From Cytophagaceae bacterium (GTDB taxonomy: Bacteria > Bacteroidota > Bacteroidia > Cytophagales > Spirosomataceae): a DNA stretch of 64,000 nt. Numbering within the stretch: position 1 is the stretch's first letter; every line of letters begins with the position of its first letter. Under the pieces are notes generated by a model that was given only the letters and a program-made list of their open reading frames with translations, did no database searches and had not been told where the DNA came from. The DNA lies in assembly GCA_027486845.1 (NCBI GenBank), contig JAIXOL010000003.1, positions 1 through 64,000 of the forward strand, in the 5' to 3' direction. Positions 1 to 64,000 of the stretch are shown piece by piece. The position numbers and the translations under genes were made by a program.

Positions 1-2
1 AT

Positions 3-3000
3 ATCTGTGGAAACGAAGTAGCGATACTAACAGCGAGCAACTGCATAGGTGTAATCACATGGAGCAATGGCAGCAACCAAAACCCAATCAGTGTGAGTAC
101 GAGTGGTAATTATACTGCGACTTGTACGAATGCATGCGGAACAAGTGTAGCGTCAAATACAATACAAATCAATAAAGGAACTGCACCAAATGCTCCATTA
201 ATTAGTTCAGACAAAACTAATATCTGTGGAAACGAAGTTGCGATATTAACAGCGAGCAACTGCACAGGTGTAATCACATGGAGCAATGGCAGCAACCAAA
301 ACCCAATCAGTGTGAGTATGAGTGGTAATTATACTGCGACTTGTACAAATGCATGTGGAATTTCACAAGCTTCTAATACTGTATCTATTATTAATGTGCC
401 GTCTCCAATGACACCTATCATTACAAGTAATAAACCAAGTTTATGTGAAAATGAAGTAGCGATTTTGACTGCCATAGGTTGTAATGGTAGCGTGGTGTGG
501 AGTAACGGTGCAACAGGAACGGTAATCAGTATTAATAATATTGGGGTCTACACAGCTAAATGTTTGAATAATTGTGGAGTGAGTAATGTCAGTAATGAAA
601 TTCTTTTGAGTAAAAGTACAAAGCCATCTGCACCAATCATTAGCACGAACAAAAACAGTTTGTGTAATGGCGAATCAGCCACAATAACGGCAGCAGGTTG
701 TTCAGGTAATATCAGATGGAATACAGGAGCAACAACAAACACAATCAATGTGAGCGTGACAGGTAATTATACTGCGACATGTAGCAATACTTGCGGAGAA
801 AGTGTATCAAGCAATGCTATTGTAATCAGTACAGGAACAAAGCCATCTGCACCAATCATCAGCACAAACACAAACAGTTTGTGTAATGGTGAATCAGCCA
901 CAATAACGGCAGCAGGTTGTTCAGGCAATATCAGATGGAATACAGGAGCAACAACAAACACAATCAATGTGAGCGTGACAGGTACTTATACTGCGACATG
1001 TAGCAATACTTGCGGAGAAAGTGTATCAAGCAATGCTATTGTAATCAGTACAGGAACAAAACCAATCGCACCATTCATCAGCACAAACACAAACAGTTTG
1101 TGTAATGGAGAATCAGCCACAATAACGGCAGCAGGTTGTGCAGGCAATATCAAATGGAGTACGGGTGCAATAACAAACACCATCAATGTGAGTGTTACAG
1201 GCACTTATACTGCGACATGTAGTAATACTTGCGGAGAAAGTGTATCAAGCAATGCTATCGTAATCAGCACAGGAACAAAGTCATCTGCACCAATCATCAG
1301 CACGAACACAAATAGTTTGTGTAATGGCGAATCAGCCACAATAACGGCAGCAGGTTGTTCAGGCAATATCAGATGGAATACAGGAGCAACAACAAATACC
1401 ATCAATGTGAGCGTGACAGGTACTTATACTGCGACATGTAGCAATACTTGCGGAGAAAGTGTATCAAGCAATGCTATCGTAATCAGTACGGGTAATATTC
1501 CAGCTGCTCCAAATGTGGTAGATATTACTCTTTCAAAATGTAATATAACACCTAATGAAGTAGCAGAGGCTTGTAGTGCCACATGTGGAAATGGCGAAAC
1601 TTTAAAATGGTATAAAGACGGAGTAATAGTTGATGTAAAAAATATCCCAATTCCTTTGGTTGGAGTTTATCAAGCAACCTGCTCTAATAATTGTGGTGAA
1701 AGTTCTAAATCAAATGGGAAAGTAATTATTAATGTGACTGGTTCTGTACCAGCACCGCCAGTATTGACGAGTAGCAAGACCTTATGTGAAAATAAAGAAG
1801 TTATTCTAACTGCATCTGGTTGTGCTAATGGGATAGTTTGGTCTAATGGCGTTACTTCAAGCTCTGATAAAGTGTTAACTATAACGCAGGAAGGTACATA
1901 TACCGCTCAATGTGTTAATTTATGTGGAATAAGTAGTATAAGTAATGTAATTGTAGTAACTAAAGGTAGTGCACTTGTCATCACAGCGAGTAAAAACGAT
2001 GTTTGTGAGGGAGAACAAGTAACCTTGAAAGCAACAGGTTGTACAGATACTGTCATGTGGTCAAATGGAGCAACAGGCACTCAAATCAATGTAGCATCAA
2101 ATGAATCAAAAACTTATTCAGCTACTTGTGGAACTGTCAAATCAAATTGTGATTTTGTAGAAGGTAACATTGCGTTTACTACAGTAGGTGGTTCGACAAG
2201 TGCAGGAATTATTACTCGTTATTTGCTATTAAATAATGCAGGTACAATTTTGCAAATAAAAAATTCTCCTGTATTTACTGATGTTCTTACAGGAAATTAT
2301 AAAGTATCAGCAATCGCTTATGATTCAAATATTCAAGGATTAGTTGTGGGTAATAATATCTCAAGCGTTACAGCAAGTTGTATGGCTCGTACACAAAAAG
2401 ATATTTCAGTCTGTAATACAAATGGAACTGGTTGTCAAGGAACAGCTCAAATACAAATTACTGTTACGAAAAAAGCAACTGCTCCTGTGATTAGTAGTAA
2501 TAAGACAAACCTTTGTGGTGCTGAAACTGCAAATTTAGTCGCAACAGGTTGTATCGGCTCAGTTATTTGGAGTACTGGATCAACAGGTAGCAATTTAGTT
2601 ATAAACTCGGCAGGTAGCTATAGTGCAACTTGTAGTAATATTTGCGGATCAAGTTTGAGTTCAAATGTGCTAACAATAGCAGCAGGAGGAAAGCCAGCTT
2701 CTCCAATTATATCAACCGATAGAACAATTTGTTGTGATGCAAATTTTGCAACATTAACAGCTACAAATTGCAGTAGTACTATAACATGGAGTACAGGCAG
2801 TACAGGGAATGTGCTAATTGTGAAAGAAACAGGAGTATATACAGCCATTTGTAAAAATGAATGTGGTACAAGTGATGTCTCGAAATCTATTACAATTACC
2901 AAAGTAGCTCAACCAGCACCTCCAGTGATTAGTGCTGAAAATACTAATCTTTGTGTAGCATCATCTATAACTTTGACAGCCTCGAATTGCAGTGAGAATA

Positions 3001-5723
3001 TTAAATGGAGTACTGGTGCAACAACAGCTACCATCGTTGTCAATTCTGCTGGAACATATACTGCAACTTGTAGTAATGTTTGTATAGAAAGTAAGCCATC
3101 AAATATTTTGATAATAACAAAAGATTGTGGTGGCTGTATTACAGAAGCACCAGTCATAAGTTGTTCAAAAACAACTATTTGTAAGTCAGAAAATGTAGTC
3201 TTGACAGCCACAGGCTGTATTGGAGGAACGATAGTTTGGTCAAATGGTCAAACTGGGACAACTATCACAGTTAAACCAATATCAACCTCGAACTATACTG
3301 CAGTTTGTAAAGTGTCAACTGACTGTATAAGTTCATTGTCAAATTCAGTACAAATAAAAGTAGGCAGCATTGCTCCACCAACCATTACTTGTAGTGCCAC
3401 CTTTGTATGCTTAGGTGAAACAGGTACTCTGAGCGGTTCGGGTTGTGAAGGCACAATTATATGGTCAAATGGTAGTACGGGTAATTCAATCGTTGTTACA
3501 CCAAACGGGACAACGATGTATAGTGCAAAATGTAAAATAGGTGATTGTGAAAGTGAAAGCTCTGAACAAGTTGCCATTCCAATTGGTAAACCAAACCGTC
3601 CTTATATTTCTTGCAAAAGTAATGTAATATGTAATGGTGGCGAAACATCACTCACGGCATCGGGCTGTATAGGAATAGTTGTTTGGTCAGATGGTCAAAC
3701 TGGTGGAGTTATCAAAGTGTCACCAGCCATTGAGAATACATTATATTCAGCAGTTTGTAAATCATTTGGTGGTAAATGCGAAAGTGATAAATCGAATGAA
3801 GTGGTAGTAACGGTTGGAAAAAAAGTGGCTACACCAAAAGTCATCGGAACAATTACAAATATTTGTCCATTTAATACTGCTGACATCAACACCGCAGTTT
3901 TAGGTGAGCCATCAACTAATGGAGGAACGTTTGAATTCCATGTAACATCTTCACCAAATTCACCACTAATTACTTCACCAAGTACAGTTTCATCTGGAAC
4001 TTATTATGTATTTGAGCGAAGTGCAGTGGGTTGTTACAGTGATTTTGCTTCGATTAAAGTGAATGCTACCGAATGTAATGGTGGCGGCTTGAATCCAAAC
4101 GGCGGACTTGTTGATATTGCAGTGAAAAAAGTATCTTCATCTGCAATAGTTCCAGTCAATGAAATAGCAACTTATAAAGTAGTTGTGAAAAACGTTGGTC
4201 AGAACAAAGCAACAGGAATAGTGATTCGAGATATTTTGCCAAACGGACTCACTTATGTAAGTGCTAGTGGTAATGTTTCCTATAATAGTGGTATCATAAG
4301 TGTAAAAATTGATTCACTAAAAGCAGGTGATAGCACAACATTTACTTATAATACTAAGGTCGTAGCTGCTGGTAAAATCATTAATAAAGCAGAATTGTTT
4401 AAGATAAATGAAACCGACAAAGTTTTATCAAATAACTCAAGTGAATACACTATCAACAACATCACTTCAGGTCAGTTGATAGGATTAAGTAAAGTTTGCG
4501 AACCTGCAGTTTTAGTAAGTAATGCGGTTTACAATGTACCATTTGTTATCTATGTTACTAATTTAGGTTCAACTGATATAAGTAAAATACAAGTAAAAGA
4601 TGACCTTAATCGTGCATTTGGTAATGGTGCAAAAATCTTGAACGATACAATCACAATAGTTGCAGATGCAGGATTGGTAGTAAATCCTAAATATACAGGA
4701 CGTGGCTTAAATACCAATTTGCTCATTGATTCATTGAGCAGCATTAAAAAAGGACAAAAGTTAACATTAAGATTTAATGTAAAAGTTGATTTGGCCAAAG
4801 CGACTGTTTCAGACTTCTTTAACGTAGCAGAGGTGAGTTCATCGGGTAAATTAGATCTTTCAACTAACGGAGTAAGTGCCGACCCAGACGGAGATGGTGA
4901 CCCAAGTAATAATGATGAACCAACGCCAATCAAATTTAAACTTGATATTTCGCCAGACCGACCAGCAATAGGTGTTGCACTTTCGGTTCACGATACAACG
5001 AAGATTAATAAAAACTGTTACAAAGTGACTTATTTGGCCCTTATAAAGAATATTGGTGATAGTAAATTAACCAATGTACAGGTTACAGATAGTTTAGCAA
5101 AAGCATACAGTAAGAGTGCTTCATTCCAAGTACTTGGAAGTCCATTTACAGGAAAGAATAGTACGCTAAAAGTGAATCCAAATTATAACGGTAAAGACGA
5201 TATGAATTTATTGATAGCAGATTCAACCAGTCAATTGACTGTTGGTCAAATAGATTCGGTATTCTATACAGTTAGTGTTTGCAATGGAGATTACCTAGGT
5301 ACATACTCAACCAATGCTGATGTAAAGGCTATCGGAAATGGAAAGATTGTTACTGATATATCAAATGCAGGGAATGTAATTAATGCAAATGATAACTCAT
5401 CAACAGTGATAGCGTTTCCAAGTAATATTAGTGAATTATTCATACCAGCTGGTTTCTCACCTAATGGAGATGGTAAAAACGATAATTTTATAATATCTAT
5501 ACCATTAGGAGCAAAAATAGAGTTGTTTGAGGTGTTTAACCGTTGGGGTCAGTTGATTTATAAAGATACAAATGGAGTAATTGGTACTTCAGGTTGGGAT
5601 GGAATAAGTAATCAAGGACTAAGATTAGGCGGTGAAGGCTTACCAGATGGCACCTATTTCTATGTTTTAAAACTAAGTAATGAAAAAGAGCAAAGGGTTA
5701 GTTATATAACTTTAGCGAGATAA
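3..5723 (+). CDS. Giant secreted repeat protein, 5' truncated by window edge: Ig-like Cys-rich repeats, DUF11-like repeats, gliding-motility-associated (T9SS type B) C-terminal domain
   Basis: Frame is open from base 3 (ICGNEVAILTASN...), so the listed 93 start (GTG) is an artefact. Repeats of the form SLCNGESATITAAGCSGNIRWNTGATTNTINVSVTG. C-terminus LFIPAGFSPNGDGKNDNFIIS...NRWGQLIY...GWDG...LPDGTYFYVLKL is typical of T9SS cargo. Confidence 0.9.
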   Translation: MCGNEVAILTASNCIGVITWSNGSNQNPISVSTSGNYTATCTNACGTSVASNTIQINKGTAPNAPLISSDKTNICGNEVAILTASNCTGVITWSNGSNQNPISVSMSGNYTATCTNACGISQASNTVSIINVPSPMTPIITSNKPSLCENEVAILTAIGCNGSVVWSNGATGTVISINNIGVYTAKCLNNCGVSNVSNEILLSKSTKPSAPIISTNKNSLCNGESATITAAGCSGNIRWNTGATTNTINVSVTGNYTATCSNTCGESVSSNAIVISTGTKPSAPIISTNTNSLCNGESATITAAGCSGNIRWNTGATTNTINVSVTGTYTATCSNTCGESVSSNAIVISTGTKPIAPFISTNTNSLCNGESATITAAGCAGNIKWSTGAITNTINVSVTGTYTATCSNTCGESVSSNAIVISTGTKSSAPIISTNTNSLCNGESATITAAGCSGNIRWNTGATTNTINVSVTGTYTATCSNTCGESVSSNAIVISTGNIPAAPNVVDITLSKCNITPNEVAEACSATCGNGETLKWYKDGVIVDVKNIPIPLVGVYQATCSNNCGESSKSNGKVIINVTGSVPAPPVLTSSKTLCENKEVILTASGCANGIVWSNGVTSSSDKVLTITQEGTYTAQCVNLCGISSISNVIVVTKGSALVITASKNDVCEGEQVTLKATGCTDTVMWSNGATGTQINVASNESKTYSATCGTVKSNCDFVEGNIAFTTVGGSTSAGIITRYLLLNNAGTILQIKNSPVFTDVLTGNYKVSAIAYDSNIQGLVVGNNISSVTASCMARTQKDISVCNTNGTGCQGTAQIQITVTKKATAPVISSNKTNLCGAETANLVATGCIGSVIWSTGSTGSNLVINSAGSYSATCSNICGSSLSSNVLTIAAGGKPASPIISTDRTICCDANFATLTATNCSSTITWSTGSTGNVLIVKETGVYTAICKNECGTSDVSKSITITKVAQPAPPVISAENTNLCVASSITLTASNCSENIKWSTGATTATIVVNSAGTYTATCSNVCIESKPSNILIITKDCGGCITEAPVISCSKTTICKSENVVLTATGCIGGTIVWSNGQTGTTITVKPISTSNYTAVCKVSTDCISSLSNSVQIKVGSIAPPTITCSATFVCLGETGTLSGSGCEGTIIWSNGSTGNSIVVTPNGTTMYSAKCKIGDCESESSEQVAIPIGKPNRPYISCKSNVICNGGETSLTASGCIGIVVWSDGQTGGVIKVSPAIENTLYSAVCKSFGGKCESDKSNEVVVTVGKKVATPKVIGTITNICPFNTADINTAVLGEPSTNGGTFEFHVTSSPNSPLITSPSTVSSGTYYVFERSAVGCYSDFASIKVNATECNGGGLNPNGGLVDIAVKKVSSSAIVPVNEIATYKVVVKNVGQNKATGIVIRDILPNGLTYVSASGNVSYNSGIISVKIDSLKAGDSTTFTYNTKVVAAGKIINKAELFKINETDKVLSNNSSEYTINNITSGQLIGLSKVCEPAVLVSNAVYNVPFVIYVTNLGSTDISKIQVKDDLNRAFGNGAKILNDTITIVADAGLVVNPKYTGRGLNTNLLIDSLSSIKKGQKLTLRFNVKVDLAKATVSDFFNVAEVSSSGKLDLSTNGVSADPDGDGDPSNNDEPTPIKFKLDISPDRPAIGVALSVHDTTKINKNCYKVTYLALIKNIGDSKLTNVQVTDSLAKAYSKSASFQVLGSPFTGKNSTLKVNPNYNGKDDMNLLIADSTSQLTVGQIDSVFYTVSVCNGDYLGTYSTNADVKAIGNGKIVTDISNAGNVINANDNSSTVIAFPSNISELFIPAGFSPNGDGKNDNFIISIPLGAKIELFEVFNRWGQLIYKDTNGVIGTSGWDGISNQGLRLGGEGLPDGTYFYVLKLSNEKEQRVSYITLAR
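618..1493 (+). repeat. Four near-identical in-frame 219-bp (73-aa) tandem repeats
   Basis: The junction motif acaaa(g/a) recurs at 618, 837, 1056 and 1275, exactly 219 bp apart. A related pair (atatctgtggaaacgaagt) occurs at 1 and 220, again 219 bp apart. Confidence 0.93.
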
Positions 5724-5731
5724 ACCATTAG

Positions 5732-5769
5732 CCCTACGGAATATGTCATATTCCGTAGGGTTTCTTTTA
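5732..5769 (+). terminator. Rho-independent terminator
   Basis: ccctacggaatatg-t-catattccgtaggg perfect inverted repeat followed by tttctttt. Confidence 0.85.
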
Positions 5770-5854
5770 AATTTTAGTAAATATTTTCTTAAAATTTCTA
5801 ATGATACCTTTGATTAAACCTCTATTATTTTTAATATTTTAATAGAACATTAGC

Positions 5855-6787
5855 ATGATTCAACAATTCAAATATTTGGTGATAACAGTTTTTTATATCA
5901 TTTTATCAATAAATAATTGCTTCTCACAAGCTATTTCTGTCGGATTTGTATCTGTAATGACAACCGACCAAAAAAGCATACAAATCAGTGTTATCAAGAC
6001 CGATGAGATTAATGCAAGTAAATTCATTTATTACAGAGCAGATAATAACTCAAATATTTACAAGGAAATAGGTCGTGGAGCAAATACGTTTACCGATAAC
6101 AATGTTGATGCGAATAAAGAAGCCTATTGCTACAAAGTGAGCTATTTAGATAGTTTTGGCAAAGAATCTGACATGTCACAGCCGTTTTGTAGTGTATTTC
6201 TATCTTCAGATGGAACAAATACAATTAAGTGGACAGCATTCTCAGAATTAGCTAATGCCGAACCTGTAGATTATTACATTGATTTAGTAAATGATGATGG
6301 TTCAATAAATCGTTTGACTTCTGAACGGACAAAAGAGTTATCTGTGAATATAAACGAAGTTCAAGATATTAAAGAAGAATTAGATATAAATGATAAGGCC
6401 AAAATTAGAATAAGAGCAATACAACCAACAAATTTTAAATTAAACACTCTTATGTTTACTAATCACCCTATAACGGTTTATTCTAATATCATTACAATAT
6501 TTCCATCACGAAATATTTTTCTTCCTACAGCTTTTACACCTAATAATGATGGTACAAACGATGTTTTTATAGGTAATGGATCGAAAGTTACAGACTTCAA
6601 TATGACTGTTTACAATCAATGGGGAAGTGTTGTTTTTGAAAGTTTTGATCTTAATACTGGATGGGATGGAATGTTCTTAGGCCAATCTTCTCCATGCCCT
6701 CCCGGTACATATTCGTATAAAGTTAGCAGTAAATTTACATCAGGCTCTACATTTGAAAAATTAGGTTCAGTATTGCTGATTAGATAG
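5855..6787 (+). CDS. Secreted protein with gliding-motility-associated C-terminal domain (T9SS cargo)
   Basis: Signal-like N-terminus; C-terminal FLPTAFTPNNDGTNDVFIGNG...YNQWGSVVFES...GWDGMF...CPPGTYSYKV. Confidence 0.85.
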   Translation: MIQQFKYLVITVFYIILSINNCFSQAISVGFVSVMTTDQKSIQISVIKTDEINASKFIYYRADNNSNIYKEIGRGANTFTDNNVDANKEAYCYKVSYLDSFGKESDMSQPFCSVFLSSDGTNTIKWTAFSELANAEPVDYYIDLVNDDGSINRLTSERTKELSVNINEVQDIKEELDINDKAKIRIRAIQPTNFKLNTLMFTNHPITVYSNIITIFPSRNIFLPTAFTPNNDGTNDVFIGNGSKVTDFNMTVYNQWGSVVFESFDLNTGWDGMFLGQSSPCPPGTYSYKVSSKFTSGSTFEKLGSVLLIR

Positions 6788-7070
6788 GTTTTTTTTTGGT
6801 CTTGTGCCGAAGAAGGTTTATACATTTCTTGATTTCTGCATTCCCCCGTTTTAATCCGTAATGGAACTATTAGTCGAAGTGTCAGCCGTTGTTACAACGT
6901 CATCAGAGAATAGGAAGGCAAGGGCATCGGCAAACAAAAGAGTATATAAAAGCAAAAAATACTGCCGTTCAATATCCATTGCGGGTTTCAAAATTATCAG
7001 CGAATATGTGGGATAAGTGTCATAGATATTATTAAAACTATAACATTCAAGCAAATTCTATCTATCCAAC

Positions 7071-7087
7071 ACCGTTCTGAGAACGGT
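7071..7087. other. Dyad-symmetric element ACCGTTCT-G-AGAACGGT
   Basis: Perfect 8-bp arms around a single centre base in an intergenic gap. Confidence 0.5.
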
Positions 7088-7169
7088 AAACACAAAGCTT
7101 AATTTAAAAATCAACATAACAACTGAGAATTTTAAGTTGAAAGGTGTTCTCTTTTATCAAAACTTCTAA

Positions 7170-7694
7170 ATGAAAATCACATTCGATATTTTTGATTTCA
7201 ATCATCAAATTTTTGCATTTACTGTAATTATTCTAAGATTATTAGCTCAGTTAACTGGATTAAGTTATGAAATGATAAATATTATTGTTTGGTTTATTCT
7301 TATTCCAATACTAATCTGCTTCTTAATTCATAAATATCTTGGATATTTTTCTATTTTGGTTTGGGTATATTTGCTTTGGCATTATTATGAGCATTACACG
7401 CAAATAACAAATAAATTATTCAAATGGTCGGTTGATTTTTTATTAAAAATTGGAAAATTGCTGAATATGGATTATTTAACAATTTCATCAATTATTTGTC
7501 TTTATGTACCCTATTTGGTAGTTATTGTACTTATAATTTTAAAAAATAAGGAAAAAACCAAACAAATATTGAAGTATAATTTGATTACTATTGTCAGTAT
7601 GGTTTTGATTGGATATATTTCGGCTCATTCATTTTCAAAATATGTTCCGGATTCTCAATACATGAAAGGAATGAAAATTGATGTAAAAAAATAG
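7170..7694 (+). CDS. Hypothetical multi-pass membrane protein
   Basis: 174-aa ORF with several hydrophobic segments; no family recognised. Confidence 0.55.
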   Translation: MKITFDIFDFNHQIFAFTVIILRLLAQLTGLSYEMINIIVWFILIPILICFLIHKYLGYFSILVWVYLLWHYYEHYTQITNKLFKWSVDFLLKIGKLLNMDYLTISSIICLYVPYLVVIVLIILKNKEKTKQILKYNLITIVSMVLIGYISAHSFSKYVPDSQYMKGMKIDVKK

Positions 7695-7882
7695 TTTCAT
7701 TTAGTTCTCGAACCGTTTTTTTTCAAACCAATCAGTTTCCTACAGCTCTTTAGCACAAAACCCTGATAGCATTGGTCTAAGAAATTAGGAATAATTTAAC
7801 AATACTATGAACAAAAACATGGTAATAAAGCGGGTCTGGTTACGAAGATTTTGATGGAACAAAATTTTAAAAAATTCATAAT

Positions 7883-8479
7883 ATGAATATAAATCGCATA
7901 ACAATAATATTCACTATTTTCTTATCCACTTCTTTTTCATGTCAGCAAATAACACAAGCCAATAGTGTTATAGTTATTCAACCTTTTAATGACTTCACTC
8001 CGGAATTAACAAATTCGGTTTATGCAAAACTTAAAGAAATTAATCCTAACACAATTTTAAAAACGCCATTCCAACTACCAATAAAAGCTTATTATCCACC
8101 AAGAAATCGTTATCGTGCTGATTCATTAATAAAATATTTAAGCAATTTTGGGAGTGCTGATACTGTCGTTATAGGTATGACAAATAAAGATATTAGCTCT
8201 ACTAAAGGAAGTGTTTCAGATTTTGGAATAATGGGTTTAGGATACTGTCCTGGCAATTCATGCGTTGTTTCAACTTTTAGACTTGCCAAAACCAACCTAT
8301 CTGAGCAGTTTTATAAATTAGCAATTCACGAATTAGGGCATACACAAGGATTACCACATTGCAGCAATAAAATATGTTTTATGCGTGATGCAAATGGTAA
8401 AAACGTATTAAACGAAGAAAAAGATTTTTGTACATCATGCAAATCTTTTCTAAAAAATAAAGGTTGGCAACTCAAATAA
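7883..8479 (+). CDS. Archaemetzincin-like zinc metalloprotease (M54-like), probable lipoprotein
   Basis: HELGHTQGLPHCSNKICFMRDANGKNVLNEEKDFCTSC matches the HExxHxxGxxHC....CxM...FCxxC archaemetzincin signature; lipobox-like SFSCQQ near the N-terminus. Confidence 0.82.
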   Translation: MNINRITIIFTIFLSTSFSCQQITQANSVIVIQPFNDFTPELTNSVYAKLKEINPNTILKTPFQLPIKAYYPPRNRYRADSLIKYLSNFGSADTVVIGMTNKDISSTKGSVSDFGIMGLGYCPGNSCVVSTFRLAKTNLSEQFYKLAIHELGHTQGLPHCSNKICFMRDANGKNVLNEEKDFCTSCKSFLKNKGWQLK

Positions 8480-8597
8480 TATATATGAAAAATGAAAACA
8501 ATTACCCAACAAATTGAGCGATTTTCACCAATCGACTTTTGAAAACTACTTTCACCATTTAAGTTTTAAGATAAATACTACACGCATAGTGTTAAAT

Positions 8598-8966
8598 TTA
8601 TAAGGTAGTTCTTGATAGTATCTTATTTACAAAATAAAACATGACCAAGCCAATGATAACCCCGATGCAATCTGCTAAAGAATCGTACCAATCAAAACCT
8701 CGATGAAACGATTTTGGCAATGAACCTTGCCAAAATTCGATAAATATTCCATAAAGAATTCCAAAGATTAGTGTTTTTGAGTAGTTTTTAAAAGAAAATT
8801 GCCAACAAAAAGCCCATCCTGCAAAGACTACGAAATGGGCAGTTTTATCGTTTCCTTTTGGTAACTGTTCACTCGGCATCGTACAAAGTACAAAAATGAT
8901 AAGTGTAATAGCAAAAGCTAAATATTTATTTTCCAGAAATTTGATTACCAATTCTTTCAATTTCAT
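8598..8966 (-). CDS. VanZ-like family membrane protein
   Basis: CTMPSEQLPKGNDKTAHFVVFAGWAF...GILYGIFIEFWQ...FDWYDSLADCIGVIIG is characteristic of VanZ-like proteins. Confidence 0.75.
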   Translation of the reverse strand: MKLKELVIKFLENKYLAFAITLIIFVLCTMPSEQLPKGNDKTAHFVVFAGWAFCWQFSFKNYSKTLIFGILYGIFIEFWQGSLPKSFHRGFDWYDSLADCIGVIIGLVMFYFVNKILSRTTL

Positions 8967-10362
8967 CTAATAGTGCTTTTAGGTCTGTTTCGGTCGTTAG
9001 TGGATTCATCAACGACACACGAAGATAAACGTTTTCTTTTAAAGTTGTCTGCACGATATAGAATTTACCTTCTTGCAAAAGCTGTTTTCTGATGGCTGAA
9101 TTAAATTCGTTTAAACTTATATTCGAAGGTATTAGTCTAAAACAAACAATATTACTTTCGGGCTCAATGGCTAATTCAAAGTTTATTCGGGCTTTTACTA
9201 AAACTGCAAATTTCTCGGCTAAATCATGCAAATATTCTACATTTTCACTAAAAATTTGTTCGCCATGAGCTTTCAAAATCGAATAGATTTTTACGCTCAT
9301 CATCAATTTTGTGCATTCAAAAGTACGTTTGCCCGAATTGAACCAATCCTTCGACTCTTGATTTGACCATAAATATTGTGCTTTTTGTTGGAAAGTTTGA
9401 AAGGAGTTTTCATCTCGTTTGAAAATTAAGGCAGTAGCTAAGGCAGGCGTCATTAGCATTTTGTGCCAGTCAATGACTACTGAGTCGGCTTGGTCTATTC
9501 CTATTACTTTATGTTTGTATTTTTCGGAGAAAATAACCGCTCCACCATGAGCTCCATCGGCGTGAAACCAAAGATTGTTTTTTTGAGCAAAATTGCCAAT
9601 TTCTGCCAAATTATCATAACTTCCAGTCGAAGTAGAACAAGCACTACCCACGATACAAATTACTCTGAAACCTTTTTCAGTAGCTTTATTGTAGTATTTT
9701 TCTAATAAATCGGTTCTGATTTGCCGCTTTTCATTTGTCGGAATTTTTATGATTCCTTCGCTTCCCATTCCCATAATTCGAGCCGCACGGTCGATGCAAT
9801 AATGAGCTTCTTCCGAAACCATAACAGCCAATTTTTCATCAGGGCGACGTCCCGCGTTGCCGTCTTCCCAAACATCGGTTTTTGCGGCACGAGCAGCCAA
9901 TAAAGCTGTTAGATTTGCCAATGTTCCGCCCGAAGTAAGTATTCCACTTGCATTATTGTCAAAACCAATTTTCTTGGCCAACAATTCTGATAAAATCCTT
10001 TCTAATGGATTCGAAACCAAGCCCATTTCATAAACAGCCATGCCATTATTGAGTAATCCCGAAAGCATACTTGCAATTGCCGTAATCGGAAGCGGAGGCG
10101 TAACTTGATGCCCCATATAGCGTGGATGATGCAGATGCATAGATTTTTCGATGGTTTTCTTGAAAAAATCTTCAATATTTCCTACTCCTTGCTCATAATC
10201 TGCCTGCCAAAAAGCCAAAGATTCATCTGGTTCTTGGTATGGAATTACACTTTCTAATGTCTGATTTTGAGCCGATTCGAGATAATCTGCCAATAAATCG
10301 ACTAAAGTATGTGCATTTTGTCGGAAACTATCGGGTGAAAAAGCTTTTTGTAAATTTGTCAT
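8926..10362 (-). CDS. Group II pyridoxal-dependent amino acid decarboxylase
   Basis: HHPRYMGHQ, TSGGTLANLTALLAAR, HADGAHGG, DWHKML (PLP lysine region). Confidence 0.88.
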   Translation of the reverse strand: MTNLQKAFSPDSFRQNAHTLVDLLADYLESAQNQTLESVIPYQEPDESLAFWQADYEQGVGNIEDFFKKTIEKSMHLHHPRYMGHQVTPPLPITAIASMLSGLLNNGMAVYEMGLVSNPLERILSELLAKKIGFDNNASGILTSGGTLANLTALLAARAAKTDVWEDGNAGRRPDEKLAVMVSEEAHYCIDRAARIMGMGSEGIIKIPTNEKRQIRTDLLEKYYNKATEKGFRVICIVGSACSTSTGSYDNLAEIGNFAQKNNLWFHADGAHGGAVIFSEKYKHKVIGIDQADSVVIDWHKMLMTPALATALIFKRDENSFQTFQQKAQYLWSNQESKDWFNSGKRTFECTKLMMSVKIYSILKAHGEQIFSENVEYLHDLAEKFAVLVKARINFELAIEPESNIVCFRLIPSNISLNEFNSAIRKQLLQEGKFYIVQTTLKENVYLRVSLMNPLTTETDLKALLDEIERIGNQISGK

Positions 10363-10363
10363 T

Positions 10364-11410
10364 TTAGTACTTCTTCAAAGCCTTTAATAGTAAATCATTT
10401 TCTTTCTTTGTGCCAACCGATATACGAATACAATCTTCGCACAAAATGACACTTGAACGAAGGCGGGTAATGATTTTTTCTTCAATTAGATGTTGGAAAA
10501 CTGTATTTGCATCAATAAATTTTACCAAAAGTTGATTAGAATCTGATGGAAAAATATGCTTAACAATGCTCAAATTGGACAGGTTTTTGTGCAAACGCTC
10601 ACGTTCTTTCAAAATTTGTTTTACGAATTTGTCCTTTTTCTCTACTTTTCCCAAAGCTGTATAAAGCAGTTTTTGCGTAACACCGTTGAGGTTATAAGGA
10701 TATTTGATTTTATTTAAAATTTTGATAAATTCTTCTGAAGCAAAAGCCATTCCCAAACGTAATGCCGCTAATCCCCAAGCTTTTGAGAATGTTTGCATCA
10801 CTACCAAATTTGGATATTTATCAAGTAATTTCGTGAAAGAATCTTCGCTTGCAAAATCAATATAGGCTTCATCAACTACCACTAAGCCCGTTGTGAAATT
10901 ATCCAAAATATGCAAAATCGAAGCTCGCTCAATGATATTACCCGATGGATTGTTGGGCGAGCAAATCCAGATAATTTTTGTGTGAGCATCAGCTGTTTCA
11001 AGTACTTTTTTCGTATCTACTTGAAAATTAGCTGTGAGTGGAACTTGTTTAACGGCAATATTTTGTACGTCGGCACATACTTTATACATTCCGTAAGTTG
11101 GGGGCAAAATCAATATATTATCTTGTTGAGGTTCGCAGCATGCACGAATCACCAAGTCAATGGCTTCATCAGATCCATTACCCAAGAATATTTGCGTTGG
11201 TCGAACGTCTTTTATCTCACCTAACTTTTCCTTAACTGCCCATTGATAAGGGTCTGGATAACGGTTGTAGTTTCCCGAAATTACTGAACCGAAAGGGTTT
11301 TCGTTCGCATCGAGAAATGTACCTTCTTTACCTGAATACTCATCACGAGCCGAAGAATAGGGTGTAAGCGTAAAAATATGTGGACGAATAACTTTATTTA
11401 ATGAAAACAT
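10364..11410 (-). CDS. hisC: Histidinol-phosphate aminotransferase family
   Basis: DANENPFG, NRYPDPYQWAVKEKLGE, FLGNGSDEAIDLVIRACC, NNPSGN, VVDEAYIDF, FSKAWGLAALRLG. Confidence 0.88.
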   Translation of the reverse strand: MFSLNKVIRPHIFTLTPYSSARDEYSGKEGTFLDANENPFGSVISGNYNRYPDPYQWAVKEKLGEIKDVRPTQIFLGNGSDEAIDLVIRACCEPQQDNILILPPTYGMYKVCADVQNIAVKQVPLTANFQVDTKKVLETADAHTKIIWICSPNNPSGNIIERASILHILDNFTTGLVVVDEAYIDFASEDSFTKLLDKYPNLVVMQTFSKAWGLAALRLGMAFASEEFIKILNKIKYPYNLNGVTQKLLYTALGKVEKKDKFVKQILKERERLHKNLSNLSIVKHIFPSDSNQLLVKFIDANTVFQHLIEEKIITRLRSSVILCEDCIRISVGTKKENDLLLKALKKY

Positions 11411-11452
11411 GAATAGAATGACGATTTTAGAATGACGAAAAACGAATAAAGA
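11411..11452. repeat. Degenerate 7-bp-period array (left member of a pair with 11541-11575)
   Basis: gaataga atgacga ttttaga atgacga aaaacga ataaaga. The reverse complement contains ATTCGTN words in 7-bp phase. Confidence 0.6.
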
Positions 11453-11540
11453 AAAAGTATATTCGCTGGTACATTACTTTGTTTTTGAATAAAAAATGCT
11501 TATTTATTAGTTAAAATGCTGATAACAAGGATTTTGAAGA

Positions 11541-11575
11541 ATTCGTAATTCGTAACTCGTAATTTGTAATTACAT
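11541..11575. repeat. 7-bp-period array ATTCGTA
   Basis: attcgta attcgta actcgta atttgta attac. Confidence 0.8.
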
Positions 11576-11603
11576 TATTCTTTAAAACTTTTCAATCTTA
11601 TTC

Positions 11604-11611
11604 TAACTTTG
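11604..11611 (+). promoter_or_regulatory. Putative Bacteroidota -7 box TAACTTTG upstream of hemF
   Basis: Matches TAnnTTTG about 23 bp before the hemF start. Confidence 0.5.
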
Positions 11612-11633
11612 TTGCAAATTTCAAAAGAATCTT

Positions 11634-12530
11634 ATGTTATCCAAAGAAAATATTGCCGAATACTTTAAAGCACTGCAAGATGATATTTGTCGAGCCATCG
11701 AAGTAACTGACGGAAAAGCCAAATTTCAAGAAGATAATTGGCAACATCATAGTGGCGGTGGTGGTCGAACTCGTGTTATAACCAACGGTAATATCATCGA
11801 AAAAGGTGGGGTAAACTTTTCGGTAGTAACAGGCGAAACTTCTGATGCTCTACAAAAACAACTAAAACTCGAAGAAAAAGCTGATTATTTTGCTACAGGT
11901 GTAAGCATTGTGCAGCATCCAGTGAGTCCGATGGTGCCTATTATTCACATGAATGTGCGTTATTTCGAGATGTCGAATGGCATTTCGTGGTTTGGTGGTG
12001 GTATTGACCTCACGCCGCATTATGTGGTTGATGAAGATGCTCGTTGGTTTCATCAACAATTAAAAAATGCTTGTGATAAACACGGTGCCGATGCCTACAA
12101 AAAATATAAAGAATGGGCCGATAATTATTTCTATATTCCGCACCGCCAAGAAACTCGTGGAGTAGGAGGGATTTTCTTTGATTATTTGAAACCACAAGAT
12201 ACCGATGAGAAATCTAAAACTTTTGATTTTGTAAAATCTATTGGGGAGTCATTTGCTCCGATTTATACGCATTTGATGGCAAAAAATGCTCAGATTCCTT
12301 ACGGAGAAGAAGAAAAAACTTGGCAAATGTTACGTCGTGGGCGTTATGTCGAGTTTAATTTAGCTTGGGATAGAGGCACAAAATTTGGACTCGAAACTAA
12401 TGGTCGCACCGAGTCGATTTTGATGAGTTTACCACCCGTTGCCAACTGGTTATATGATTACAAACCTCAAGCCAATAGCCCCGAAGAACGCACCTTGAGT
12501 TTATTGAAAAAAGGTATTGATTGGATATAG
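11634..12530 (+). CDS. hemF: Oxygen-dependent coproporphyrinogen III oxidase
   Basis: WQHHSGGGGRTRV, PIIHMNVRYFE...WFGGGIDLTPHY, GVGGIFFDYL, MLRRGRYVEFNLAWDRGTKFGLETNGRTESILMSLPP. Confidence 0.97.
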   Translation: MLSKENIAEYFKALQDDICRAIEVTDGKAKFQEDNWQHHSGGGGRTRVITNGNIIEKGGVNFSVVTGETSDALQKQLKLEEKADYFATGVSIVQHPVSPMVPIIHMNVRYFEMSNGISWFGGGIDLTPHYVVDEDARWFHQQLKNACDKHGADAYKKYKEWADNYFYIPHRQETRGVGGIFFDYLKPQDTDEKSKTFDFVKSIGESFAPIYTHLMAKNAQIPYGEEEKTWQMLRRGRYVEFNLAWDRGTKFGLETNGRTESILMSLPPVANWLYDYKPQANSPEERTLSLLKKGIDWI

Positions 12531-12574
12531 GTAATGTTTAATTGTAAATTATTAATGGAGAATGAAATAAAAAC

Positions 12575-12606
12575 GCCCTCCGAAATTCTTTTCGGAAGGC
12601 ATTTTT
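12575..12606. terminator. Hairpin terminator between convergent hemF and GH16 gene
   Basis: gccctccgaaa-ttc-ttttcggaaggc followed by atttttaatt. Confidence 0.75.
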
Positions 12607-12657
12607 AATTGTTCTGTTAAACGGTGGACTTGTGGAAAGTTGACCGTGGACTGAATA

Positions 12658-13536
12658 CTACTTCACAGCTTGATAAACTCTTACATAATCAACTTCCATT
12701 TTTTGTGGGAAAATGCTATCGTCGATGCCTTGTTGACCACCCCAACTACCGCCAACGGCAATATTGAGTAGAATGTGGAATTTCTTATCGAACGGCCACT
12801 CTTGCCAAAGTTTACTCGGCCGATTGAATGTAAAATATGGTTTTCCGTCAAGTTCAATCGTTATTTTGTCGGGTAGCCATTCGCAAGCATACACATGAAA
12901 ATTATCTGATACATCACTTTCGGCCAATATGTTATTGCCTTTATTGGTGCCAATCGAATGATTGAACGCCTTTGTATGGATGTTTCCATGAATACGATTT
13001 TGGTCGAAACCTACATGTTCGATGATGTCAATTTCGCCATTGTCTGGCCAATAACTCGCTCCGTAGTTTTGTTCGGTTGCAAGCATCCAAGCGGCTGGCC
13101 AAGTACCACGACCTTTTGGTAATTTGGCTTTTATTTCAATTCTACCATACAAGAAATCGCCTTTTCCTTTACTTACCAAGCGTGCGGAAGAATAATTACG
13201 GCCTTCGTACCTTTCTTTGATGGCTTCAATAATTAACTTTCCATCTTCTACACGAGCATTTTTTAATTCTTTCGAGTAATATTGACTTTCCTGATTTCCC
13301 CAGCCATCGCCACCAATGTCATAACCCCATTTTTTACTATCTGGCAAGCCCTTATAATCAAATTCATCCGCCCAAACAGGTGCAGATTTGTCGATTTTGT
13401 ATTCAACGTTAGTCACCACAGGTGGTACTGTTGTAGTGGGAGTTATGACCTCCGTAGGTTCGTTGGGTTGTTTTTGGCAAGCCAGATATAGTAGCAATAC
13501 TGCCGTAGAGGTAAGAGTTAAGATTTGTTTTTGCAT
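12658..13536 (-). CDS. Glycoside hydrolase family 16 lipoprotein (beta-glucanase-like)
   Basis: GH16 catalytic motif GEIDIIEH; WADEFDYKGLPDSKKWGYDIG; RIEIKAKLPKGRGTWPAAWML; lipobox-like LYLAC. Confidence 0.93.
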   Translation of the reverse strand: MQKQILTLTSTAVLLLYLACQKQPNEPTEVITPTTTVPPVVTNVEYKIDKSAPVWADEFDYKGLPDSKKWGYDIGGDGWGNQESQYYSKELKNARVEDGKLIIEAIKERYEGRNYSSARLVSKGKGDFLYGRIEIKAKLPKGRGTWPAAWMLATEQNYGASYWPDNGEIDIIEHVGFDQNRIHGNIHTKAFNHSIGTNKGNNILAESDVSDNFHVYACEWLPDKITIELDGKPYFTFNRPSKLWQEWPFDKKFHILLNIAVGGSWGGQQGIDDSIFPQKMEVDYVRVYQAVK

Positions 13537-13579
13537 TATTTTGTTTTTAGGTTGAATGAGCTATTGATTTACGAAAATA

Positions 13580-15451
13580 CTATTGTTTTTTTGATTCGTT
13601 CAATAGTTTATCAATCATTAATGAAATTTCTTCAACGATTTCTTCTTTATCATCCGAAGAGCCTCTTCTTTTAAAACGAATATTCCCTTCGGCATCAATC
13701 ACAAATTTTGTAGGGATGGCTTCTACTTTATAGGCCGTAACTATTTTACTATCAATATCAACTGGCACCGTAAAGTTGGTGTATTTTTTATCAGCAATTA
13801 GTTTTTTTACTTTTGGCAAATAATCATCGCCTTGCTCCCAAGTATTAATAAACAAAAACTTAACCTTAGGATTATTCTTGTATTTTTCTTGTGCTTGCTG
13901 CATTCCAGGGAAAGACCTAATGCAAGGCCCGCACCACGTAGCCCAAAAGTCGAGAATTACTACTTTTCCACGCAACTCGGCTAAACTTACGGTTTTGCCC
14001 GAGAGGTCTTTTAATTCAAATATTGGGGCGGTTTCAGAAATTATTTTGGATAAAATGTCCGCTTTGTTTTTCACTTTTACTTCATGTTCAAGTGAAGTAA
14101 TATATTCTTCAACTCCTGATTTGCCATAAGTTTTGATGTATAAATTTTTGATGGCTGTTCGTATTTTTTCGGTCGATTTTCCGGCCTTTATAAAATCCTC
14201 GCCCTTTGTTTTTGCTTCGTTTGTTTGCCCGAGTTTTAGTGCCAAAAGTACATAGCTTTCGTTTACTTTACTGCTCCACTCTTCGGGTGTGCTTCCGACT
14301 GCAAATTTATAGTTTTCGAGTGCTTCTTTTAAGCGTCCTTGTTTTTCAAGAATTGTTGCATAAGTATCTCTAAAAATTAGCTCATAGGGCCTGTTTGATA
14401 TTGGTAATTTCTTTTTTTCTGTTGAATAAGCCTCAATTGATTTAAGAGAGAATGCTTCGGCAGTATTTAAATCTAAGTTTTTTTCTACCATTCTTGATGC
14501 AACACTGTTATAAAATGTTGACCCAAGTTTTGCTTCGTATTTACGTACCAATTGCTTCAATTTGGTGGTGTCTTTTCTATCAATATAGATGTTTGCAATT
14601 AAAATAGCCGATGATGATAGTAACGGAGAATTTGGAAAATCTTTTTCAAAACTTTCAAATAATACAAGCTTTTTTACTGCATCATTTTCTTCGATTAATT
14701 GCCGAGAGCGTTCTTGTTGTGCAAAAAAACCTTTTGGTTCTTTGTCAATCAATAATTTACGATAGTTTTCTGCTTTTTTATTTTTACTTATAGAATATAA
14801 CAGGTATATCTGCATTAGTTCGCTTGTTTTTAAGTCGGTATTATCTCCATATTTTGTACTTAATTCCGAATCGATGGTTTTTTCATAGCCTTCTTTTTTG
14901 CTAAGTCCAAGCAGAGATAAATACATCAACAATATATCCTTTTTTAATTCCGGATGTCTCGCAAATTCTTTTTCCATTAAAACAACTTGATTGGTTACAT
15001 CTTTTGAAAACTTGAATAGCGGATGAGTATTAGAAAAGTTATAGTTAAATGCCAAGCCTAAATACGATCCTTTTACAGGATTTTGGAGAGAATCATGTAC
15101 TAAAATAACATATCCTTTATCTTTGTTTGTATCAATTGTTTTGTCTGTGGAGTCTCTGAATGCTATTAATACACCAACCGTTCCTTTTGAATTGAAATTT
15201 ATTTCTCCTCGCCATTCTTTTCCAATTTTTTTGAGAAAAATGGTTTGCGGTGGTGTAAATGTAAGTTTTTCGTTGAAGAAAAAAGCACTTGCTCGAATTA
15301 TCGAAAGATTTGCTAAAGGGCTTTGCGAAGGATTATAAATAAAACTCACGGTTTCGCCAAATTTAGGTTTATTGTTAGAAAAACTTATTTGGGCATTTGA
15401 TAATAGCGGAAGAAAAAGCGTGGCGAAAAAGATTGAAAGTAACTTTCTCAT
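13580..15451 (-). CDS. TlpA/thioredoxin-like disulfide reductase with long N-terminal helical region
   Basis: C-terminal APIFELKDLSGKTVSLAELRGKVVILDFWATWCGPCIRSFPGM; signal peptide; TPR-like middle region. Confidence 0.85.
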   Translation of the reverse strand: MRKLLSIFFATLFLPLLSNAQISFSNNKPKFGETVSFIYNPSQSPLANLSIIRASAFFFNEKLTFTPPQTIFLKKIGKEWRGEINFNSKGTVGVLIAFRDSTDKTIDTNKDKGYVILVHDSLQNPVKGSYLGLAFNYNFSNTHPLFKFSKDVTNQVVLMEKEFARHPELKKDILLMYLSLLGLSKKEGYEKTIDSELSTKYGDNTDLKTSELMQIYLLYSISKNKKAENYRKLLIDKEPKGFFAQQERSRQLIEENDAVKKLVLFESFEKDFPNSPLLSSSAILIANIYIDRKDTTKLKQLVRKYEAKLGSTFYNSVASRMVEKNLDLNTAEAFSLKSIEAYSTEKKKLPISNRPYELIFRDTYATILEKQGRLKEALENYKFAVGSTPEEWSSKVNESYVLLALKLGQTNEAKTKGEDFIKAGKSTEKIRTAIKNLYIKTYGKSGVEEYITSLEHEVKVKNKADILSKIISETAPIFELKDLSGKTVSLAELRGKVVILDFWATWCGPCIRSFPGMQQAQEKYKNNPKVKFLFINTWEQGDDYLPKVKKLIADKKYTNFTVPVDIDSKIVTAYKVEAIPTKFVIDAEGNIRFKRRGSSDDKEEIVEEISLMIDKLLNESKKQ

Positions 15452-15503
15452 AGAAATAATAGAGTTATAAGTGAATATAGTTTTTGTGAAATATACTTGT
15501 TTT

Positions 15504-16526
15504 TTATCTTCTTGAAGAATCTCTTATTATAAGTTTTGAAGCTAAAACTTTACTTTCTAGCACTTTATTATTTAATTGTCCCAAAAGAAGTTCAGAGGCA
15601 TCTAAACCAATTTGACGACTCTGACGCTGTACCGAACTCAGTGGTGGACTAAAATATTGAGCAATCGGCGAGTCATCAAAGCCCACGAGTGCGATTTCTT
15701 GCGGAATCAAAATGTTTTTTTGTCGAATCACTGACATCGCACCGATACAAACGTGGTCGTTTACGCCAAAAATAGCATCTGGGGGTTGAGCCAAATCGAG
15801 TAGATGTTTTGTTGGCTCAATAGCACTTTCTACTTCAAAATTTGTTGGACAAATCAATGTTTCATCAATCGAAAAATTATGTTTAAGCAGACAGTCACGG
15901 TAGCCATTAAATCTATATTCCGAAACCGTCATGCCTTTTGGCCCATGCAAATGTGCAATTTTTCGGCAACCGATTTCTATCAAATGTTGAGTAGCCATAA
16001 AAGCTCCTTGGTAGTCGTCAACGATTACGCCATTGGCTAAAGCCGCATCATATTTTCGGTCGATATACACCAATGGAATATCACGTCTGACTACTTTTTC
16101 AATATGTTCATAATGCCCGCCATCATAAGTTTCCTGCGAAATTGATAAGAAAATACCATCAACCCTATTGGCAAGTAAGCGTTCGATATATTGTTTTTCG
16201 AGTTCGTAGCTTTCGTTGGTTACACAAATATTGAGTAAATAACCGAGTGGCTGAAAAGTAGATTGTAGCCCTTCAAGCATCGATGATTCATGAAAATGAT
16301 TAATGTTTGGTAGAATTACGCCTAACGTTTTCGACGATTTATTGAGCAGACTCAAAGAAATAATATTTCGCTGATAGCCCATTTTTTCGGCGTATTCTTG
16401 AATCGTCTTGCGGGTTTCTTCATTAATCATGGGGTTATCGTTCAATGCCCTTGAAACCGTCGACGGCGAGCATTTAAACTTACGTGCAATGTCTTTAATC
16501 GTGATTATTTGAAAATGTTCTTTCAC
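15504..16526 (-). CDS. LacI-family transcriptional regulator
   Basis: N-terminal ITIKDIARKFKCSPSTVSRALNDNPMINEETRKTIQEYAEKMGYQRN HTH; periplasmic-binding-like effector domain. Confidence 0.95.
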   Translation of the reverse strand: MKEHFQIITIKDIARKFKCSPSTVSRALNDNPMINEETRKTIQEYAEKMGYQRNIISLSLLNKSSKTLGVILPNINHFHESSMLEGLQSTFQPLGYLLNICVTNESYELEKQYIERLLANRVDGIFLSISQETYDGGHYEHIEKVVRRDIPLVYIDRKYDAALANGVIVDDYQGAFMATQHLIEIGCRKIAHLHGPKGMTVSEYRFNGYRDCLLKHNFSIDETLICPTNFEVESAIEPTKHLLDLAQPPDAIFGVNDHVCIGAMSVIRQKNILIPQEIALVGFDDSPIAQYFSPPLSSVQRQSRQIGLDASELLLGQLNNKVLESKVLASKLIIRDSSRR

Positions 16527-16570
16527 AGCTGATCAACTAATAACAAGTTAGGTATAGTGCAAAGATAATT

Positions 16571-16604
16571 TTTTGATTGAAATTCTCTTGAATTTCAATC
16601 AAAA
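16571..16604. promoter_or_regulatory. Perfect 14-bp-arm inverted repeat upstream of the LacI-family gene (candidate operator or hairpin)
   Basis: ttttgattgaaatt-ctcttg-aatttcaatcaaaa, about 45 bp upstream of the 16526 start. Confidence 0.55.
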
Positions 16605-16867
16605 TAAACTTAGCACACCAAATTACTGTCTCAATCTACTACCGAAGAATCTTCCCAGGTTTTTAGGGCGAGTATAGTGCACGCCAATATCTCATCTGAA
16701 CCGCGTATGGTTTTCGGCTTGTACATAAGATTTTAACACATTTCAGAAATAAACAAATAATTGGTAGTTTTTTCAGAGTTGTTTTTGTGGTTGGTATTAT
16801 TTGAACTAATAATCTGAATAAATACCAATTGGGGCAGAATTAGTATTACTCGTGAGAAATAATTTTT

Positions 16868-16894
16868 TATAAACTGACAATCTGTCAGTTTATA
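16868..16894. promoter_or_regulatory. Perfect 12-bp-arm inverted repeat upstream of htpG (candidate operator)
   Basis: tataaactgaca-atc-tgtcagtttata. Confidence 0.5.
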
Positions 16895-16995
16895 ATGCTT
16901 TGGAACAGCCTTTGATGAGATTGATTTTGCTGACTTTTTCATGTAAAAAAGTCTGTCATACATTATCATCTTACATCATACATTTAATACATAAT

Positions 16996-18804
16996 ATGGT
17001 AGCTGAAAAAGGTACAATTTCGATTAATACGGAAAATATTTTTCCAATCATTAAAAAGTTTCTTTACTCTGACCATGAGATTTTCTTACGTGAGTTGGTT
17101 TCAAATGCCGTAGATGCCACACAGAAGCTTAAAAAATTAGCTTCAATGGGCGAATTTGATGGAGAATTGGGCGATTTGACCATCAAAGTTTCGGTTGATA
17201 AAGAAGCAAAAACAATAACAATTTCTGACAAAGGAATTGGTTTGAGTGCCGAAGATATTAAAAAATACATCAACCAAATTGCTTTTTCAGGAGCAAAGGA
17301 GTTCTTAGAAAAATACAAAGATACTCCTGATACAAATCAGATTATCGGTCAGTTTGGCTTAGGTTTTTATTCTGCCTTTATGGTATCGGAAAACGTAGAA
17401 ATTATCTCTAAATCTTTCCGTGATGATGCTCCTGCTCGTTGGATTTGCGACGGAAGCACTGAGTTTGAAATCACTGAAGCCGAAAAGACAGAACGGGGAA
17501 CGGATATTATTTTACACATCGCTGCCGACTCAGAAGAGTTTTTAGATAATTTCAGAATCAGTGGAATTCTTGAAAAATACGCTAAATTTTTACCAATTGA
17601 AATCGAATTTGATGGTAAAGTAATCAATAACCCAAATCCAATTTGGACAAAATCTCCATCAGAATTAACGGATGAAGATTACCGAACTTTCTATAAAGAG
17701 CTATATCCTTTCGGCGAAGAACCGCTTTTCTGGATTCACCTAAACGTTGATTATCCATTCAATTTGACGGGTGTTTTATACTTCCCGAAAATGAAGAAAG
17801 ACTTTCAGCTTAATCGTGATAAAGTACAATTATATAGCCGTCAGGTATTTATCACTGATGATGTGAAAGATGTTGTGCCAGAATTCTTGCAGATGCTTCA
17901 CGGCGTGATTGACTCGCCAGATATTCCTTTGAATGTTTCTCGTAGTTATTTACAAGCTGATGGTAATGTGAAGAAAATTAATTCGCACATCACTAAAAAA
18001 GTTGCCGATAAATTGCAAGAAATCTTCCGAAATGATCGAACAGGATTTGAAGAGAAATGGGAAAGTGTAGGTGTATTCGTGAAATACGGAATCGTATCAG
18101 ACGATAAATTCTATGACCGTGCAAAAGAATTTGTCTTATTGAAAAATGTTGATGGTCAGCATTTTACTTTGGATGAATACCGCGAAAAAGTACAGGCGAT
18201 TCAGACAAATAAAGATGAAAGTGTGGTGTTTTTATATGCGAGCGATGTAAACCAGCAAGATGCTTTTATTACTTCTGCTAAAAAACGTGAATATGATGTT
18301 TTGGTAATGGATTCGCCGTTGGATTCGCATTTCATCAATACTTTGGAATCTAAATTAGAGAAAACAACCTTCAAGCGTGTTGACTCTGACAGTATCGACA
18401 AATTGATTGATAAAGGATTGAACCTCGAAAGTGTTTTGAGCGAGGATGAGAAGAAAAAAGTAGAGGAATTATTTAAGGAAGTCGTTGGTGTAAATACTAT
18501 TCAATTAGAGTCATTATCACCTGATGAGGTTCCGGTGAGCATTGTTCAGCCAGAATTTATGCGTCGTTGGAAAGACATGCAACGCATCAGCGGTCAAGGC
18601 GATATGTTTGGCTCAATGCCAATGCCTAATAATGTGGTCATTAATTCAAACCACAGTTTGATTAGTAAATTACTTAAAACCGAAAATGCTGATGATCAAA
18701 AAGCACTCACGAAGCAATTATACGATTTAGGACTTTTAGCCCAAGGAATGCTAACTGGTGCTGATTTGACAAAGTTTGTTGAGCGTACCGTAGCGGCTTT
18801 GTAA
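16996..18804 (+). CDS. htpG: Chaperone HtpG (Hsp90 family)
   Basis: MVAEKGTISINTENIFPIIKKFLYSDHEIFLRELVSNAVDATQKL; GQFGLGFYSAFMV. The ATG at 16996 is a better start than the listed 16900. Confidence 0.97.
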   Translation: MVAEKGTISINTENIFPIIKKFLYSDHEIFLRELVSNAVDATQKLKKLASMGEFDGELGDLTIKVSVDKEAKTITISDKGIGLSAEDIKKYINQIAFSGAKEFLEKYKDTPDTNQIIGQFGLGFYSAFMVSENVEIISKSFRDDAPARWICDGSTEFEITEAEKTERGTDIILHIAADSEEFLDNFRISGILEKYAKFLPIEIEFDGKVINNPNPIWTKSPSELTDEDYRTFYKELYPFGEEPLFWIHLNVDYPFNLTGVLYFPKMKKDFQLNRDKVQLYSRQVFITDDVKDVVPEFLQMLHGVIDSPDIPLNVSRSYLQADGNVKKINSHITKKVADKLQEIFRNDRTGFEEKWESVGVFVKYGIVSDDKFYDRAKEFVLLKNVDGQHFTLDEYREKVQAIQTNKDESVVFLYASDVNQQDAFITSAKKREYDVLVMDSPLDSHFINTLESKLEKTTFKRVDSDSIDKLIDKGLNLESVLSEDEKKKVEELFKEVVGVNTIQLESLSPDEVPVSIVQPEFMRRWKDMQRISGQGDMFGSMPMPNNVVINSNHSLISKLLKTENADDQKALTKQLYDLGLLAQGMLTGADLTKFVERTVAAL

Positions 18805-18812
18805 AAAATTTC

Positions 18813-19031
18813 CAGTAGGCAGTGTTCAGTAGGCAGTGTTCAGTAGGCAGTGTTCAGTGGTCAGTCTTCAGTAGGCAGTCTTCAGTAGGCAGTGTTCAGT
18901 GGGCAGTGTTCAGTAGGCAGTGTTCAGTAGGCAGTGTTCAGTGGGCAGTGTTCAGTAGGCAGTCTTCAGTGGGCAGTGGGCAGTGTTCAGTGGGCAGTGT
19001 TCAGTATAGGCAGTCTTCAGTAGGCAGTGTT
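18813..19031. repeat. 31-unit 7-bp tandem array, consensus CAGTNNN (mostly alternating CAGTAGG/CAGTGTT)
   Basis: Read unit by unit: 30 exact heptamers plus one 9-bp unit (cagtatagg) = 219 bp; CAGT is retained in all 31. Confidence 0.95.
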
Positions 19032-19045
19032 CAATTAAAATTTAC

Positions 19046-19087
19046 AAAAAAGTCCTCATACGATTTCTATCATGTGAGGACTTTTTT
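19046..19087. terminator. Bidirectional hairpin terminator between htpG and bshA
   Basis: aaaaaagtcctca ... tgaggactttttt, perfect 13-bp stem. Confidence 0.85.
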
Positions 19088-19106
19088 CTTGTCAACTATA
19101 TTTCAA

Positions 19107-19141
19107 ACTGCCCAATGAGAAGCGAAAACTGCCTACTTCTC
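19107..19141. repeat. Reverse-complement 7-bp-period array partner of 18813-19031
   Basis: actgccc aatgaga agcgaaa actgcct acttctc. The reverse complement holds AGTAGGC and GGGCAGT words in 7-bp phase. Confidence 0.65.
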
Positions 19142-20273
19142 AATTAACCAACATTCCTTCCAAAACTTTCTCGTAATGACGTTCGTACATCGGAACGATA
19201 TGAATAATATCAAATTCTTTGGCACGGGCTAAGGCGTTTGCCTTGAAAGTTGGTAAGTTTTCGTCTTGTAAGATATACATGGCATTTTTAACCATATCGT
19301 CAACATCGCCAACTTTGCTCAAAAAACCTGTTACGCCTTGTACATTTAGTTCGGGCAAACCACCAGTATTTGATGAAATTACGGGAACTTCACAGGCCAT
19401 GGCTTCTAGAGCCGCCAAACCAAAACTTTCTTTTTCGGAAGGCATCAAAAATAAATCAGCTACCGATAAAACTTCCTCAATGGCATCAAGTTTTCCAACG
19501 AAACGAACATCTTCGCCAAGATTCATATCTCGGCTGAGTTGTTCCATTGGGCCACGCTCAGGGCCATCGCCAACGAGCAATAGTTTGCTTGGAATTTGTG
19601 TTTTCAGCTTTGCAAAAACCTTAATTATATCTTCGATACGCTTCACTTTTCGGAAGTTGGATGTATGTACTAAAAGTTTTTCGTCGTTCGGACAGATGAT
19701 GCGTTTAAAGTGTTCTTTGGGTTGTTTTTTGAAACGTTCCAAATCAACAAAGTTCGGAATCACTTCGATTTCTTTTCTTATTTCAAACGCCTCGTAAGTG
19801 TCTTTTCGTAAATCTTCTGAAACTGTAGTTACACCGTCCGATTCATTGATACTAAACGTAACAACTGGAGCTAGAGAGGCATCTTTTCCCACAATCGTAA
19901 TATCCGTACCGTGTAGGGTCGTAATAATTGGAATATTGATGCCATGACACTTCAAAATTTGTTTGGCCAAAAAAGCTGAAGTTGCGTGCGGAATTGCGTA
20001 GTGAACGTGTAATAAATCAAGTTTTTCATATTTTACCACATCAACCATTTTTCCTGCCAAAGCCGACTCATAAGGCGGATATTGAAACAGTGGATAACTG
20101 GCAATGTTTACCTCATGATAAAAGATATTCTCATTGAAAAAATCAAGTCGAGCAGGTTGCGTATAAGTAATAAAGTGTACTTGATGCCCTTTCTTTGCGA
20201 GACCTTTACCGAGTTCGGTAGCTACAACGCCACTTCCACCAAAGGTAGGATAACAAACAATTCCGATTTTCAT
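19140..20273 (-). CDS. bshA: N-acetyl-alpha-D-glucosaminyl L-malate synthase (bacillithiol biosynthesis), GT4
   Basis: MKIGIVCYPTFGGSGVVATELGKGLAKKGHQVHFIT; HVHYAIPHATSAFLA; TTLHGTDITIVG; MPSEKESFGLAALEAMACEVPVISSNTGGLPE. Confidence 0.93.
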   Translation of the reverse strand: MKIGIVCYPTFGGSGVVATELGKGLAKKGHQVHFITYTQPARLDFFNENIFYHEVNIASYPLFQYPPYESALAGKMVDVVKYEKLDLLHVHYAIPHATSAFLAKQILKCHGINIPIITTLHGTDITIVGKDASLAPVVTFSINESDGVTTVSEDLRKDTYEAFEIRKEIEVIPNFVDLERFKKQPKEHFKRIICPNDEKLLVHTSNFRKVKRIEDIIKVFAKLKTQIPSKLLLVGDGPERGPMEQLSRDMNLGEDVRFVGKLDAIEEVLSVADLFLMPSEKESFGLAALEAMACEVPVISSNTGGLPELNVQGVTGFLSKVGDVDDMVKNAMYILQDENLPTFKANALARAKEFDIIHIVPMYERHYEKVLEGMLVN

Positions 20274-20317
20274 AGATACGGTTTATGAACTTTTTTAAAG
20301 ATTTTTTTGACACTTTT

Positions 20318-20345
20318 AGCAAATAGCGTTTAGCTATCAGTTGAG
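20318..20345. repeat. Degenerate 7-bp-period array (AGCNNNN)
   Basis: agcaaat agcgttt agctatc agttgag. Confidence 0.5.
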
Positions 20346-20611
20346 AAAGTTTTTAGTTGTGTGTCCTTTTGCAGATATAAATTATATCTAAAACCGACTA
20401 TTGAAGCCAAAGGCCAATGGTCGATAACGAATAATTTTATAAATGAAAAATCCACTATTTATAATATAACAAAAAAAAACAGAAAAAGTCTCAAAATTCG
20501 ATTAAGGATTTGTGAATATACGAAAAGAAGGATTTTGAGGAAAGATTAACCGACCAATATTAGGAAAACATATCTTGCAATTACTCTAGAATTTTTGTAG
20601 TTTTGAATACG

Positions 20612-21475
20612 ATGAATTCCAAGCCTTTTGAAATCCTTAATGCCTTTCTTCGCCTAATTAGGTCACGAAATATCTTGATTGTAGTATTGAGTCAATACAT
20701 GGTCAGGATTTTTCTAATTGGTCCAAAAGAAAATTGGCTCGATTATCTTCTTGATTTTAAGCAGTTTCTGATTGTATTCGCTACCATCAGCATTGCCTCC
20801 GCTGGCTATATCATCAATGATTATTTTGATGTGAAAATTGATTTGGTTAATAAACCCCAAGAAGTTATTATTGGCAAATATTTCAAACGTCGCGTTGCGA
20901 TTCTGATTCATCAGGTACTCAATTTTGTGGGTTTGGCGATTGGATTTATCTTGGGTTTGAAAGTTTTTTTGATTAATTTTTTGGCAATTTCGGCTCTTTG
21001 GTTTTATTCAGAAAGGTTTAAAAGAAAGGCTTTTATTGGTAATTTTTTGGTAGCATTTCTAACTGCTTTTTCGCTTATTATTTTGGGAGTTTATTACCAA
21101 AAAAATGTGGCATTGGTCAATATTTATGCTTTGTTTGCTTTTTCTATTTCCTTGATTCGAGAAATCATTAAAGATATGGAAGACATTAGAGGCGATGCCC
21201 GCTATGGCTGTCGAACACTGCCGATTATTTGGGGAATCAGACAAACTAAAATTTTGCTTTATATATTCATTATTTCATTTGTGATTATTCTATTGATTAT
21301 GGCCTATTCGCTTCATAATCAATACCTTATTATGCTTTTTAGCTTAGGAATATTTCCTTTTTCATGGCTTGTTTACAAACTTTATTGGGCAGATAAACGC
21401 CGTGATTTTACGTTTTTGAGTAAAGTCTGCAAGCTTATTATGCTTTTCGGAATTGGTAGTATGATTTTTGTTTAA
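20612..21475 (+). CDS. UbiA-family prenyltransferase (geranylgeranylglycerol-phosphate geranylgeranyltransferase-like)
   Basis: GYIINDYFDVKIDLVNKP and REIIKDMEDIRGDARYGCRTLPIIWG UbiA motifs; multi-TM. ATG at 20612 preferred over TTG at 20603. Confidence 0.85.
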   Translation: MNSKPFEILNAFLRLIRSRNILIVVLSQYMVRIFLIGPKENWLDYLLDFKQFLIVFATISIASAGYIINDYFDVKIDLVNKPQEVIIGKYFKRRVAILIHQVLNFVGLAIGFILGLKVFLINFLAISALWFYSERFKRKAFIGNFLVAFLTAFSLIILGVYYQKNVALVNIYALFAFSISLIREIIKDMEDIRGDARYGCRTLPIIWGIRQTKILLYIFIISFVIILLIMAYSLHNQYLIMLFSLGIFPFSWLVYKLYWADKRRDFTFLSKVCKLIMLFGIGSMIFV

Positions 21476-21533
21476 GCACAAAAAAAAGCGACACAAATTA
21501 TATTCGTGCCGCTTCGATATAAATCTTTATTTT

Positions 21534-21872
21534 TTAAGCATAAATGTCTTCTTTACCGAATTTTTTGCAAAGTAAAGCATATACGTTTGCACGGTATTTA
21601 TTACGATTAGATGAACCCATCTTCTCCATAACTTCGGCGATTGCCACATCAAGTTCTGGACCATCAGATAAACCTAATTTGCCAATCAAATAATTGGTTT
21701 TCACACGGGCTAATTCTTCAGGATCAGATGATGAAACTTTAGATGAATCTGCATTGTAGATTGATGGCCCAAGTCCTTTTGCTACAGATGTGATTAATTC
21801 TTCACTAAGACCTAAATTAAGTTCGTTTGATTGAGCAACGTAAGTTTCGATTGCTTCTACTAATTTACTCAT
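21534..21872 (-). CDS. Small conserved protein, DUF2853-like
   Basis: 112-aa soluble ORF (MSKLVEAIETYVAQS...ALLCKKFGKEDIYA); family recognised from general resemblance only. Confidence 0.6.
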   Translation of the reverse strand: MSKLVEAIETYVAQSNELNLGLSEELITSVAKGLGPSIYNADSSKVSSSDPEELARVKTNYLIGKLGLSDGPELDVAIAEVMEKMGSSNRNKYRANVYALLCKKFGKEDIYA

Positions 21873-22029
21873 AATTTTTATTGTTTTGGGTATGAAAGAA
21901 TAAATAAATACTTTGTAAATTTTAAATAAAAACTTTTATTTTCCAAATATTTTTTCTGCTTTTTTTGCGTAAAACCCACAATAATGAAGATAAAAAGCAT
22001 TTATTTTTGTATTTTGATGGCAATCCTGA

Positions 22030-23133
22030 TTAAACACTAATCTTTCGTTTTCTGCCTAAAACCTGCCATGTTTCTTTTACATTTTTATTTTCAACAATAT
22101 AGGCTTCATCATACAGATTTACAGTTGGGCAAATGTGATACGGCACACCGTAAAGTACATCGCCTACTTTTATGGTATCCCAGTCTTTCACTGCTATTAC
22201 TCCGTGTTCTTCACTTTGCCCAAGAAGCTCATAATTTTCTAAATTTAGGAATTTGACTCGTTTATCAATTGGATTTTCAGCCGCTACGGCTTTATGTCCT
22301 AAATCGACTGTGATGATGCCATGCTTTGGTTTTGAGATAACTCGGGTAAGAATGAGTGCTGCATAATCAAAATTTTGCTCAATAAGTTTATCACCGTAGC
22401 CCCAATCCCACAAAACGCAAGTACCGGGGCTACAATAAGTTTCGTTTCGTAAGGCGTGAGATGTAAACGCTGGCGTGCCTCCAGCAATCACAATGGGCTT
22501 TGCCAAACCCGCCGATTCTATAGAATCAAGAAAATGTTTTACATCAACAAAGCCAGCATCGCATTCTTTTTTTCGCTCGTTGAAATCGCTTGCTCGTAAA
22601 TGTCCATCATATACATGCAAGCCGTGTAATTTTAGATGAGAGGAAGTGCTTAGTTTTATATATAAATCTAAAATCTGACCATTTAACTCGTGCCCTGACC
22701 TGTTCATTCCATTGTTTACATCCAAAAAAACATCAGAAATGAGGTTATTATGCCCAAAAATATCGTTGTGAGCATCGGCAATTTCAGTAGAATCAATGAG
22801 TGACGCAAAGAAAATTTCGGGATATTTTTGGCGAAGTTTAACCAAACGCTCGATTTTTGGACCAATTAATTGATGAGAAATCAATACATATTTTCCGCCC
22901 GCTATTGCCACCATTTCGGCTTCTGCGATAGTGGCACATTTGAATTTCGTGATGCCAGTATTAAGCATCATCTTGACGATTTCTGGCATTTTGTTGGTTT
23001 TTACATGCGTGAAAAGTCGCTCGGCTGAACCTGCAATAGAAACCATCTGCTCAATATTATTTTGTACTCGCTCTTTGTAGATAAGCAGCGAAGGAGAATC
23101 TAATTCGTTGACGTTGTTGATTTGAAACCACAT
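22030..23133 (-). CDS. Fold-type III PLP enzyme, D-threonine aldolase / DSD1-like D-serine dehydratase family
   Basis: THVKTNKMPEIVKMM (PLP lysine region), ATIAEAEMVA, HVYDGHLR, GGTPAFTSHA, C-terminal VPYHICPTVNL (HxC metal site). ATG at 23133 (MWFQINN) preferred; the upstream extension lies in repeat sequence. Confidence 0.85.
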   Translation of the reverse strand: MWFQINNVNELDSPSLLIYKERVQNNIEQMVSIAGSAERLFTHVKTNKMPEIVKMMLNTGITKFKCATIAEAEMVAIAGGKYVLISHQLIGPKIERLVKLRQKYPEIFFASLIDSTEIADAHNDIFGHNNLISDVFLDVNNGMNRSGHELNGQILDLYIKLSTSSHLKLHGLHVYDGHLRASDFNERKKECDAGFVDVKHFLDSIESAGLAKPIVIAGGTPAFTSHALRNETYCSPGTCVLWDWGYGDKLIEQNFDYAALILTRVISKPKHGIITVDLGHKAVAAENPIDKRVKFLNLENYELLGQSEEHGVIAVKDWDTIKVGDVLYGVPYHICPTVNLYDEAYIVENKNVKETWQVLGRKRKISV

Positions 23134-23138
23134 TTTTA

Positions 23139-23210
23139 ATGATAGAATTAATGAATGGGTGAATGAGAAATGAAACTTCAATTTTTTTTGGTAATAATTC
23201 TATCATTCAC
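23139..23210. repeat. Inverted pair of 8-bp-period GAATNNNN arrays
   Basis: Left gaattaat gaatgggt gaatgaga; right, on the reverse strand, GAATGAGT GAATGATA GAATTATT. Confidence 0.65.
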
Positions 23211-23226
23211 TCATTCAAAATTAGAT

Positions 23227-23616
23227 TTATTGTTCGTAAAACTCAATTGGCAAATCATCGGGGTCAGCGAAGAAGGTGAATTTTTTGCCGGTGAATTCAT
23301 CAATTCTTATGTCTTCTACTTCAATTCCTTTTAATTCGAGGTCTTGTTTTGCCTTGGCTACATCTTCCACCTCAAAAGCTAAATGTCGAAGTCCACAAGA
23401 TTCTGGTCTTGATGGGCGAGCAGGTGGATTAGGAAAAGAAAAAAGTTCGATTACATAATGAGTGCCGATGGCTAAATCGAGTTTGTACGAATCTCGTGAT
23501 TGACGATAAACTTCTCTAACTATCTGTAAACCAAGTATTTCTGTATAAAAATGCTTAGATTTTTCATAATTAGATGCAATGATTGCTATGTGGTGAACTT
23601 TGTTGATTTTTAGCAT
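23227..23616 (-). CDS. VOC-family (glyoxalase/GloA2-YaeR-like) protein
   Basis: VHHIAIIASNYEKSKHFYTEILGLQIVREVYR; GLRHLAFEVEDV; FFADPDDLPIEFYEQ. Confidence 0.88.
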   Translation of the reverse strand: MLKINKVHHIAIIASNYEKSKHFYTEILGLQIVREVYRQSRDSYKLDLAIGTHYVIELFSFPNPPARPSRPESCGLRHLAFEVEDVAKAKQDLELKGIEVEDIRIDEFTGKKFTFFADPDDLPIEFYEQ

Positions 23617-23678
23617 TTGGTTATTGTTTTTAAGGAAAACTTCCGTTTGAGTGAAGTATTCCTTTTATCTCGTTAAAT

Positions 23679-24176
23679 TTACGCCAACTCAAACATTACT
23701 TCAATTTCAACTGGAATATTTTCAGGAAGTGAGCCAAAACCAACTGCTGAGCGTACACCGATTCCGTTTTCAGTTCCCCAAACATTGGCAAAAAGCTCGC
23801 TACAACCATTAATTACATACGGATGACGTTCGAAATCTGATGTACAATTGACCATTCCCAAGACTTTTATTACACGTTTAATTCGGTCGAGACTTCCTAA
23901 ATTAGCTTTTAATGTTGAAAGAATAGTCAAACCTACTTGCTGAGCTGCTAATTTTCCTGCCTCAATATCAATATCGGAGCCAATGCGACCAATGATGCGT
24001 GAGCCATCCATTTGCACAGGTCCGTGCCCTGAAACATAAATAAAATTATCAACGATTAAGCAAGGCTTATAAACGCCCATCGGTGATGGTGCTGGTGGTA
24101 ATTGAAGTCCGAGTTTTGCGAAATTTTCTTCTGCTGTCATAAGTTTTAATTTTAAGTTACAGAGGCACAAAGGCAC
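23679..24176 (-). CDS. RidA (YjgF/YER057c/UK114)-family protein
   Basis: NFIYVSGHGP...; ILSTLKANLGSLDRIKRVIKVLGMVNCTSDFERHPYVINGCSELFANVWG; GVRSAVGFGSLPENIPVEIEVMFE. Confidence 0.9.
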   Translation of the reverse strand: MPLCLCNLKLKLMTAEENFAKLGLQLPPAPSPMGVYKPCLIVDNFIYVSGHGPVQMDGSRIIGRIGSDIDIEAGKLAAQQVGLTILSTLKANLGSLDRIKRVIKVLGMVNCTSDFERHPYVINGCSELFANVWGTENGIGVRSAVGFGSLPENIPVEIEVMFELA

Positions 24177-24243
24177 AGCGAAAATGAAAAAGTTTAAGCT
24201 TTTTATACACTTTGTGCCTTAGTCGCTTTGCTCCTATGTGCCT
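24156..24243. repeat. Inverted pair of 8-bp-period AGGCACAN arrays
   Basis: Left acagaggc acaaaggc acagcg; reverse complement of right AGGCACAT AGGAGCAA AGCGACTA AGGCACAA. Confidence 0.65.
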
Positions 24244-24247
24244 ATTT

Positions 24248-25555
24248 TTACACAAATAAATTTAAAATTAGTACCCCAATAAGACCGATGATAGAAACGA
24301 GGGTTTCCATGACTGTCCATGTTTTGAGGGTATCTTTTATTGATAAATTGAAATATTCTTTAAAAAGCCAAAAACCACCGTCGTTTAGGTGCGAAAACAT
24401 CAAACTTCCTGCACCAATAGAAAGTACCATTAATTCGGGTTTTACACCTGTTTGTTGTTGAATCAATGGTGCTAAAATTCCAACAGCCGTTAAACCCGCA
24501 ATGGTTGCCGAGCCAACGCATATACGCAGAACGCCTGCAATCGCCCAACCTAAAATTAGGGGGTTTATATCGAATCCTTGTAGCTGCAATCCAATGAAAT
24601 CGCTTGTACCGCTATCTTTTAGGATCTGTTTCAAAGCACCAGCACCTGCAATAATTAATAAAATTCCAGCACTACTTTTGAAGGCTTCTTCAAGTTGTTT
24701 GCTTACTGCTTGAATATTATTTCCTTGGCGAACACCCAATAAGTAAATGGCAAGGAGTAGTGAAAGTAACATACCAATATATGGCTCAGAAATCAATATA
24801 AGTAATTGATTATCAGGAGCGTATTTTTTAACAGCCGAAGTGATTGTCAGCAAGAAAACAGGCATTAAAGCTACTAATAAACTTACAGCTAAACTTGGTT
24901 GTCTGTCTTTAGGAATATCTTTAATGACAAACAAATTACCATCAATTTGTGGTTTGTATTGTTTTAAAGTTCGTCCAAAAAGCACCCCAGCAATAGCAAT
25001 CGCAGGAATAGCAACGATGATTCCGTAAATGAGGGTTTGCCCAACATCGGCTTTTAATTGCGAAGCAATGGCCGCTGGTGATGGGTGAGGGGGCAAATAT
25101 CCGTGAGCGGTAGAGAGTGCAGTCAACATAGGCATTCCAACATATAAAAGGGGCAGTTTTGCTGAAGCTGCAATCGAAAAAATGAGTGGTACGACGATGA
25201 TAAAGCCAGCATTATAGAACAGTGGAATGCCGATAATAAAACCCGCCAAAGCCAAGCCCCATTGCAGGTATTTTTCACCAAAAAGATTGATGAGTGCATC
25301 GGTAATACGTTGAGCAGCACCACTTTCGGCTACAAGTTTGCCAAGCATTGCTCCAAAACCAATGATTAGAATCAAATCGCCGAGAGTGCCACCGATGCCC
25401 GTTTGGATGGCTTTTCCAATGGCCGTAACGTCCATTCCTGTGGCAATTCCAAGCCCGATGGCAACTAAAATAAATGAAACAAAAGTGTCTAGTTTTACAT
25501 AAGCTACCAGCAGGACAAGTGTCAGAATAGCAAAAAAAGTAAGTAAAATTGGCAT
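24248..25555 (-). CDS. GntP-family transporter (gluconate/D-serine permease family)
   Basis: GFGAMLGKLVAESGAAQRIT; GIPLFYNAGFIIVVPLIFSIA; AHGYLPPHPSPAAIA; GSATIAGLTAVG; SHLNDGGFWLFKEYF. Confidence 0.92.
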   Translation of the reverse strand: MPILLTFFAILTLVLLVAYVKLDTFVSFILVAIGLGIATGMDVTAIGKAIQTGIGGTLGDLILIIGFGAMLGKLVAESGAAQRITDALINLFGEKYLQWGLALAGFIIGIPLFYNAGFIIVVPLIFSIAASAKLPLLYVGMPMLTALSTAHGYLPPHPSPAAIASQLKADVGQTLIYGIIVAIPAIAIAGVLFGRTLKQYKPQIDGNLFVIKDIPKDRQPSLAVSLLVALMPVFLLTITSAVKKYAPDNQLLILISEPYIGMLLSLLLAIYLLGVRQGNNIQAVSKQLEEAFKSSAGILLIIAGAGALKQILKDSGTSDFIGLQLQGFDINPLILGWAIAGVLRICVGSATIAGLTAVGILAPLIQQQTGVKPELMVLSIGAGSLMFSHLNDGGFWLFKEYFNLSIKDTLKTWTVMETLVSIIGLIGVLILNLFV

Positions 25556-26103
25556 TTTTTAATGAGAGTTGAATATTATGATGCAAGATAATAATTTTAC
25601 CCAATTATCAATATATTCTATTCAAAGCTGTGGTGTTCTCTTGTAAATTTTGTGGATATTTGGTAAATCAAAAGGTAAGTTTTGTAAATTAATATCTTCC
25701 TTATAGTCAAATACTCGGCGTAGTTTTTGGAGGTTGAGTATTTTCAAGGATATTTTAGGTGCTAATTTTGGCAAATTTGCAGTTGATTTAGATAGGATTT
25801 AGATTTGCCTACCATCGGGAGTTTGAAGCAAACCAAGGTAGTTTTGAAGTTAAATTTACTCTTTACCTTTTTGGATTAGGTGATCTTTTAAAATATTTTT
25901 CATTCTTAAGATGGCATTGTTTTGAAGATATTGAAAAGTTCGGTCAGAAACAAAAATCTCCGAAAATGAATCACCAATTAAGTTATAATCGCTTACTTTT
26001 TTGATGATTCCACTTCGGAGATTTTTTAAAATATATACATTTTTTAGACTTAACAACTTTTAACGGTGCGACGATTCGCAAAGTTGTAAAGTCTAAGCAT
26101 CAA

Positions 26104-28098
26104 CTATTTCACCACCTTAATAACTCCCTGCATTAATGTATAATGTCCAGGGTAAGTACACACAAAAGTATAATCGCCTGGGGTGCTTGGAGCTACAAAA
26201 TAGATAGTTTCTTGGCTTTCAGGTTGCATTAGACCTGTGTGAAAAAGTACCTCATCTAAATCCGGAACGTATGCTTTTGCTTCGCCATCAAGATCCATTT
26301 TAAATGCTGCTTCACCAACTTTAGCTACGGTTTTAGGTTTTACGATAACCAAATTATGAAGCATGTCATCGTTGTTATTAAAAATCAAACGAATTTTAGT
26401 ACCTGCTTTTATTTGGAATTTCGTAACGTCATATTTTAAACCTGGTTTTGTTCCTACTGAAAGCGTTTGGTCAACTTTTCCACCCCAATCGGCTGGCATT
26501 TCGTTGATTCTTTTAGCCGAAACCACATTTGTACCTTTCGACATTCCCGACATATTGTGGCCTTCGTGTGGCATAGTTTCAACTTTTTTCTCAACCACTG
26601 CATATTTAGTTAAGTCTAGCGGAGCTGTGGCAGTGTTGATATTATTAAGTGTATAGTACCCAAATGTGTGCAAAAGTGGACGGTCATCGGCATTTTTGAG
26701 CCCTTCAAGTCTAAGTTCGTGTATGTATCCTAGACGAAGAGAATCAATTGCCAATCGCACACTCATACCATCTTCGGCTACTTGTATTCCTTTGATTTTC
26801 AGTGTTTTAGCATTGATAGTCGGACTGCCGTAATTATGATGATATTTGTAAGTGAAGCTATTAATTTTATATGATTCGAGTGCTTTAGCTGTCTCTTTGT
26901 TTACAGCTTGCGTAAACTCAATCAAAAATCCATCTGACATTGACTTTACGGTTTTCATCTCGAAAGGTGTTTTTCCTGTCCATTCTAAACGTTGTAAACC
27001 AAACTCTTCTTTACCCGTCGAAGACCAGCCTCGGCTCGTCATACCCACAAACATCGAAGCGTCAAGTCCCCAACGCATACGTAAAATGCCCGACTGAAAA
27101 CCTTCTTTAAACGGAAAACAAATACCTTGATATTTGCCTGCAATTTTCTCTAAATATACACGCATGATTTTGCTATGTCCTTGGTCGCCAACGAATAATT
27201 GTCCTTCAAATGGTCCAAATTTTCCACCAAAAGTGTCTTCAATTACATCAGCTGTTGAAATTCCCATCAAAGTATGAGGAAACCAAACTGCTGGCACTTT
27301 AATGCTCGGAAAACGCTTAGCAACTTCATAAAGTGGCTCACCTGTATCTGGCACATCTGTTGGCTTGACACTTAGTGGCGAACCTTCTTCGGAAGTCCAA
27401 CGCAAACCCATTGGATTTCCTGCAAAATCACCTTTTTCGAGGTGCGTCATGCGGCCAGAGCCAACCCAATCTCCTTGGTTTTCGGTATAAAATATATCAC
27501 CGTTGCGTAATGCACCAAAACCTGCGGGCGAACGCAAACCTGTTGCCCATGGAGTCATTTTTCCATCGGGTGAAACTTTTAGCATCCAGCCTCTCCATTT
27601 TACTAAACTTACACCTTTTCCTTGCCAGCCAAGATTTAGCGTAAAAATCATGTCATTATCAGGCAAAACCACTGGGCCATAAGAATATTCGTGGTAATTG
27701 CCAGAAAGTGGAAATTTTTGAAATGCTTCATATTCATCGGCAATTTCATCGCCATTATTATCTTTTAGGATTGTTACTTCGCCACGTTGAGTTGCCCACA
27801 AATTACCTTTGATATAGGCCAAACCCAATGACTCATGCAAACCTGAAGCAAAACGTTTATAAGAAGGAGGTGTACCGTTTTTCATATACGGATTTGAAAC
27901 CAAATAAACATCGCCTCGACGCGTCGAAACACCTAAACGGCCATCTGGCATAACCGCCAAACCTCCAACCTCGAGTTTTACGCCTTCGGGAACCGGCAAA
28001 GTAACAATACGGTAGAAATCTTCTTCTACCAAAGGTCTATTCTGAGCAAAAGCTCCCAGATTTCCCAAAATGAGAAATAGTACTATTATTTTTTTCAT
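26104..28098 (-). CDS. Secreted sorbosone/PQQ-dehydrogenase-like protein with C-terminal azurin/auracyanin-like cupredoxin domain
   Basis: N-terminal GGLAVMPDGRLGVSTRRGDVYLV...LHESLGLAYIKGNLWATQRGE; C-terminal FNNNDDMLHNLVIV...GDYTFVCTYPGHYTLMQGVIKV (His/Cys/His/Met type 1 Cu ligands). Confidence 0.82.
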   Translation of the reverse strand: MKKIIVLFLILGNLGAFAQNRPLVEEDFYRIVTLPVPEGVKLEVGGLAVMPDGRLGVSTRRGDVYLVSNPYMKNGTPPSYKRFASGLHESLGLAYIKGNLWATQRGEVTILKDNNGDEIADEYEAFQKFPLSGNYHEYSYGPVVLPDNDMIFTLNLGWQGKGVSLVKWRGWMLKVSPDGKMTPWATGLRSPAGFGALRNGDIFYTENQGDWVGSGRMTHLEKGDFAGNPMGLRWTSEEGSPLSVKPTDVPDTGEPLYEVAKRFPSIKVPAVWFPHTLMGISTADVIEDTFGGKFGPFEGQLFVGDQGHSKIMRVYLEKIAGKYQGICFPFKEGFQSGILRMRWGLDASMFVGMTSRGWSSTGKEEFGLQRLEWTGKTPFEMKTVKSMSDGFLIEFTQAVNKETAKALESYKINSFTYKYHHNYGSPTINAKTLKIKGIQVAEDGMSVRLAIDSLRLGYIHELRLEGLKNADDRPLLHTFGYYTLNNINTATAPLDLTKYAVVEKKVETMPHEGHNMSGMSKGTNVVSAKRINEMPADWGGKVDQTLSVGTKPGLKYDVTKFQIKAGTKIRLIFNNNDDMLHNLVIVKPKTVAKVGEAAFKMDLDGEAKAYVPDLDEVLFHTGLMQPESQETIYFVAPSTPGDYTFVCTYPGHYTLMQGVIKVVK

Positions 28099-28173
28099 TT
28101 TATTTATAAATTAAAGGTAAAATAAAGTCCTCTATATTGGTAAGGACGTTCGGCCTATGCCATGGGGTGGATA

Positions 28174-29856
28174 TTACCACGAAACAGAATAAGAAACTGC
28201 ACTACTTAAAGGCATAATAATTTCTTGTCCAGCTTTCGAATTACGAATGATAGGCTTAGCTTTAATATCAATCAAAATATATTGATTATCAACCAAGTAA
28301 CGACCTTTTTCAATCATTGAAATAGATTTCCCTTCCGCTAATTTGCAATATAAATTTGCTCCATTACTAGATGAAGTTGTGACTGAAATTCCGTCGATAT
28401 TTGGTGTGATTTTTTGTAAAATTTCCGTTCCGTTTAGTAAAAACTTGTAGGTTGGAAAACCTTCATTATCAAGTGAATAGCTTTTGAAAATTAAAGTTTT
28501 GTAAGCATCTAAAGAATCGGGCATTGGGGCGTTGGCATCTGCCAAAATAGCCACCGAAGGTTTTCCCGAAAATTTCGTTTTTACACCTTTTGCCTCTAAT
28601 AATTGTGGTTCGCCACGCTCATGAAACATTTCGGTTACGTCGGCAAACTCACCACGCCAAGCATAAAGCAAAGCAGCTTGGTCTAAATCATACGTATAAT
28701 GTGAGCCTTTTGGACTTCCAATCGAGATTGAATGAGTGCGTTTTTGACCATCAAACATCACAAACGAACGAACCATTTCAACATCGTTTTTTGGTGCAAT
28801 GTCAATCTCACCAACAGCTTGTGGAGTTGGCAATGAGGTTTCAGCATGAAGTGAATATGGTCTGATTTCTGGGCCAGCGGCAAAAAGTCCGAGTTCGGCT
28901 TTCCACCAAACTTTTATATACTTCATTTCAATCGAATGTTTGCCTTTTTTCAAATCCAAATAGGCAATTCGTGGCTTACGATAACTTTCATCTGCCATTG
29001 GTAAAACCTCTTTTCCATCAACTATTAGTGCCGATTTTCCAGCACAATCGGCTATCAATGAATAACTTCCATCTTTTTCTACCTCTAAATTACCTTTGAA
29101 GACCAATAAGAAACGATTAAATCCTACACCATAATCTTTAGTAAGTTCAACTGCTTTTCCTGCATCGTTAGGTGTTTCTTTCTTTTTGGCAAATTGTTTA
29201 TCCCAATCGAATGTTTCGTAAAGTTCGTAGCTCAAACCACTCAATTTCAATGGTTTTTCATTATTGTATTTCAAATACTCTAAATCATTCACAGCTATAC
29301 TTCCTGATTTATTTTCAAATACAATTGGGCCTTCGTTTTTACCTTCTGAAGACAAAATATAGCCTTGATGTATCAGAACATCATTCAAAACCACTTTTTC
29401 GAGCGTAATGGCATTGCCAAACGAAGTCTCCGAAAATGTTAATTCAAGCGTTTGCCAAAGTCCCGCCGTTCTTCCTGCATTTTGATTTGGTAACTTTATA
29501 CCACCATCTTTGAGTAAAATTGTCCCACTTGGGCGTAAATTGCTCAAAACGATGGCGTGTTTGCCTTGAATATAGAAAATCGCTTCACTGTTATTGCCAA
29601 GCATAAACGCAAATCTTACTTTTGCATCGGCAGTAGTAAGTTTTGAAGTTATTTTGCCCGCAGTATTTGAAAACAAAAACTTGTTTCCAGCCACAAATGA
29701 GGCTTTTTTCTTAAAAGGATTATCGACTGATTCGACTTGTTTCCAATTACCCAAATCCCAATCGCTGAGAGGTAATTTATTCATCGAAAAACCTTGTGCA
29801 TTGCTTTGAACAGAAGCACAAAATAGCATAAATAATGCTAAAAAACGTAGATACAT
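28174..29856 (-). CDS. Secreted protein with concanavalin-like (DUF1080-like) and PA14-like regions
   Basis: Signal peptide; YELYETFDWDKQF...DGSYSLIADCAGKSALIVDGKEVLPM...KGKHSIEMKYIK resembles PA14. The gap to the gene at 26104-28098 is 75 bp, same strand. Confidence 0.55.
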   Translation of the reverse strand: MYLRFLALFMLFCASVQSNAQGFSMNKLPLSDWDLGNWKQVESVDNPFKKKASFVAGNKFLFSNTAGKITSKLTTADAKVRFAFMLGNNSEAIFYIQGKHAIVLSNLRPSGTILLKDGGIKLPNQNAGRTAGLWQTLELTFSETSFGNAITLEKVVLNDVLIHQGYILSSEGKNEGPIVFENKSGSIAVNDLEYLKYNNEKPLKLSGLSYELYETFDWDKQFAKKKETPNDAGKAVELTKDYGVGFNRFLLVFKGNLEVEKDGSYSLIADCAGKSALIVDGKEVLPMADESYRKPRIAYLDLKKGKHSIEMKYIKVWWKAELGLFAAGPEIRPYSLHAETSLPTPQAVGEIDIAPKNDVEMVRSFVMFDGQKRTHSISIGSPKGSHYTYDLDQAALLYAWRGEFADVTEMFHERGEPQLLEAKGVKTKFSGKPSVAILADANAPMPDSLDAYKTLIFKSYSLDNEGFPTYKFLLNGTEILQKITPNIDGISVTTSSSNGANLYCKLAEGKSISMIEKGRYLVDNQYILIDIKAKPIIRNSKAGQEIIMPLSSAVSYSVSW

Positions 29857-30087
29857 AGTCAGATTGATTAGATGTTAAACAAAATTATAGATTAAGTGTA
29901 GATTTAACAATTATTATTAATCAAAGTTTTTCTGACAGTCCGAAAAGTGTTTTGTAAATTTGTCGAGAAATTGAATAACCGATGGACTAATTTCCAAAAA
30001 ATAATTAATGTTTTATAAAGTTAAGCGTTTTATCAAATTATTTAGAATAAAAATTAAACTGACTTTCAAAAAAATACAATCATTTAT

Positions 30088-30969
30088 ATGTCAAAACCAA
30101 CACTTCTTATTTTAGCCGCAGGTATGGGCAGTCGCTACGGTGGCATCAAACAATTAGATAAATTCGGCCCAAACGGCGAAACTATCATTGATTATTCGCT
30201 TCACGATGCCATTAAGGCAGGTTTTGGGAAAATCGTTTTCATCATTAGAGAAGAATTAAAAGCAGATTTTGAAGAAATATTTGGGTCAAAATTGGCCGGA
30301 AAAATCGACTACGATTTTGCGATTCAAGGTGTACAAAAATACGTTGCTCCCGAACTCGGAACGGTGGAACGTACCAAGCCTTGGGGAACTGGCCATGCAG
30401 TGCTTTGTGCTTGGGAACAAACCAATACGCCTTTTGCTGTTATTAATGCCGATGATTTTTATGGCTATGAAGGTTTTAAAATCATGGCCGATTTCTTGAC
30501 CAATAATACCGACGATAATTGTCATGCCATGGTAGGCTATCAAATCAAGAATACATTATCAGAAAATGGTTCGGTTTCAAGAGGGGTTTGCGAGGTTGAT
30601 GAAAATGGTTATTTGGAGGTAGTGACGGAGCGTACAAAAATTTATCGCCAAACTGATAATTTGATTGTATTTGAAGAGGGTGATATTTTAACAGCTTTAC
30701 CAGAAAATACGCCAGTTTCGATGAATTTCTGGGGTTTTATGCCAAATGTATTTCCAGTAATTAATGAAATGTTTAAGGAATATTCGATAAAAAATATCGA
30801 CTCGCCAAAAGCAGAATTTTATATTCCGACTGTAATGACTTATTTGATTCAGAATGGCTTAGGAAAATGTAAAGTGTTCTCAAACGAGTCAGAGTGGTTT
30901 GGTGTAACCTACCCAGAAGACAAGCCAACCGTAATGGAAGCACTACAGAAGTTATCGGGACTTTATTGA
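30088..30969 (+). CDS. Sugar nucleotidyltransferase (NDP-sugar pyrophosphorylase-like)
   Basis: LLILAAGMGSRYGGIKQLDKFGPNGETIIDYSLHDA; PFAVINADDFYG. Confidence 0.88.
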   Translation: MSKPTLLILAAGMGSRYGGIKQLDKFGPNGETIIDYSLHDAIKAGFGKIVFIIREELKADFEEIFGSKLAGKIDYDFAIQGVQKYVAPELGTVERTKPWGTGHAVLCAWEQTNTPFAVINADDFYGYEGFKIMADFLTNNTDDNCHAMVGYQIKNTLSENGSVSRGVCEVDENGYLEVVTERTKIYRQTDNLIVFEEGDILTALPENTPVSMNFWGFMPNVFPVINEMFKEYSIKNIDSPKAEFYIPTVMTYLIQNGLGKCKVFSNESEWFGVTYPEDKPTVMEALQKLSGLY

Positions 30970-30977
30970 AAATCCTA

Positions 30978-31039
30978 GGGCAGGTTTTCAACCTGCCTTT
31001 TTTATATTGAACAACTGACAGGTTGAAAACCTGTCCTAC
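30978..31039. repeat. REP-like inverted pair of GGCAGGTTTTCAACCTGCC / GACAGGTTGAAAACCTGTC palindromes
   Basis: Each half is self-complementary and the two halves are near reverse complements of each other. Confidence 0.7.
30979..31003 (+). terminator. Terminator hairpin, part of a REP-like pair
   Basis: ggcaggttttcaacctgcc followed by tttttt. Confidence 0.75.
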
Positions 31040-31448
31040 AAAAATATGGGAGTTTTTTGCCGAAAATTCAATAGGCATACTTTATTTTGAATTCTATTTG
31101 CAAAATCAATAATACTTATATAAAAATTCGATTAGTAAGTTAAGTTTAAATTACTTTTACAGCTGTTTGTATGAAAGTATTTTTCTACAATTTAATAATT
31201 TATTTTAGGCTCTAAATTTAAGTTTTTCTACAAGGCTGCTTTTTTGAATTTGCCTCAAAAGAATATTTTTCAAGTACAATTTTGATGAAAAACAAGTTTT
31301 TATAAAAATATAATCCTATAAATGATTTTATTTTTTTGTTGAAAAAAATTAGATTTCTGTTAAAATTTTATGCTAGACCTGAAACCCTTGTGTTTGAATT
31401 GAAATATCCTTGTATCTTGCTGCATCAACATTCAATTTTTGAATCCAA

Positions 31449-33002
31449 ATGGAATCCATTTTACAGTTTTTTATTGGTATAGCTTGGTGGGCTTATATTC
31501 TCGTCTTTTTTACTTTAATTTTTTTAAAAGATATTCTTCAAAAAAAACACACAATTCAACATAATTTTCCTATTGTTGGACATCTGCGTTATTTTATCGA
31601 AAGTGTTGGGCCAGAGTTACGCCAATATATTGTGGCCAATAACCGAGAAGAATTGCCTTTCAATCGCCGTCAACGCTCTTGGATTTATGCCTCCGCAAAA
31701 AAAGAAAATAATTTTCAGGGTTTTGGCACTGACCAAGACATGTATAGTGCGGGCTATAATTTTATAAAACCAGCGATGTTGCCTTTTAAATTGCCCAAAG
31801 ACCATCCAAATGTAGCAAATCCATACATTTGTCCATCGGCGAAAGTCATCGGAGAATATCATCATCGAAAATATCCATTCTTGCCAAAATCGGTTGTCAA
31901 TATTTCTGGAATGAGCTACGGTTCACTTTCCGCCACTGCTATTGACTCAATGAATAAAGGTGCGGCAAAGTTTGGTTGTTATCATAATACAGGCGAAGGT
32001 GGACTTTCGCCTTATCATAAAAATGGTGCAGATGTAGTCCTCAATATAGGAACAGCGTATTTTGGGATTAGAGATGATGACGGGAATTTTGTGATGGAAA
32101 AATTGGTGAAACTTTGCCAAGATAATCCTTGCATAAAAATGATTGAACTCAAACTTTCGCAAGGAGCAAAACCTGGTAAAGGTGGTGTTTTACCAGCTTC
32201 AAAACTTACAAAAGAATTGGCCGAGATTCGCCATGTACCGTTGGGAAAAGATGTGATTTCGCCAGCGTATCACAGTGCGTTTTCTACTATAAAGGAAATG
32301 GTTGAGTTTATAGAATTGATGGCGAGTGCTACGGGCTTGCCTGTCGGAATAAAATCAGCAGTCGGAAAACTCGAAATGTGGGAAGAATTAGCCGATTTGA
32401 TGAAAAAATCAGGCAAAGGTCCCGATTTTATTACCATTGATGGTGGGGAAGGTGGAACAGGTGCTGCACCACCTAGTTTTGCAGACCATGTTTCTTTACC
32501 TTTTGTGTATGCTTTTTCTTCGGTTTATAGAATTTTTCAAAAAAGAGAATTGACTGATAAACTTACCTTTATTGGTTCTGGTAAACTTGGTTTGCCCGAT
32601 ACTGCCGTAATGGCTTTTGCGATGGGAGTAGATGTAATAAATGTGGCACGTGAGCCAATGCTGTCAATTGGTTGTATTCAGGCACAAATCTGTCATACAA
32701 ACCGTTGTCCGAGCGGAGTAGCAACGCAGAATAAATGGTTGCAAGGAGGAATTGACCCCACTTTAAAAAGTGAGCGTTTTTATAATTATGTAAAGACACT
32801 CACAAAAGAGATTTTGGATATTTGTCATGCTTGTGGGTATGAACATCCAAGCCAATTTATGATGGATGATGTCGATGTAGCAATGGGTGATAATAATCGT
32901 ACGCAATCCTTAAGAATTACCTATCAATATCAAAAAACTCCTGTAAAATTTGATGGATTTAAAAAAATACTTCAAAGTGAGTATTTAGGCGGGAAAAACT
33001 GA
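31449..33002 (+). CDS. FMN-binding glutamate synthase-family protein (GltB-like domain)
   Basis: NISGMSYGSLSATAIDSMNKGA; NTGEGGLSPYH; TIDGGEGGTGAAPPSFADHVSLP; QICHTNRCPSGVATQN. Confidence 0.9.
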   Translation: MESILQFFIGIAWWAYILVFFTLIFLKDILQKKHTIQHNFPIVGHLRYFIESVGPELRQYIVANNREELPFNRRQRSWIYASAKKENNFQGFGTDQDMYSAGYNFIKPAMLPFKLPKDHPNVANPYICPSAKVIGEYHHRKYPFLPKSVVNISGMSYGSLSATAIDSMNKGAAKFGCYHNTGEGGLSPYHKNGADVVLNIGTAYFGIRDDDGNFVMEKLVKLCQDNPCIKMIELKLSQGAKPGKGGVLPASKLTKELAEIRHVPLGKDVISPAYHSAFSTIKEMVEFIELMASATGLPVGIKSAVGKLEMWEELADLMKKSGKGPDFITIDGGEGGTGAAPPSFADHVSLPFVYAFSSVYRIFQKRELTDKLTFIGSGKLGLPDTAVMAFAMGVDVINVAREPMLSIGCIQAQICHTNRCPSGVATQNKWLQGGIDPTLKSERFYNYVKTLTKEILDICHACGYEHPSQFMMDDVDVAMGDNNRTQSLRITYQYQKTPVKFDGFKKILQSEYLGGKN

Positions 33003-33189
33003 TTTTCAATAAGTGAAAAACTAAAAGCATTTTCTGAGAATTAACTACTTTTTTTCAGAATAAAGCACTTTAAAAATATTTTATTCAATTGGTTGGATGA
33101 GGCTGATTTAATGTTCATTGGTGGATATTTGATGTTTTTGTGCATAATTGGAAAATATTCTTGCTTCCATTTTTTTCTTATAAAAAAAT

Positions 33190-33221
33190 AAAAAGCAAGA
33201 ATCAAGTGGCTCTTGCTTTTT
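33190..33221. terminator. Hairpin terminator
   Basis: aaaaagcaaga ... tcttgcttttt. Confidence 0.7.
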
Positions 33222-33289
33222 CTCTCTTCAAACTGCTGTAGATAAATAAAACCATCTTCTTGACAAATTAAAAAAAGGTGGTTTTAATG

Positions 33290-33379
33290 TTATGCTTTAC
33301 ACGCATTAATGGCTACAATCACTATAAAGATTGATACAAACATAAGTTCGTCGAGGTGTTCGTAGAATAATTTTTTCAT
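33290..33379 (-). CDS. Putative 29-aa single-pass membrane small protein (not in the supplied ORF track)
   Basis: Minus-strand ATG at 33379 to TAA: MKKLFYEHLDELMFVSIFIVIVAINACKA. Followed on the minus strand by an AAAACCACC...GATGGTTTT hairpin. Confidence 0.4.
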   Translation of the reverse strand: MKKLFYEHLDELMFVSIFIVIVAINACKA

Positions 33380-33614
33380 AGTCTTTTTTGCCTTTTTATA
33401 TAATGATTCAGATTATCACCAAAAGGTTGAAAGGAGATTGAAATTTATTTTCATTAACGATGTACAAACTAATGATATCTATTTTTTTGATTGTGTTTGT
33501 GTATTGGCAAAACAATATTGTTTACATGGCTATGATCTTTATGATTGTCATTATTTCATTTCCGTGGCACACCATGTAATTGTAGATAAAAGGGTGTGCC
33601 ACAGATAATGGAAA

Positions 33615-34850
33615 TCAATAAAAGAAAATATAAGAAACTATGATGGCAGTTATTACACCAGCTAAATCAGCTAAAAGTCCTGCTACGAGTGTGTATCGAG
33701 TATTTTTAATATTGACAGAGCCAAAATACAAAGCCAAAACATACAAAATCGTATCCGAACAAGCTTGGAATACACAAGACAAACGCCCTACGAATGAGTC
33801 AGCACCAAAGGTTTTCATCGAATCAATCATCATGGCTCTTGAGCCGCTTCCACTTAATGGGTGCATAAGGGCAGTTGGAAGTGCATCGGTAAAATCGGTA
33901 TTCATGCCTGTCAAGCTAAAAACCCATTTTAGGGCTTCTACTATATAAGTCAAAGCCCCCGAATTTCTGAATGCACCAATAGCAACCAACAATCCAACTA
34001 GGTAGGGAATCACTTTTATTGATGTTTCAAATCCTAATTTTGCACCTTCAATAAATGCAGGAAAAATATTAACCTTTTTGTAAATAGCTCCACCAATAAA
34101 ACCTACAATAAAAACAAACAAAATCATATTACTGACCACTTTCGATGTTACTTCAATTTCTTCTTTTGGTAAACGAGAAAAATACCAAAGTACAAAACCA
34201 ATAAAGCCTGTTAGACCTAAAAGCCACGAAAAGAGGGTTTTATCTAAGAAATTAATGCGTTGTTTGATTCCGACAAAAAGCATTCCTGTCAGTGTAGCCA
34301 CATAAACTGAAATCAAGGCAGGAATAAAAATATCGGCAGGGTCGGCAGCGTTATAGATGGCACGTTGAGCCATAATACTGAGCGGAATAAGTACTGGCCC
34401 CGCACTGTGAAGCACCATAAACATAATTTGAGCATTGGAAGCCGTGTCTTTGTTTGGATTTAGTTCTTGCAAACTTTGCATCGCACTCAAGCCAAAAGGT
34501 GTGGCTGCATTGTCAAGGCCGAGCATATTGGCCGAAAAATTCATAATCATTTGTCCATTTGCTGGGTGATCTTTTGGTACTTCGGGGAAGAGTTTACTAA
34601 AAAAAGGAGCAATAATTCGTGCCATGCGACGAATAACACCTGCTTCTTCACCGATTTTAAGAATTCCCAAGAAAAAAGTCATGACACCAGCGAGCGGCAA
34701 GGCAATATCCATGACGGCGATTTTGGAGGAATCAAACATTCCTTCAATGATGATTCTGAAAATCTCGGTATCTCCCAAGAAGATGAGTTTGAATAATGCA
34801 ACTACAAATGCAATCAGAAAAAAAGCTACCCAAATATAGTTTAATGCCAT
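33615..34850 (-). CDS. Fused SpmA-SpmB-like (nucleoside recognition/Gate domain) membrane protein
   Basis: N-half MDIALPLAGVMTFFLGILKIGEEAGV...NMLGLDNAATPFGLSAM (SpmA-like); C-half AFIEGAKLGFETSIKVIPYLVGLLVAIGAFRNSGAL...ALMHPLSGSGSRAMM (SpmB-like). Confidence 0.88.
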   Translation of the reverse strand: MALNYIWVAFFLIAFVVALFKLIFLGDTEIFRIIIEGMFDSSKIAVMDIALPLAGVMTFFLGILKIGEEAGVIRRMARIIAPFFSKLFPEVPKDHPANGQMIMNFSANMLGLDNAATPFGLSAMQSLQELNPNKDTASNAQIMFMVLHSAGPVLIPLSIMAQRAIYNAADPADIFIPALISVYVATLTGMLFVGIKQRINFLDKTLFSWLLGLTGFIGFVLWYFSRLPKEEIEVTSKVVSNMILFVFIVGFIGGAIYKKVNIFPAFIEGAKLGFETSIKVIPYLVGLLVAIGAFRNSGALTYIVEALKWVFSLTGMNTDFTDALPTALMHPLSGSGSRAMMIDSMKTFGADSFVGRLSCVFQACSDTILYVLALYFGSVNIKNTRYTLVAGLLADLAGVITAIIVSYIFFY

Positions 34851-34956
34851 AAATTTGATGGTTTAAGTTTAGATTTGTGGCTAATTTAAGGATAAACCAC
34901 GATTTTTCGATTTATAACTTAAAATTTGATTCGATTATGCCGAAAAACAGTTTAAA

Positions 34957-35718
34957 ATGATGCTTTCAAAGAGGATTTTTCTATTAAGTGTAGTATTATT
35001 AGGAGTTTGGAGTTGCCAAACAGAAAAAGCTGAAGAAAGTAAAAAGATAGATTCAGCATTTACTAAAAAAGATAGCGTAGTAATAATTGAGCAACCAATA
35101 ATTTCTGAATTGGAGCAACGAATGATTGAGCAAGGTTTGGTTGATATCCAAACCCTCGATTCGACTATTATGGTCGAATTGAAATATTCTACGACTGATA
35201 ATTTTGTAAAAACTGATGTCTATGGAGATTTGACTCGTGCTTACTTGCAAGCGAAACCTGCCCAAATGCTTGTAAAAGCCAATAAAATTTTACAGGAAAA
35301 ATATCCAAATTATAGATTATTGGTGTATGATGCTGCTCGCCCACTAAGTGTTCAGTATACACTTTGGAACTTATTGGATAGTATTCCTCCCAAAAAAAGA
35401 GAAGATTTTGTGGCTAATCCTGCTATTGCTTCGATTCATAATTTTGGTTCGGCAGTTGACTTAACGGTTTATGATGATGTAATTAAAAAGCCACTAGATA
35501 TGGGTACAAAATTTGATTTTTTTGGTGATTTAGCATATCCTCGTTTAGAAGATGAAATGCTAATTGAGGGCAAACTAAGCAAAGAACAACTAGCTAATCG
35601 AATAATATTGCGTGAAGCCATGACGAGCGTAGGCTATATGCGAATTGAAAGTGAATGGTGGCATTTTAATGCAATTTCAAGAACAAGAGCTAAAGGTTTG
35701 TATAAAATTGTGGAGTAG
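34957..35718 (+). CDS. D-alanyl-D-alanine dipeptidase (VanX/DdpX-like, M15D) lipoprotein
   Basis: VELKYSTTDNFVKTDVYGD; LLVYDAARPLSVQ; SIHNFGSAVDLTV; SEWWHFN; lipobox-like GVWSC. Confidence 0.9.
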   Translation: MMLSKRIFLLSVVLLGVWSCQTEKAEESKKIDSAFTKKDSVVIIEQPIISELEQRMIEQGLVDIQTLDSTIMVELKYSTTDNFVKTDVYGDLTRAYLQAKPAQMLVKANKILQEKYPNYRLLVYDAARPLSVQYTLWNLLDSIPPKKREDFVANPAIASIHNFGSAVDLTVYDDVIKKPLDMGTKFDFFGDLAYPRLEDEMLIEGKLSKEQLANRIILREAMTSVGYMRIESEWWHFNAISRTRAKGLYKIVE

Positions 35719-35725
35719 AAGTTAA

Positions 35726-35754
35726 AAAGCAACCATCCACAGGACAGTTGCTTT
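35726..35754 (+). terminator. Hairpin terminator
   Basis: aaagcaac ... gttgcttt. Confidence 0.65.
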
Positions 35755-36063
35755 ATTATAATCACCTAACCACTAAAAAGTATTATAAAAAGATTGTAAT
35801 CTGATAATCTTAATTTGAAAATGCACATTGGGTATAAAATTTTTACTCAACATAAAACGAAAATTTCTCAATTACAGCCTTAACTTTTCTTCGAAAAATT
35901 TTAATATATTTTTTATCAAAAGATACAAATAATTGATTGTCAATTTGTTGTATGAAATACGTAATCAAGAATGTATAAAAAAACTTTAATGAAATAGGTA
36001 TTGTTACAGGTAATCTTTTTAGTATTTACATCGCAAAAATATGGGAGAATCTGACATTATTCA

Positions 36064-36071
36064 TATCTTTG
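36064..36071 (+). promoter_or_regulatory. Putative -7 box TATCTTTG upstream of pheS
   Basis: TAnnTTTG match about 28 bp before GTG 36099. Confidence 0.55.
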
Positions 36072-36098
36072 TGCATAAATTTATTAAACGGTACTAGG

Positions 36099-37133
36099 GT
36101 GTTAGATAAGATTCAAGAATTATTAGGCGAAGTTGATGCTGTTGTGGTCAATAGCAAAGACGACTTAGAAAAGTTTCGGATTAAATATATTAGCCGAAAA
36201 GGAATACTCAATGATCTTTTTGAAGAGTTTAAAACGGTAGCCAATGAGCATAAACGTGCGGTTGGACAAGAGCTCAATAAACTCAAAAATCTCACAGAGC
36301 AAAGACTAAGAGATTTTACGGAAAATCTTGAACAAAGTGTAAACGACTCAAAGACTAGCGGTATTGACTTGACATTGCCCGTTGCACCAAATTTTTCTGG
36401 TTCGATTCACCCACTTACGCTTACTCGTCAGAGAGTGTTAGAGATTTTTGCTCGCATGGGTTTTAATCACGAAGATGGCCCAGAGGTTGAAACCGATTGG
36501 TATAATTTTACTGCTTTAAACTTTCCAGAAGACCATCCTGCCCGTGAAATGCAAGATACGTTTTTCGTGGAAAAGAAAGATATTCAGAAAGATGATGTTT
36601 TACTTCGTACGCATACATCAAACGTGCAAGTGCGATTGATGGAACACAAAAAGCCACCTATTCGCTCCTTGATGATTGGTCGAGTGTATCGCAACGAGGC
36701 CATTTCAGCACGAGCTCACTGTCAGTTTCACCAAATTGAAGGACTCTATGTTGATAAAAAAGTAAGTTTTAAAGACCTTAAAGATACGCTTTATCATTTT
36801 GCTAAAGAGATGTTTGATAAAGACACCAAGATTCGTTTGCGTCCAAGTTATTTTCCTTTTACTGAGCCAAGTGCCGAAATTGATATTTCTTGCTTTATAT
36901 GCAAAGGTTCAGGTTGTAATATCTGTAAACATTCGGGATGGGTAGAAATTGCTGGTTCGGGAATGGTTGACCCAAATGTATTGGAAAATAGTGGAATAGA
37001 TTCAGAAGAATATACTGGTTTTGCCTTTGGAATGGGAATTGAGCGTATCACGATGCTCCGGTATGGAGTAAAGGATTTACGTCTTTTCTTTGAGAATGAC
37101 GTAAGATTTTTAAGGCAATTTGAGGGAGCGTAA
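36099..37133 (+). CDS. pheS: Phenylalanyl-tRNA synthetase alpha subunit
   Basis: HPLTLTRQRVLEIFARMGFNHEDGPEVETDWYNFTALNFPEDHPAREMQDTFF; GSGMVDPNVLEN; FAFGMGIERITMLRYGVKDLRLFFEND. The listed start (36069, TTG) overlaps the promoter box; GTG 36099 is more likely. Confidence 0.96.
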   Translation: MLDKIQELLGEVDAVVVNSKDDLEKFRIKYISRKGILNDLFEEFKTVANEHKRAVGQELNKLKNLTEQRLRDFTENLEQSVNDSKTSGIDLTLPVAPNFSGSIHPLTLTRQRVLEIFARMGFNHEDGPEVETDWYNFTALNFPEDHPAREMQDTFFVEKKDIQKDDVLLRTHTSNVQVRLMEHKKPPIRSLMIGRVYRNEAISARAHCQFHQIEGLYVDKKVSFKDLKDTLYHFAKEMFDKDTKIRLRPSYFPFTEPSAEIDISCFICKGSGCNICKHSGWVEIAGSGMVDPNVLENSGIDSEEYTGFAFGMGIERITMLRYGVKDLRLFFENDVRFLRQFEGA

Positions 37134-37136
37134 TTT

Positions 37137-37240
37137 CAATTATCAATTAACAATTATAAATTATTCTAAACTCGGTTAAAGTTTTAGATAACGATTCAAG
37201 TGTAGAAATATGCTTGTCAATAATTGTTAATTGATAACTG
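37137..37240. repeat. Inverted pair of 7-bp-period CAATTAW arrays with perfect 17-bp arms
   Basis: Left caattat caattaa caattat aaattat (37137-37164); right ataattg ttaattg ataactg (37220-37240). tatcaattaacaattat and ataattgttaattgata are perfect complements. Confidence 0.8.
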
Positions 37241-37822
37241 TTTGCTCACAAAATCCCAGCAAATAATTCCGACTGTTACCGATATGTTTAGTGAATGTTT
37301 AGTGCCAAATTGCGGGATTTCTAAGCAATTATTGGCCAATTCTGCAACTTCTTGGTTTACCCCAAAAACTTCATTTCCGAACACAAAAGCATATTTTTGA
37401 TTGGGTTCTGGCTGAAAATCATTCAATTTTAGGCTATTTTCTACTTGCTCAACTGCCAAAACTATATAGCCGTTTGCTTGCAATTCTTTCACTAAATCTA
37501 TTGCATTTTCTCGGTGTTCCCAAGCTACTGATTCGGTTGAACCAAGAGCAGTTTTTTCAATTTCTCGGTGTGGAGGAATGGCCGTTATGCCGCATAAATA
37601 AATCTTTTCTACCAAAAAAGCATCGGAAGTGCGAAATGCAGAGCCTACATTATTCATGCTTCTTATATCATCTAGTATGATACAAAAATTGTTTTTATTC
37701 GTTTCCTTAAAATCTTCAACCGATAAGCGATTGAGTTCTTCCATTTGGAGTTTTCTCATACCTTGCTTTAATTTTTTTGCAAAGCTATCAAAAACTACTC
37801 GATTTATATCGGCAAACATACG
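37217..37822 (-). CDS. TrmH/SpoU-family RNA 2'-O-methyltransferase
   Basis: CIILDDIRSMNNVGSAFRTSDAF; KTALGSTESVAWEH; YAFVFGNEVFGVNQEV; SLNISVTVGIICWDF. Start near MFADINRVV (about 37822) is more likely than 37906. Confidence 0.9.
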   Translation of the reverse strand, partial: RMFADINRVVFDSFAKKLKQGMRKLQMEELNRLSVEDFKETNKNNFCIILDDIRSMNNVGSAFRTSDAFLVEKIYLCGITAIPPHREIEKTALGSTESVAWEHRENAIDLVKELQANGYIVLAVEQVENSLKLNDFQPEPNQKYAFVFGNEVFGVNQEVAELANNCLEIPQFGTKHSLNISVTVGIICWDFVSKQLSINNY

Positions 37823-38134
37823 TTTCTTAAAAAGATAGTTAGCGTACTTTTTGTCAAAAAATAATAATATATGTGGATTTGATAATTTTTCTTGTAATAG
37901 GAACAAACAGTTTTGCGGGGTCGATTCAAATTGGGCTGGTAATAGCTATAGTTTTACATTTTGACGATTTATGGAATTGAGGTTAAAAATGACACAGGAA
38001 AGTTGTTTTATAAGGCTTTGCTTGCTTTTATTTGTTGTTTGATTGTGGTAATCTATGAACGTTCCAAAATAACTAAAGTTATTGCCAGTTTGCTGAATAA
38101 AAGATAAGTTTACACATTAATTATACTGAAAATT

Positions 38135-39151
38135 ATGCGAATACCTTTGTTTTTAGTCAAAGTTTTCAATTATGAATATTGGCCTTGGTGGCTGTTTTAT
38201 TTGCCAATGACTCCGTATTGGCTTTATCAAGCCGTCAGAGCAAAGTCATTGACTTTTTTCACTGCAGTAAATCCAGGTATTGTGGCAGGAGGTTTTTATG
38301 GTGAACATAAAATTGAAATCATTAAGCATATTTCGGTTGAATATTTGGCCAAAACTATTTTTATTCATTTGGGTACAGCATTCGATGAGTTGCCTAAATT
38401 GTTGATAAATAACGTTTTACAATATCCAATTATTGCAAAACCAAATATTGGCGAGCGGGGAACTTCAGTGGCAAAAATTGAATCAGTTGAAGAACTTCAT
38501 CAATACCATGAGTCGGCCAATGCTGATTATTTAATTCAAGAATTTATTACGTATCCGATTGAGTTGGGAGTGCTTTTTAGTAGAATGCCAACTGATAAAA
38601 TTGGTAAAGTTTCATCGGTAACTTTGAAAGAATTTTTGAGTGTTACTGGTGATGGGAAATCTACAATTGAAGAATTAGTGTTGCAAAATACTCGTGCGAG
38701 ATTCCAATTAAAGATTTTACAAAAAAGACTCGGAAAAAGTATGCAGGATGTCTTGTCTTTGGGTGAAAATTATTTACTCGAACCTATCGGTAATCATTGT
38801 CGAGGGACGAAATTTGTAAATGCTAATCATTTGATTAATAATCAATTACACGAAGTTATTTCAAAAGTTTCGGAAGGGTTTGATGGTTTTTGCTATGGTC
38901 GATTTGATATGAAGGTTGAAAGTATTGATGATTTGTATGAAGGTAAAAATATAAGAATAATGGAGCTAAATGGTGTTAGTTCTGACCCTGGGCATATCTA
39001 CGACCCCCGTTATTATTTGTGGCAAGCTTACAGAAATTTAATGTGGCATTGGAAACGTGCCGCTGATATTAGCATTATTAATCAAAAAAAAGGAACGAAA
39101 CCGTTACCATTTTCTAAAATTTTGGCAATTGTGAAGGGGCATTTTTTGTGA
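38135..39151 (+). CDS. ATP-grasp protein (D-alanine-D-alanine ligase-like)
   Basis: YPIIAKPNIGERGTSVAKIESVEEL; YLIQEFI; GFCYGRFDMKVES...IRIMELNGVSSDPGHIYDPRY. Confidence 0.85.
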   Translation: MRIPLFLVKVFNYEYWPWWLFYLPMTPYWLYQAVRAKSLTFFTAVNPGIVAGGFYGEHKIEIIKHISVEYLAKTIFIHLGTAFDELPKLLINNVLQYPIIAKPNIGERGTSVAKIESVEELHQYHESANADYLIQEFITYPIELGVLFSRMPTDKIGKVSSVTLKEFLSVTGDGKSTIEELVLQNTRARFQLKILQKRLGKSMQDVLSLGENYLLEPIGNHCRGTKFVNANHLINNQLHEVISKVSEGFDGFCYGRFDMKVESIDDLYEGKNIRIMELNGVSSDPGHIYDPRYYLWQAYRNLMWHWKRAADISIINQKKGTKPLPFSKILAIVKGHFL

Positions 39152-39967
39152 TAAATTGGGGCTTTAGGCTTCGCTCAAATACTAAATATATCGTATCACA
39201 TTTATTAGTTGTCCCACACCTTTTTTCTTTGATGAGACGGTGTAGTACAAATAATTACAATTTAATTAATGACTGAATATTGAAAATTTCGATTTACATC
39301 CTTCACTATTATTTTCATGATATGAAAAAATAATACTTTAATTTAAAAACAAAGAAATGCATAGAACTCATGTTTTATTCAAATATAAACTATGTAAACC
39401 AATTTATAAGCTACGCAATAGGTAAATACAAACAGTTTTGAAATCATTGAAATGCTATTATGCATTAAAAGCTGATTCTTAAAAAAATACAATTCAAGTA
39501 TTTGTGGTTTAATTATCCTTCTATTAAAGAAGTTTTTTATAAATGCTTGATTCTGCAAACAGAATGAAAATTAAGTAATGTCTATTTTTTGTGAAATGAT
39601 ATAGATAGAAAAACATCATTTGTCGAAATAATATTGAATAATTGTAGGCTTGCATACTATTTTTCTATTTTTTTTAATTGTATTTTTCTAAGAATTTTTA
39701 TGTTTTTAAAAAATTGATTAAAAGTACTTAATTTATGCATTATTACTGGCATAATAATTAGGTGTATTTGATGATACGCCAAAGTATATTTGGAGAATTA
39801 GTTGAACTATAAAATATATACTAAGTGTTGTATTTATTTAATAATAAAATAAATTAAATGAAGAATGTTGTCTAAAACACTATTTTTATTTCGTCATTTC
39901 TGAAAAATGTTATATGTTTAATTCAAGAAACTATAAATGTACTATTTTATCGTGTGTATAAAATAAG

Positions 39968-39975
39968 TATTTTTG
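39968..39975 (+). promoter_or_regulatory. Putative -7 box TATTTTTG upstream of susC homologue 1
   Basis: Inside the 18-bp block aaaataagtatttttgta (39960-39977), which recurs upstream of susC homologue 2. Confidence 0.65.
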
Positions 39976-40012
39976 TAGCAGTTAATTAATTAATTAGTAA
40001 CCTAAAACTAAA

Positions 40013-43000
40013 ATGTACATGAAGAAGAAGAATCTACTTCTTAGTTTGCTAGGAGTCATCATGTCCTTTGCTGTTATGGCACAAGGCTCGAAGATAACTG
40101 GTAAAGTAACGTCATCAGATGATGGCTCAGGATTGCCGGGTGTAACGGTACAAGTAAAAGGTACTTCAAAGGGTTCGCAAACAGACATTGATGGTAACTA
40201 CTCAATCGAAGCTGCCACAGGAAGTACTTTAGTATTCAGTTTTGTGGGTATGAACACCCAAGAAGTAAAACTCGGAAGTCAGTCAGTGGTGAATGTTTCA
40301 CTAGGTGCTGATACCAAACAACTTTCTGAGGTAGTTGTAACAGCACAAGGTATTCAACGTGAAAAACGTGCTTTGGGTTATTCGGTTGCAACTGTCGATA
40401 AGAAAAACATTGAAGATCGTCCGCAAGCTGATGTGGGTCGTGTATTACAAGGCAAAATCGCTGGTGTAAACATTACTTCTACATCAGGTGTATCGGGTAC
40501 TGGTACAAACATCACTATTCGTGGTTATTCTTCGATTACTGGTTCAGTACAACCGCTTTTTGTGGTTGATGGTGTACCTTTCAATTCAAATACTAACACT
40601 CGTGGTGGTTTTACTTCGGGTGGTCAGTCATCTTCAAGTCGTTTTCTTGACCTTGATCCTAACAATATCGAAAACATTACAGTATTGAAAGGTTTGGCGG
40701 CAACAGTAACTTACGGTGACCAAGGTCGTAACGGTGTAATTTTGGTAACAACAAAGAATGGTAGCAAGAAAGCTCGCAAAACTGAGTATAACGTTACACA
40801 GTCTTTCTTTACGAACACTGCTCACTTACCAAAATATCAAAACTCTTACGTTGGTGGTTTTCAGCAAAACCTAGGTTATTTCTTTAGTAACTGGGGGCCA
40901 TCTTTAGAAGAAGCTAGAACTTACGCTTCTCAAAGCGGTAATGCTGCCTTGACAACTCATCCTTATGCTTTTTTGAGCAATGCTGCATTAAGAGCAGGAC
41001 AAGCGGATTATGTTGCCTCTGTGAGTCCATACAAAATGGAGGTTTTTCCAAATAACGTAAGTGATTTCTTCCGTACAGGTCAAATTTCAAATACTTCACT
41101 AAATATTTCGGGTGGTGGTGAGAAAGTTGGATATAATGTATCGGCTGGCTATAATAAAGAAGGTGGATATATTCCAAATAACAATCTAACGAAATTGAAC
41201 TTAGGTTTAGGTTTGAATGCTCAGATGAGTAAAAAACTGTCGGTTAATATGTCAATCAATTTTGCAAATACCGACCAAACATCACCTCCTTTGAGTTCAG
41301 GAACTGGTAATAATGCCAATGATTTCCCTTCGGTATTAGCTAATGTAATGTACACACCACGTCAAGTTGACTTGATGGGCTGGCCTTTTGAAGACCCAGC
41401 GACTGGTACAACGGTATATTTCCGTGGTGGAAATGATATTCCAAATCCAAGATGGGTATTGAATAACTACAAAACAACTGGTGTTGTTAATCGTGTATTT
41501 ACTGCTACAACTTTCAACTATGATATTGCAAAAGATTTATCTTTGATTTATAAAGTTGGTTTGGATACTTATGACGAAACACAAGAATTTTTACTAGGTA
41601 AAGGAGGCGTGCAATTGCCGAACGGCTTGTATAATACTTTGAACTTCAAAAATACCATTTGGGATAATAGTGCTATCTTATCTTATTCTAAACCAATAAC
41701 TGAGAAGTTTTCATTGTCAGGTAGAATTGGCGGTAATATTCGTAATGATAGATTTAATTTGTATAACATCAATAGCCAAAATCAATTGGCGAGAGGTTTA
41801 TTTACTCATAATAACTTTATTGATAATGCATCTTCAAATCTTAGAACTGAACAAACTCGTATGGGGCTTTTTGGAGAAATTACAGCTGATTACAGCAATT
41901 ATTTGTTCCTTAACCTAGCTGCTCGTAATGATTGGACATCGACAGTAGAAAAAGAAAATCGTCGTATTTTATATCCTTCAGTTAGTGCATCATTTGTGCC
42001 GACAACTGCCTTTCCAGCACTTCAATCAAATATCTTGAATTTCTTGAAAGTAAGAGTTGGTTATGGTACTTCGGCTGGTTTTCCAGACCCATACAGCACA
42101 AGGAATGTCTTGAACCAAAGTGCAAGAGGCTGGTTAAATGCATCAGGAACAGCTGTACAAACTCATTCAGTTGATAACACCTTGGGAAATCCAAACTTAA
42201 AGCCTGAGTTGCATGCAGAAACTGAATTAGGTATCGAAGGTAAAATGTTGAATAATAAAATAGGATTTGATTTAACTTTATATCGTCGTAATACAAAAAA
42301 CCTAATCACAAGAGCTCCATTGGATGCTTCAACAGGTTATACTTCGACTACAATCAACGTTGGTCAAATTCGTAACGAAGGAATTGAGTTTAGTTTAAAT
42401 GGTACACCGCTAACATTGAGTAATGGTTTCTCATGGGATGTAGCGGCAACTTTCTCTCGTAATTTACCAAAAGTGATTGATTTGGGTGGAACAATCCAAG
42501 AAGTACAAATCTCTGGTTTTGGTTCGGCATTGGGTAACTATGCCATTGTTGGTCAGCCATTCAATATTATTAAAGGTACAGGATTCCGTAGAAATGAGGC
42601 TGGTAAATTATTGATTGATGCTCTTGGATATTTGCAAGCAACTCCAACGCCAGTTGTACTTGGTGACCCGAATCCTGCATTCAACACAAGTTTGATTAAT
42701 ACTTTCAACTATAAAGGACTTTCATTGAGCGTAATGATGTCTTACCGTCATGGTGGTGTTATTTATTCATCAACTGCTGGAGCATTGTTGGGTCGTGGTC
42801 TTACTATTGAGTCAGGTCAAGAATCAGGTTATGATAGAGCCCAAACTTTTATTTTCCCAGGCGTAAAGGCTGACGGTCAACCAAACGATATTCAAATCAC
42901 TGGTTCGGATGTAAACTTCAACAATGTTTATTTCTTCGGTGATGAAGGTCGTATTTTTGATGGTTCAACAATTCGTTTGCAAGAAGTTTCATTGTCCTAC

Positions 43001-43216
43001 TCTTTGCCTAAGAAATTATTTGGTTCATCAATCGTTAAAGGAGCTTCTATTTCGTTCTCTGGAAACAACTTATGGTACAAAGCTTTGAATGTACCTGAAG
43101 GTGTAAACTTAGATACCGATAACTTAGGACTCGGAGTTGGTAATGGTCTTGGATTTGAATTCTTGACAGGACCAAGTGCAAGAAGACTCGGTGGAACATT
43201 AAAGTTGACTTTCTAA
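40013..43216 (+). CDS. SusC/RagA-family TonB-linked outer membrane protein 1
   Basis: Carboxypeptidase-like N-terminal domain ITGKVTSSDDGSGLPGVTVQVKGTSKGSQTD; TonB-box-like LSEVVVTA; GKIAGVNI...ITIRGYSSI plug; C-terminal RRLGGTLKLTF. Confidence 0.95.
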   Translation: MYMKKKNLLLSLLGVIMSFAVMAQGSKITGKVTSSDDGSGLPGVTVQVKGTSKGSQTDIDGNYSIEAATGSTLVFSFVGMNTQEVKLGSQSVVNVSLGADTKQLSEVVVTAQGIQREKRALGYSVATVDKKNIEDRPQADVGRVLQGKIAGVNITSTSGVSGTGTNITIRGYSSITGSVQPLFVVDGVPFNSNTNTRGGFTSGGQSSSSRFLDLDPNNIENITVLKGLAATVTYGDQGRNGVILVTTKNGSKKARKTEYNVTQSFFTNTAHLPKYQNSYVGGFQQNLGYFFSNWGPSLEEARTYASQSGNAALTTHPYAFLSNAALRAGQADYVASVSPYKMEVFPNNVSDFFRTGQISNTSLNISGGGEKVGYNVSAGYNKEGGYIPNNNLTKLNLGLGLNAQMSKKLSVNMSINFANTDQTSPPLSSGTGNNANDFPSVLANVMYTPRQVDLMGWPFEDPATGTTVYFRGGNDIPNPRWVLNNYKTTGVVNRVFTATTFNYDIAKDLSLIYKVGLDTYDETQEFLLGKGGVQLPNGLYNTLNFKNTIWDNSAILSYSKPITEKFSLSGRIGGNIRNDRFNLYNINSQNQLARGLFTHNNFIDNASSNLRTEQTRMGLFGEITADYSNYLFLNLAARNDWTSTVEKENRRILYPSVSASFVPTTAFPALQSNILNFLKVRVGYGTSAGFPDPYSTRNVLNQSARGWLNASGTAVQTHSVDNTLGNPNLKPELHAETELGIEGKMLNNKIGFDLTLYRRNTKNLITRAPLDASTGYTSTTINVGQIRNEGIEFSLNGTPLTLSNGFSWDVAATFSRNLPKVIDLGGTIQEVQISGFGSALGNYAIVGQPFNIIKGTGFRRNEAGKLLIDALGYLQATPTPVVLGDPNPAFNTSLINTFNYKGLSLSVMMSYRHGGVIYSSTAGALLGRGLTIESGQESGYDRAQTFIFPGVKADGQPNDIQITGSDVNFNNVYFFGDEGRIFDGSTIRLQEVSLSYSLPKKLFGSSIVKGASISFSGNNLWYKALNVPEGVNLDTDNLGLGVGNGLGFEFLTGPSARRLGGTLKLTF

Positions 43217-43276
43217 GAAAACGAATTGCTTAGATTCTCAGAATCAATCATTTAATCAGTTAAATCATAATAAAAA

Positions 43277-44914
43277 ATGATAAAGAAACTTAAAATATCC
43301 TTATTGGCTTTATGCACAATATTGGTGAGTTCTTGCGAATTGGATTTATTAGATAATCCAAGTGCAGTTACTACAAGCAATACTGACATAAACTACCTAC
43401 TCAATCAAATTCAAGTTAGTTTTCCTGGTCACTTTAATCAATTCAGTGACCCAGATATGCGTCTAATACGTATGATAAATCAAGGTGCAGCATTTTATGA
43501 TAATGCAGTTTCACCTGGTGGATTAGATTTAAACTGGAATACCGCTTATGCAACCATATTGAATGATGTAAAAACGCTGATTCCTATTGCCGAAAAATCA
43601 GAATTGTTTGTGCATGCGGGTGTTGCTCGTACAATTAGAGCGGCGGTTTTAGCCAATTTGGTAGACCACTTTGGTGATGTGCCTTACAGCGAAGCACTTG
43701 ATGCTGCTAACTTCAACCCTAAAGTTGAAAGTGGTGCTACAATTTATGCTGCTGCAATCAAAGACCTTGATGATGCTGTTGCTAACTTTACTGCAAAATC
43801 AAAGGGTGGTGTTACAAGTGATTTGTATTATGGTGGTGATACCGATAGATGGCTTCGTGCAGCTAATACATTAAAATTAAAATTGCTTTTGAATCGTCGT
43901 TTGATAGATGCTGCCGGTGCAACTTCAGGAATTAATGCATTAATTGCAGGCGGCAAATTAATTTCAAGCAATGCTCAAAATTTTGTGTTTAAGTTCGGAA
44001 CTAATCTTACTAACCCTGATACCCGTCATCCAAGATACCAAGGTCAATACTTACCAGCGGGTGGTGGTGATTATCAATCAAATGCTTATATGGGTATTAT
44101 GTATGATAAAGCTGACCCACGTATTCGAATGTATTTCTATCGTCAAACTATTAAAAATACTACCAATGTAAATGAGGTTCGTTGTATCACTAACACCAAA
44201 CCAAACCATTATTCAGTATCTGATTATTTCTGTTTGCCAACACCAGTTGGATATTGGGGACGTGACCACTTGAGTAACGAAGGTATTCCACCAGATGGTT
44301 TATTACGTACAGCTTGGGGACTTTACCCGGCGGGTGGTTTGTATGATAACGATGCAGGTAGAGGTGTTTCGCTTGGAGCAGGTGCAGGTGGTGCTGGTTT
44401 GCACCCAATTATGACACAATCATTTGTTGATTTTATGTTGGCTGAGTCAGCTTTGGTATTGAAAACTACGGGTTCGCCAAAAGCATTACTCGAATCAGGT
44501 ATTCGTAAATCAATGGCTGATGTAAGAGCGGCAGCAATGGGAACATCAGAAGGTTCAAAAGTTACTGCTTTTGAAACTGATAAGAAAATTGTTTGGGCAG
44601 ATGAAGTAAATAAATATGTAGCTGCAAGATTAGCAGACTACGACAAAGCAACAACTGATGCTGACAGACTAAATATTATTGCTAATGAATATTGGTTTGC
44701 TTTATACGGAAATGGTATAGAGGCATATAATATGTATCGTCGTACAGGAATGCCACGTAACATGCAACCGGCATTAGACCCAAATCCTGGTTCTTTTGTT
44801 AAGTCATTCTTCTATCCAACGGCATTTATTGCTCGTAATTCTACAGCAAAACAGAAAGCAAATGTGACAACGCCTGTTTTTTGGGATAATGGTTCGGCAG
44901 GTACATTAAAGTAA
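43277..44914 (+). CDS. SusD/RagB-family lipoprotein 1
   Basis: LVSSCELDLLDNPS lipobox; position after SusC; VDHFGDVPYSEA; GIEAYNMYRRTGMP. Confidence 0.9.
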   Translation: MIKKLKISLLALCTILVSSCELDLLDNPSAVTTSNTDINYLLNQIQVSFPGHFNQFSDPDMRLIRMINQGAAFYDNAVSPGGLDLNWNTAYATILNDVKTLIPIAEKSELFVHAGVARTIRAAVLANLVDHFGDVPYSEALDAANFNPKVESGATIYAAAIKDLDDAVANFTAKSKGGVTSDLYYGGDTDRWLRAANTLKLKLLLNRRLIDAAGATSGINALIAGGKLISSNAQNFVFKFGTNLTNPDTRHPRYQGQYLPAGGGDYQSNAYMGIMYDKADPRIRMYFYRQTIKNTTNVNEVRCITNTKPNHYSVSDYFCLPTPVGYWGRDHLSNEGIPPDGLLRTAWGLYPAGGLYDNDAGRGVSLGAGAGGAGLHPIMTQSFVDFMLAESALVLKTTGSPKALLESGIRKSMADVRAAAMGTSEGSKVTAFETDKKIVWADEVNKYVAARLADYDKATTDADRLNIIANEYWFALYGNGIEAYNMYRRTGMPRNMQPALDPNPGSFVKSFFYPTAFIARNSTAKQKANVTTPVFWDNGSAGTLK

Positions 44915-44953
44915 TTACTTTGATATTTATTTAATTTAAAACTTGAAAATATT

Positions 44954-45535
44954 ATGAGATATATAAAAGAAAGTTTAAGTATACTGTTTTTGGGAGCTAT
45001 GATGGCTTCGTGCGAAACACAGATGATTGAACCAATTGATTTGGAAAACTTAGAGCAAGGTGGCTATATTCGCACAATTTCACCATTGTCGGGAACAAGT
45101 GCCGTAAGAAACTTTAATGTGAGTAAAGCAAATATGGCTGGAACCAAAATGGAAATTGTTGCAGAGGCCGTTACACCTGATAAAGGAGCATTATTTGCTT
45201 CTTATGATTTAGTAGTGAAATTTGTAGATTTAACTCCTGCAAATGGAAATAAATCAACTTCTAATGTGGCTTTGAAGAGTTTTCCAGCATCAGCATTTAC
45301 AAAAGATGCAACTACAGGATACCCAAGGGCAACATTAACTATTACTGGGGCAGAAGCATTGGCGGCAACTAAAGTAGCGGCTGCGGATGTTTCGGTAGGT
45401 GATAGATTTGATGTTACTGGGACAATGAAGTTGACAAATGGTAAATCATTTACAGATACAAATACTAGTTCAAATATCACTGGTGGAGATTTCTATGCCT
45501 CGCCATTTGCCTATCGTTTGAATGTAGTTTTATAA
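44954..45535 (+). CDS. Hypothetical lipoprotein, third gene of susCD locus 1
   Basis: GAMMASCETQ lipobox; same-strand close spacing after susD homologue 1. Confidence 0.7.
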   Translation: MRYIKESLSILFLGAMMASCETQMIEPIDLENLEQGGYIRTISPLSGTSAVRNFNVSKANMAGTKMEIVAEAVTPDKGALFASYDLVVKFVDLTPANGNKSTSNVALKSFPASAFTKDATTGYPRATLTITGAEALAATKVAAADVSVGDRFDVTGTMKLTNGKSFTDTNTSSNITGGDFYASPFAYRLNVVL

Positions 45536-45550
45536 GATTACAGTTTCAAT

Positions 45551-45585
45551 AAAGAGGGTGCTTCATAACGAAGTGCCCTCTTTTT
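45551..45585 (+). terminator. Terminator of susCD locus 1
   Basis: aaagagggtgcttc-ataac-gaagtgccctcttttt. Confidence 0.85.
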
Positions 45586-45736
45586 GTTTGTAGCACGTCA
45601 TCTTCAATTTGGTTTTTATATATTTGTTATTTAAGTCGTTTTGAATAACAGTTTACTTGTAGATTTCATTATAAGCATAGATAATACTGAAAAAGAATAA
45701 AACCTTGAAATAATATTGTTTTTTATTTAAAATAAG

Positions 45737-45744
45737 TATTTTTG
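45737..45744 (+). promoter_or_regulatory. Putative -7 box TATTTTTG upstream of susC homologue 2
   Basis: Same 18-bp block aaaataagtatttttgta at 45729-45746. Confidence 0.65.
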
Positions 45745-45782
45745 TAAAACTAAATTAATAAATAACCTAAACTAAAACGTAC

Positions 45783-48700
45783 ATGAAGAAGAATCTACTT
45801 CTTAGTTTGCTGGGAGTCATCATGTCTTTTGCTGTAATGGCACAAGGTAAGAAGATAACTGGGAAAGTAACGTCATCGGATGATGGCTCAGGATTGCCGG
45901 GTGTAACGGTGCAAGTAAAAGGTACTTCAAAGGGTTCACAAACAGATATTGAGGGTAATTACTCAATTGAAGCTGCCACAGGAAGTACTTTAGTATACAG
46001 TTTTGTGGGTATGAACACCCAAGAAGTAAAACTTGGAAACCAGTCGGTTGTAAACATTTCATTAGGTGCTGACACAAAACAGCTATCTGAGGTTGTTGTA
46101 ACAGCTATCGGTATTCAACGCGAGAAAAAAGCTTTGGCTTATGCGGTATCTAACGTAAATGCTGAGTCTTTACAACAACGTTCTGAGCCAGATGCCTTGC
46201 GTGCATTAAATGGTAAAGTACCGGGTGTAAACATTATCTCAGGTGGTGGTGCTCCAGGACAAGCAACTCGTATCACGATTCGTGGTGCAAACTCATTTGC
46301 TGGAAACAACCAACCATTATTTGTTGTAGATGGTATTCCTTTCGACAACTCGGTAAACGCTACTAGTGGTTTTAACCAAAATACAGTAACTTCTAACCGT
46401 GCTTATGATATTGACCCTAACAATGTTGAGTCAATGACGATTTTGAAAGGTGCTGCTGCATCTGCTCTTTATGGTTCACGTGCTGCCAATGGTGTAGTTG
46501 TTATCACTACCAAAGCAGGTAGCAAGAATGCTAAGAAAGGTTTAGAAGTAACCTATAACTCATCTTATTCTACTGAGAAAATATCTACTGTTCCAGATTA
46601 CCAAGATTCATACACACAAGGTTCTAACCAAACTTATAATGGTGGATTTATCGGTAACTGGGGTTCTGCTTTCCCTGCTGAGGTTGATCGTATCAACCAA
46701 GGATTAGGTTTTGAGCGTTATTCTAAAATTATTGATGGTAATTACGCTGCTGGATTTGTTCCAAATCCACTTACTGGAGTTGCTTATGGTGCTGCTCGTT
46801 ACAAAACGGCTTTCCCTCAATTCTTAGATGCAAACGGAAATGCAACTCCTTATGAATTGAAGCCTTACGATATTATTGGTGGTTTCTTCCGTCGTGGTAG
46901 CGTTGTTGAAAATAGCTTTAATATCAGTTCAACTGGTAATACAACTACAATCAGTGCAGGTGCTTCACGTATGACCAACCAAGGTATCATACCTAACTCG
47001 GGTGCTGATCGTACTACTTTGAACTTTGGTGGTAATGCTACATTATCAAATAAATTGAATTTGAGTGGTAACGTAAACTACGTAAACACCAATCAAAATT
47101 CACCGCAATCAGGTGCTGGATACTACGCTGACTATGGTGGTTTGGCTGCTTCGGGCTCAATTTACTCACGTTTGTTTTACTTGCCACGTAACTTCGATTT
47201 GAATGGTCTTCCATTTGAAAACCCAGTAACAGGAGGAAACGTATTTTACCGTGCATTAGATAATCCACTTTGGACAGCTAAATACAATACTTATACAAGT
47301 AATGTAAACCGTGTATTCGGTAACATGGCATTGACTTATGATGTAGCCCCTTGGTTAAATTTAACTGCAAAAGGTGGTGTTAATACTTATGATGAAACTC
47401 GTAGAGATGTTTATCGTCCAGGTGGTAACTCAGTTCCGTTAGGTCAAGTTACTCGTGGTAATATCACGAATACTGAATTAGATTTCACTTTCTTGGCTTC
47501 AGCTGACAAGGACATCAGCGAAAAAATCAATATGCGTTTATTGGCTGGTTTCAATGCCAACCAGCGTTATAGAAATATCAGCAATTCATTAGGACAAACA
47601 GTTATTGACCCTAATTTATTGATTCTTGGCGGTACAAACGTGCAGTTTGCCTCAGAATTCCAAAGTTTACGTCGTCTTTATGGTTTCTTTGCTGAATACG
47701 GTGCATCATATAATAATTATGCATTCTTGACAGCAACTATCCGTAATGACCACTCTTCAACTTTGCCAGCAGCTAATAATAGCTATTTCTACCCTTCAGT
47801 AAGTGGTTCATTTATTTTCACCGAGGCGTTTAAATTGCCAACAAATATTTTGAGCTTTGGTAAAATTCGTGCAAACGTTGCGAAAGTTGGTAAAGATGCA
47901 GACCCATATCAGGTATTTACTTCATATAATTTTGCAGTACAATACTATAATGCCTCACCGATTTCAGCTACAAGATTGCCTTCTACACTTAATAATGCAA
48001 ACTTAAAGCCTGAGTTTACTACTGAATATGAATTAGGTACTGAATTGCAATTCTTTAAAAATAGAATTGGTGTTGACCTTGCTTACTTCAATCGTGTTTC
48101 AACTGACTTGATTGTAACAGCTCGTATCCCAACATCATCAGGTTTTGACTTTAAAGCAACGAATGCTGGTAAAATTATCAATAGAGGTTGGGAATTAGGC
48201 TTAAACTTAGTGCCAATCAAAATGAGCAATGGTTTTGAGTGGAACTCTTTTGTTGCCTATACTCGTCTTCGTTCAGAAGTCGCTGATGCGGGTCCATCAG
48301 GTGAGTTATTCTTAGGTGGTACTGGTCTTTCTTCAACTGGGACAATGCACCGAAATGGCAATCCTTATGGTATGATTTATGGTTCACGTAATGCTCGTGA
48401 CGACCAAGGAAATGTATTGATTAGCCCAACTACTGGTTTACCATTACAAGAGCCAACATCACAAATCTTAGCAAATCCTGCTCCTAACTTCACTGTGGGC
48501 TGGACAAACACATTTAGCTTCAAAGGCTTTAACTTATCAGTATTGATGGACTACCGTGATGGTGGAAGTATGTTCTCGGCAACTGCTGCTTCATTATTAT
48601 TGAGAGGTCAGTTGAAATTCTCTGAAGACCGTGAAGGTATGCGTATAATTCCAGGTGTATTGGGCGACCCTCAAACATACAAAGCATTGTTGAATGAATC

Positions 48701-49064
48701 TGGTAAAACAATCAAAAACACAATCCCAATGACTGCGTTCCAATCGCACTTCTCAAACGGATACGGTGCTTATGGTGCTGACGAAACTAACATTTACGAT
48801 ATTACAACTATTCGTTTGCGTGAGGTTTCATTAGGATACAACGTTCCTAAGGCTTTCTTGAAGAAAGCAATTCCATTTATTGGTGGATTGAGAGTTTCAT
48901 TATCAGGAAGAAACTTGTGGTTTAAATCACCAAACATGTTGACAGGCTTAAACTTCGATCCAGAAGTATTGTCAAACTTTGCTGATTCAAACATCCAAGG
49001 TTTTGACTTAGGTGCTGCTCCTTCAACTCGTCGTTTTGGTGCTAACTTATCAGTATCGTTTTAA
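45783..49064 (+). CDS. SusC/RagA-family TonB-linked outer membrane protein 2
   Basis: Near-identical N-terminal about 110 aa to homologue 1, then divergent plug and barrel; GKVPGVNIISGGGAPGQATRITIRGANS. Confidence 0.95.
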   Translation: MKKNLLLSLLGVIMSFAVMAQGKKITGKVTSSDDGSGLPGVTVQVKGTSKGSQTDIEGNYSIEAATGSTLVYSFVGMNTQEVKLGNQSVVNISLGADTKQLSEVVVTAIGIQREKKALAYAVSNVNAESLQQRSEPDALRALNGKVPGVNIISGGGAPGQATRITIRGANSFAGNNQPLFVVDGIPFDNSVNATSGFNQNTVTSNRAYDIDPNNVESMTILKGAAASALYGSRAANGVVVITTKAGSKNAKKGLEVTYNSSYSTEKISTVPDYQDSYTQGSNQTYNGGFIGNWGSAFPAEVDRINQGLGFERYSKIIDGNYAAGFVPNPLTGVAYGAARYKTAFPQFLDANGNATPYELKPYDIIGGFFRRGSVVENSFNISSTGNTTTISAGASRMTNQGIIPNSGADRTTLNFGGNATLSNKLNLSGNVNYVNTNQNSPQSGAGYYADYGGLAASGSIYSRLFYLPRNFDLNGLPFENPVTGGNVFYRALDNPLWTAKYNTYTSNVNRVFGNMALTYDVAPWLNLTAKGGVNTYDETRRDVYRPGGNSVPLGQVTRGNITNTELDFTFLASADKDISEKINMRLLAGFNANQRYRNISNSLGQTVIDPNLLILGGTNVQFASEFQSLRRLYGFFAEYGASYNNYAFLTATIRNDHSSTLPAANNSYFYPSVSGSFIFTEAFKLPTNILSFGKIRANVAKVGKDADPYQVFTSYNFAVQYYNASPISATRLPSTLNNANLKPEFTTEYELGTELQFFKNRIGVDLAYFNRVSTDLIVTARIPTSSGFDFKATNAGKIINRGWELGLNLVPIKMSNGFEWNSFVAYTRLRSEVADAGPSGELFLGGTGLSSTGTMHRNGNPYGMIYGSRNARDDQGNVLISPTTGLPLQEPTSQILANPAPNFTVGWTNTFSFKGFNLSVLMDYRDGGSMFSATAASLLLRGQLKFSEDREGMRIIPGVLGDPQTYKALLNESGKTIKNTIPMTAFQSHFSNGYGAYGADETNIYDITTIRLREVSLGYNVPKAFLKKAIPFIGGLRVSLSGRNLWFKSPNMLTGLNFDPEVLSNFADSNIQGFDLGAAPSTRRFGANLSVSF

Positions 49065-49175
49065 CTTAGCTATTAGCTGTTAGTTGTTAGTTGTTAGCCA
49101 AAAATTAATTCCATAATTTAGTTATGAATTAAATTAAAAAGTTAAAAGCTAAAAGCCAATCGCTAAAAGCATAAA
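49065..49175. repeat. Inverted pair of 7-bp-period arrays (NTTAGNN and GCTAAAA)
   Basis: cttagct attagct gttagtt gttagtt gttagcc (49065-49099); gttaaaa gctaaaa gccaatc gctaaaa gcataaa (49141-49175). Confidence 0.85.
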
Positions 49176-49187
49176 AATAAAAAAGAG

Positions 49188-50867
49188 ATGAAATTAAAAT
49201 ATATATCAAAAATAGCACTTACTACAGGCTTAATCAGTTTGTTGAGTGCTTGTGATTTAACAGAATTGGACATCAATAAAGACCCGAATAGTCCAACGGT
49301 TGCATCAGCAAAGCTTTTATTGCCAACTGCAGAGATTGCAGTAGTAAATGCCGTTACTGCGGTGAATGATAATGCGATGGGTTTTGCCGGATTATTGAGT
49401 AGTGCTGATAATTATGACTTAAACAACCAATCATACAACGGTACTTGGAATAGCTTTTACCGTAATATGAGTAACGTTGAAGCCATTATTAATGCAAGTG
49501 CAAACAGCCCGCATTATTTAGGTGTAGCTCAGGCTTTAAAAGCTTTTGCAATGGGTAATTTCGTTGATACTTTTGGCGATGCTCCTTACAGCGAAGCTTG
49601 GAAAGGAAATGCAGAAGCTGCAATTACAACTCCTAAGTTTGACAAAGATTCTGATATTTATGAGGCTTTGATTAAACTTTGTGATGAATCAGCAGCAAAC
49701 CTTGCTAAAGCTACTGCTGACCCATTAGCTGCATCGGCTGACTTTATGTACGCTGGTTCTGCAGCTAAGTGGATAAAATTTGCGAAATCTGTTAAAATTA
49801 GATTATTATTGAATTCAAGAAAAGGACGTACAAATGGTAATGCTGAATTGACTGCTGCTATTGCTGCAGGTGGTTATATCACTGCTCCTGCTGACGACTT
49901 TACTTATAATTTCAGTACTGCTTCTTCACCAGAAGGTCGTCATCCTTGGTTCCAATCTGCTTATTTAGCTGATAATGGTTTTGCTTATCCAGCTCACCAA
50001 TTAATGGAAGAAATGATTTTCAACAAAGACCCACGTTTGGATTATTATTTCTATCGTCAAACAGCCACAGCTCTTGACCCTAGTAATCCAACTGATAGAG
50101 GAACTATTCCTTACGGTGGTACTTATTTAGTTTTGAAGCCTTCTTTCTTAGCAAAATGGGCAACTGTATTTGGTGCAGCTCCAACTACTGCTGATAAAGC
50201 TTATATCGCTGGTTTCTTTGGTCGTGACCGTGGAGATAATACTGGTGTGCCGCAAGATGGTGCATTACGTACTGCACCAGGTTGTTATCCTGCTGGTGGT
50301 CTTTTTGGTGGTCGTAACGTAACTCCAAGAGCATTGACTGGTGGTAGAGGTTCGGGAAATGGTATTTGGCCACTACTTACAAGCAACAACATGAAGTTCT
50401 ATCAAATCGAAGCTATTTTGGATGGTGGTGCTACTGGTGATGCTAAAGCTATTTTTGAAGCTGCTATCAGAGAGCATATTGCACGTGTGATTGCCTTGGG
50501 TGCTAAAGTTGATGCAGCTAATGCAGTTGCTCCAACAGCAACCTTCATCACTGAATATGTGAACGCTCAATTGAAGTTATATGATGCTGCTCCATCGAAT
50601 ACCGCAAAATTAAATGTTGTTGCTAAGCAATTGTGGTTTACATCTTGGGGACAAGGTATGGAAATTTGGAACGCAATGCGTCGTACTGGTTTCCCTTCTC
50701 AGGTTAATAATCCAATTATTAAACCAGCTAGACAATACGCTTTGCGTTTACCTTATCCTTCTCAAGAAGGTACTTTGAACCCAAATGCTACTCCAAAATT
50801 AACGGAAGTTATTTTTGATAGAGACCCTGTATTCTGGGATAAAGTAAAAATCAAATGGGAATTCTAA
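49188..50867 (+). CDS. SusD/RagB-family lipoprotein 2
   Basis: LLSACDLTELDINKDPNSPT; VDTFGDAPYSEAWKG; GMEIWNAMRRTGFP; follows susC homologue 2. Confidence 0.92.
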   Translation: MKLKYISKIALTTGLISLLSACDLTELDINKDPNSPTVASAKLLLPTAEIAVVNAVTAVNDNAMGFAGLLSSADNYDLNNQSYNGTWNSFYRNMSNVEAIINASANSPHYLGVAQALKAFAMGNFVDTFGDAPYSEAWKGNAEAAITTPKFDKDSDIYEALIKLCDESAANLAKATADPLAASADFMYAGSAAKWIKFAKSVKIRLLLNSRKGRTNGNAELTAAIAAGGYITAPADDFTYNFSTASSPEGRHPWFQSAYLADNGFAYPAHQLMEEMIFNKDPRLDYYFYRQTATALDPSNPTDRGTIPYGGTYLVLKPSFLAKWATVFGAAPTTADKAYIAGFFGRDRGDNTGVPQDGALRTAPGCYPAGGLFGGRNVTPRALTGGRGSGNGIWPLLTSNNMKFYQIEAILDGGATGDAKAIFEAAIREHIARVIALGAKVDAANAVAPTATFITEYVNAQLKLYDAAPSNTAKLNVVAKQLWFTSWGQGMEIWNAMRRTGFPSQVNNPIIKPARQYALRLPYPSQEGTLNPNATPKLTEVIFDRDPVFWDKVKIKWEF

Positions 50868-50874
50868 AATATTA

Positions 50875-50968
50875 GAAATGAGATAATAGATATGAGATAC
50901 GGGATTTTTGACTAAGAAATAATAATTTTTTAAACCTAAATCTAGTATTCTCTACCTCAATCACTTTA
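50875..50968. repeat. 7-bp-period GANNNNN array with weaker reverse-complement partner
   Basis: gaaatga gataata gatatga gatacgg gattttt (50875-50909); right side reverse complement GATTGAG GTAGAGA ATACTA. Confidence 0.7.
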
Positions 50969-50981
50969 AAACTGAATAAAG

Positions 50982-51698
50982 ATGAAAAAAATATTAAGTT
51001 TGACAATAGTTACAGCTCTATTATTTGCCATTTGTGCATGTAGAGATGAATCATTGAACCCACTGCCTAAATTCTTGCCAGGTGTACACGCATTTACGGT
51101 TTTTGATGGCATTAATTTCAATGGAAATATACTTGCAAGACCTCAACCTTACGAAGTGAATAATGCAAAAAACTTCCCTAAAGCAGCTCAAAACACTGCA
51201 AAAGTTGATTTTAAAACTCGTTGGGTTTCTTTAGATAATCAATTGACTGTAAACAAAATTGAAATCTATGTAAGAATGTTGGAGTCATACAATGACCCTG
51301 ATGGTAATCCTAAAGTAGCTGATTTGAGCGGAGATGGTAAAGGTAAATTGATTACTACAATCTCTTCACCTGCCGCTAACCGTCAATGGAATTCATTTAG
51401 CATCACACCTCAGCAAGTTTATGATGCATACAAATCAGCTACTGTAAAGTATAACAAAGTAAATGCAGTAAACGTATTTAATAATCCTGCAAGACCTCGC
51501 CCAGCAAATGCTTGGTTGAGACCAGCAGAAACGGCTACTTATGGTGCTGTTGCAGAAGATAACTTTGTTGTTACATGGATATTGTACACGTCTGATGGTC
51601 AAGTATTTAATACTTGGAATCCAGACTCAATTTGTGCTGATCCTACTTCAGTATCTGAAGCGAATTCAAATTGCCAACTATCATTTGTTGTTAAGTAA
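50982..51698 (+). CDS. Hypothetical lipoprotein, third gene of susCD locus 2
   Basis: LLFAICACRDE lipobox; downstream of susD homologue 2. Confidence 0.7.
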   Translation: MKKILSLTIVTALLFAICACRDESLNPLPKFLPGVHAFTVFDGINFNGNILARPQPYEVNNAKNFPKAAQNTAKVDFKTRWVSLDNQLTVNKIEIYVRMLESYNDPDGNPKVADLSGDGKGKLITTISSPAANRQWNSFSITPQQVYDAYKSATVKYNKVNAVNVFNNPARPRPANAWLRPAETATYGAVAEDNFVVTWILYTSDGQVFNTWNPDSICADPTSVSEANSNCQLSFVVK

Positions 51699-51728
51699 TT
51701 GATAATTTAGTAGGATTTATATAATTTT

Positions 51729-51762
51729 GAAAGAGCAGACCATGTATATAGTCTGCTCTTTC
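51729..51762 (+). terminator. Terminator of susCD locus 2
   Basis: gaaagagcagac ... gtctgctctttc, perfect 12-bp stem, then gtttta. Confidence 0.8.
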
Positions 51763-51768
51763 GTTTTA

Positions 51769-53073
51769 ATGATTATGTGCAAAAATATTCTTTTTCGATA
51801 TATTCTCTTTTTTTGTGGAATCTTTGTCCATTCAATGATTTTTGGCCAAAAAATGATAGAAATTAACTTTCACGAGCATATTGCTCCAATTATCCACAAA
51901 AATTGTACGCCCTGTCATCAACCCAATAGATCGGCACCTTTTAGTTTAATTTCCTATGAAGATGTGGCCAAACGTGCCAAATTTATTGGTAAAGTCACCG
52001 AAACTCGTTATATGCCACCCTTTCCTGCAGATAGAAAATTTCAAGCCTATTTAAATGAGCGAGGACTGACCGTGGGAGAAATTACCAAGATAAAACTCTG
52101 GATTGAAGGAGGAATGAAAGAGGGAGGGGTAGGGTCAACAGTTAAAAGCGAGCAGCATTTCGCTCAACAGTCAACAGAAACAGATTTAGTGAAACCAGAT
52201 TTGGTTTTGAAAATGAATAAACCTTACCAGATTTCGGGTGAAAATGTAGAAGATTTTCGGTTTTTTAGTTTGCCGAGTAAAACAGCAACCGACCAATATA
52301 TTACAGCCATTGGTTTTAAGGCAGGGAATAAAAAAAATGTTCATCATAGCCGCTTGATGGTTGATACAACTAATAATATTCGTGCGATTGATGGTTTATC
52401 CGAAACTGACCCAAAAGTTTATGAGTTTCAAAAGACTGGTTTGAAAGAAGAATTCTTATACGGTTGGGTTCCAGGAAATGACAAAATTAGTTTCCCACAA
52501 GGAACTGGCGTAAAACTCAATGCCAACTCTGATTTTTTGCTTAATATGCACTACGCCCCTTCGCCCGTGCCAGACACCGACCAATCTGAAATTCAATTAT
52601 ACTTTGCTAAAGATAAAATTGAACGTGAAGTAAGGAATTTTACGCTGCGTGAAAATGATATTTCAAACAAACCATTCTTGATAAAAGCAAACCAAAAAGC
52701 TACTTTTTTTATTTCCAAAAAGATTGATAAGGCAATATCTCTGATTTCGGTGATGCCACACATGCACCTAATAGGTAAAACATTTCGTGCCTTCGTGATT
52801 ACGCCTAATGGAGAAGTTATAAATTTAGTTAAAATTGATAATTGGGAGTTTAATTGGCAAATGACCTATCAGTTTAAGTTATTACTTAAGGTTCCTTCAG
52901 GTTCGACATTTATAGTTGAAGGTACATACGATAATACAGCTGAAAATCCAGAAAATCCTAATAGTCCACCACTTGATATTGCCTACGGATGGGGTACGAA
53001 AGACGAAATGTTTAATTTAGTTTTGTATTATCTCGATTATAAAGAAGGTGATGAAAAGATAGAACAAAAATAG
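51769..53073 (+). CDS. Secreted c-type-cytochrome / copper type II monooxygenase-like protein
   Basis: Single CxxCH: NCTPCHQPNRSAPFSL; VHHSRLMVD, MPHMHLIGKTFRAFV, NWQMTYQF copper-monooxygenase-like motifs. The start must lie after the 51729-51762 terminator (ATG 51769 or 51775, not 51727). Confidence 0.75.
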   Translation: MIMCKNILFRYILFFCGIFVHSMIFGQKMIEINFHEHIAPIIHKNCTPCHQPNRSAPFSLISYEDVAKRAKFIGKVTETRYMPPFPADRKFQAYLNERGLTVGEITKIKLWIEGGMKEGGVGSTVKSEQHFAQQSTETDLVKPDLVLKMNKPYQISGENVEDFRFFSLPSKTATDQYITAIGFKAGNKKNVHHSRLMVDTTNNIRAIDGLSETDPKVYEFQKTGLKEEFLYGWVPGNDKISFPQGTGVKLNANSDFLLNMHYAPSPVPDTDQSEIQLYFAKDKIEREVRNFTLRENDISNKPFLIKANQKATFFISKKIDKAISLISVMPHMHLIGKTFRAFVITPNGEVINLVKIDNWEFNWQMTYQFKLLLKVPSGSTFIVEGTYDNTAENPENPNSPPLDIAYGWGTKDEMFNLVLYYLDYKEGDEKIEQK

Positions 53074-53076
53074 TAC

Positions 53077-53655
53077 TTAAAGCAAACAACCAACTGGTTC
53101 AACGTATTTAACCTTAATATTTTGATTATTCTTGAAAGCGTTTATTGCATCTAACAGGTAAAATTCTGTTGGTACTGCACGGTTTCTTCCTAGACCATAA
53201 AACCAATTATCAATTGCTCCATGATACAGAGTTTTTCGTTTATTATCCAGCAAAAAGACTTCGGGCGAATAATTGGCTTTTAGCTTTTTAAGGAGCTTCC
53301 TCTGGGGGTCATAAATGATTGGTAAATCAAATTTGAATTCTTCTCTAAACTCTGATAATGATTTCGCTTCAAGCATTTTGAATGGATAAATTATATATAT
53401 TTCAATCCCTTCTTTACTATACTTTTTATCTATTTCCGTTAAATTTTTCGTGTATTTTTGACAAATAGGACACTCGGGGTCAATGAAGACAATGATTGAA
53501 GCCTTATTTTGATTTAAATTTTTGAAGTCAAAAATCTGACCTTTATCGGAATAAAGTTTTTGGGCATTTGAATTATTGAAAGTAAAAATTTGTAGTATAA
53601 TACCTATTGAAAAAAGCGTTCCTCTTAAATTTGTAAAATAGTTTAGGGTTTTCAT
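53077..53655 (-). CDS. Secreted thioredoxin-fold/redoxin protein
   Basis: ASIIVFIDPECPICQKYTKNLTEIDKKY CxxC motif; signal peptide. Confidence 0.75.
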   Translation of the reverse strand: MKTLNYFTNLRGTLFSIGIILQIFTFNNSNAQKLYSDKGQIFDFKNLNQNKASIIVFIDPECPICQKYTKNLTEIDKKYSKEGIEIYIIYPFKMLEAKSLSEFREEFKFDLPIIYDPQRKLLKKLKANYSPEVFLLDNKRKTLYHGAIDNWFYGLGRNRAVPTEFYLLDAINAFKNNQNIKVKYVEPVGCLL

Positions 53656-53838
53656 CGGCTTTTAATTTTAAAACTCAGATTATTACTCAAAGATAAGATT
53701 TTGAATAATAGATACCTTGTAATTCGATTACTTTGCTTTGTTTTCAATTGTTTTTTTGAATTTATTGGTAAAAACTTGAAAATTGCTTACTTATCGGCTA
53801 ACCTTCATTCTTTACTTTTCCATTTCAAAGATTAGACG

Positions 53839-53846
53839 TACTTTTG
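53839..53846 (+). promoter_or_regulatory. Putative -7 box TACTTTTG
   Basis: TAnnTTTG match 25 bp upstream of the 53871 start. Confidence 0.5.
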
Positions 53847-53870
53847 TAAAAACATTTATCAAATCATACA

Positions 53871-54257
53871 ATGGAAATAAAAGGAAAACTTATGCACGTG
53901 TTAGCCGTGCAAACAGGTGAAGGCAAAAATGGCACTTGGAAAAAACAAGATTTTGTAATTGAAACAGATGGTCAATACCCAAAAAAAGTATGTCTTACGA
54001 TTTGGGGAGATAAATTTAATGAAACATTTTTGACAATCGGAAATGAACTTTTAGTATCATTCGATGCTGAAAGTCGTGAATATAATGGTCGTTGGTTTAC
54101 TGACCTTAAAGCGTGGAAAATCGAATTAGCTGGTACAGAATCTGCCAATGCACCAGCTCCAGCACCTTTTAAATCTTCTACTCCAGCACAACCGAGTGTG
54201 GTTTCTCCAGAATTCGCAATTTCTGCCGAAGGAGACAAAGATGATTTGCCATTTTAA
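53871..54257 (+). CDS. DUF3127-like OB-fold (SSB-like) protein with C-terminal DDLPF
   Basis: MEIKGKLMHVLAVQTGEGKNGTWKKQDFVIETDGQYPKKVCLTIWGDK; low-complexity linker; C-terminus EGDKDDLPF. Confidence 0.8.
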   Translation: MEIKGKLMHVLAVQTGEGKNGTWKKQDFVIETDGQYPKKVCLTIWGDKFNETFLTIGNELLVSFDAESREYNGRWFTDLKAWKIELAGTESANAPAPAPFKSSTPAQPSVVSPEFAISAEGDKDDLPF

Positions 54258-54260
54258 TTA

Positions 54261-54352
54261 GGCAGTCGGCTTTCGGTGGTCGGCTTTTGATTTTTTTTTA
54301 ATCTGGACTAATTATGGTTATTCAGAGCCGACTGCCGAAAGCCGACCGCTGA
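54261..54352. repeat. Inverted pair of 7-bp-period arrays (GCNNTCG)
   Basis: gcagtcg gctttcg gtggtcg gcttttg (54262-54289); reverse complement of 54329-54349 is GCGGTCG GCTTTCG GCAGTCG. Confidence 0.88.
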
Positions 54353-54367
54353 ATAGCACTTAATGAG

Positions 54368-55588
54368 ATGTTTTCTATACAGAATATTGGCGTTGAAGCC
54401 TTAGCCGAGCAATTCGGAACACCAGTTTATGTCTATGACGGGCATAAAATCGAAGAACAAATTGCCAAAATGCGTTCTGCATTTGCAGGTACTAATCTTA
54501 AAATTAAATACGCTTGTAAGGCATTGACCAACGTTAGTATCATGAAATTGATGCGTAAAAATGGCGTTGATATTGACGTAGTTTCGATGCAAGAAGCTCA
54601 TTTGGCTATTTTGGCTGGTTATGCACCAAATCAGATTCAATATACACCTAGTGGCGTAGCGTTTTCGGAAGTACAAGAAGCCGTTGAAATGGGTTTAAGG
54701 ATGAATCTTGATTCATTGCCCCTTCTCGAGAAATTTGGCCAAATTTATGGTAATCGTTTTCCGATTTGCTTGCGAATCAATCCGCACATCATGGCGGGCG
54801 GGACGCTCAAGATTTCGACCGGACATAAAGATTCTAAATTTGGCATTTCGATTGAGCAAGCCGATGAAATCAACCATATTGTTCAGAAATATAATCTAAA
54901 TGTAGTGGGTTTGCATCAACATACAGGTTCAGATTTTAAAAATGCTAATGTAATCATTGAAGCCGCCGAAAAGCTTTTTGACCTTACATTTAAGTATTTT
55001 CCAAATATTCAGTTCATAGATTTAGGCTCGGGTTTCAAAGTAGCTTACAAGGAAGACGACCATATAACTGATATGGAGAAATTGGGGAAAGAAGTAGTGA
55101 AGGTTTTTAATAATTTCTGTCAAAAATTTGGTCGTGATGTAGAACTTTGGTTCGAACCAGGTAAGTTTTTGGTTAGCGAAAGTGGATATTTGTTGGCTCG
55201 TGCAAATGTTGTAAAATACAGTCCCGAACGTAATTTTATTGGAGTAGATTCGGGTTTAAATCACCTAATTCGCCCAATGATGTACGATGCTTACCACGAA
55301 ATCATCAATGGTTCAAACCTTGATGGTGAAGAAAAAGAAATGTATGATATTGTGGGTTATATCTGCGAAACTGATACTTTTGGCAAAGATCGACTTCTTC
55401 CAAAAACCAAAGAAGGCGATATTATGGTCATAAAAAATGCGGGAGCTTATGGTTTTTCAATGGCGTCCAACTATAATTCACGTTTTCGCCCAGCCGAAGT
55501 TTTGATTTATAATGGACATAAGTACCTCATCCGCCAGCGTGAAACAATGGAGGATATCTTAAAAAATCAAGTGGTGATTGATTTGTGA
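54368..55588 (+). CDS. lysA: Diaminopimelate decarboxylase
   Basis: FGTPVYVYDGHKIEEQI; KIKYACKALTN; GLHQHTGSDF; FIDLGSGFKVAY; EPGKFLVSESGYLLA. Confidence 0.93.
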   Translation: MFSIQNIGVEALAEQFGTPVYVYDGHKIEEQIAKMRSAFAGTNLKIKYACKALTNVSIMKLMRKNGVDIDVVSMQEAHLAILAGYAPNQIQYTPSGVAFSEVQEAVEMGLRMNLDSLPLLEKFGQIYGNRFPICLRINPHIMAGGTLKISTGHKDSKFGISIEQADEINHIVQKYNLNVVGLHQHTGSDFKNANVIIEAAEKLFDLTFKYFPNIQFIDLGSGFKVAYKEDDHITDMEKLGKEVVKVFNNFCQKFGRDVELWFEPGKFLVSESGYLLARANVVKYSPERNFIGVDSGLNHLIRPMMYDAYHEIINGSNLDGEEKEMYDIVGYICETDTFGKDRLLPKTKEGDIMVIKNAGAYGFSMASNYNSRFRPAEVLIYNGHKYLIRQRETMEDILKNQVVIDL

Positions 55589-55620
55589 ATTTCTTATATT
55601 TGATTAAAAATCAGAATATT

Positions 55621-56169
55621 ATGGAACAATTAGCAACTCTCGAAACTGAAAATCTGCAAGATTGGGATTTAACTCAAATCATCAATGGAAAAGAAATTAT
55701 GTCACCAAGCCCTATTTCTCGACATCAAATTATAGTATTGGAAATTTGTGGTGTATTTATTGAGCATACCCGTAAAAACAAACTGGGTAAAATTCTAATT
55801 TCACCTCTTGATGTAATTTTTGAAGATGGAATAAACCGAGTTCAGCCTGATTTGATTTATATTTCTAACGAGAACAAAGATATTATCAAAGACTGGATTC
55901 GTGGGGTGCCTGATTTATTAGTTGAGGTAGTTTCAAAGAGTTCGTTTTACATTGATACTGTTGATAAAAAAGAAATCTATCAAAAATACGGAGTGAAAGA
56001 GTACTGGATTGTTTTTCCAGAATATGATACGATTGAGGTTTTTTCATTGGAAAATGATGTCTATAAGATTTTCTCGAAAGGAACAGATAACGAAATCATA
56101 AAATCAAAATTACTTGATGGACTTGAAGTTAAGGTAAGTGATATTACAGCAAAACAGAACGAATTTTAA
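55621..56169 (+). CDS. Uma2-family (DUF820, PD-(D/E)XK-like) protein
   Basis: SPISRHQIIVLEICGVF; VQPDLIYIS; GVPDLLVEVVSKSSFYIDTVDKKEIYQKYGVKEYWIVFPE. ATG 55621 preferred over 55585. Confidence 0.88.
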   Translation: MEQLATLETENLQDWDLTQIINGKEIMSPSPISRHQIIVLEICGVFIEHTRKNKLGKILISPLDVIFEDGINRVQPDLIYISNENKDIIKDWIRGVPDLLVEVVSKSSFYIDTVDKKEIYQKYGVKEYWIVFPEYDTIEVFSLENDVYKIFSKGTDNEIIKSKLLDGLEVKVSDITAKQNEF

Positions 56170-56310
56170 ATTTCTACATCAATATAAGGGACTTTTTATG
56201 AATCCCCTTTTTTGTTCCATAATCAAAATCATATTTTTGTAAAGCAAAAAATAGCTGTTTTGTAAAGTATTATTTCATATATTTTTGATGAATATTTAAG
56301 TAGTTTCTAA

Positions 56311-56338
56311 TCGTAAATCTGAAATCGTAAATTCTGAC
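56311..56338. repeat. Short 7-bp-period array TCGTAAA/TCTGAAA
   Basis: tcgtaaa tctgaaa tcgtaaa ttctgac. Confidence 0.6.
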
Positions 56339-56341
56339 AAA

Positions 56342-57553
56342 ATGATTCCTTCTCAACAAACATTCAAGCATTCGAGCAAAAAAGATGAATTCGAATCGCC
56401 TGATTTTTATCAAATTGATGATTTATTTACAGAAGAACAACTCATGATTCGGTCGGCAGTGCGTGATTTTGTGAAAAAAGAAATTTCTCCCATCATCGAA
56501 GATGCTGCACAACGTTGTGAGTTTCCTGAATTTATTGTCAAAAAAATGGGAGATATGGGTGTTTTCGGGCCAACGATTCCACTTGAATATGGTGGACAAA
56601 GCCTCGATTACATTTCGTATGGCTTGATGATGCAGGAAATTGAAAGAGGCGATTCGGGAATGCGTTCGACCGCTTCGGTACAAGGATCATTAGTTATGTT
56701 TCCGATTTATAAATATGGTAGTGAAGAACAAAAAATGAAGTTTTTACCAAAACTCGGTAATGGTGAATATTTAGGTTGTTTTGGCCTTACCGAACCAGAT
56801 TTTGGCTCAAACCCAAGTGGAATGACAACCAATTTCAAAGAGGAAGGTGACGATGTAATTCTTAACGGTTCTAAAATGTGGATTTCAAATTCACCAAAAG
56901 CAGATGTGGCGGTAGTTTGGGCAAAAAATGAACAAGGACGCATCAAAGGAATCATCGTTGAGCGAGGCATGGAAGGATTTTCAACGCCCGAAATTCACGG
57001 AAAATGGTCGTTGCGTGCAAGCATTACTGGTGAATTGGTTTTTGATAATGTACGAATACCGAAATCTAATATTCTGCCCGAAGCTGATGGTTCAAAAGCA
57101 CCAATGTCGTGCCTTGATAATGCTCGTTATGGCATTGCGTGGGGAGCGTTGGGAGCAGCTATGGATTGCTATGAGTCGGCAAAAAGATATGCAATGGAGC
57201 GTATTCAGTTCGATAAACCAATTGCCTCATTTCAATTAATACAAAAGAAATTGGCTGAAATGCTGACCGAAATCACCAAAGCACAATTAGTTTGTTGGCG
57301 TTTGGGAAATTTAAAAAATGCAGGAAAAGCAACAACAGCACAAATCTCGCTCGCAAAAAGAAATAATGTAGCGATGGCCTTAGAAATTGCTCGTGAAGCA
57401 CGTCAAATTCACGGCGGAATGGGCATTACTGGCGAATATTCAATGATGCGTCATCAAATGAATCTTGAATCCGTTGTAACTTACGAAGGTACACACGATA
57501 TTCATTTATTGATTTTGGGTCAGGCAATTACTGGGATTTCGGCTTTTAAATAA
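56342..57553 (+). CDS. Acyl-CoA dehydrogenase (glutaryl-CoA dehydrogenase-like)
   Basis: FGLTEPDFGSNPSGMTTNFKEEGDDVILNGSKMWISN; RYGIAWGALGAAMDCYESA; QIHGGMGITGEYSMMRHQMNLESVVTYEGTHDIH. Confidence 0.92.
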   Translation: MIPSQQTFKHSSKKDEFESPDFYQIDDLFTEEQLMIRSAVRDFVKKEISPIIEDAAQRCEFPEFIVKKMGDMGVFGPTIPLEYGGQSLDYISYGLMMQEIERGDSGMRSTASVQGSLVMFPIYKYGSEEQKMKFLPKLGNGEYLGCFGLTEPDFGSNPSGMTTNFKEEGDDVILNGSKMWISNSPKADVAVVWAKNEQGRIKGIIVERGMEGFSTPEIHGKWSLRASITGELVFDNVRIPKSNILPEADGSKAPMSCLDNARYGIAWGALGAAMDCYESAKRYAMERIQFDKPIASFQLIQKKLAEMLTEITKAQLVCWRLGNLKNAGKATTAQISLAKRNNVAMALEIAREARQIHGGMGITGEYSMMRHQMNLESVVTYEGTHDIHLLILGQAITGISAFK

Positions 57554-57820
57554 GTTTAGGTTATAACAGCCTAAAAAGGTCTTAAACCGCCATTACGGAC
57601 AGTATTAATAGCCCTAAATAAAATTTTCTGAGGAGTAAACAAAGAAGAATATAACCACGGTACGGTTGAACATTATTTGTCTAAGTTCAACCACTCCTTG
57701 GTTGGTATATTTTCAATAATTTTAACTGCGAATTTCATTCGTGGCTATTCAAGTTTAAGGCTTTCAGGCATTTTTGTCCAACAAGAATTGTGATTCCAAC
57801 TTTATTTAACTAAAAATCCT

Positions 57821-57828
57821 TATTTTTG
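57821..57828 (+). promoter_or_regulatory. Putative -7 box TATTTTTG upstream of aspS
   Basis: TAnnTTTG match about 70 bp before the start. Confidence 0.5.
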
Positions 57829-57895
57829 CAGAAAAATTGGCAACAATATTGATATTCAATATTAAAGCTTTGTAATTGATAAAGAAAACTGAAAA

Positions 57896-59644
57896 ATGTT
57901 AAGAACTCATACGTGCGGAGAACTAAGAATCTCTGATGTGAACAAAACCGTTATATTGAGCGGTTGGGTACAAGTTGTTCGTGATAAAGGTGGCATTATT
58001 TACATTGACCTCCGTGACCGTTATGGCATCACACAATTGATTTTAAATGAAAATGCTACTGATTCAAACGCCATTGCCACTGCACGTACTTTGAGCCGTG
58101 AATTTGTGATTCAAGCCAAAGGTGAAGTTATTGAACGCATTGCAAAAAATGATAAGATAGAAACTGGTGAAGTTGAAATAAAAGTAACTTCGCTCGAAGT
58201 GCTTAATCCTGCCAAATTACCTCCGTTTTTGATTCAAGATGAAACCGATGGTGGCGATGATATTCGTATGAAATATCGTTATCTTGACTTACGTCGTAAT
58301 GTTGTGCGTCAGAATTTACAGTTGCGTCATAAAGTGGCACAACAAACTCGTATTTTCATGGATGCACAAGATTTTATTGAGGTGGAAACCCCAGTTTTGA
58401 TAAAATCAACGCCCGAAGGTGCAAGAGATTTCGTGGTACCGAGCCGTATGAATCCAGGTGAGTTTTATGCTTTGCCACAATCGCCACAAACCTTTAAGCA
58501 ATTATTGATGGTGGGTGGTTTCGATCGTTATTATCAAATCGTAAAATGTTTCCGTGATGAAGATTTACGTGCTGACCGCCAGCCAGAATTTACACAAATC
58601 GACTGCGAAATGTCGTTTGTTGAGCAAGAAGATATTTTGAATATGTTTGAAGGACTTATCCGTCACTTATTCAAAACAGTAAAAAATATTGATATGCCAG
58701 AAGTGCCTCGCATGACTTATGCTGATGCCATGCGTTTGTACGGAAATGATAAGCCAGACATTCGTTTTGGAATGGAATTTGTGGAATTGACCGACTTAGC
58801 CAAAGGAAAAGATTTTCCAGTTTTCGATTCGGCCGAATTGGTTGTTTCAATCAATGCTAAAGGTTGTGCAGAATATACTCGTAAGCAAATTGATGAACTG
58901 ACAGAATGGATGAAACGCCCACAAATCGGAGCAAAAGGCTTGATATATGTGCGTTATAATGCCGATGGTACGTTGAAATCTTCGGTTGATAAATTCTATT
59001 CAGAAGAAGATCTAAAGGCTTGGGCTGAGCGTTGTGGAGCTGAAAAAGGAGACCTAATTTTACTCGTTTCGGGCGAAGCTAGCAAAGCTCGCAAGCAAAT
59101 GAGTGAACTTCGTTTAGAAATGGGAACTCGTTTGGGCTTAAGAAATCCACAAGAATTCAAAGCACTTTGGGTGTTAGATTTTCCATTATTGGAATATGGA
59201 GAAGAGGAAGATCGTTGGTTTGCTATGCACCATCCATTTACTAGTCCGAAGCCAGAGGATATTCCTTTACTTGAAACAAATCTTGGAGCAGTAAGAGCGA
59301 ATGCTTATGATATGGTTATCAACGGAACAGAAGTTGGTGGAGGTTCGGTGCGTATTTTCCAAAGACCTTTGCAACAAAGAATGTTTGAGGTTTTAGGATT
59401 TACTGAAGAAGAAGCCAAAAAACAATTCGGTTTCTTGATGGATGCCTTTGAGTTTGGAGCTCCGCCTCACGCAGGTATCGCTTTCGGTTTTGACCGTCTG
59501 TGTTCAATCTTTGGCGGTGCTGATTCGATTCGTGACTTTATCGCTTTCCCGAAAAACAATTCAGGTCGAGATATGATGATTGATTCGCCATCAACAATCG
59601 ACGCCAAGCAAATGGATGAATTGAAGATTAAAACGACTGTTTAA
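57896..59644 (+). CDS. aspS: Aspartyl-tRNA synthetase
   Basis: [92 protein letters not shown]. Confidence 0.97.
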
Positions 59645-59665
59645 AATTATAAATACCAAACTGAG

Positions 59666-59700
59666 CCTGCAAGTATCTTTCAGACCTTGCAGGTTTTTTT
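59666..59700 (+). terminator. aspS terminator
   Basis: cctgcaag ... cttgcagg ttttttt. Confidence 0.85.
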
Positions 59701-59708
59701 ATTAGATT

Positions 59709-60728
59709 TTACTCCTTCTTCGCTTGCTGCTCTTTCGTTTTTTTCTTGAAATATCTTCTGAAAAAGATGTTATGCTTCAAAGCATCCATGTTTTGGTCGA
59801 GTTTAGAACTGCTACTTTCTAAATTACTGATAGTCTGTTTGATATTATTGGCAGTTTTTTCATCATGAAGTAAAACTCCGACGGGGGATCCGGTATTAGT
59901 CGTCATTTTATTGATTGTCTTGGAGGTTTGCTCCAAATTATCAACCATTTGTTTGGCTGCTAAAGATGTCTGTTTCAGATTATCGGATGTTGTTTGTAAA
60001 GTCGAAATTGTATTTTTTATTGTTGGGTAAATCTCTTTGTCAGTTGCAAGTGAATTGACAAAATTTCCTTCGGTATTGAGTTTGTTGGCGAGTGTCGCTA
60101 AGCCCGATGCACCTTGTTTCAAATCTTTTGTTGCAGCTTCAACCGTCGCGAGTGATTTTGTCAGATTTTCGTACATGACATTGTCTTTCATCAACTTACC
60201 AATTGAGCCTTGTCCTGCACGAATATCAGCCGTTAAACTTTTCAAATCTTCGGTAATCGACAAAATATTTTTATTATTTGCCTGCAAGGTTTTCATCATT
60301 TCTTGCGTTGATTCTTCTTTTTCGATTCGAAATTCATGTCCGTTTTCAATCATAGGAACATTAGGAGAACCTCCCGAAATCAGAATTATAGGATTACCAA
60401 TCAAACCATCAGAGCTTACCCTAACTAATGCATCTTTCTTGATAAATTTCTGAGACTCTTCCTCGATACTAAATACAACCCGAACTTTTGAATCGGGTGT
60501 AAATGTAATTTCTCTCACAGTGCCTACTTTCACTCCCGAAAACCAAACATTATTGCCTTTTGTAAGTCCATTGACATTTACAAAAGTGGCATTGGCATCA
60601 ATTCGGGTGATAAAACTTTTTCTCATCGTTCCGAGAGTGAGGATACTTGCGGCTAAAATTGCGATTCCGATAACAACAAAAAGCCCAACTTTTGCCGATA
60701 TTCTTTGTGAAGATTCTTGGTTAGCCAT
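59709..60728 (-). CDS. MCE/MlaD-family lipid transport protein
   Basis: KVGLFVVIGIAILAASILTLG; ATFVNVNGLTKGNNVWFSGVKVGTVREI. Confidence 0.9.
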   Translation of the reverse strand: MANQESSQRISAKVGLFVVIGIAILAASILTLGTMRKSFITRIDANATFVNVNGLTKGNNVWFSGVKVGTVREITFTPDSKVRVVFSIEEESQKFIKKDALVRVSSDGLIGNPIILISGGSPNVPMIENGHEFRIEKEESTQEMMKTLQANNKNILSITEDLKSLTADIRAGQGSIGKLMKDNVMYENLTKSLATVEAATKDLKQGASGLATLANKLNTEGNFVNSLATDKEIYPTIKNTISTLQTTSDNLKQTSLAAKQMVDNLEQTSKTINKMTTNTGSPVGVLLHDEKTANNIKQTISNLESSSSKLDQNMDALKHNIFFRRYFKKKTKEQQAKKE

Positions 60729-60738
60729 CTATTTGTTT

Positions 60739-61485
60739 TTAATTTTCTATAAAATTATAATCATAAAAACTTTTGATTCGAGGGTCGTGGTTCTTGAAAA
60801 CCTCATCGAAAGTGCCTTTAAACTTGAAATTTCCATCGAATAAAACCGCTACGCGATCGCTTACTTGTTTTGCACAGGTAAGGTCGTGGGTAATGACGAT
60901 TGAACTTGTATGATAATTTTCTTTTACTTCATTTATCAACTGATTAATTTCGACACACGTAATTGGGTCGAGGCCAGCCGTTGGCTCATCGTAAAGCATG
61001 ATTTCGGGATTCATAATGAGCGTGCGAGCAACACCAATTCGCTTTTTTTGCCCACCTGAAAGTTCCGAAGGCATTTGCGTAAGTGCTTGCAATAAGCCCA
61101 CCGAATCAAGCACACTATGTACGGCTTTATCAATTTCTTTCCGGGTCATACTTTTGTTATTTCTAACTAGCGGAAATTCTAAGTTTTCTTGTACAGTCAT
61201 ACTATCATACAAAGCACTGCTTTGAAACGAAAAACCAATTTTCAAGCGAAGAGCATTGAGTTCTTTTTTGCTGATATTTATCAAACTTTGGTTCAATACA
61301 TTGACCTTTCCTCTATCGGCTGTGAGTAAGCCTGCAATAATTTTTATCAATACCGATTTTCCTGTGCCTGACCTTCCTAAAACAACTAGGTTTTCACCTT
61401 GAAAGACATCAATACTTGCATCTATCAGAATATCTCTATCGCCAAAAGATTTAAATAAATGCTCTATTTCGATAACTTTATTCAT
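60739..61485 (-). CDS. ABC transporter ATPase (MlaF-like)
   Basis: VVLGRSGTGKSVLIKIIAGLL; ELSGGQKKRIGVARTLIMNPEIMLYDEPTAGLDP. Confidence 0.92.
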   Translation of the reverse strand: MNKVIEIEHLFKSFGDRDILIDASIDVFQGENLVVLGRSGTGKSVLIKIIAGLLTADRGKVNVLNQSLINISKKELNALRLKIGFSFQSSALYDSMTVQENLEFPLVRNNKSMTRKEIDKAVHSVLDSVGLLQALTQMPSELSGGQKKRIGVARTLIMNPEIMLYDEPTAGLDPITCVEINQLINEVKENYHTSSIVITHDLTCAKQVSDRVAVLFDGNFKFKGTFDEVFKNHDPRIKSFYDYNFIEN

Positions 61486-61601
61486 AATTGGTTGACTGGA
61501 AATTAGTGTATTGTTTACTGTTAATTGGTTTGCCTGAATTGTCCTTTATGAAACCAAAGTGCTTTTTCTAGCGTTTACCACAGACTATGGATAACCGACT
61601 T

Positions 61602-62381
61602 TCATCTAAACCAATTAGTTACTTGAACTATGAAAACCTCTTCAATAAAAATCAAAAACATCGACATTACAACTGAAGCATTGGCAGCTTTTCCCACACC
61701 CAAAGTACCATTACTGGCATTGTAGCCTTTGTAGCAGCCCACGATTCCGATTGTAAAACCATAAGAAACTGCTTTAATGATGGCAGTCCAGAGGTCGAGA
61801 AAAATAATATTATTGAAAGCTTGTTCTAAAAAAGCTGAAAAACTGGTGTCCTCGCTGTTCGAAACGTTCAAAAACACCCCAGCCATTGCCATTAAGGCAC
61901 AATAAAATGAGAGTAGGGGAATGGTAACTGTTGATGCCAAAACCCTCGTTACAACTAAGAATCGGACTGGATTTACTGCCGAAACTTCCATTGCATCAAT
62001 TTGCTCGGTAACTTTCATTGAGCCTAATTCGGCACCGATACTTGAGCCGACTTTTCCTGCACAAATCAACGAAGTAACCAATGGAGCTAAAGCACGAATG
62101 ATGGCAATCGTAACGAGTGAAGGAAGCCAAGAAGTAGCCCCAAAGGTTTCAAGCGAAGGACGAGATTGCTTGGTAAAAACAAAACCTGTGACAAAACCTG
62201 TAAGAGAAATTAGCAAAAGCGAACTATTACCAATTCGATAGCATTGATTAACGAATTCTTTAAATTCAAAATCTCGGCTAAAGGTTTCTTTGAAAAACAT
62301 TACAACAAAATCAGCCCCATCTTTGAAGCCAATAAGCCAATTGTCGATTTTAGGAGAAAATAAATGTTGTCGTGAACGCAT
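61602..62381 (-). CDS. ABC transporter permease (MlaE-like)
   Basis: GAELGSMKVTEQIDAMEVSAVNPVRFLVVTRVLA; GFTIGIVGCYKGYNASNGTLGVGKAAN. Confidence 0.93.
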   Translation of the reverse strand: MRSRQHLFSPKIDNWLIGFKDGADFVVMFFKETFSRDFEFKEFVNQCYRIGNSSLLLISLTGFVTGFVFTKQSRPSLETFGATSWLPSLVTIAIIRALAPLVTSLICAGKVGSSIGAELGSMKVTEQIDAMEVSAVNPVRFLVVTRVLASTVTIPLLSFYCALMAMAGVFLNVSNSEDTSFSAFLEQAFNNIIFLDLWTAIIKAVSYGFTIGIVGCYKGYNASNGTLGVGKAANASVVMSMFLIFIEEVFIVQVTNWFR

Positions 62382-62939
62382 ATTTTAGTTAGTGGACTGT
62401 AAATTACTATAAATTAATACAAAAAAACGTACCAGATATCGCAAAATATTTGTAAATCAAGAAAGAAGCGATAGTAATAGCTAAATTATCATTGCTTTAA
62501 AGTCAATTTCTAGATTAGTCTAAATAGCTGCTCATGAAATAAAATTACCTCATCCGTACATTAACAGATGACTAAATGTTTCTCAAACATACGCTAAATA
62601 ATAGATATATCATCTTGAAAAACCTTTTTTACAGTAAATTCTTTGATTGCTAATGCTTGTGAAAGAGTTTGAGTTATATTTTTTTCAAGATATACAGCAA
62701 TTATAGATGGTGATGGCCATCATAGATTTTCAATAAGATTGCAAGAGATATATTTCATCTAAAACTTTTCGAGTTAGGAACTAAATCGCTATGAAACTTT
62801 TAAGTCTTAGTTTTCGTTTATTTTTTGTGAAAGCAAATATAGCATGATTAAAAACACTAATGGGTTTTATTGAAATTAAAATCAAGAATTAGATTTTTCA
62901 GTAATCATTCACGAAAACATTCATTTACTCAATAAAATT

Positions 62940-63266
62940 ATGGTAACTGTAACAGAAATCGCAAAAAATAAAATTATAGAACTCCGTGCAAAAGATGGTT
63001 TAGAAGGAGATCTTGGTGTGAGAGTAGCCGTTGAAGGCGGAGGTTGTTCGGGTTTGATGTATGATTTGCAATTTGATGGCGAACAACGCCCAACTGACCA
63101 CATTTTTGAAGATAAAGGTATTAAAGTTTTTGTTGATAAAAAGAGCCTTTTGTATCTAATCGGTACAGAATTAGATTTTTCTGATGGCTTAAATGGAAAA
63201 GGTTTTCAGTTTAAAAATCCAAATGCCACTCGTACTTGTGGTTGTGGCGAAAGTTTCTCGGTATAA
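62940..63266 (+). CDS. Iron-sulfur cluster assembly protein, IscA/ErpA/HesB family
   Basis: VTEIAKNKIIELRA; VAVEGGGCSGLMYDLQFD; FQFKNPNATRTCGCGESFSV. Confidence 0.94.
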   Translation: MVTVTEIAKNKIIELRAKDGLEGDLGVRVAVEGGGCSGLMYDLQFDGEQRPTDHIFEDKGIKVFVDKKSLLYLIGTELDFSDGLNGKGFQFKNPNATRTCGCGESFSV

Positions 63267-63300
63267 ATTGACCGTTTGAAATGTTTTTAATGATATTTAT

Positions 63301-63344
63301 ACAAAAAATGGCAGCCCAATAATTTTAGGACTGCCATTTTTTGT
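63301..63344. terminator. Bidirectional terminator
   Basis: acaaaaaatggcag ... ctgccattttttgt, perfect 14-bp stem. Confidence 0.88.
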
Positions 63345-63375
63345 ATAAAATTAATCGAAGAGAATGTTTTAAAAC

Positions 63376-64000
63376 TTACTTCAAAATCTTTGCCATTATA
63401 CCTTCTTTCAAAGCATAGCTAGAAATCCTAATTTTTTGAATATCAAGTGTTTGTATTACAAAACGTATCAGGCACATGGCCACAACAATCATATCGACTC
63501 GAAGCTCAATCATGCCCGGAATTTGCATTCTCTCAGTGTGATTCTTAAAAATCAGCTCATCGTAAGCCCCATAAAATGCTGAAAGCGAGTATTCAAAAGC
63601 AATTTCATTAGTTACAGGAAGTTGACCTTTGTCTTTCATATATTGCATATCAATGAGCGTATCAAAAGAGCCTGATGAACCAATCAAAACCTTCGGAGCG
63701 TATTGATGACAAGCATTGGCCAAAGGAAGTAGTTTTTCACGAAAAAAATCATCCATCATTTGTACCGAACGCATTGAAATGGGGTCAGATTTCATGAATT
63801 TATCTATCAAACGCTGACCTCCAATCTCGAAACTTTGTTTCCAAAATATTTTTTCATTGTTGCAGATAATAAATTCCACACTTCCGCCACCAATATCAAT
63901 TATCATCGAAGTTTCGGGAATTTTCATGGCTTGTTTTACGCCCTGACAAATCAATTCAGCTTCTTCATCACCCGAAATTACTTGAATTTCTATGCCTGTT
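63376..64000 (-). CDS. Ppx/GppA-family phosphatase, truncated at right window edge
   Basis: The frame remains open to 64000 (TGIEIQVISGDEEAELICQG...), so the TTG at 63954 is an artefact; MIIDIGGGSVEFII and LIGSSGSFDTLIDM. Confidence 0.88.
   Translation of the reverse strand, partial: TGIEIQVISGDEEAELICQGVKQAMKIPETSMIIDIGGGSVEFIICNNEKIFWKQSFEIGGQRLIDKFMKSDPISMRSVQMMDDFFREKLLPLANACHQYAPKVLIGSSGSFDTLIDMQYMKDKGQLPVTNEIAFEYSLSAFYGAYDELIFKNHTERMQIPGMIELRVDMIVVAMCLIRFVIQTLDIQKIRISSYALKEGIMAKILK

Follow-up and report, generated by a model that had tools for sequence, protein, structure and literature searches.

The unit sequences of the cyanobacterial heptad repeats termed STRRs, known from Calothrix, Anabaena and Nostoc, in part contain CAGT. 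A role in transcript stability or translational coupling has been suggested for them (PMC2670836). Heptads of the types GGGAATC (GGGANTN) and GGGGA(C/T)T have been described from Xanthomonas and Nostoc, respectively, the former together with a convergent, gene-proximal layout (Rehm et al. 2015, PMC4692102); the 5'-side distance is short (28 nt vs 160 nt), and each Xanthomonas genome holds 70-75 facing pairs. Direct repeats of TAACTGA are found in Beggiatoaceae, Cyanobacteria and five Bacteroidetes, and one set of seven in Flexibacter litoralis lies directly after a stop codon, in reverse orientation (MacGregor 2015, PMC4679880). More generally, heptanucleotides are the commonest class of long simple sequence repeat in most prokaryotic genomes, and polymerase slippage has been proposed for such repeats (Mrazek et al. 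2007, cited in PMC4679880). Heptad repeats have so far been treated singly, each heptamer (STRR, TAACTGA, GGGAATC) with its own explanation.

Cyanobacterial STRRs, the TAACTGA repeats of Beggiatoa (CAGTTAT when rotated) and the Xanthomonas GGGAATC heptads are the closest known kinds to an array of CAGTNNN units that follows htpG in the window analysed here, a 64,000 nt stretch of DNA from a Cytophagaceae bacterium (Table 1). The original prediction placed this array between the htpG stop codon and a terminator, a placement that the coordinates bear out, and given this position it is expected to be transcribed. The terminator stem-loop is absent from the list returned by a consensus scanner, and a search for known RNA families gave no match near a gathering score. 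At the start of the window, a long open frame (3-5723) containing four copies of a 219-bp repeat (618-1489) resembles a repetitive surface protein whose C-terminal end is of the gliding type.

Table 1. Features of the htpG-bshA region of the window, and the viral contigs rich in arrays
Feature	Position or locus	Strand	Basis and remarks
htpG	16900..18804	+	NCBIfam NF003555 HtpG, 648 bits; stop codon 18802-18804, array begins 8 nt on
CAGTNNN heptad array, 31 units, CAGT on htpG sense strand	18813..19031	+	sequence
98-aa open frame through array	18822..19118	+	by-product of stop-free heptads in that frame; not taken as a gene
Intrinsic terminator stem-loop, common to both convergent genes	about 19046..19088		sequence, fold, orthologous sites
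Decayed opposing heptad array, directly after bshA stop	19104..19138	-	AAGTAGG CAGTTTT CGCTTCT CATTGGG CAGTTTG on minus strand
bshA, convergent neighbour	19140..20273	-	TIGR03999 thiol_BshA, 565 bits
Array-rich tailed-phage contigs (IMG/VR)	L296, L290, L276, L282, L284, L350		records G333, G334, G339-G341

A recount of the 219 bp agreed with the earlier reading of 31 units around an invariant CAGT, 30 of them exactly 7 bp long and one (CAGTATAGG) of 9 bp. The three variable bases are drawn from the small, largely alternating set that had been described, being GTT in 11 units, AGG in nine, GGG in five, CTT in four and GGT and ATAGG in one each; the three variable positions show 13, 2 and 4 changes when each unit is compared with the next but one, and 20, 28 and 26 when it is compared with its neighbour. 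Not one core base changes across the array, every change falling within NNN. A chance origin is ruled out: four-unit CAGTNNN runs number 25 in the window against a mean of 0.00 in 100 shuffles, none of which held any. The alternation of AGG and GTT points to a 14-bp dimer stage, and Tandem Repeats Finder reports a period of 14 with 16.1 copies. Amplification of such a dimer or selection on the core had been offered as alternative origins, and both find support, the former in the alternation and in a TTT/GGG dimer run at a non-htpG locus of the sister genome G006, the latter in a core far better kept than NNN, both here and in arrays elsewhere.

The same site was compared among species of the genus. 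CAGTNNN units at the orthologous position number 31 in the window, 2 in G005, about 8 in G007 and 4 in G006, with a single CAGT in G011 and none in other, more distant congeners; the array is thus neither unique nor invariant among relatives, and the outcome that the original prediction had named as telling against it, an array both invariant and unique, did not arise. The C-terminal part of htpG in G005, with its two units, is 98% identical to that in the window. The terminator is kept in species with and without an array, and on the other strand the bshA side carries arrays of its own in G005, G006 and G007 that are longer and less decayed than the window's arm. Since sister species hold arrays both there and after the htpG stop, the site is old within the clade and the 31-unit length particular to the window's genome, the htpG array being a lineage-specific expansion of a pre-existing short one. 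At four other loci common to sister species, the arrays have mostly the same 5' units and diverge in their 3' part; examples are an additional TAT unit closing the 3' end and a length of 4 vs 13 units. An orthologous array following another gene (L024 G000:C56, L028 G005:C100, L030 G006:C152) is six units long in two of the species and, through a TTT/GGG dimer, 13 units long in the remaining one; the contigs of G005 and G006 stop near this array.

Counting arrays elsewhere in the genome, as had been recommended, revealed 14 further four-unit matches on other contigs, those examined lying mostly in gaps at gene ends. A second heptad family with a GCAT-type core (GCATAAA GCATATT GCATAAA GCCTACC...) is present in the same genome (L231:5730-5990 on G000:C63, about 65.7 kb), with opposing degenerate heptads (TATAGGC TTTAGGC...) close by. 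Of 297 Bacteroidota genomes, 77 contain five-unit CAGTNNN runs. The matches listed among GTDB species genomes include Cyanobacteria, Bacteroidota, Planctomycetes, Acidobacteria, Chloroflexi, Proteobacteria, Verrucomicrobia, Lentisphaerae, Synergistaceae, Streptomyces and others, although many of these records are MAGs, so that single taxon names may be wrong. Against the backward-read control TGACNNN, CAGTNNN matches stand at 337 to 0 in a Lentisphaerae genome, 270 to 0 in a Bacteroidia genome and 452 to 1 in an Anaerolineales genome; some other genomes have many matches to both, and G150, G158, G344 and G364 hold hundreds of matches to the control, showing that other cores can dominate or coexist with CAGT. 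Among 80 genomes, heptads with the core CAGT were found in 13, vs 10 for TGAC, nine for TAGC, six for GACA and four for CGAT. CAGT as the unique core is thereby ruled out, the other cores occurring mostly as pure repeats in the genomes checked; it is favoured without being exclusive. In an unbiased census of 1.6 Mb sampled in four genomes, 7-bp degenerate arrays stand out from those of other periods in two (48 vs at most 12, and 11 vs at most 1) and do not in the remaining two. Period-8 degenerate arrays outnumber those of period 7 in the sampled regions of G167 and G148 (16 vs 2 and 3 vs 1, respectively).

CAGTNNN arrays have a common architecture: on the CAGT strand, the 5' end lies right against a coding edge, in most cases a stop codon. 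With genes called simply as the longest open frames, this end rather than the 3' end lies closer to a gene in 106 of 147 bacterial arrays (106:41, p = 8e-8; 76:33 when one array is counted per locus), in 164 of 229 phage arrays (164:65), and by 16:5 and 15:5 in two single genomes fetched later as replicates, a UBP7 genome and an Acidobacteriaceae MAG. Within 20 nt of a stop codon, a position independent of start calling, 67 arrays start vs 11 that end. Where two arrays share a gap, facing pairs outnumber outward ones by 28:1 in bacteria, 182:10 in phages and 14:1 in one Acidobacteriaceae genome. The first unit often lacks its C and reads AGTNNN, starts at AGT outnumbering those at GT by 40 vs 7 in bacteria and 87 vs 8 in phages; the 3' end has no phase as sharp. 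Core mismatches amount to 0.8% per site vs about 19% neighbour change at NNN, the measurement outside the htpG array being made on arrays that were themselves found by their core. Homogeneous runs are in weak excess in the 3' half of bacterial arrays (46:27, p = 0.034), without significance in phages. The two arms of a facing pair often have different NNN sets, which suggests that they grew separately. As the G-rich strand of non-CAGT heptads has the same polarity (76:41) and the Xanthomonas GGGAATC repeats share the layout, the gene-edge arrangement may be general to heptads.

Arrays are especially dense in certain viruses. Viral contigs contain 108 stretches of at least eight units, and in a group of related tailed-phage contigs, which encode portal, head-tail adaptor and tail proteins, arrays occur in most gaps of 50 nt or more. 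These gaps run from the stop codon through a CAGT arm, a centre that is often AAAGGCAAAA, an ACTG arm and the ribosome-binding region to the start codon, both arms being present in about 56 of 68 gaps of at least 50 nt in seven related contigs. One 31-kb phage record has 179 four-unit matches vs four of the backward control. Facing pairs with other NNN also occur in a high-GC virus contig (L297, record G335) without the centre AAAGGCAAAA. A shared centre is found in the group of related tailed-phage contigs only; a mobile element between facing arrays was rejected as an explanation, the bacterial centres differing from each other and including native terminators.

In the explanation that we favour, at a probability of roughly one half, the htpG array would be a polar heptad array of STRR type, anchored at a gene edge and copied in 7-nt steps for which CAGT is needed. 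A short CAGT-containing sequence immediately behind a stop codon or, in mirror image, immediately ahead of a start codon would act as the seed, to be copied in 7-nt steps through slippage from the gene-edge anchor. The 5' end of the CAGT strand would stay at the edge, beginning at AGT, and the 3' side, which points to the centre of the gap, would see most of the gain, loss and change of units; with each edge acting independently, facing pairs would form around the terminator. CAGT would be kept because the copying or realignment step needs it, with NNN drifting as a passenger, and at htpG an array of few units would have reached 31 through AGG/GTT dimer amplification in this lineage. That units are copied by slippage, that arrays grow on their 3' side and that CAGT is a handle for realignment are what we infer from comparing sequences. 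The sister genome G005 has sometimes amplified core-mutant units as well, which a strict realignment-handle model does not predict, and anchored copying does not explain the location at gene edges rather than elsewhere in the gap.

Anchored copying is preferred to a factor that reads CAGT because copy number is unstable between sister species, NNN sets often differ between the arms of one gap and the 5' parts of arrays are kept better than the 3' parts. It is nevertheless possible, if doubtful, that the arrays are binding sites at which a protein or RNA-binding factor, reading CAGT at 7-nt intervals close to start and stop codons, affects mRNA end formation, stability or translation, selection maintaining both core and orientation. 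Such a factor would fit the conserved core, the fixed orientation relative to coding edges and the two-armed gaps of the phages, and a translational role has been proposed for TAACTGA repeats just before start codons (PMC4679880), but related genomes range from 31 units through 2 to none, and it is hard to name one reader that would be conserved over such a number of phyla and phages. Orientation might alternatively be set by RNA structure, a structured CAGU strand being tolerated or useful after stops and an unstructured ACUG strand tolerated before starts. This is unlikely, even though, relative to shuffles, folding in the window is far better for the sense strand (z -6.8) and poorer for the antisense strand (z +3.3), the CAGU strand is the more structured by 101:57 in bacteria, and G-rich strands of non-CAGT heptads have the same polarity: phage strands do not differ (58:48) despite their strict orientation, and no structure was found for the TAACTGA repeats on either strand (PMC4679880). 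Being seen in bacteria and absent in phages, the asymmetry is rejected as a general cause.

Priming of lagging-strand or repair synthesis is decidedly unlikely as the source of the arrays. A primase starting opposite the T of a template CTG would give new strands beginning AG(T), as observed for the first bases of the CAGT strand, and Escherichia coli DnaG does prime at CTG to make pppAG (PMC5429622); against this, CTG is absent from the Xanthomonas GGGAATC heptads although their layout is the same (PMC4692102), primase specificity varies between phyla, and a link to gene edges is missing. Very improbable is the making or selection of facing arrays as hairpins, whether through fold-back copying around a terminator or intercistronic pairing. 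CAGT can indeed base-pair with ACTG, and a terminator or a short centre is what lies between the arms of facing pairs, but the arms often differ in NNN, outward pairs are almost absent though they could pair equally well, and exchanging the arms of phage pairs gives a better fold than the real combinations have (-38.0 vs -34.5 kcal/mol), the eight testable bacterial pairs leaning the other way from this phage result. As for an assembly artefact, several arrays in fragmented sister assemblies do lie at or near contig ends, but the htpG array lies within a 66-kb contig, between unique flanks, and heptads recur at the htpG site in independent assemblies, so that we give this almost no credence.

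Across the repeats considered here, a fixed core, a free remainder, a 5' end at the coding edge and facing pairs suggest that heptad repeats are one phenomenon, whose shared layout G-quadruplexes, hairpins and RNA structure do not explain in general. A broader and distinctly speculative extension is that a polar intergenic repeat of near-universal occurrence exists, with CAGTNNN as its commonest form, made by orientation-aware copying that starts at gene edges, which certain tailed phages use or suffer to the point of having a facing pair between nearly all genes. A testable question is raised, namely which CAGT-requiring process copies DNA away from gene edges, 7 nt at a time, and phages with arrays in nearly every gap offer a compact experimental system.

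Like cyanobacterial STRRs, the htpG array consists of tandem heptamers in an intergenic region (30 of its 31 units being 7 bp), with copy number differing between relatives and further arrays dispersed over multiple intergenic places in the genome; an earlier link between STRRs and a shared CAGT core, an AGT start and a cross-phylum polarity was not found in the literature examined. The simple sequence repeats of Mrazek et al. (2007), as cited in PMC4679880, do not extend to arrays of fixed core and variable NNN, or to orientation. The Xanthomonas and Nostoc heptads resemble CAGTNNN in their 7-bp unit with partly variable positions, mostly intergenic location, short 5' distance and facing arrangement (PMC4692102), a layout also seen at htpG, where the array starts 8 nt from the stop codon and an opposing remnant follows the bshA stop. 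GGGGA(C/T)T in Nostoc is, on the other strand, CA(G/A)TCCC, that is, CARTNNN. The Xanthomonas core is GGGA as opposed to CAGT, and the heptads of both genera were studied for G-quadruplex potential (PMC4692102); the htpG array has GGG in scattered units only, and most CAGTNNN arrays have the same layout yet no G-tracts, so G-quadruplexes are rejected as the general reason for it. TAACTGA is CAGTTAT on the other strand and is located for the most part immediately ahead of start codons, where its orientation agrees with that of the arrays here (PMC4679880). The htpG array has no TAT unit, its variable bases being AGG, GTT, GGG and CTT instead, and CAGTTAT units are present elsewhere in the same genome (contig C63). 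TAACTGA was treated as a single heptamer of very limited spread, possibly through horizontal transfer (PMC4679880), whereas in CAGTNNN arrays NNN is free, the class spans many phyla, and the stop-codon edge is the commonest anchor.
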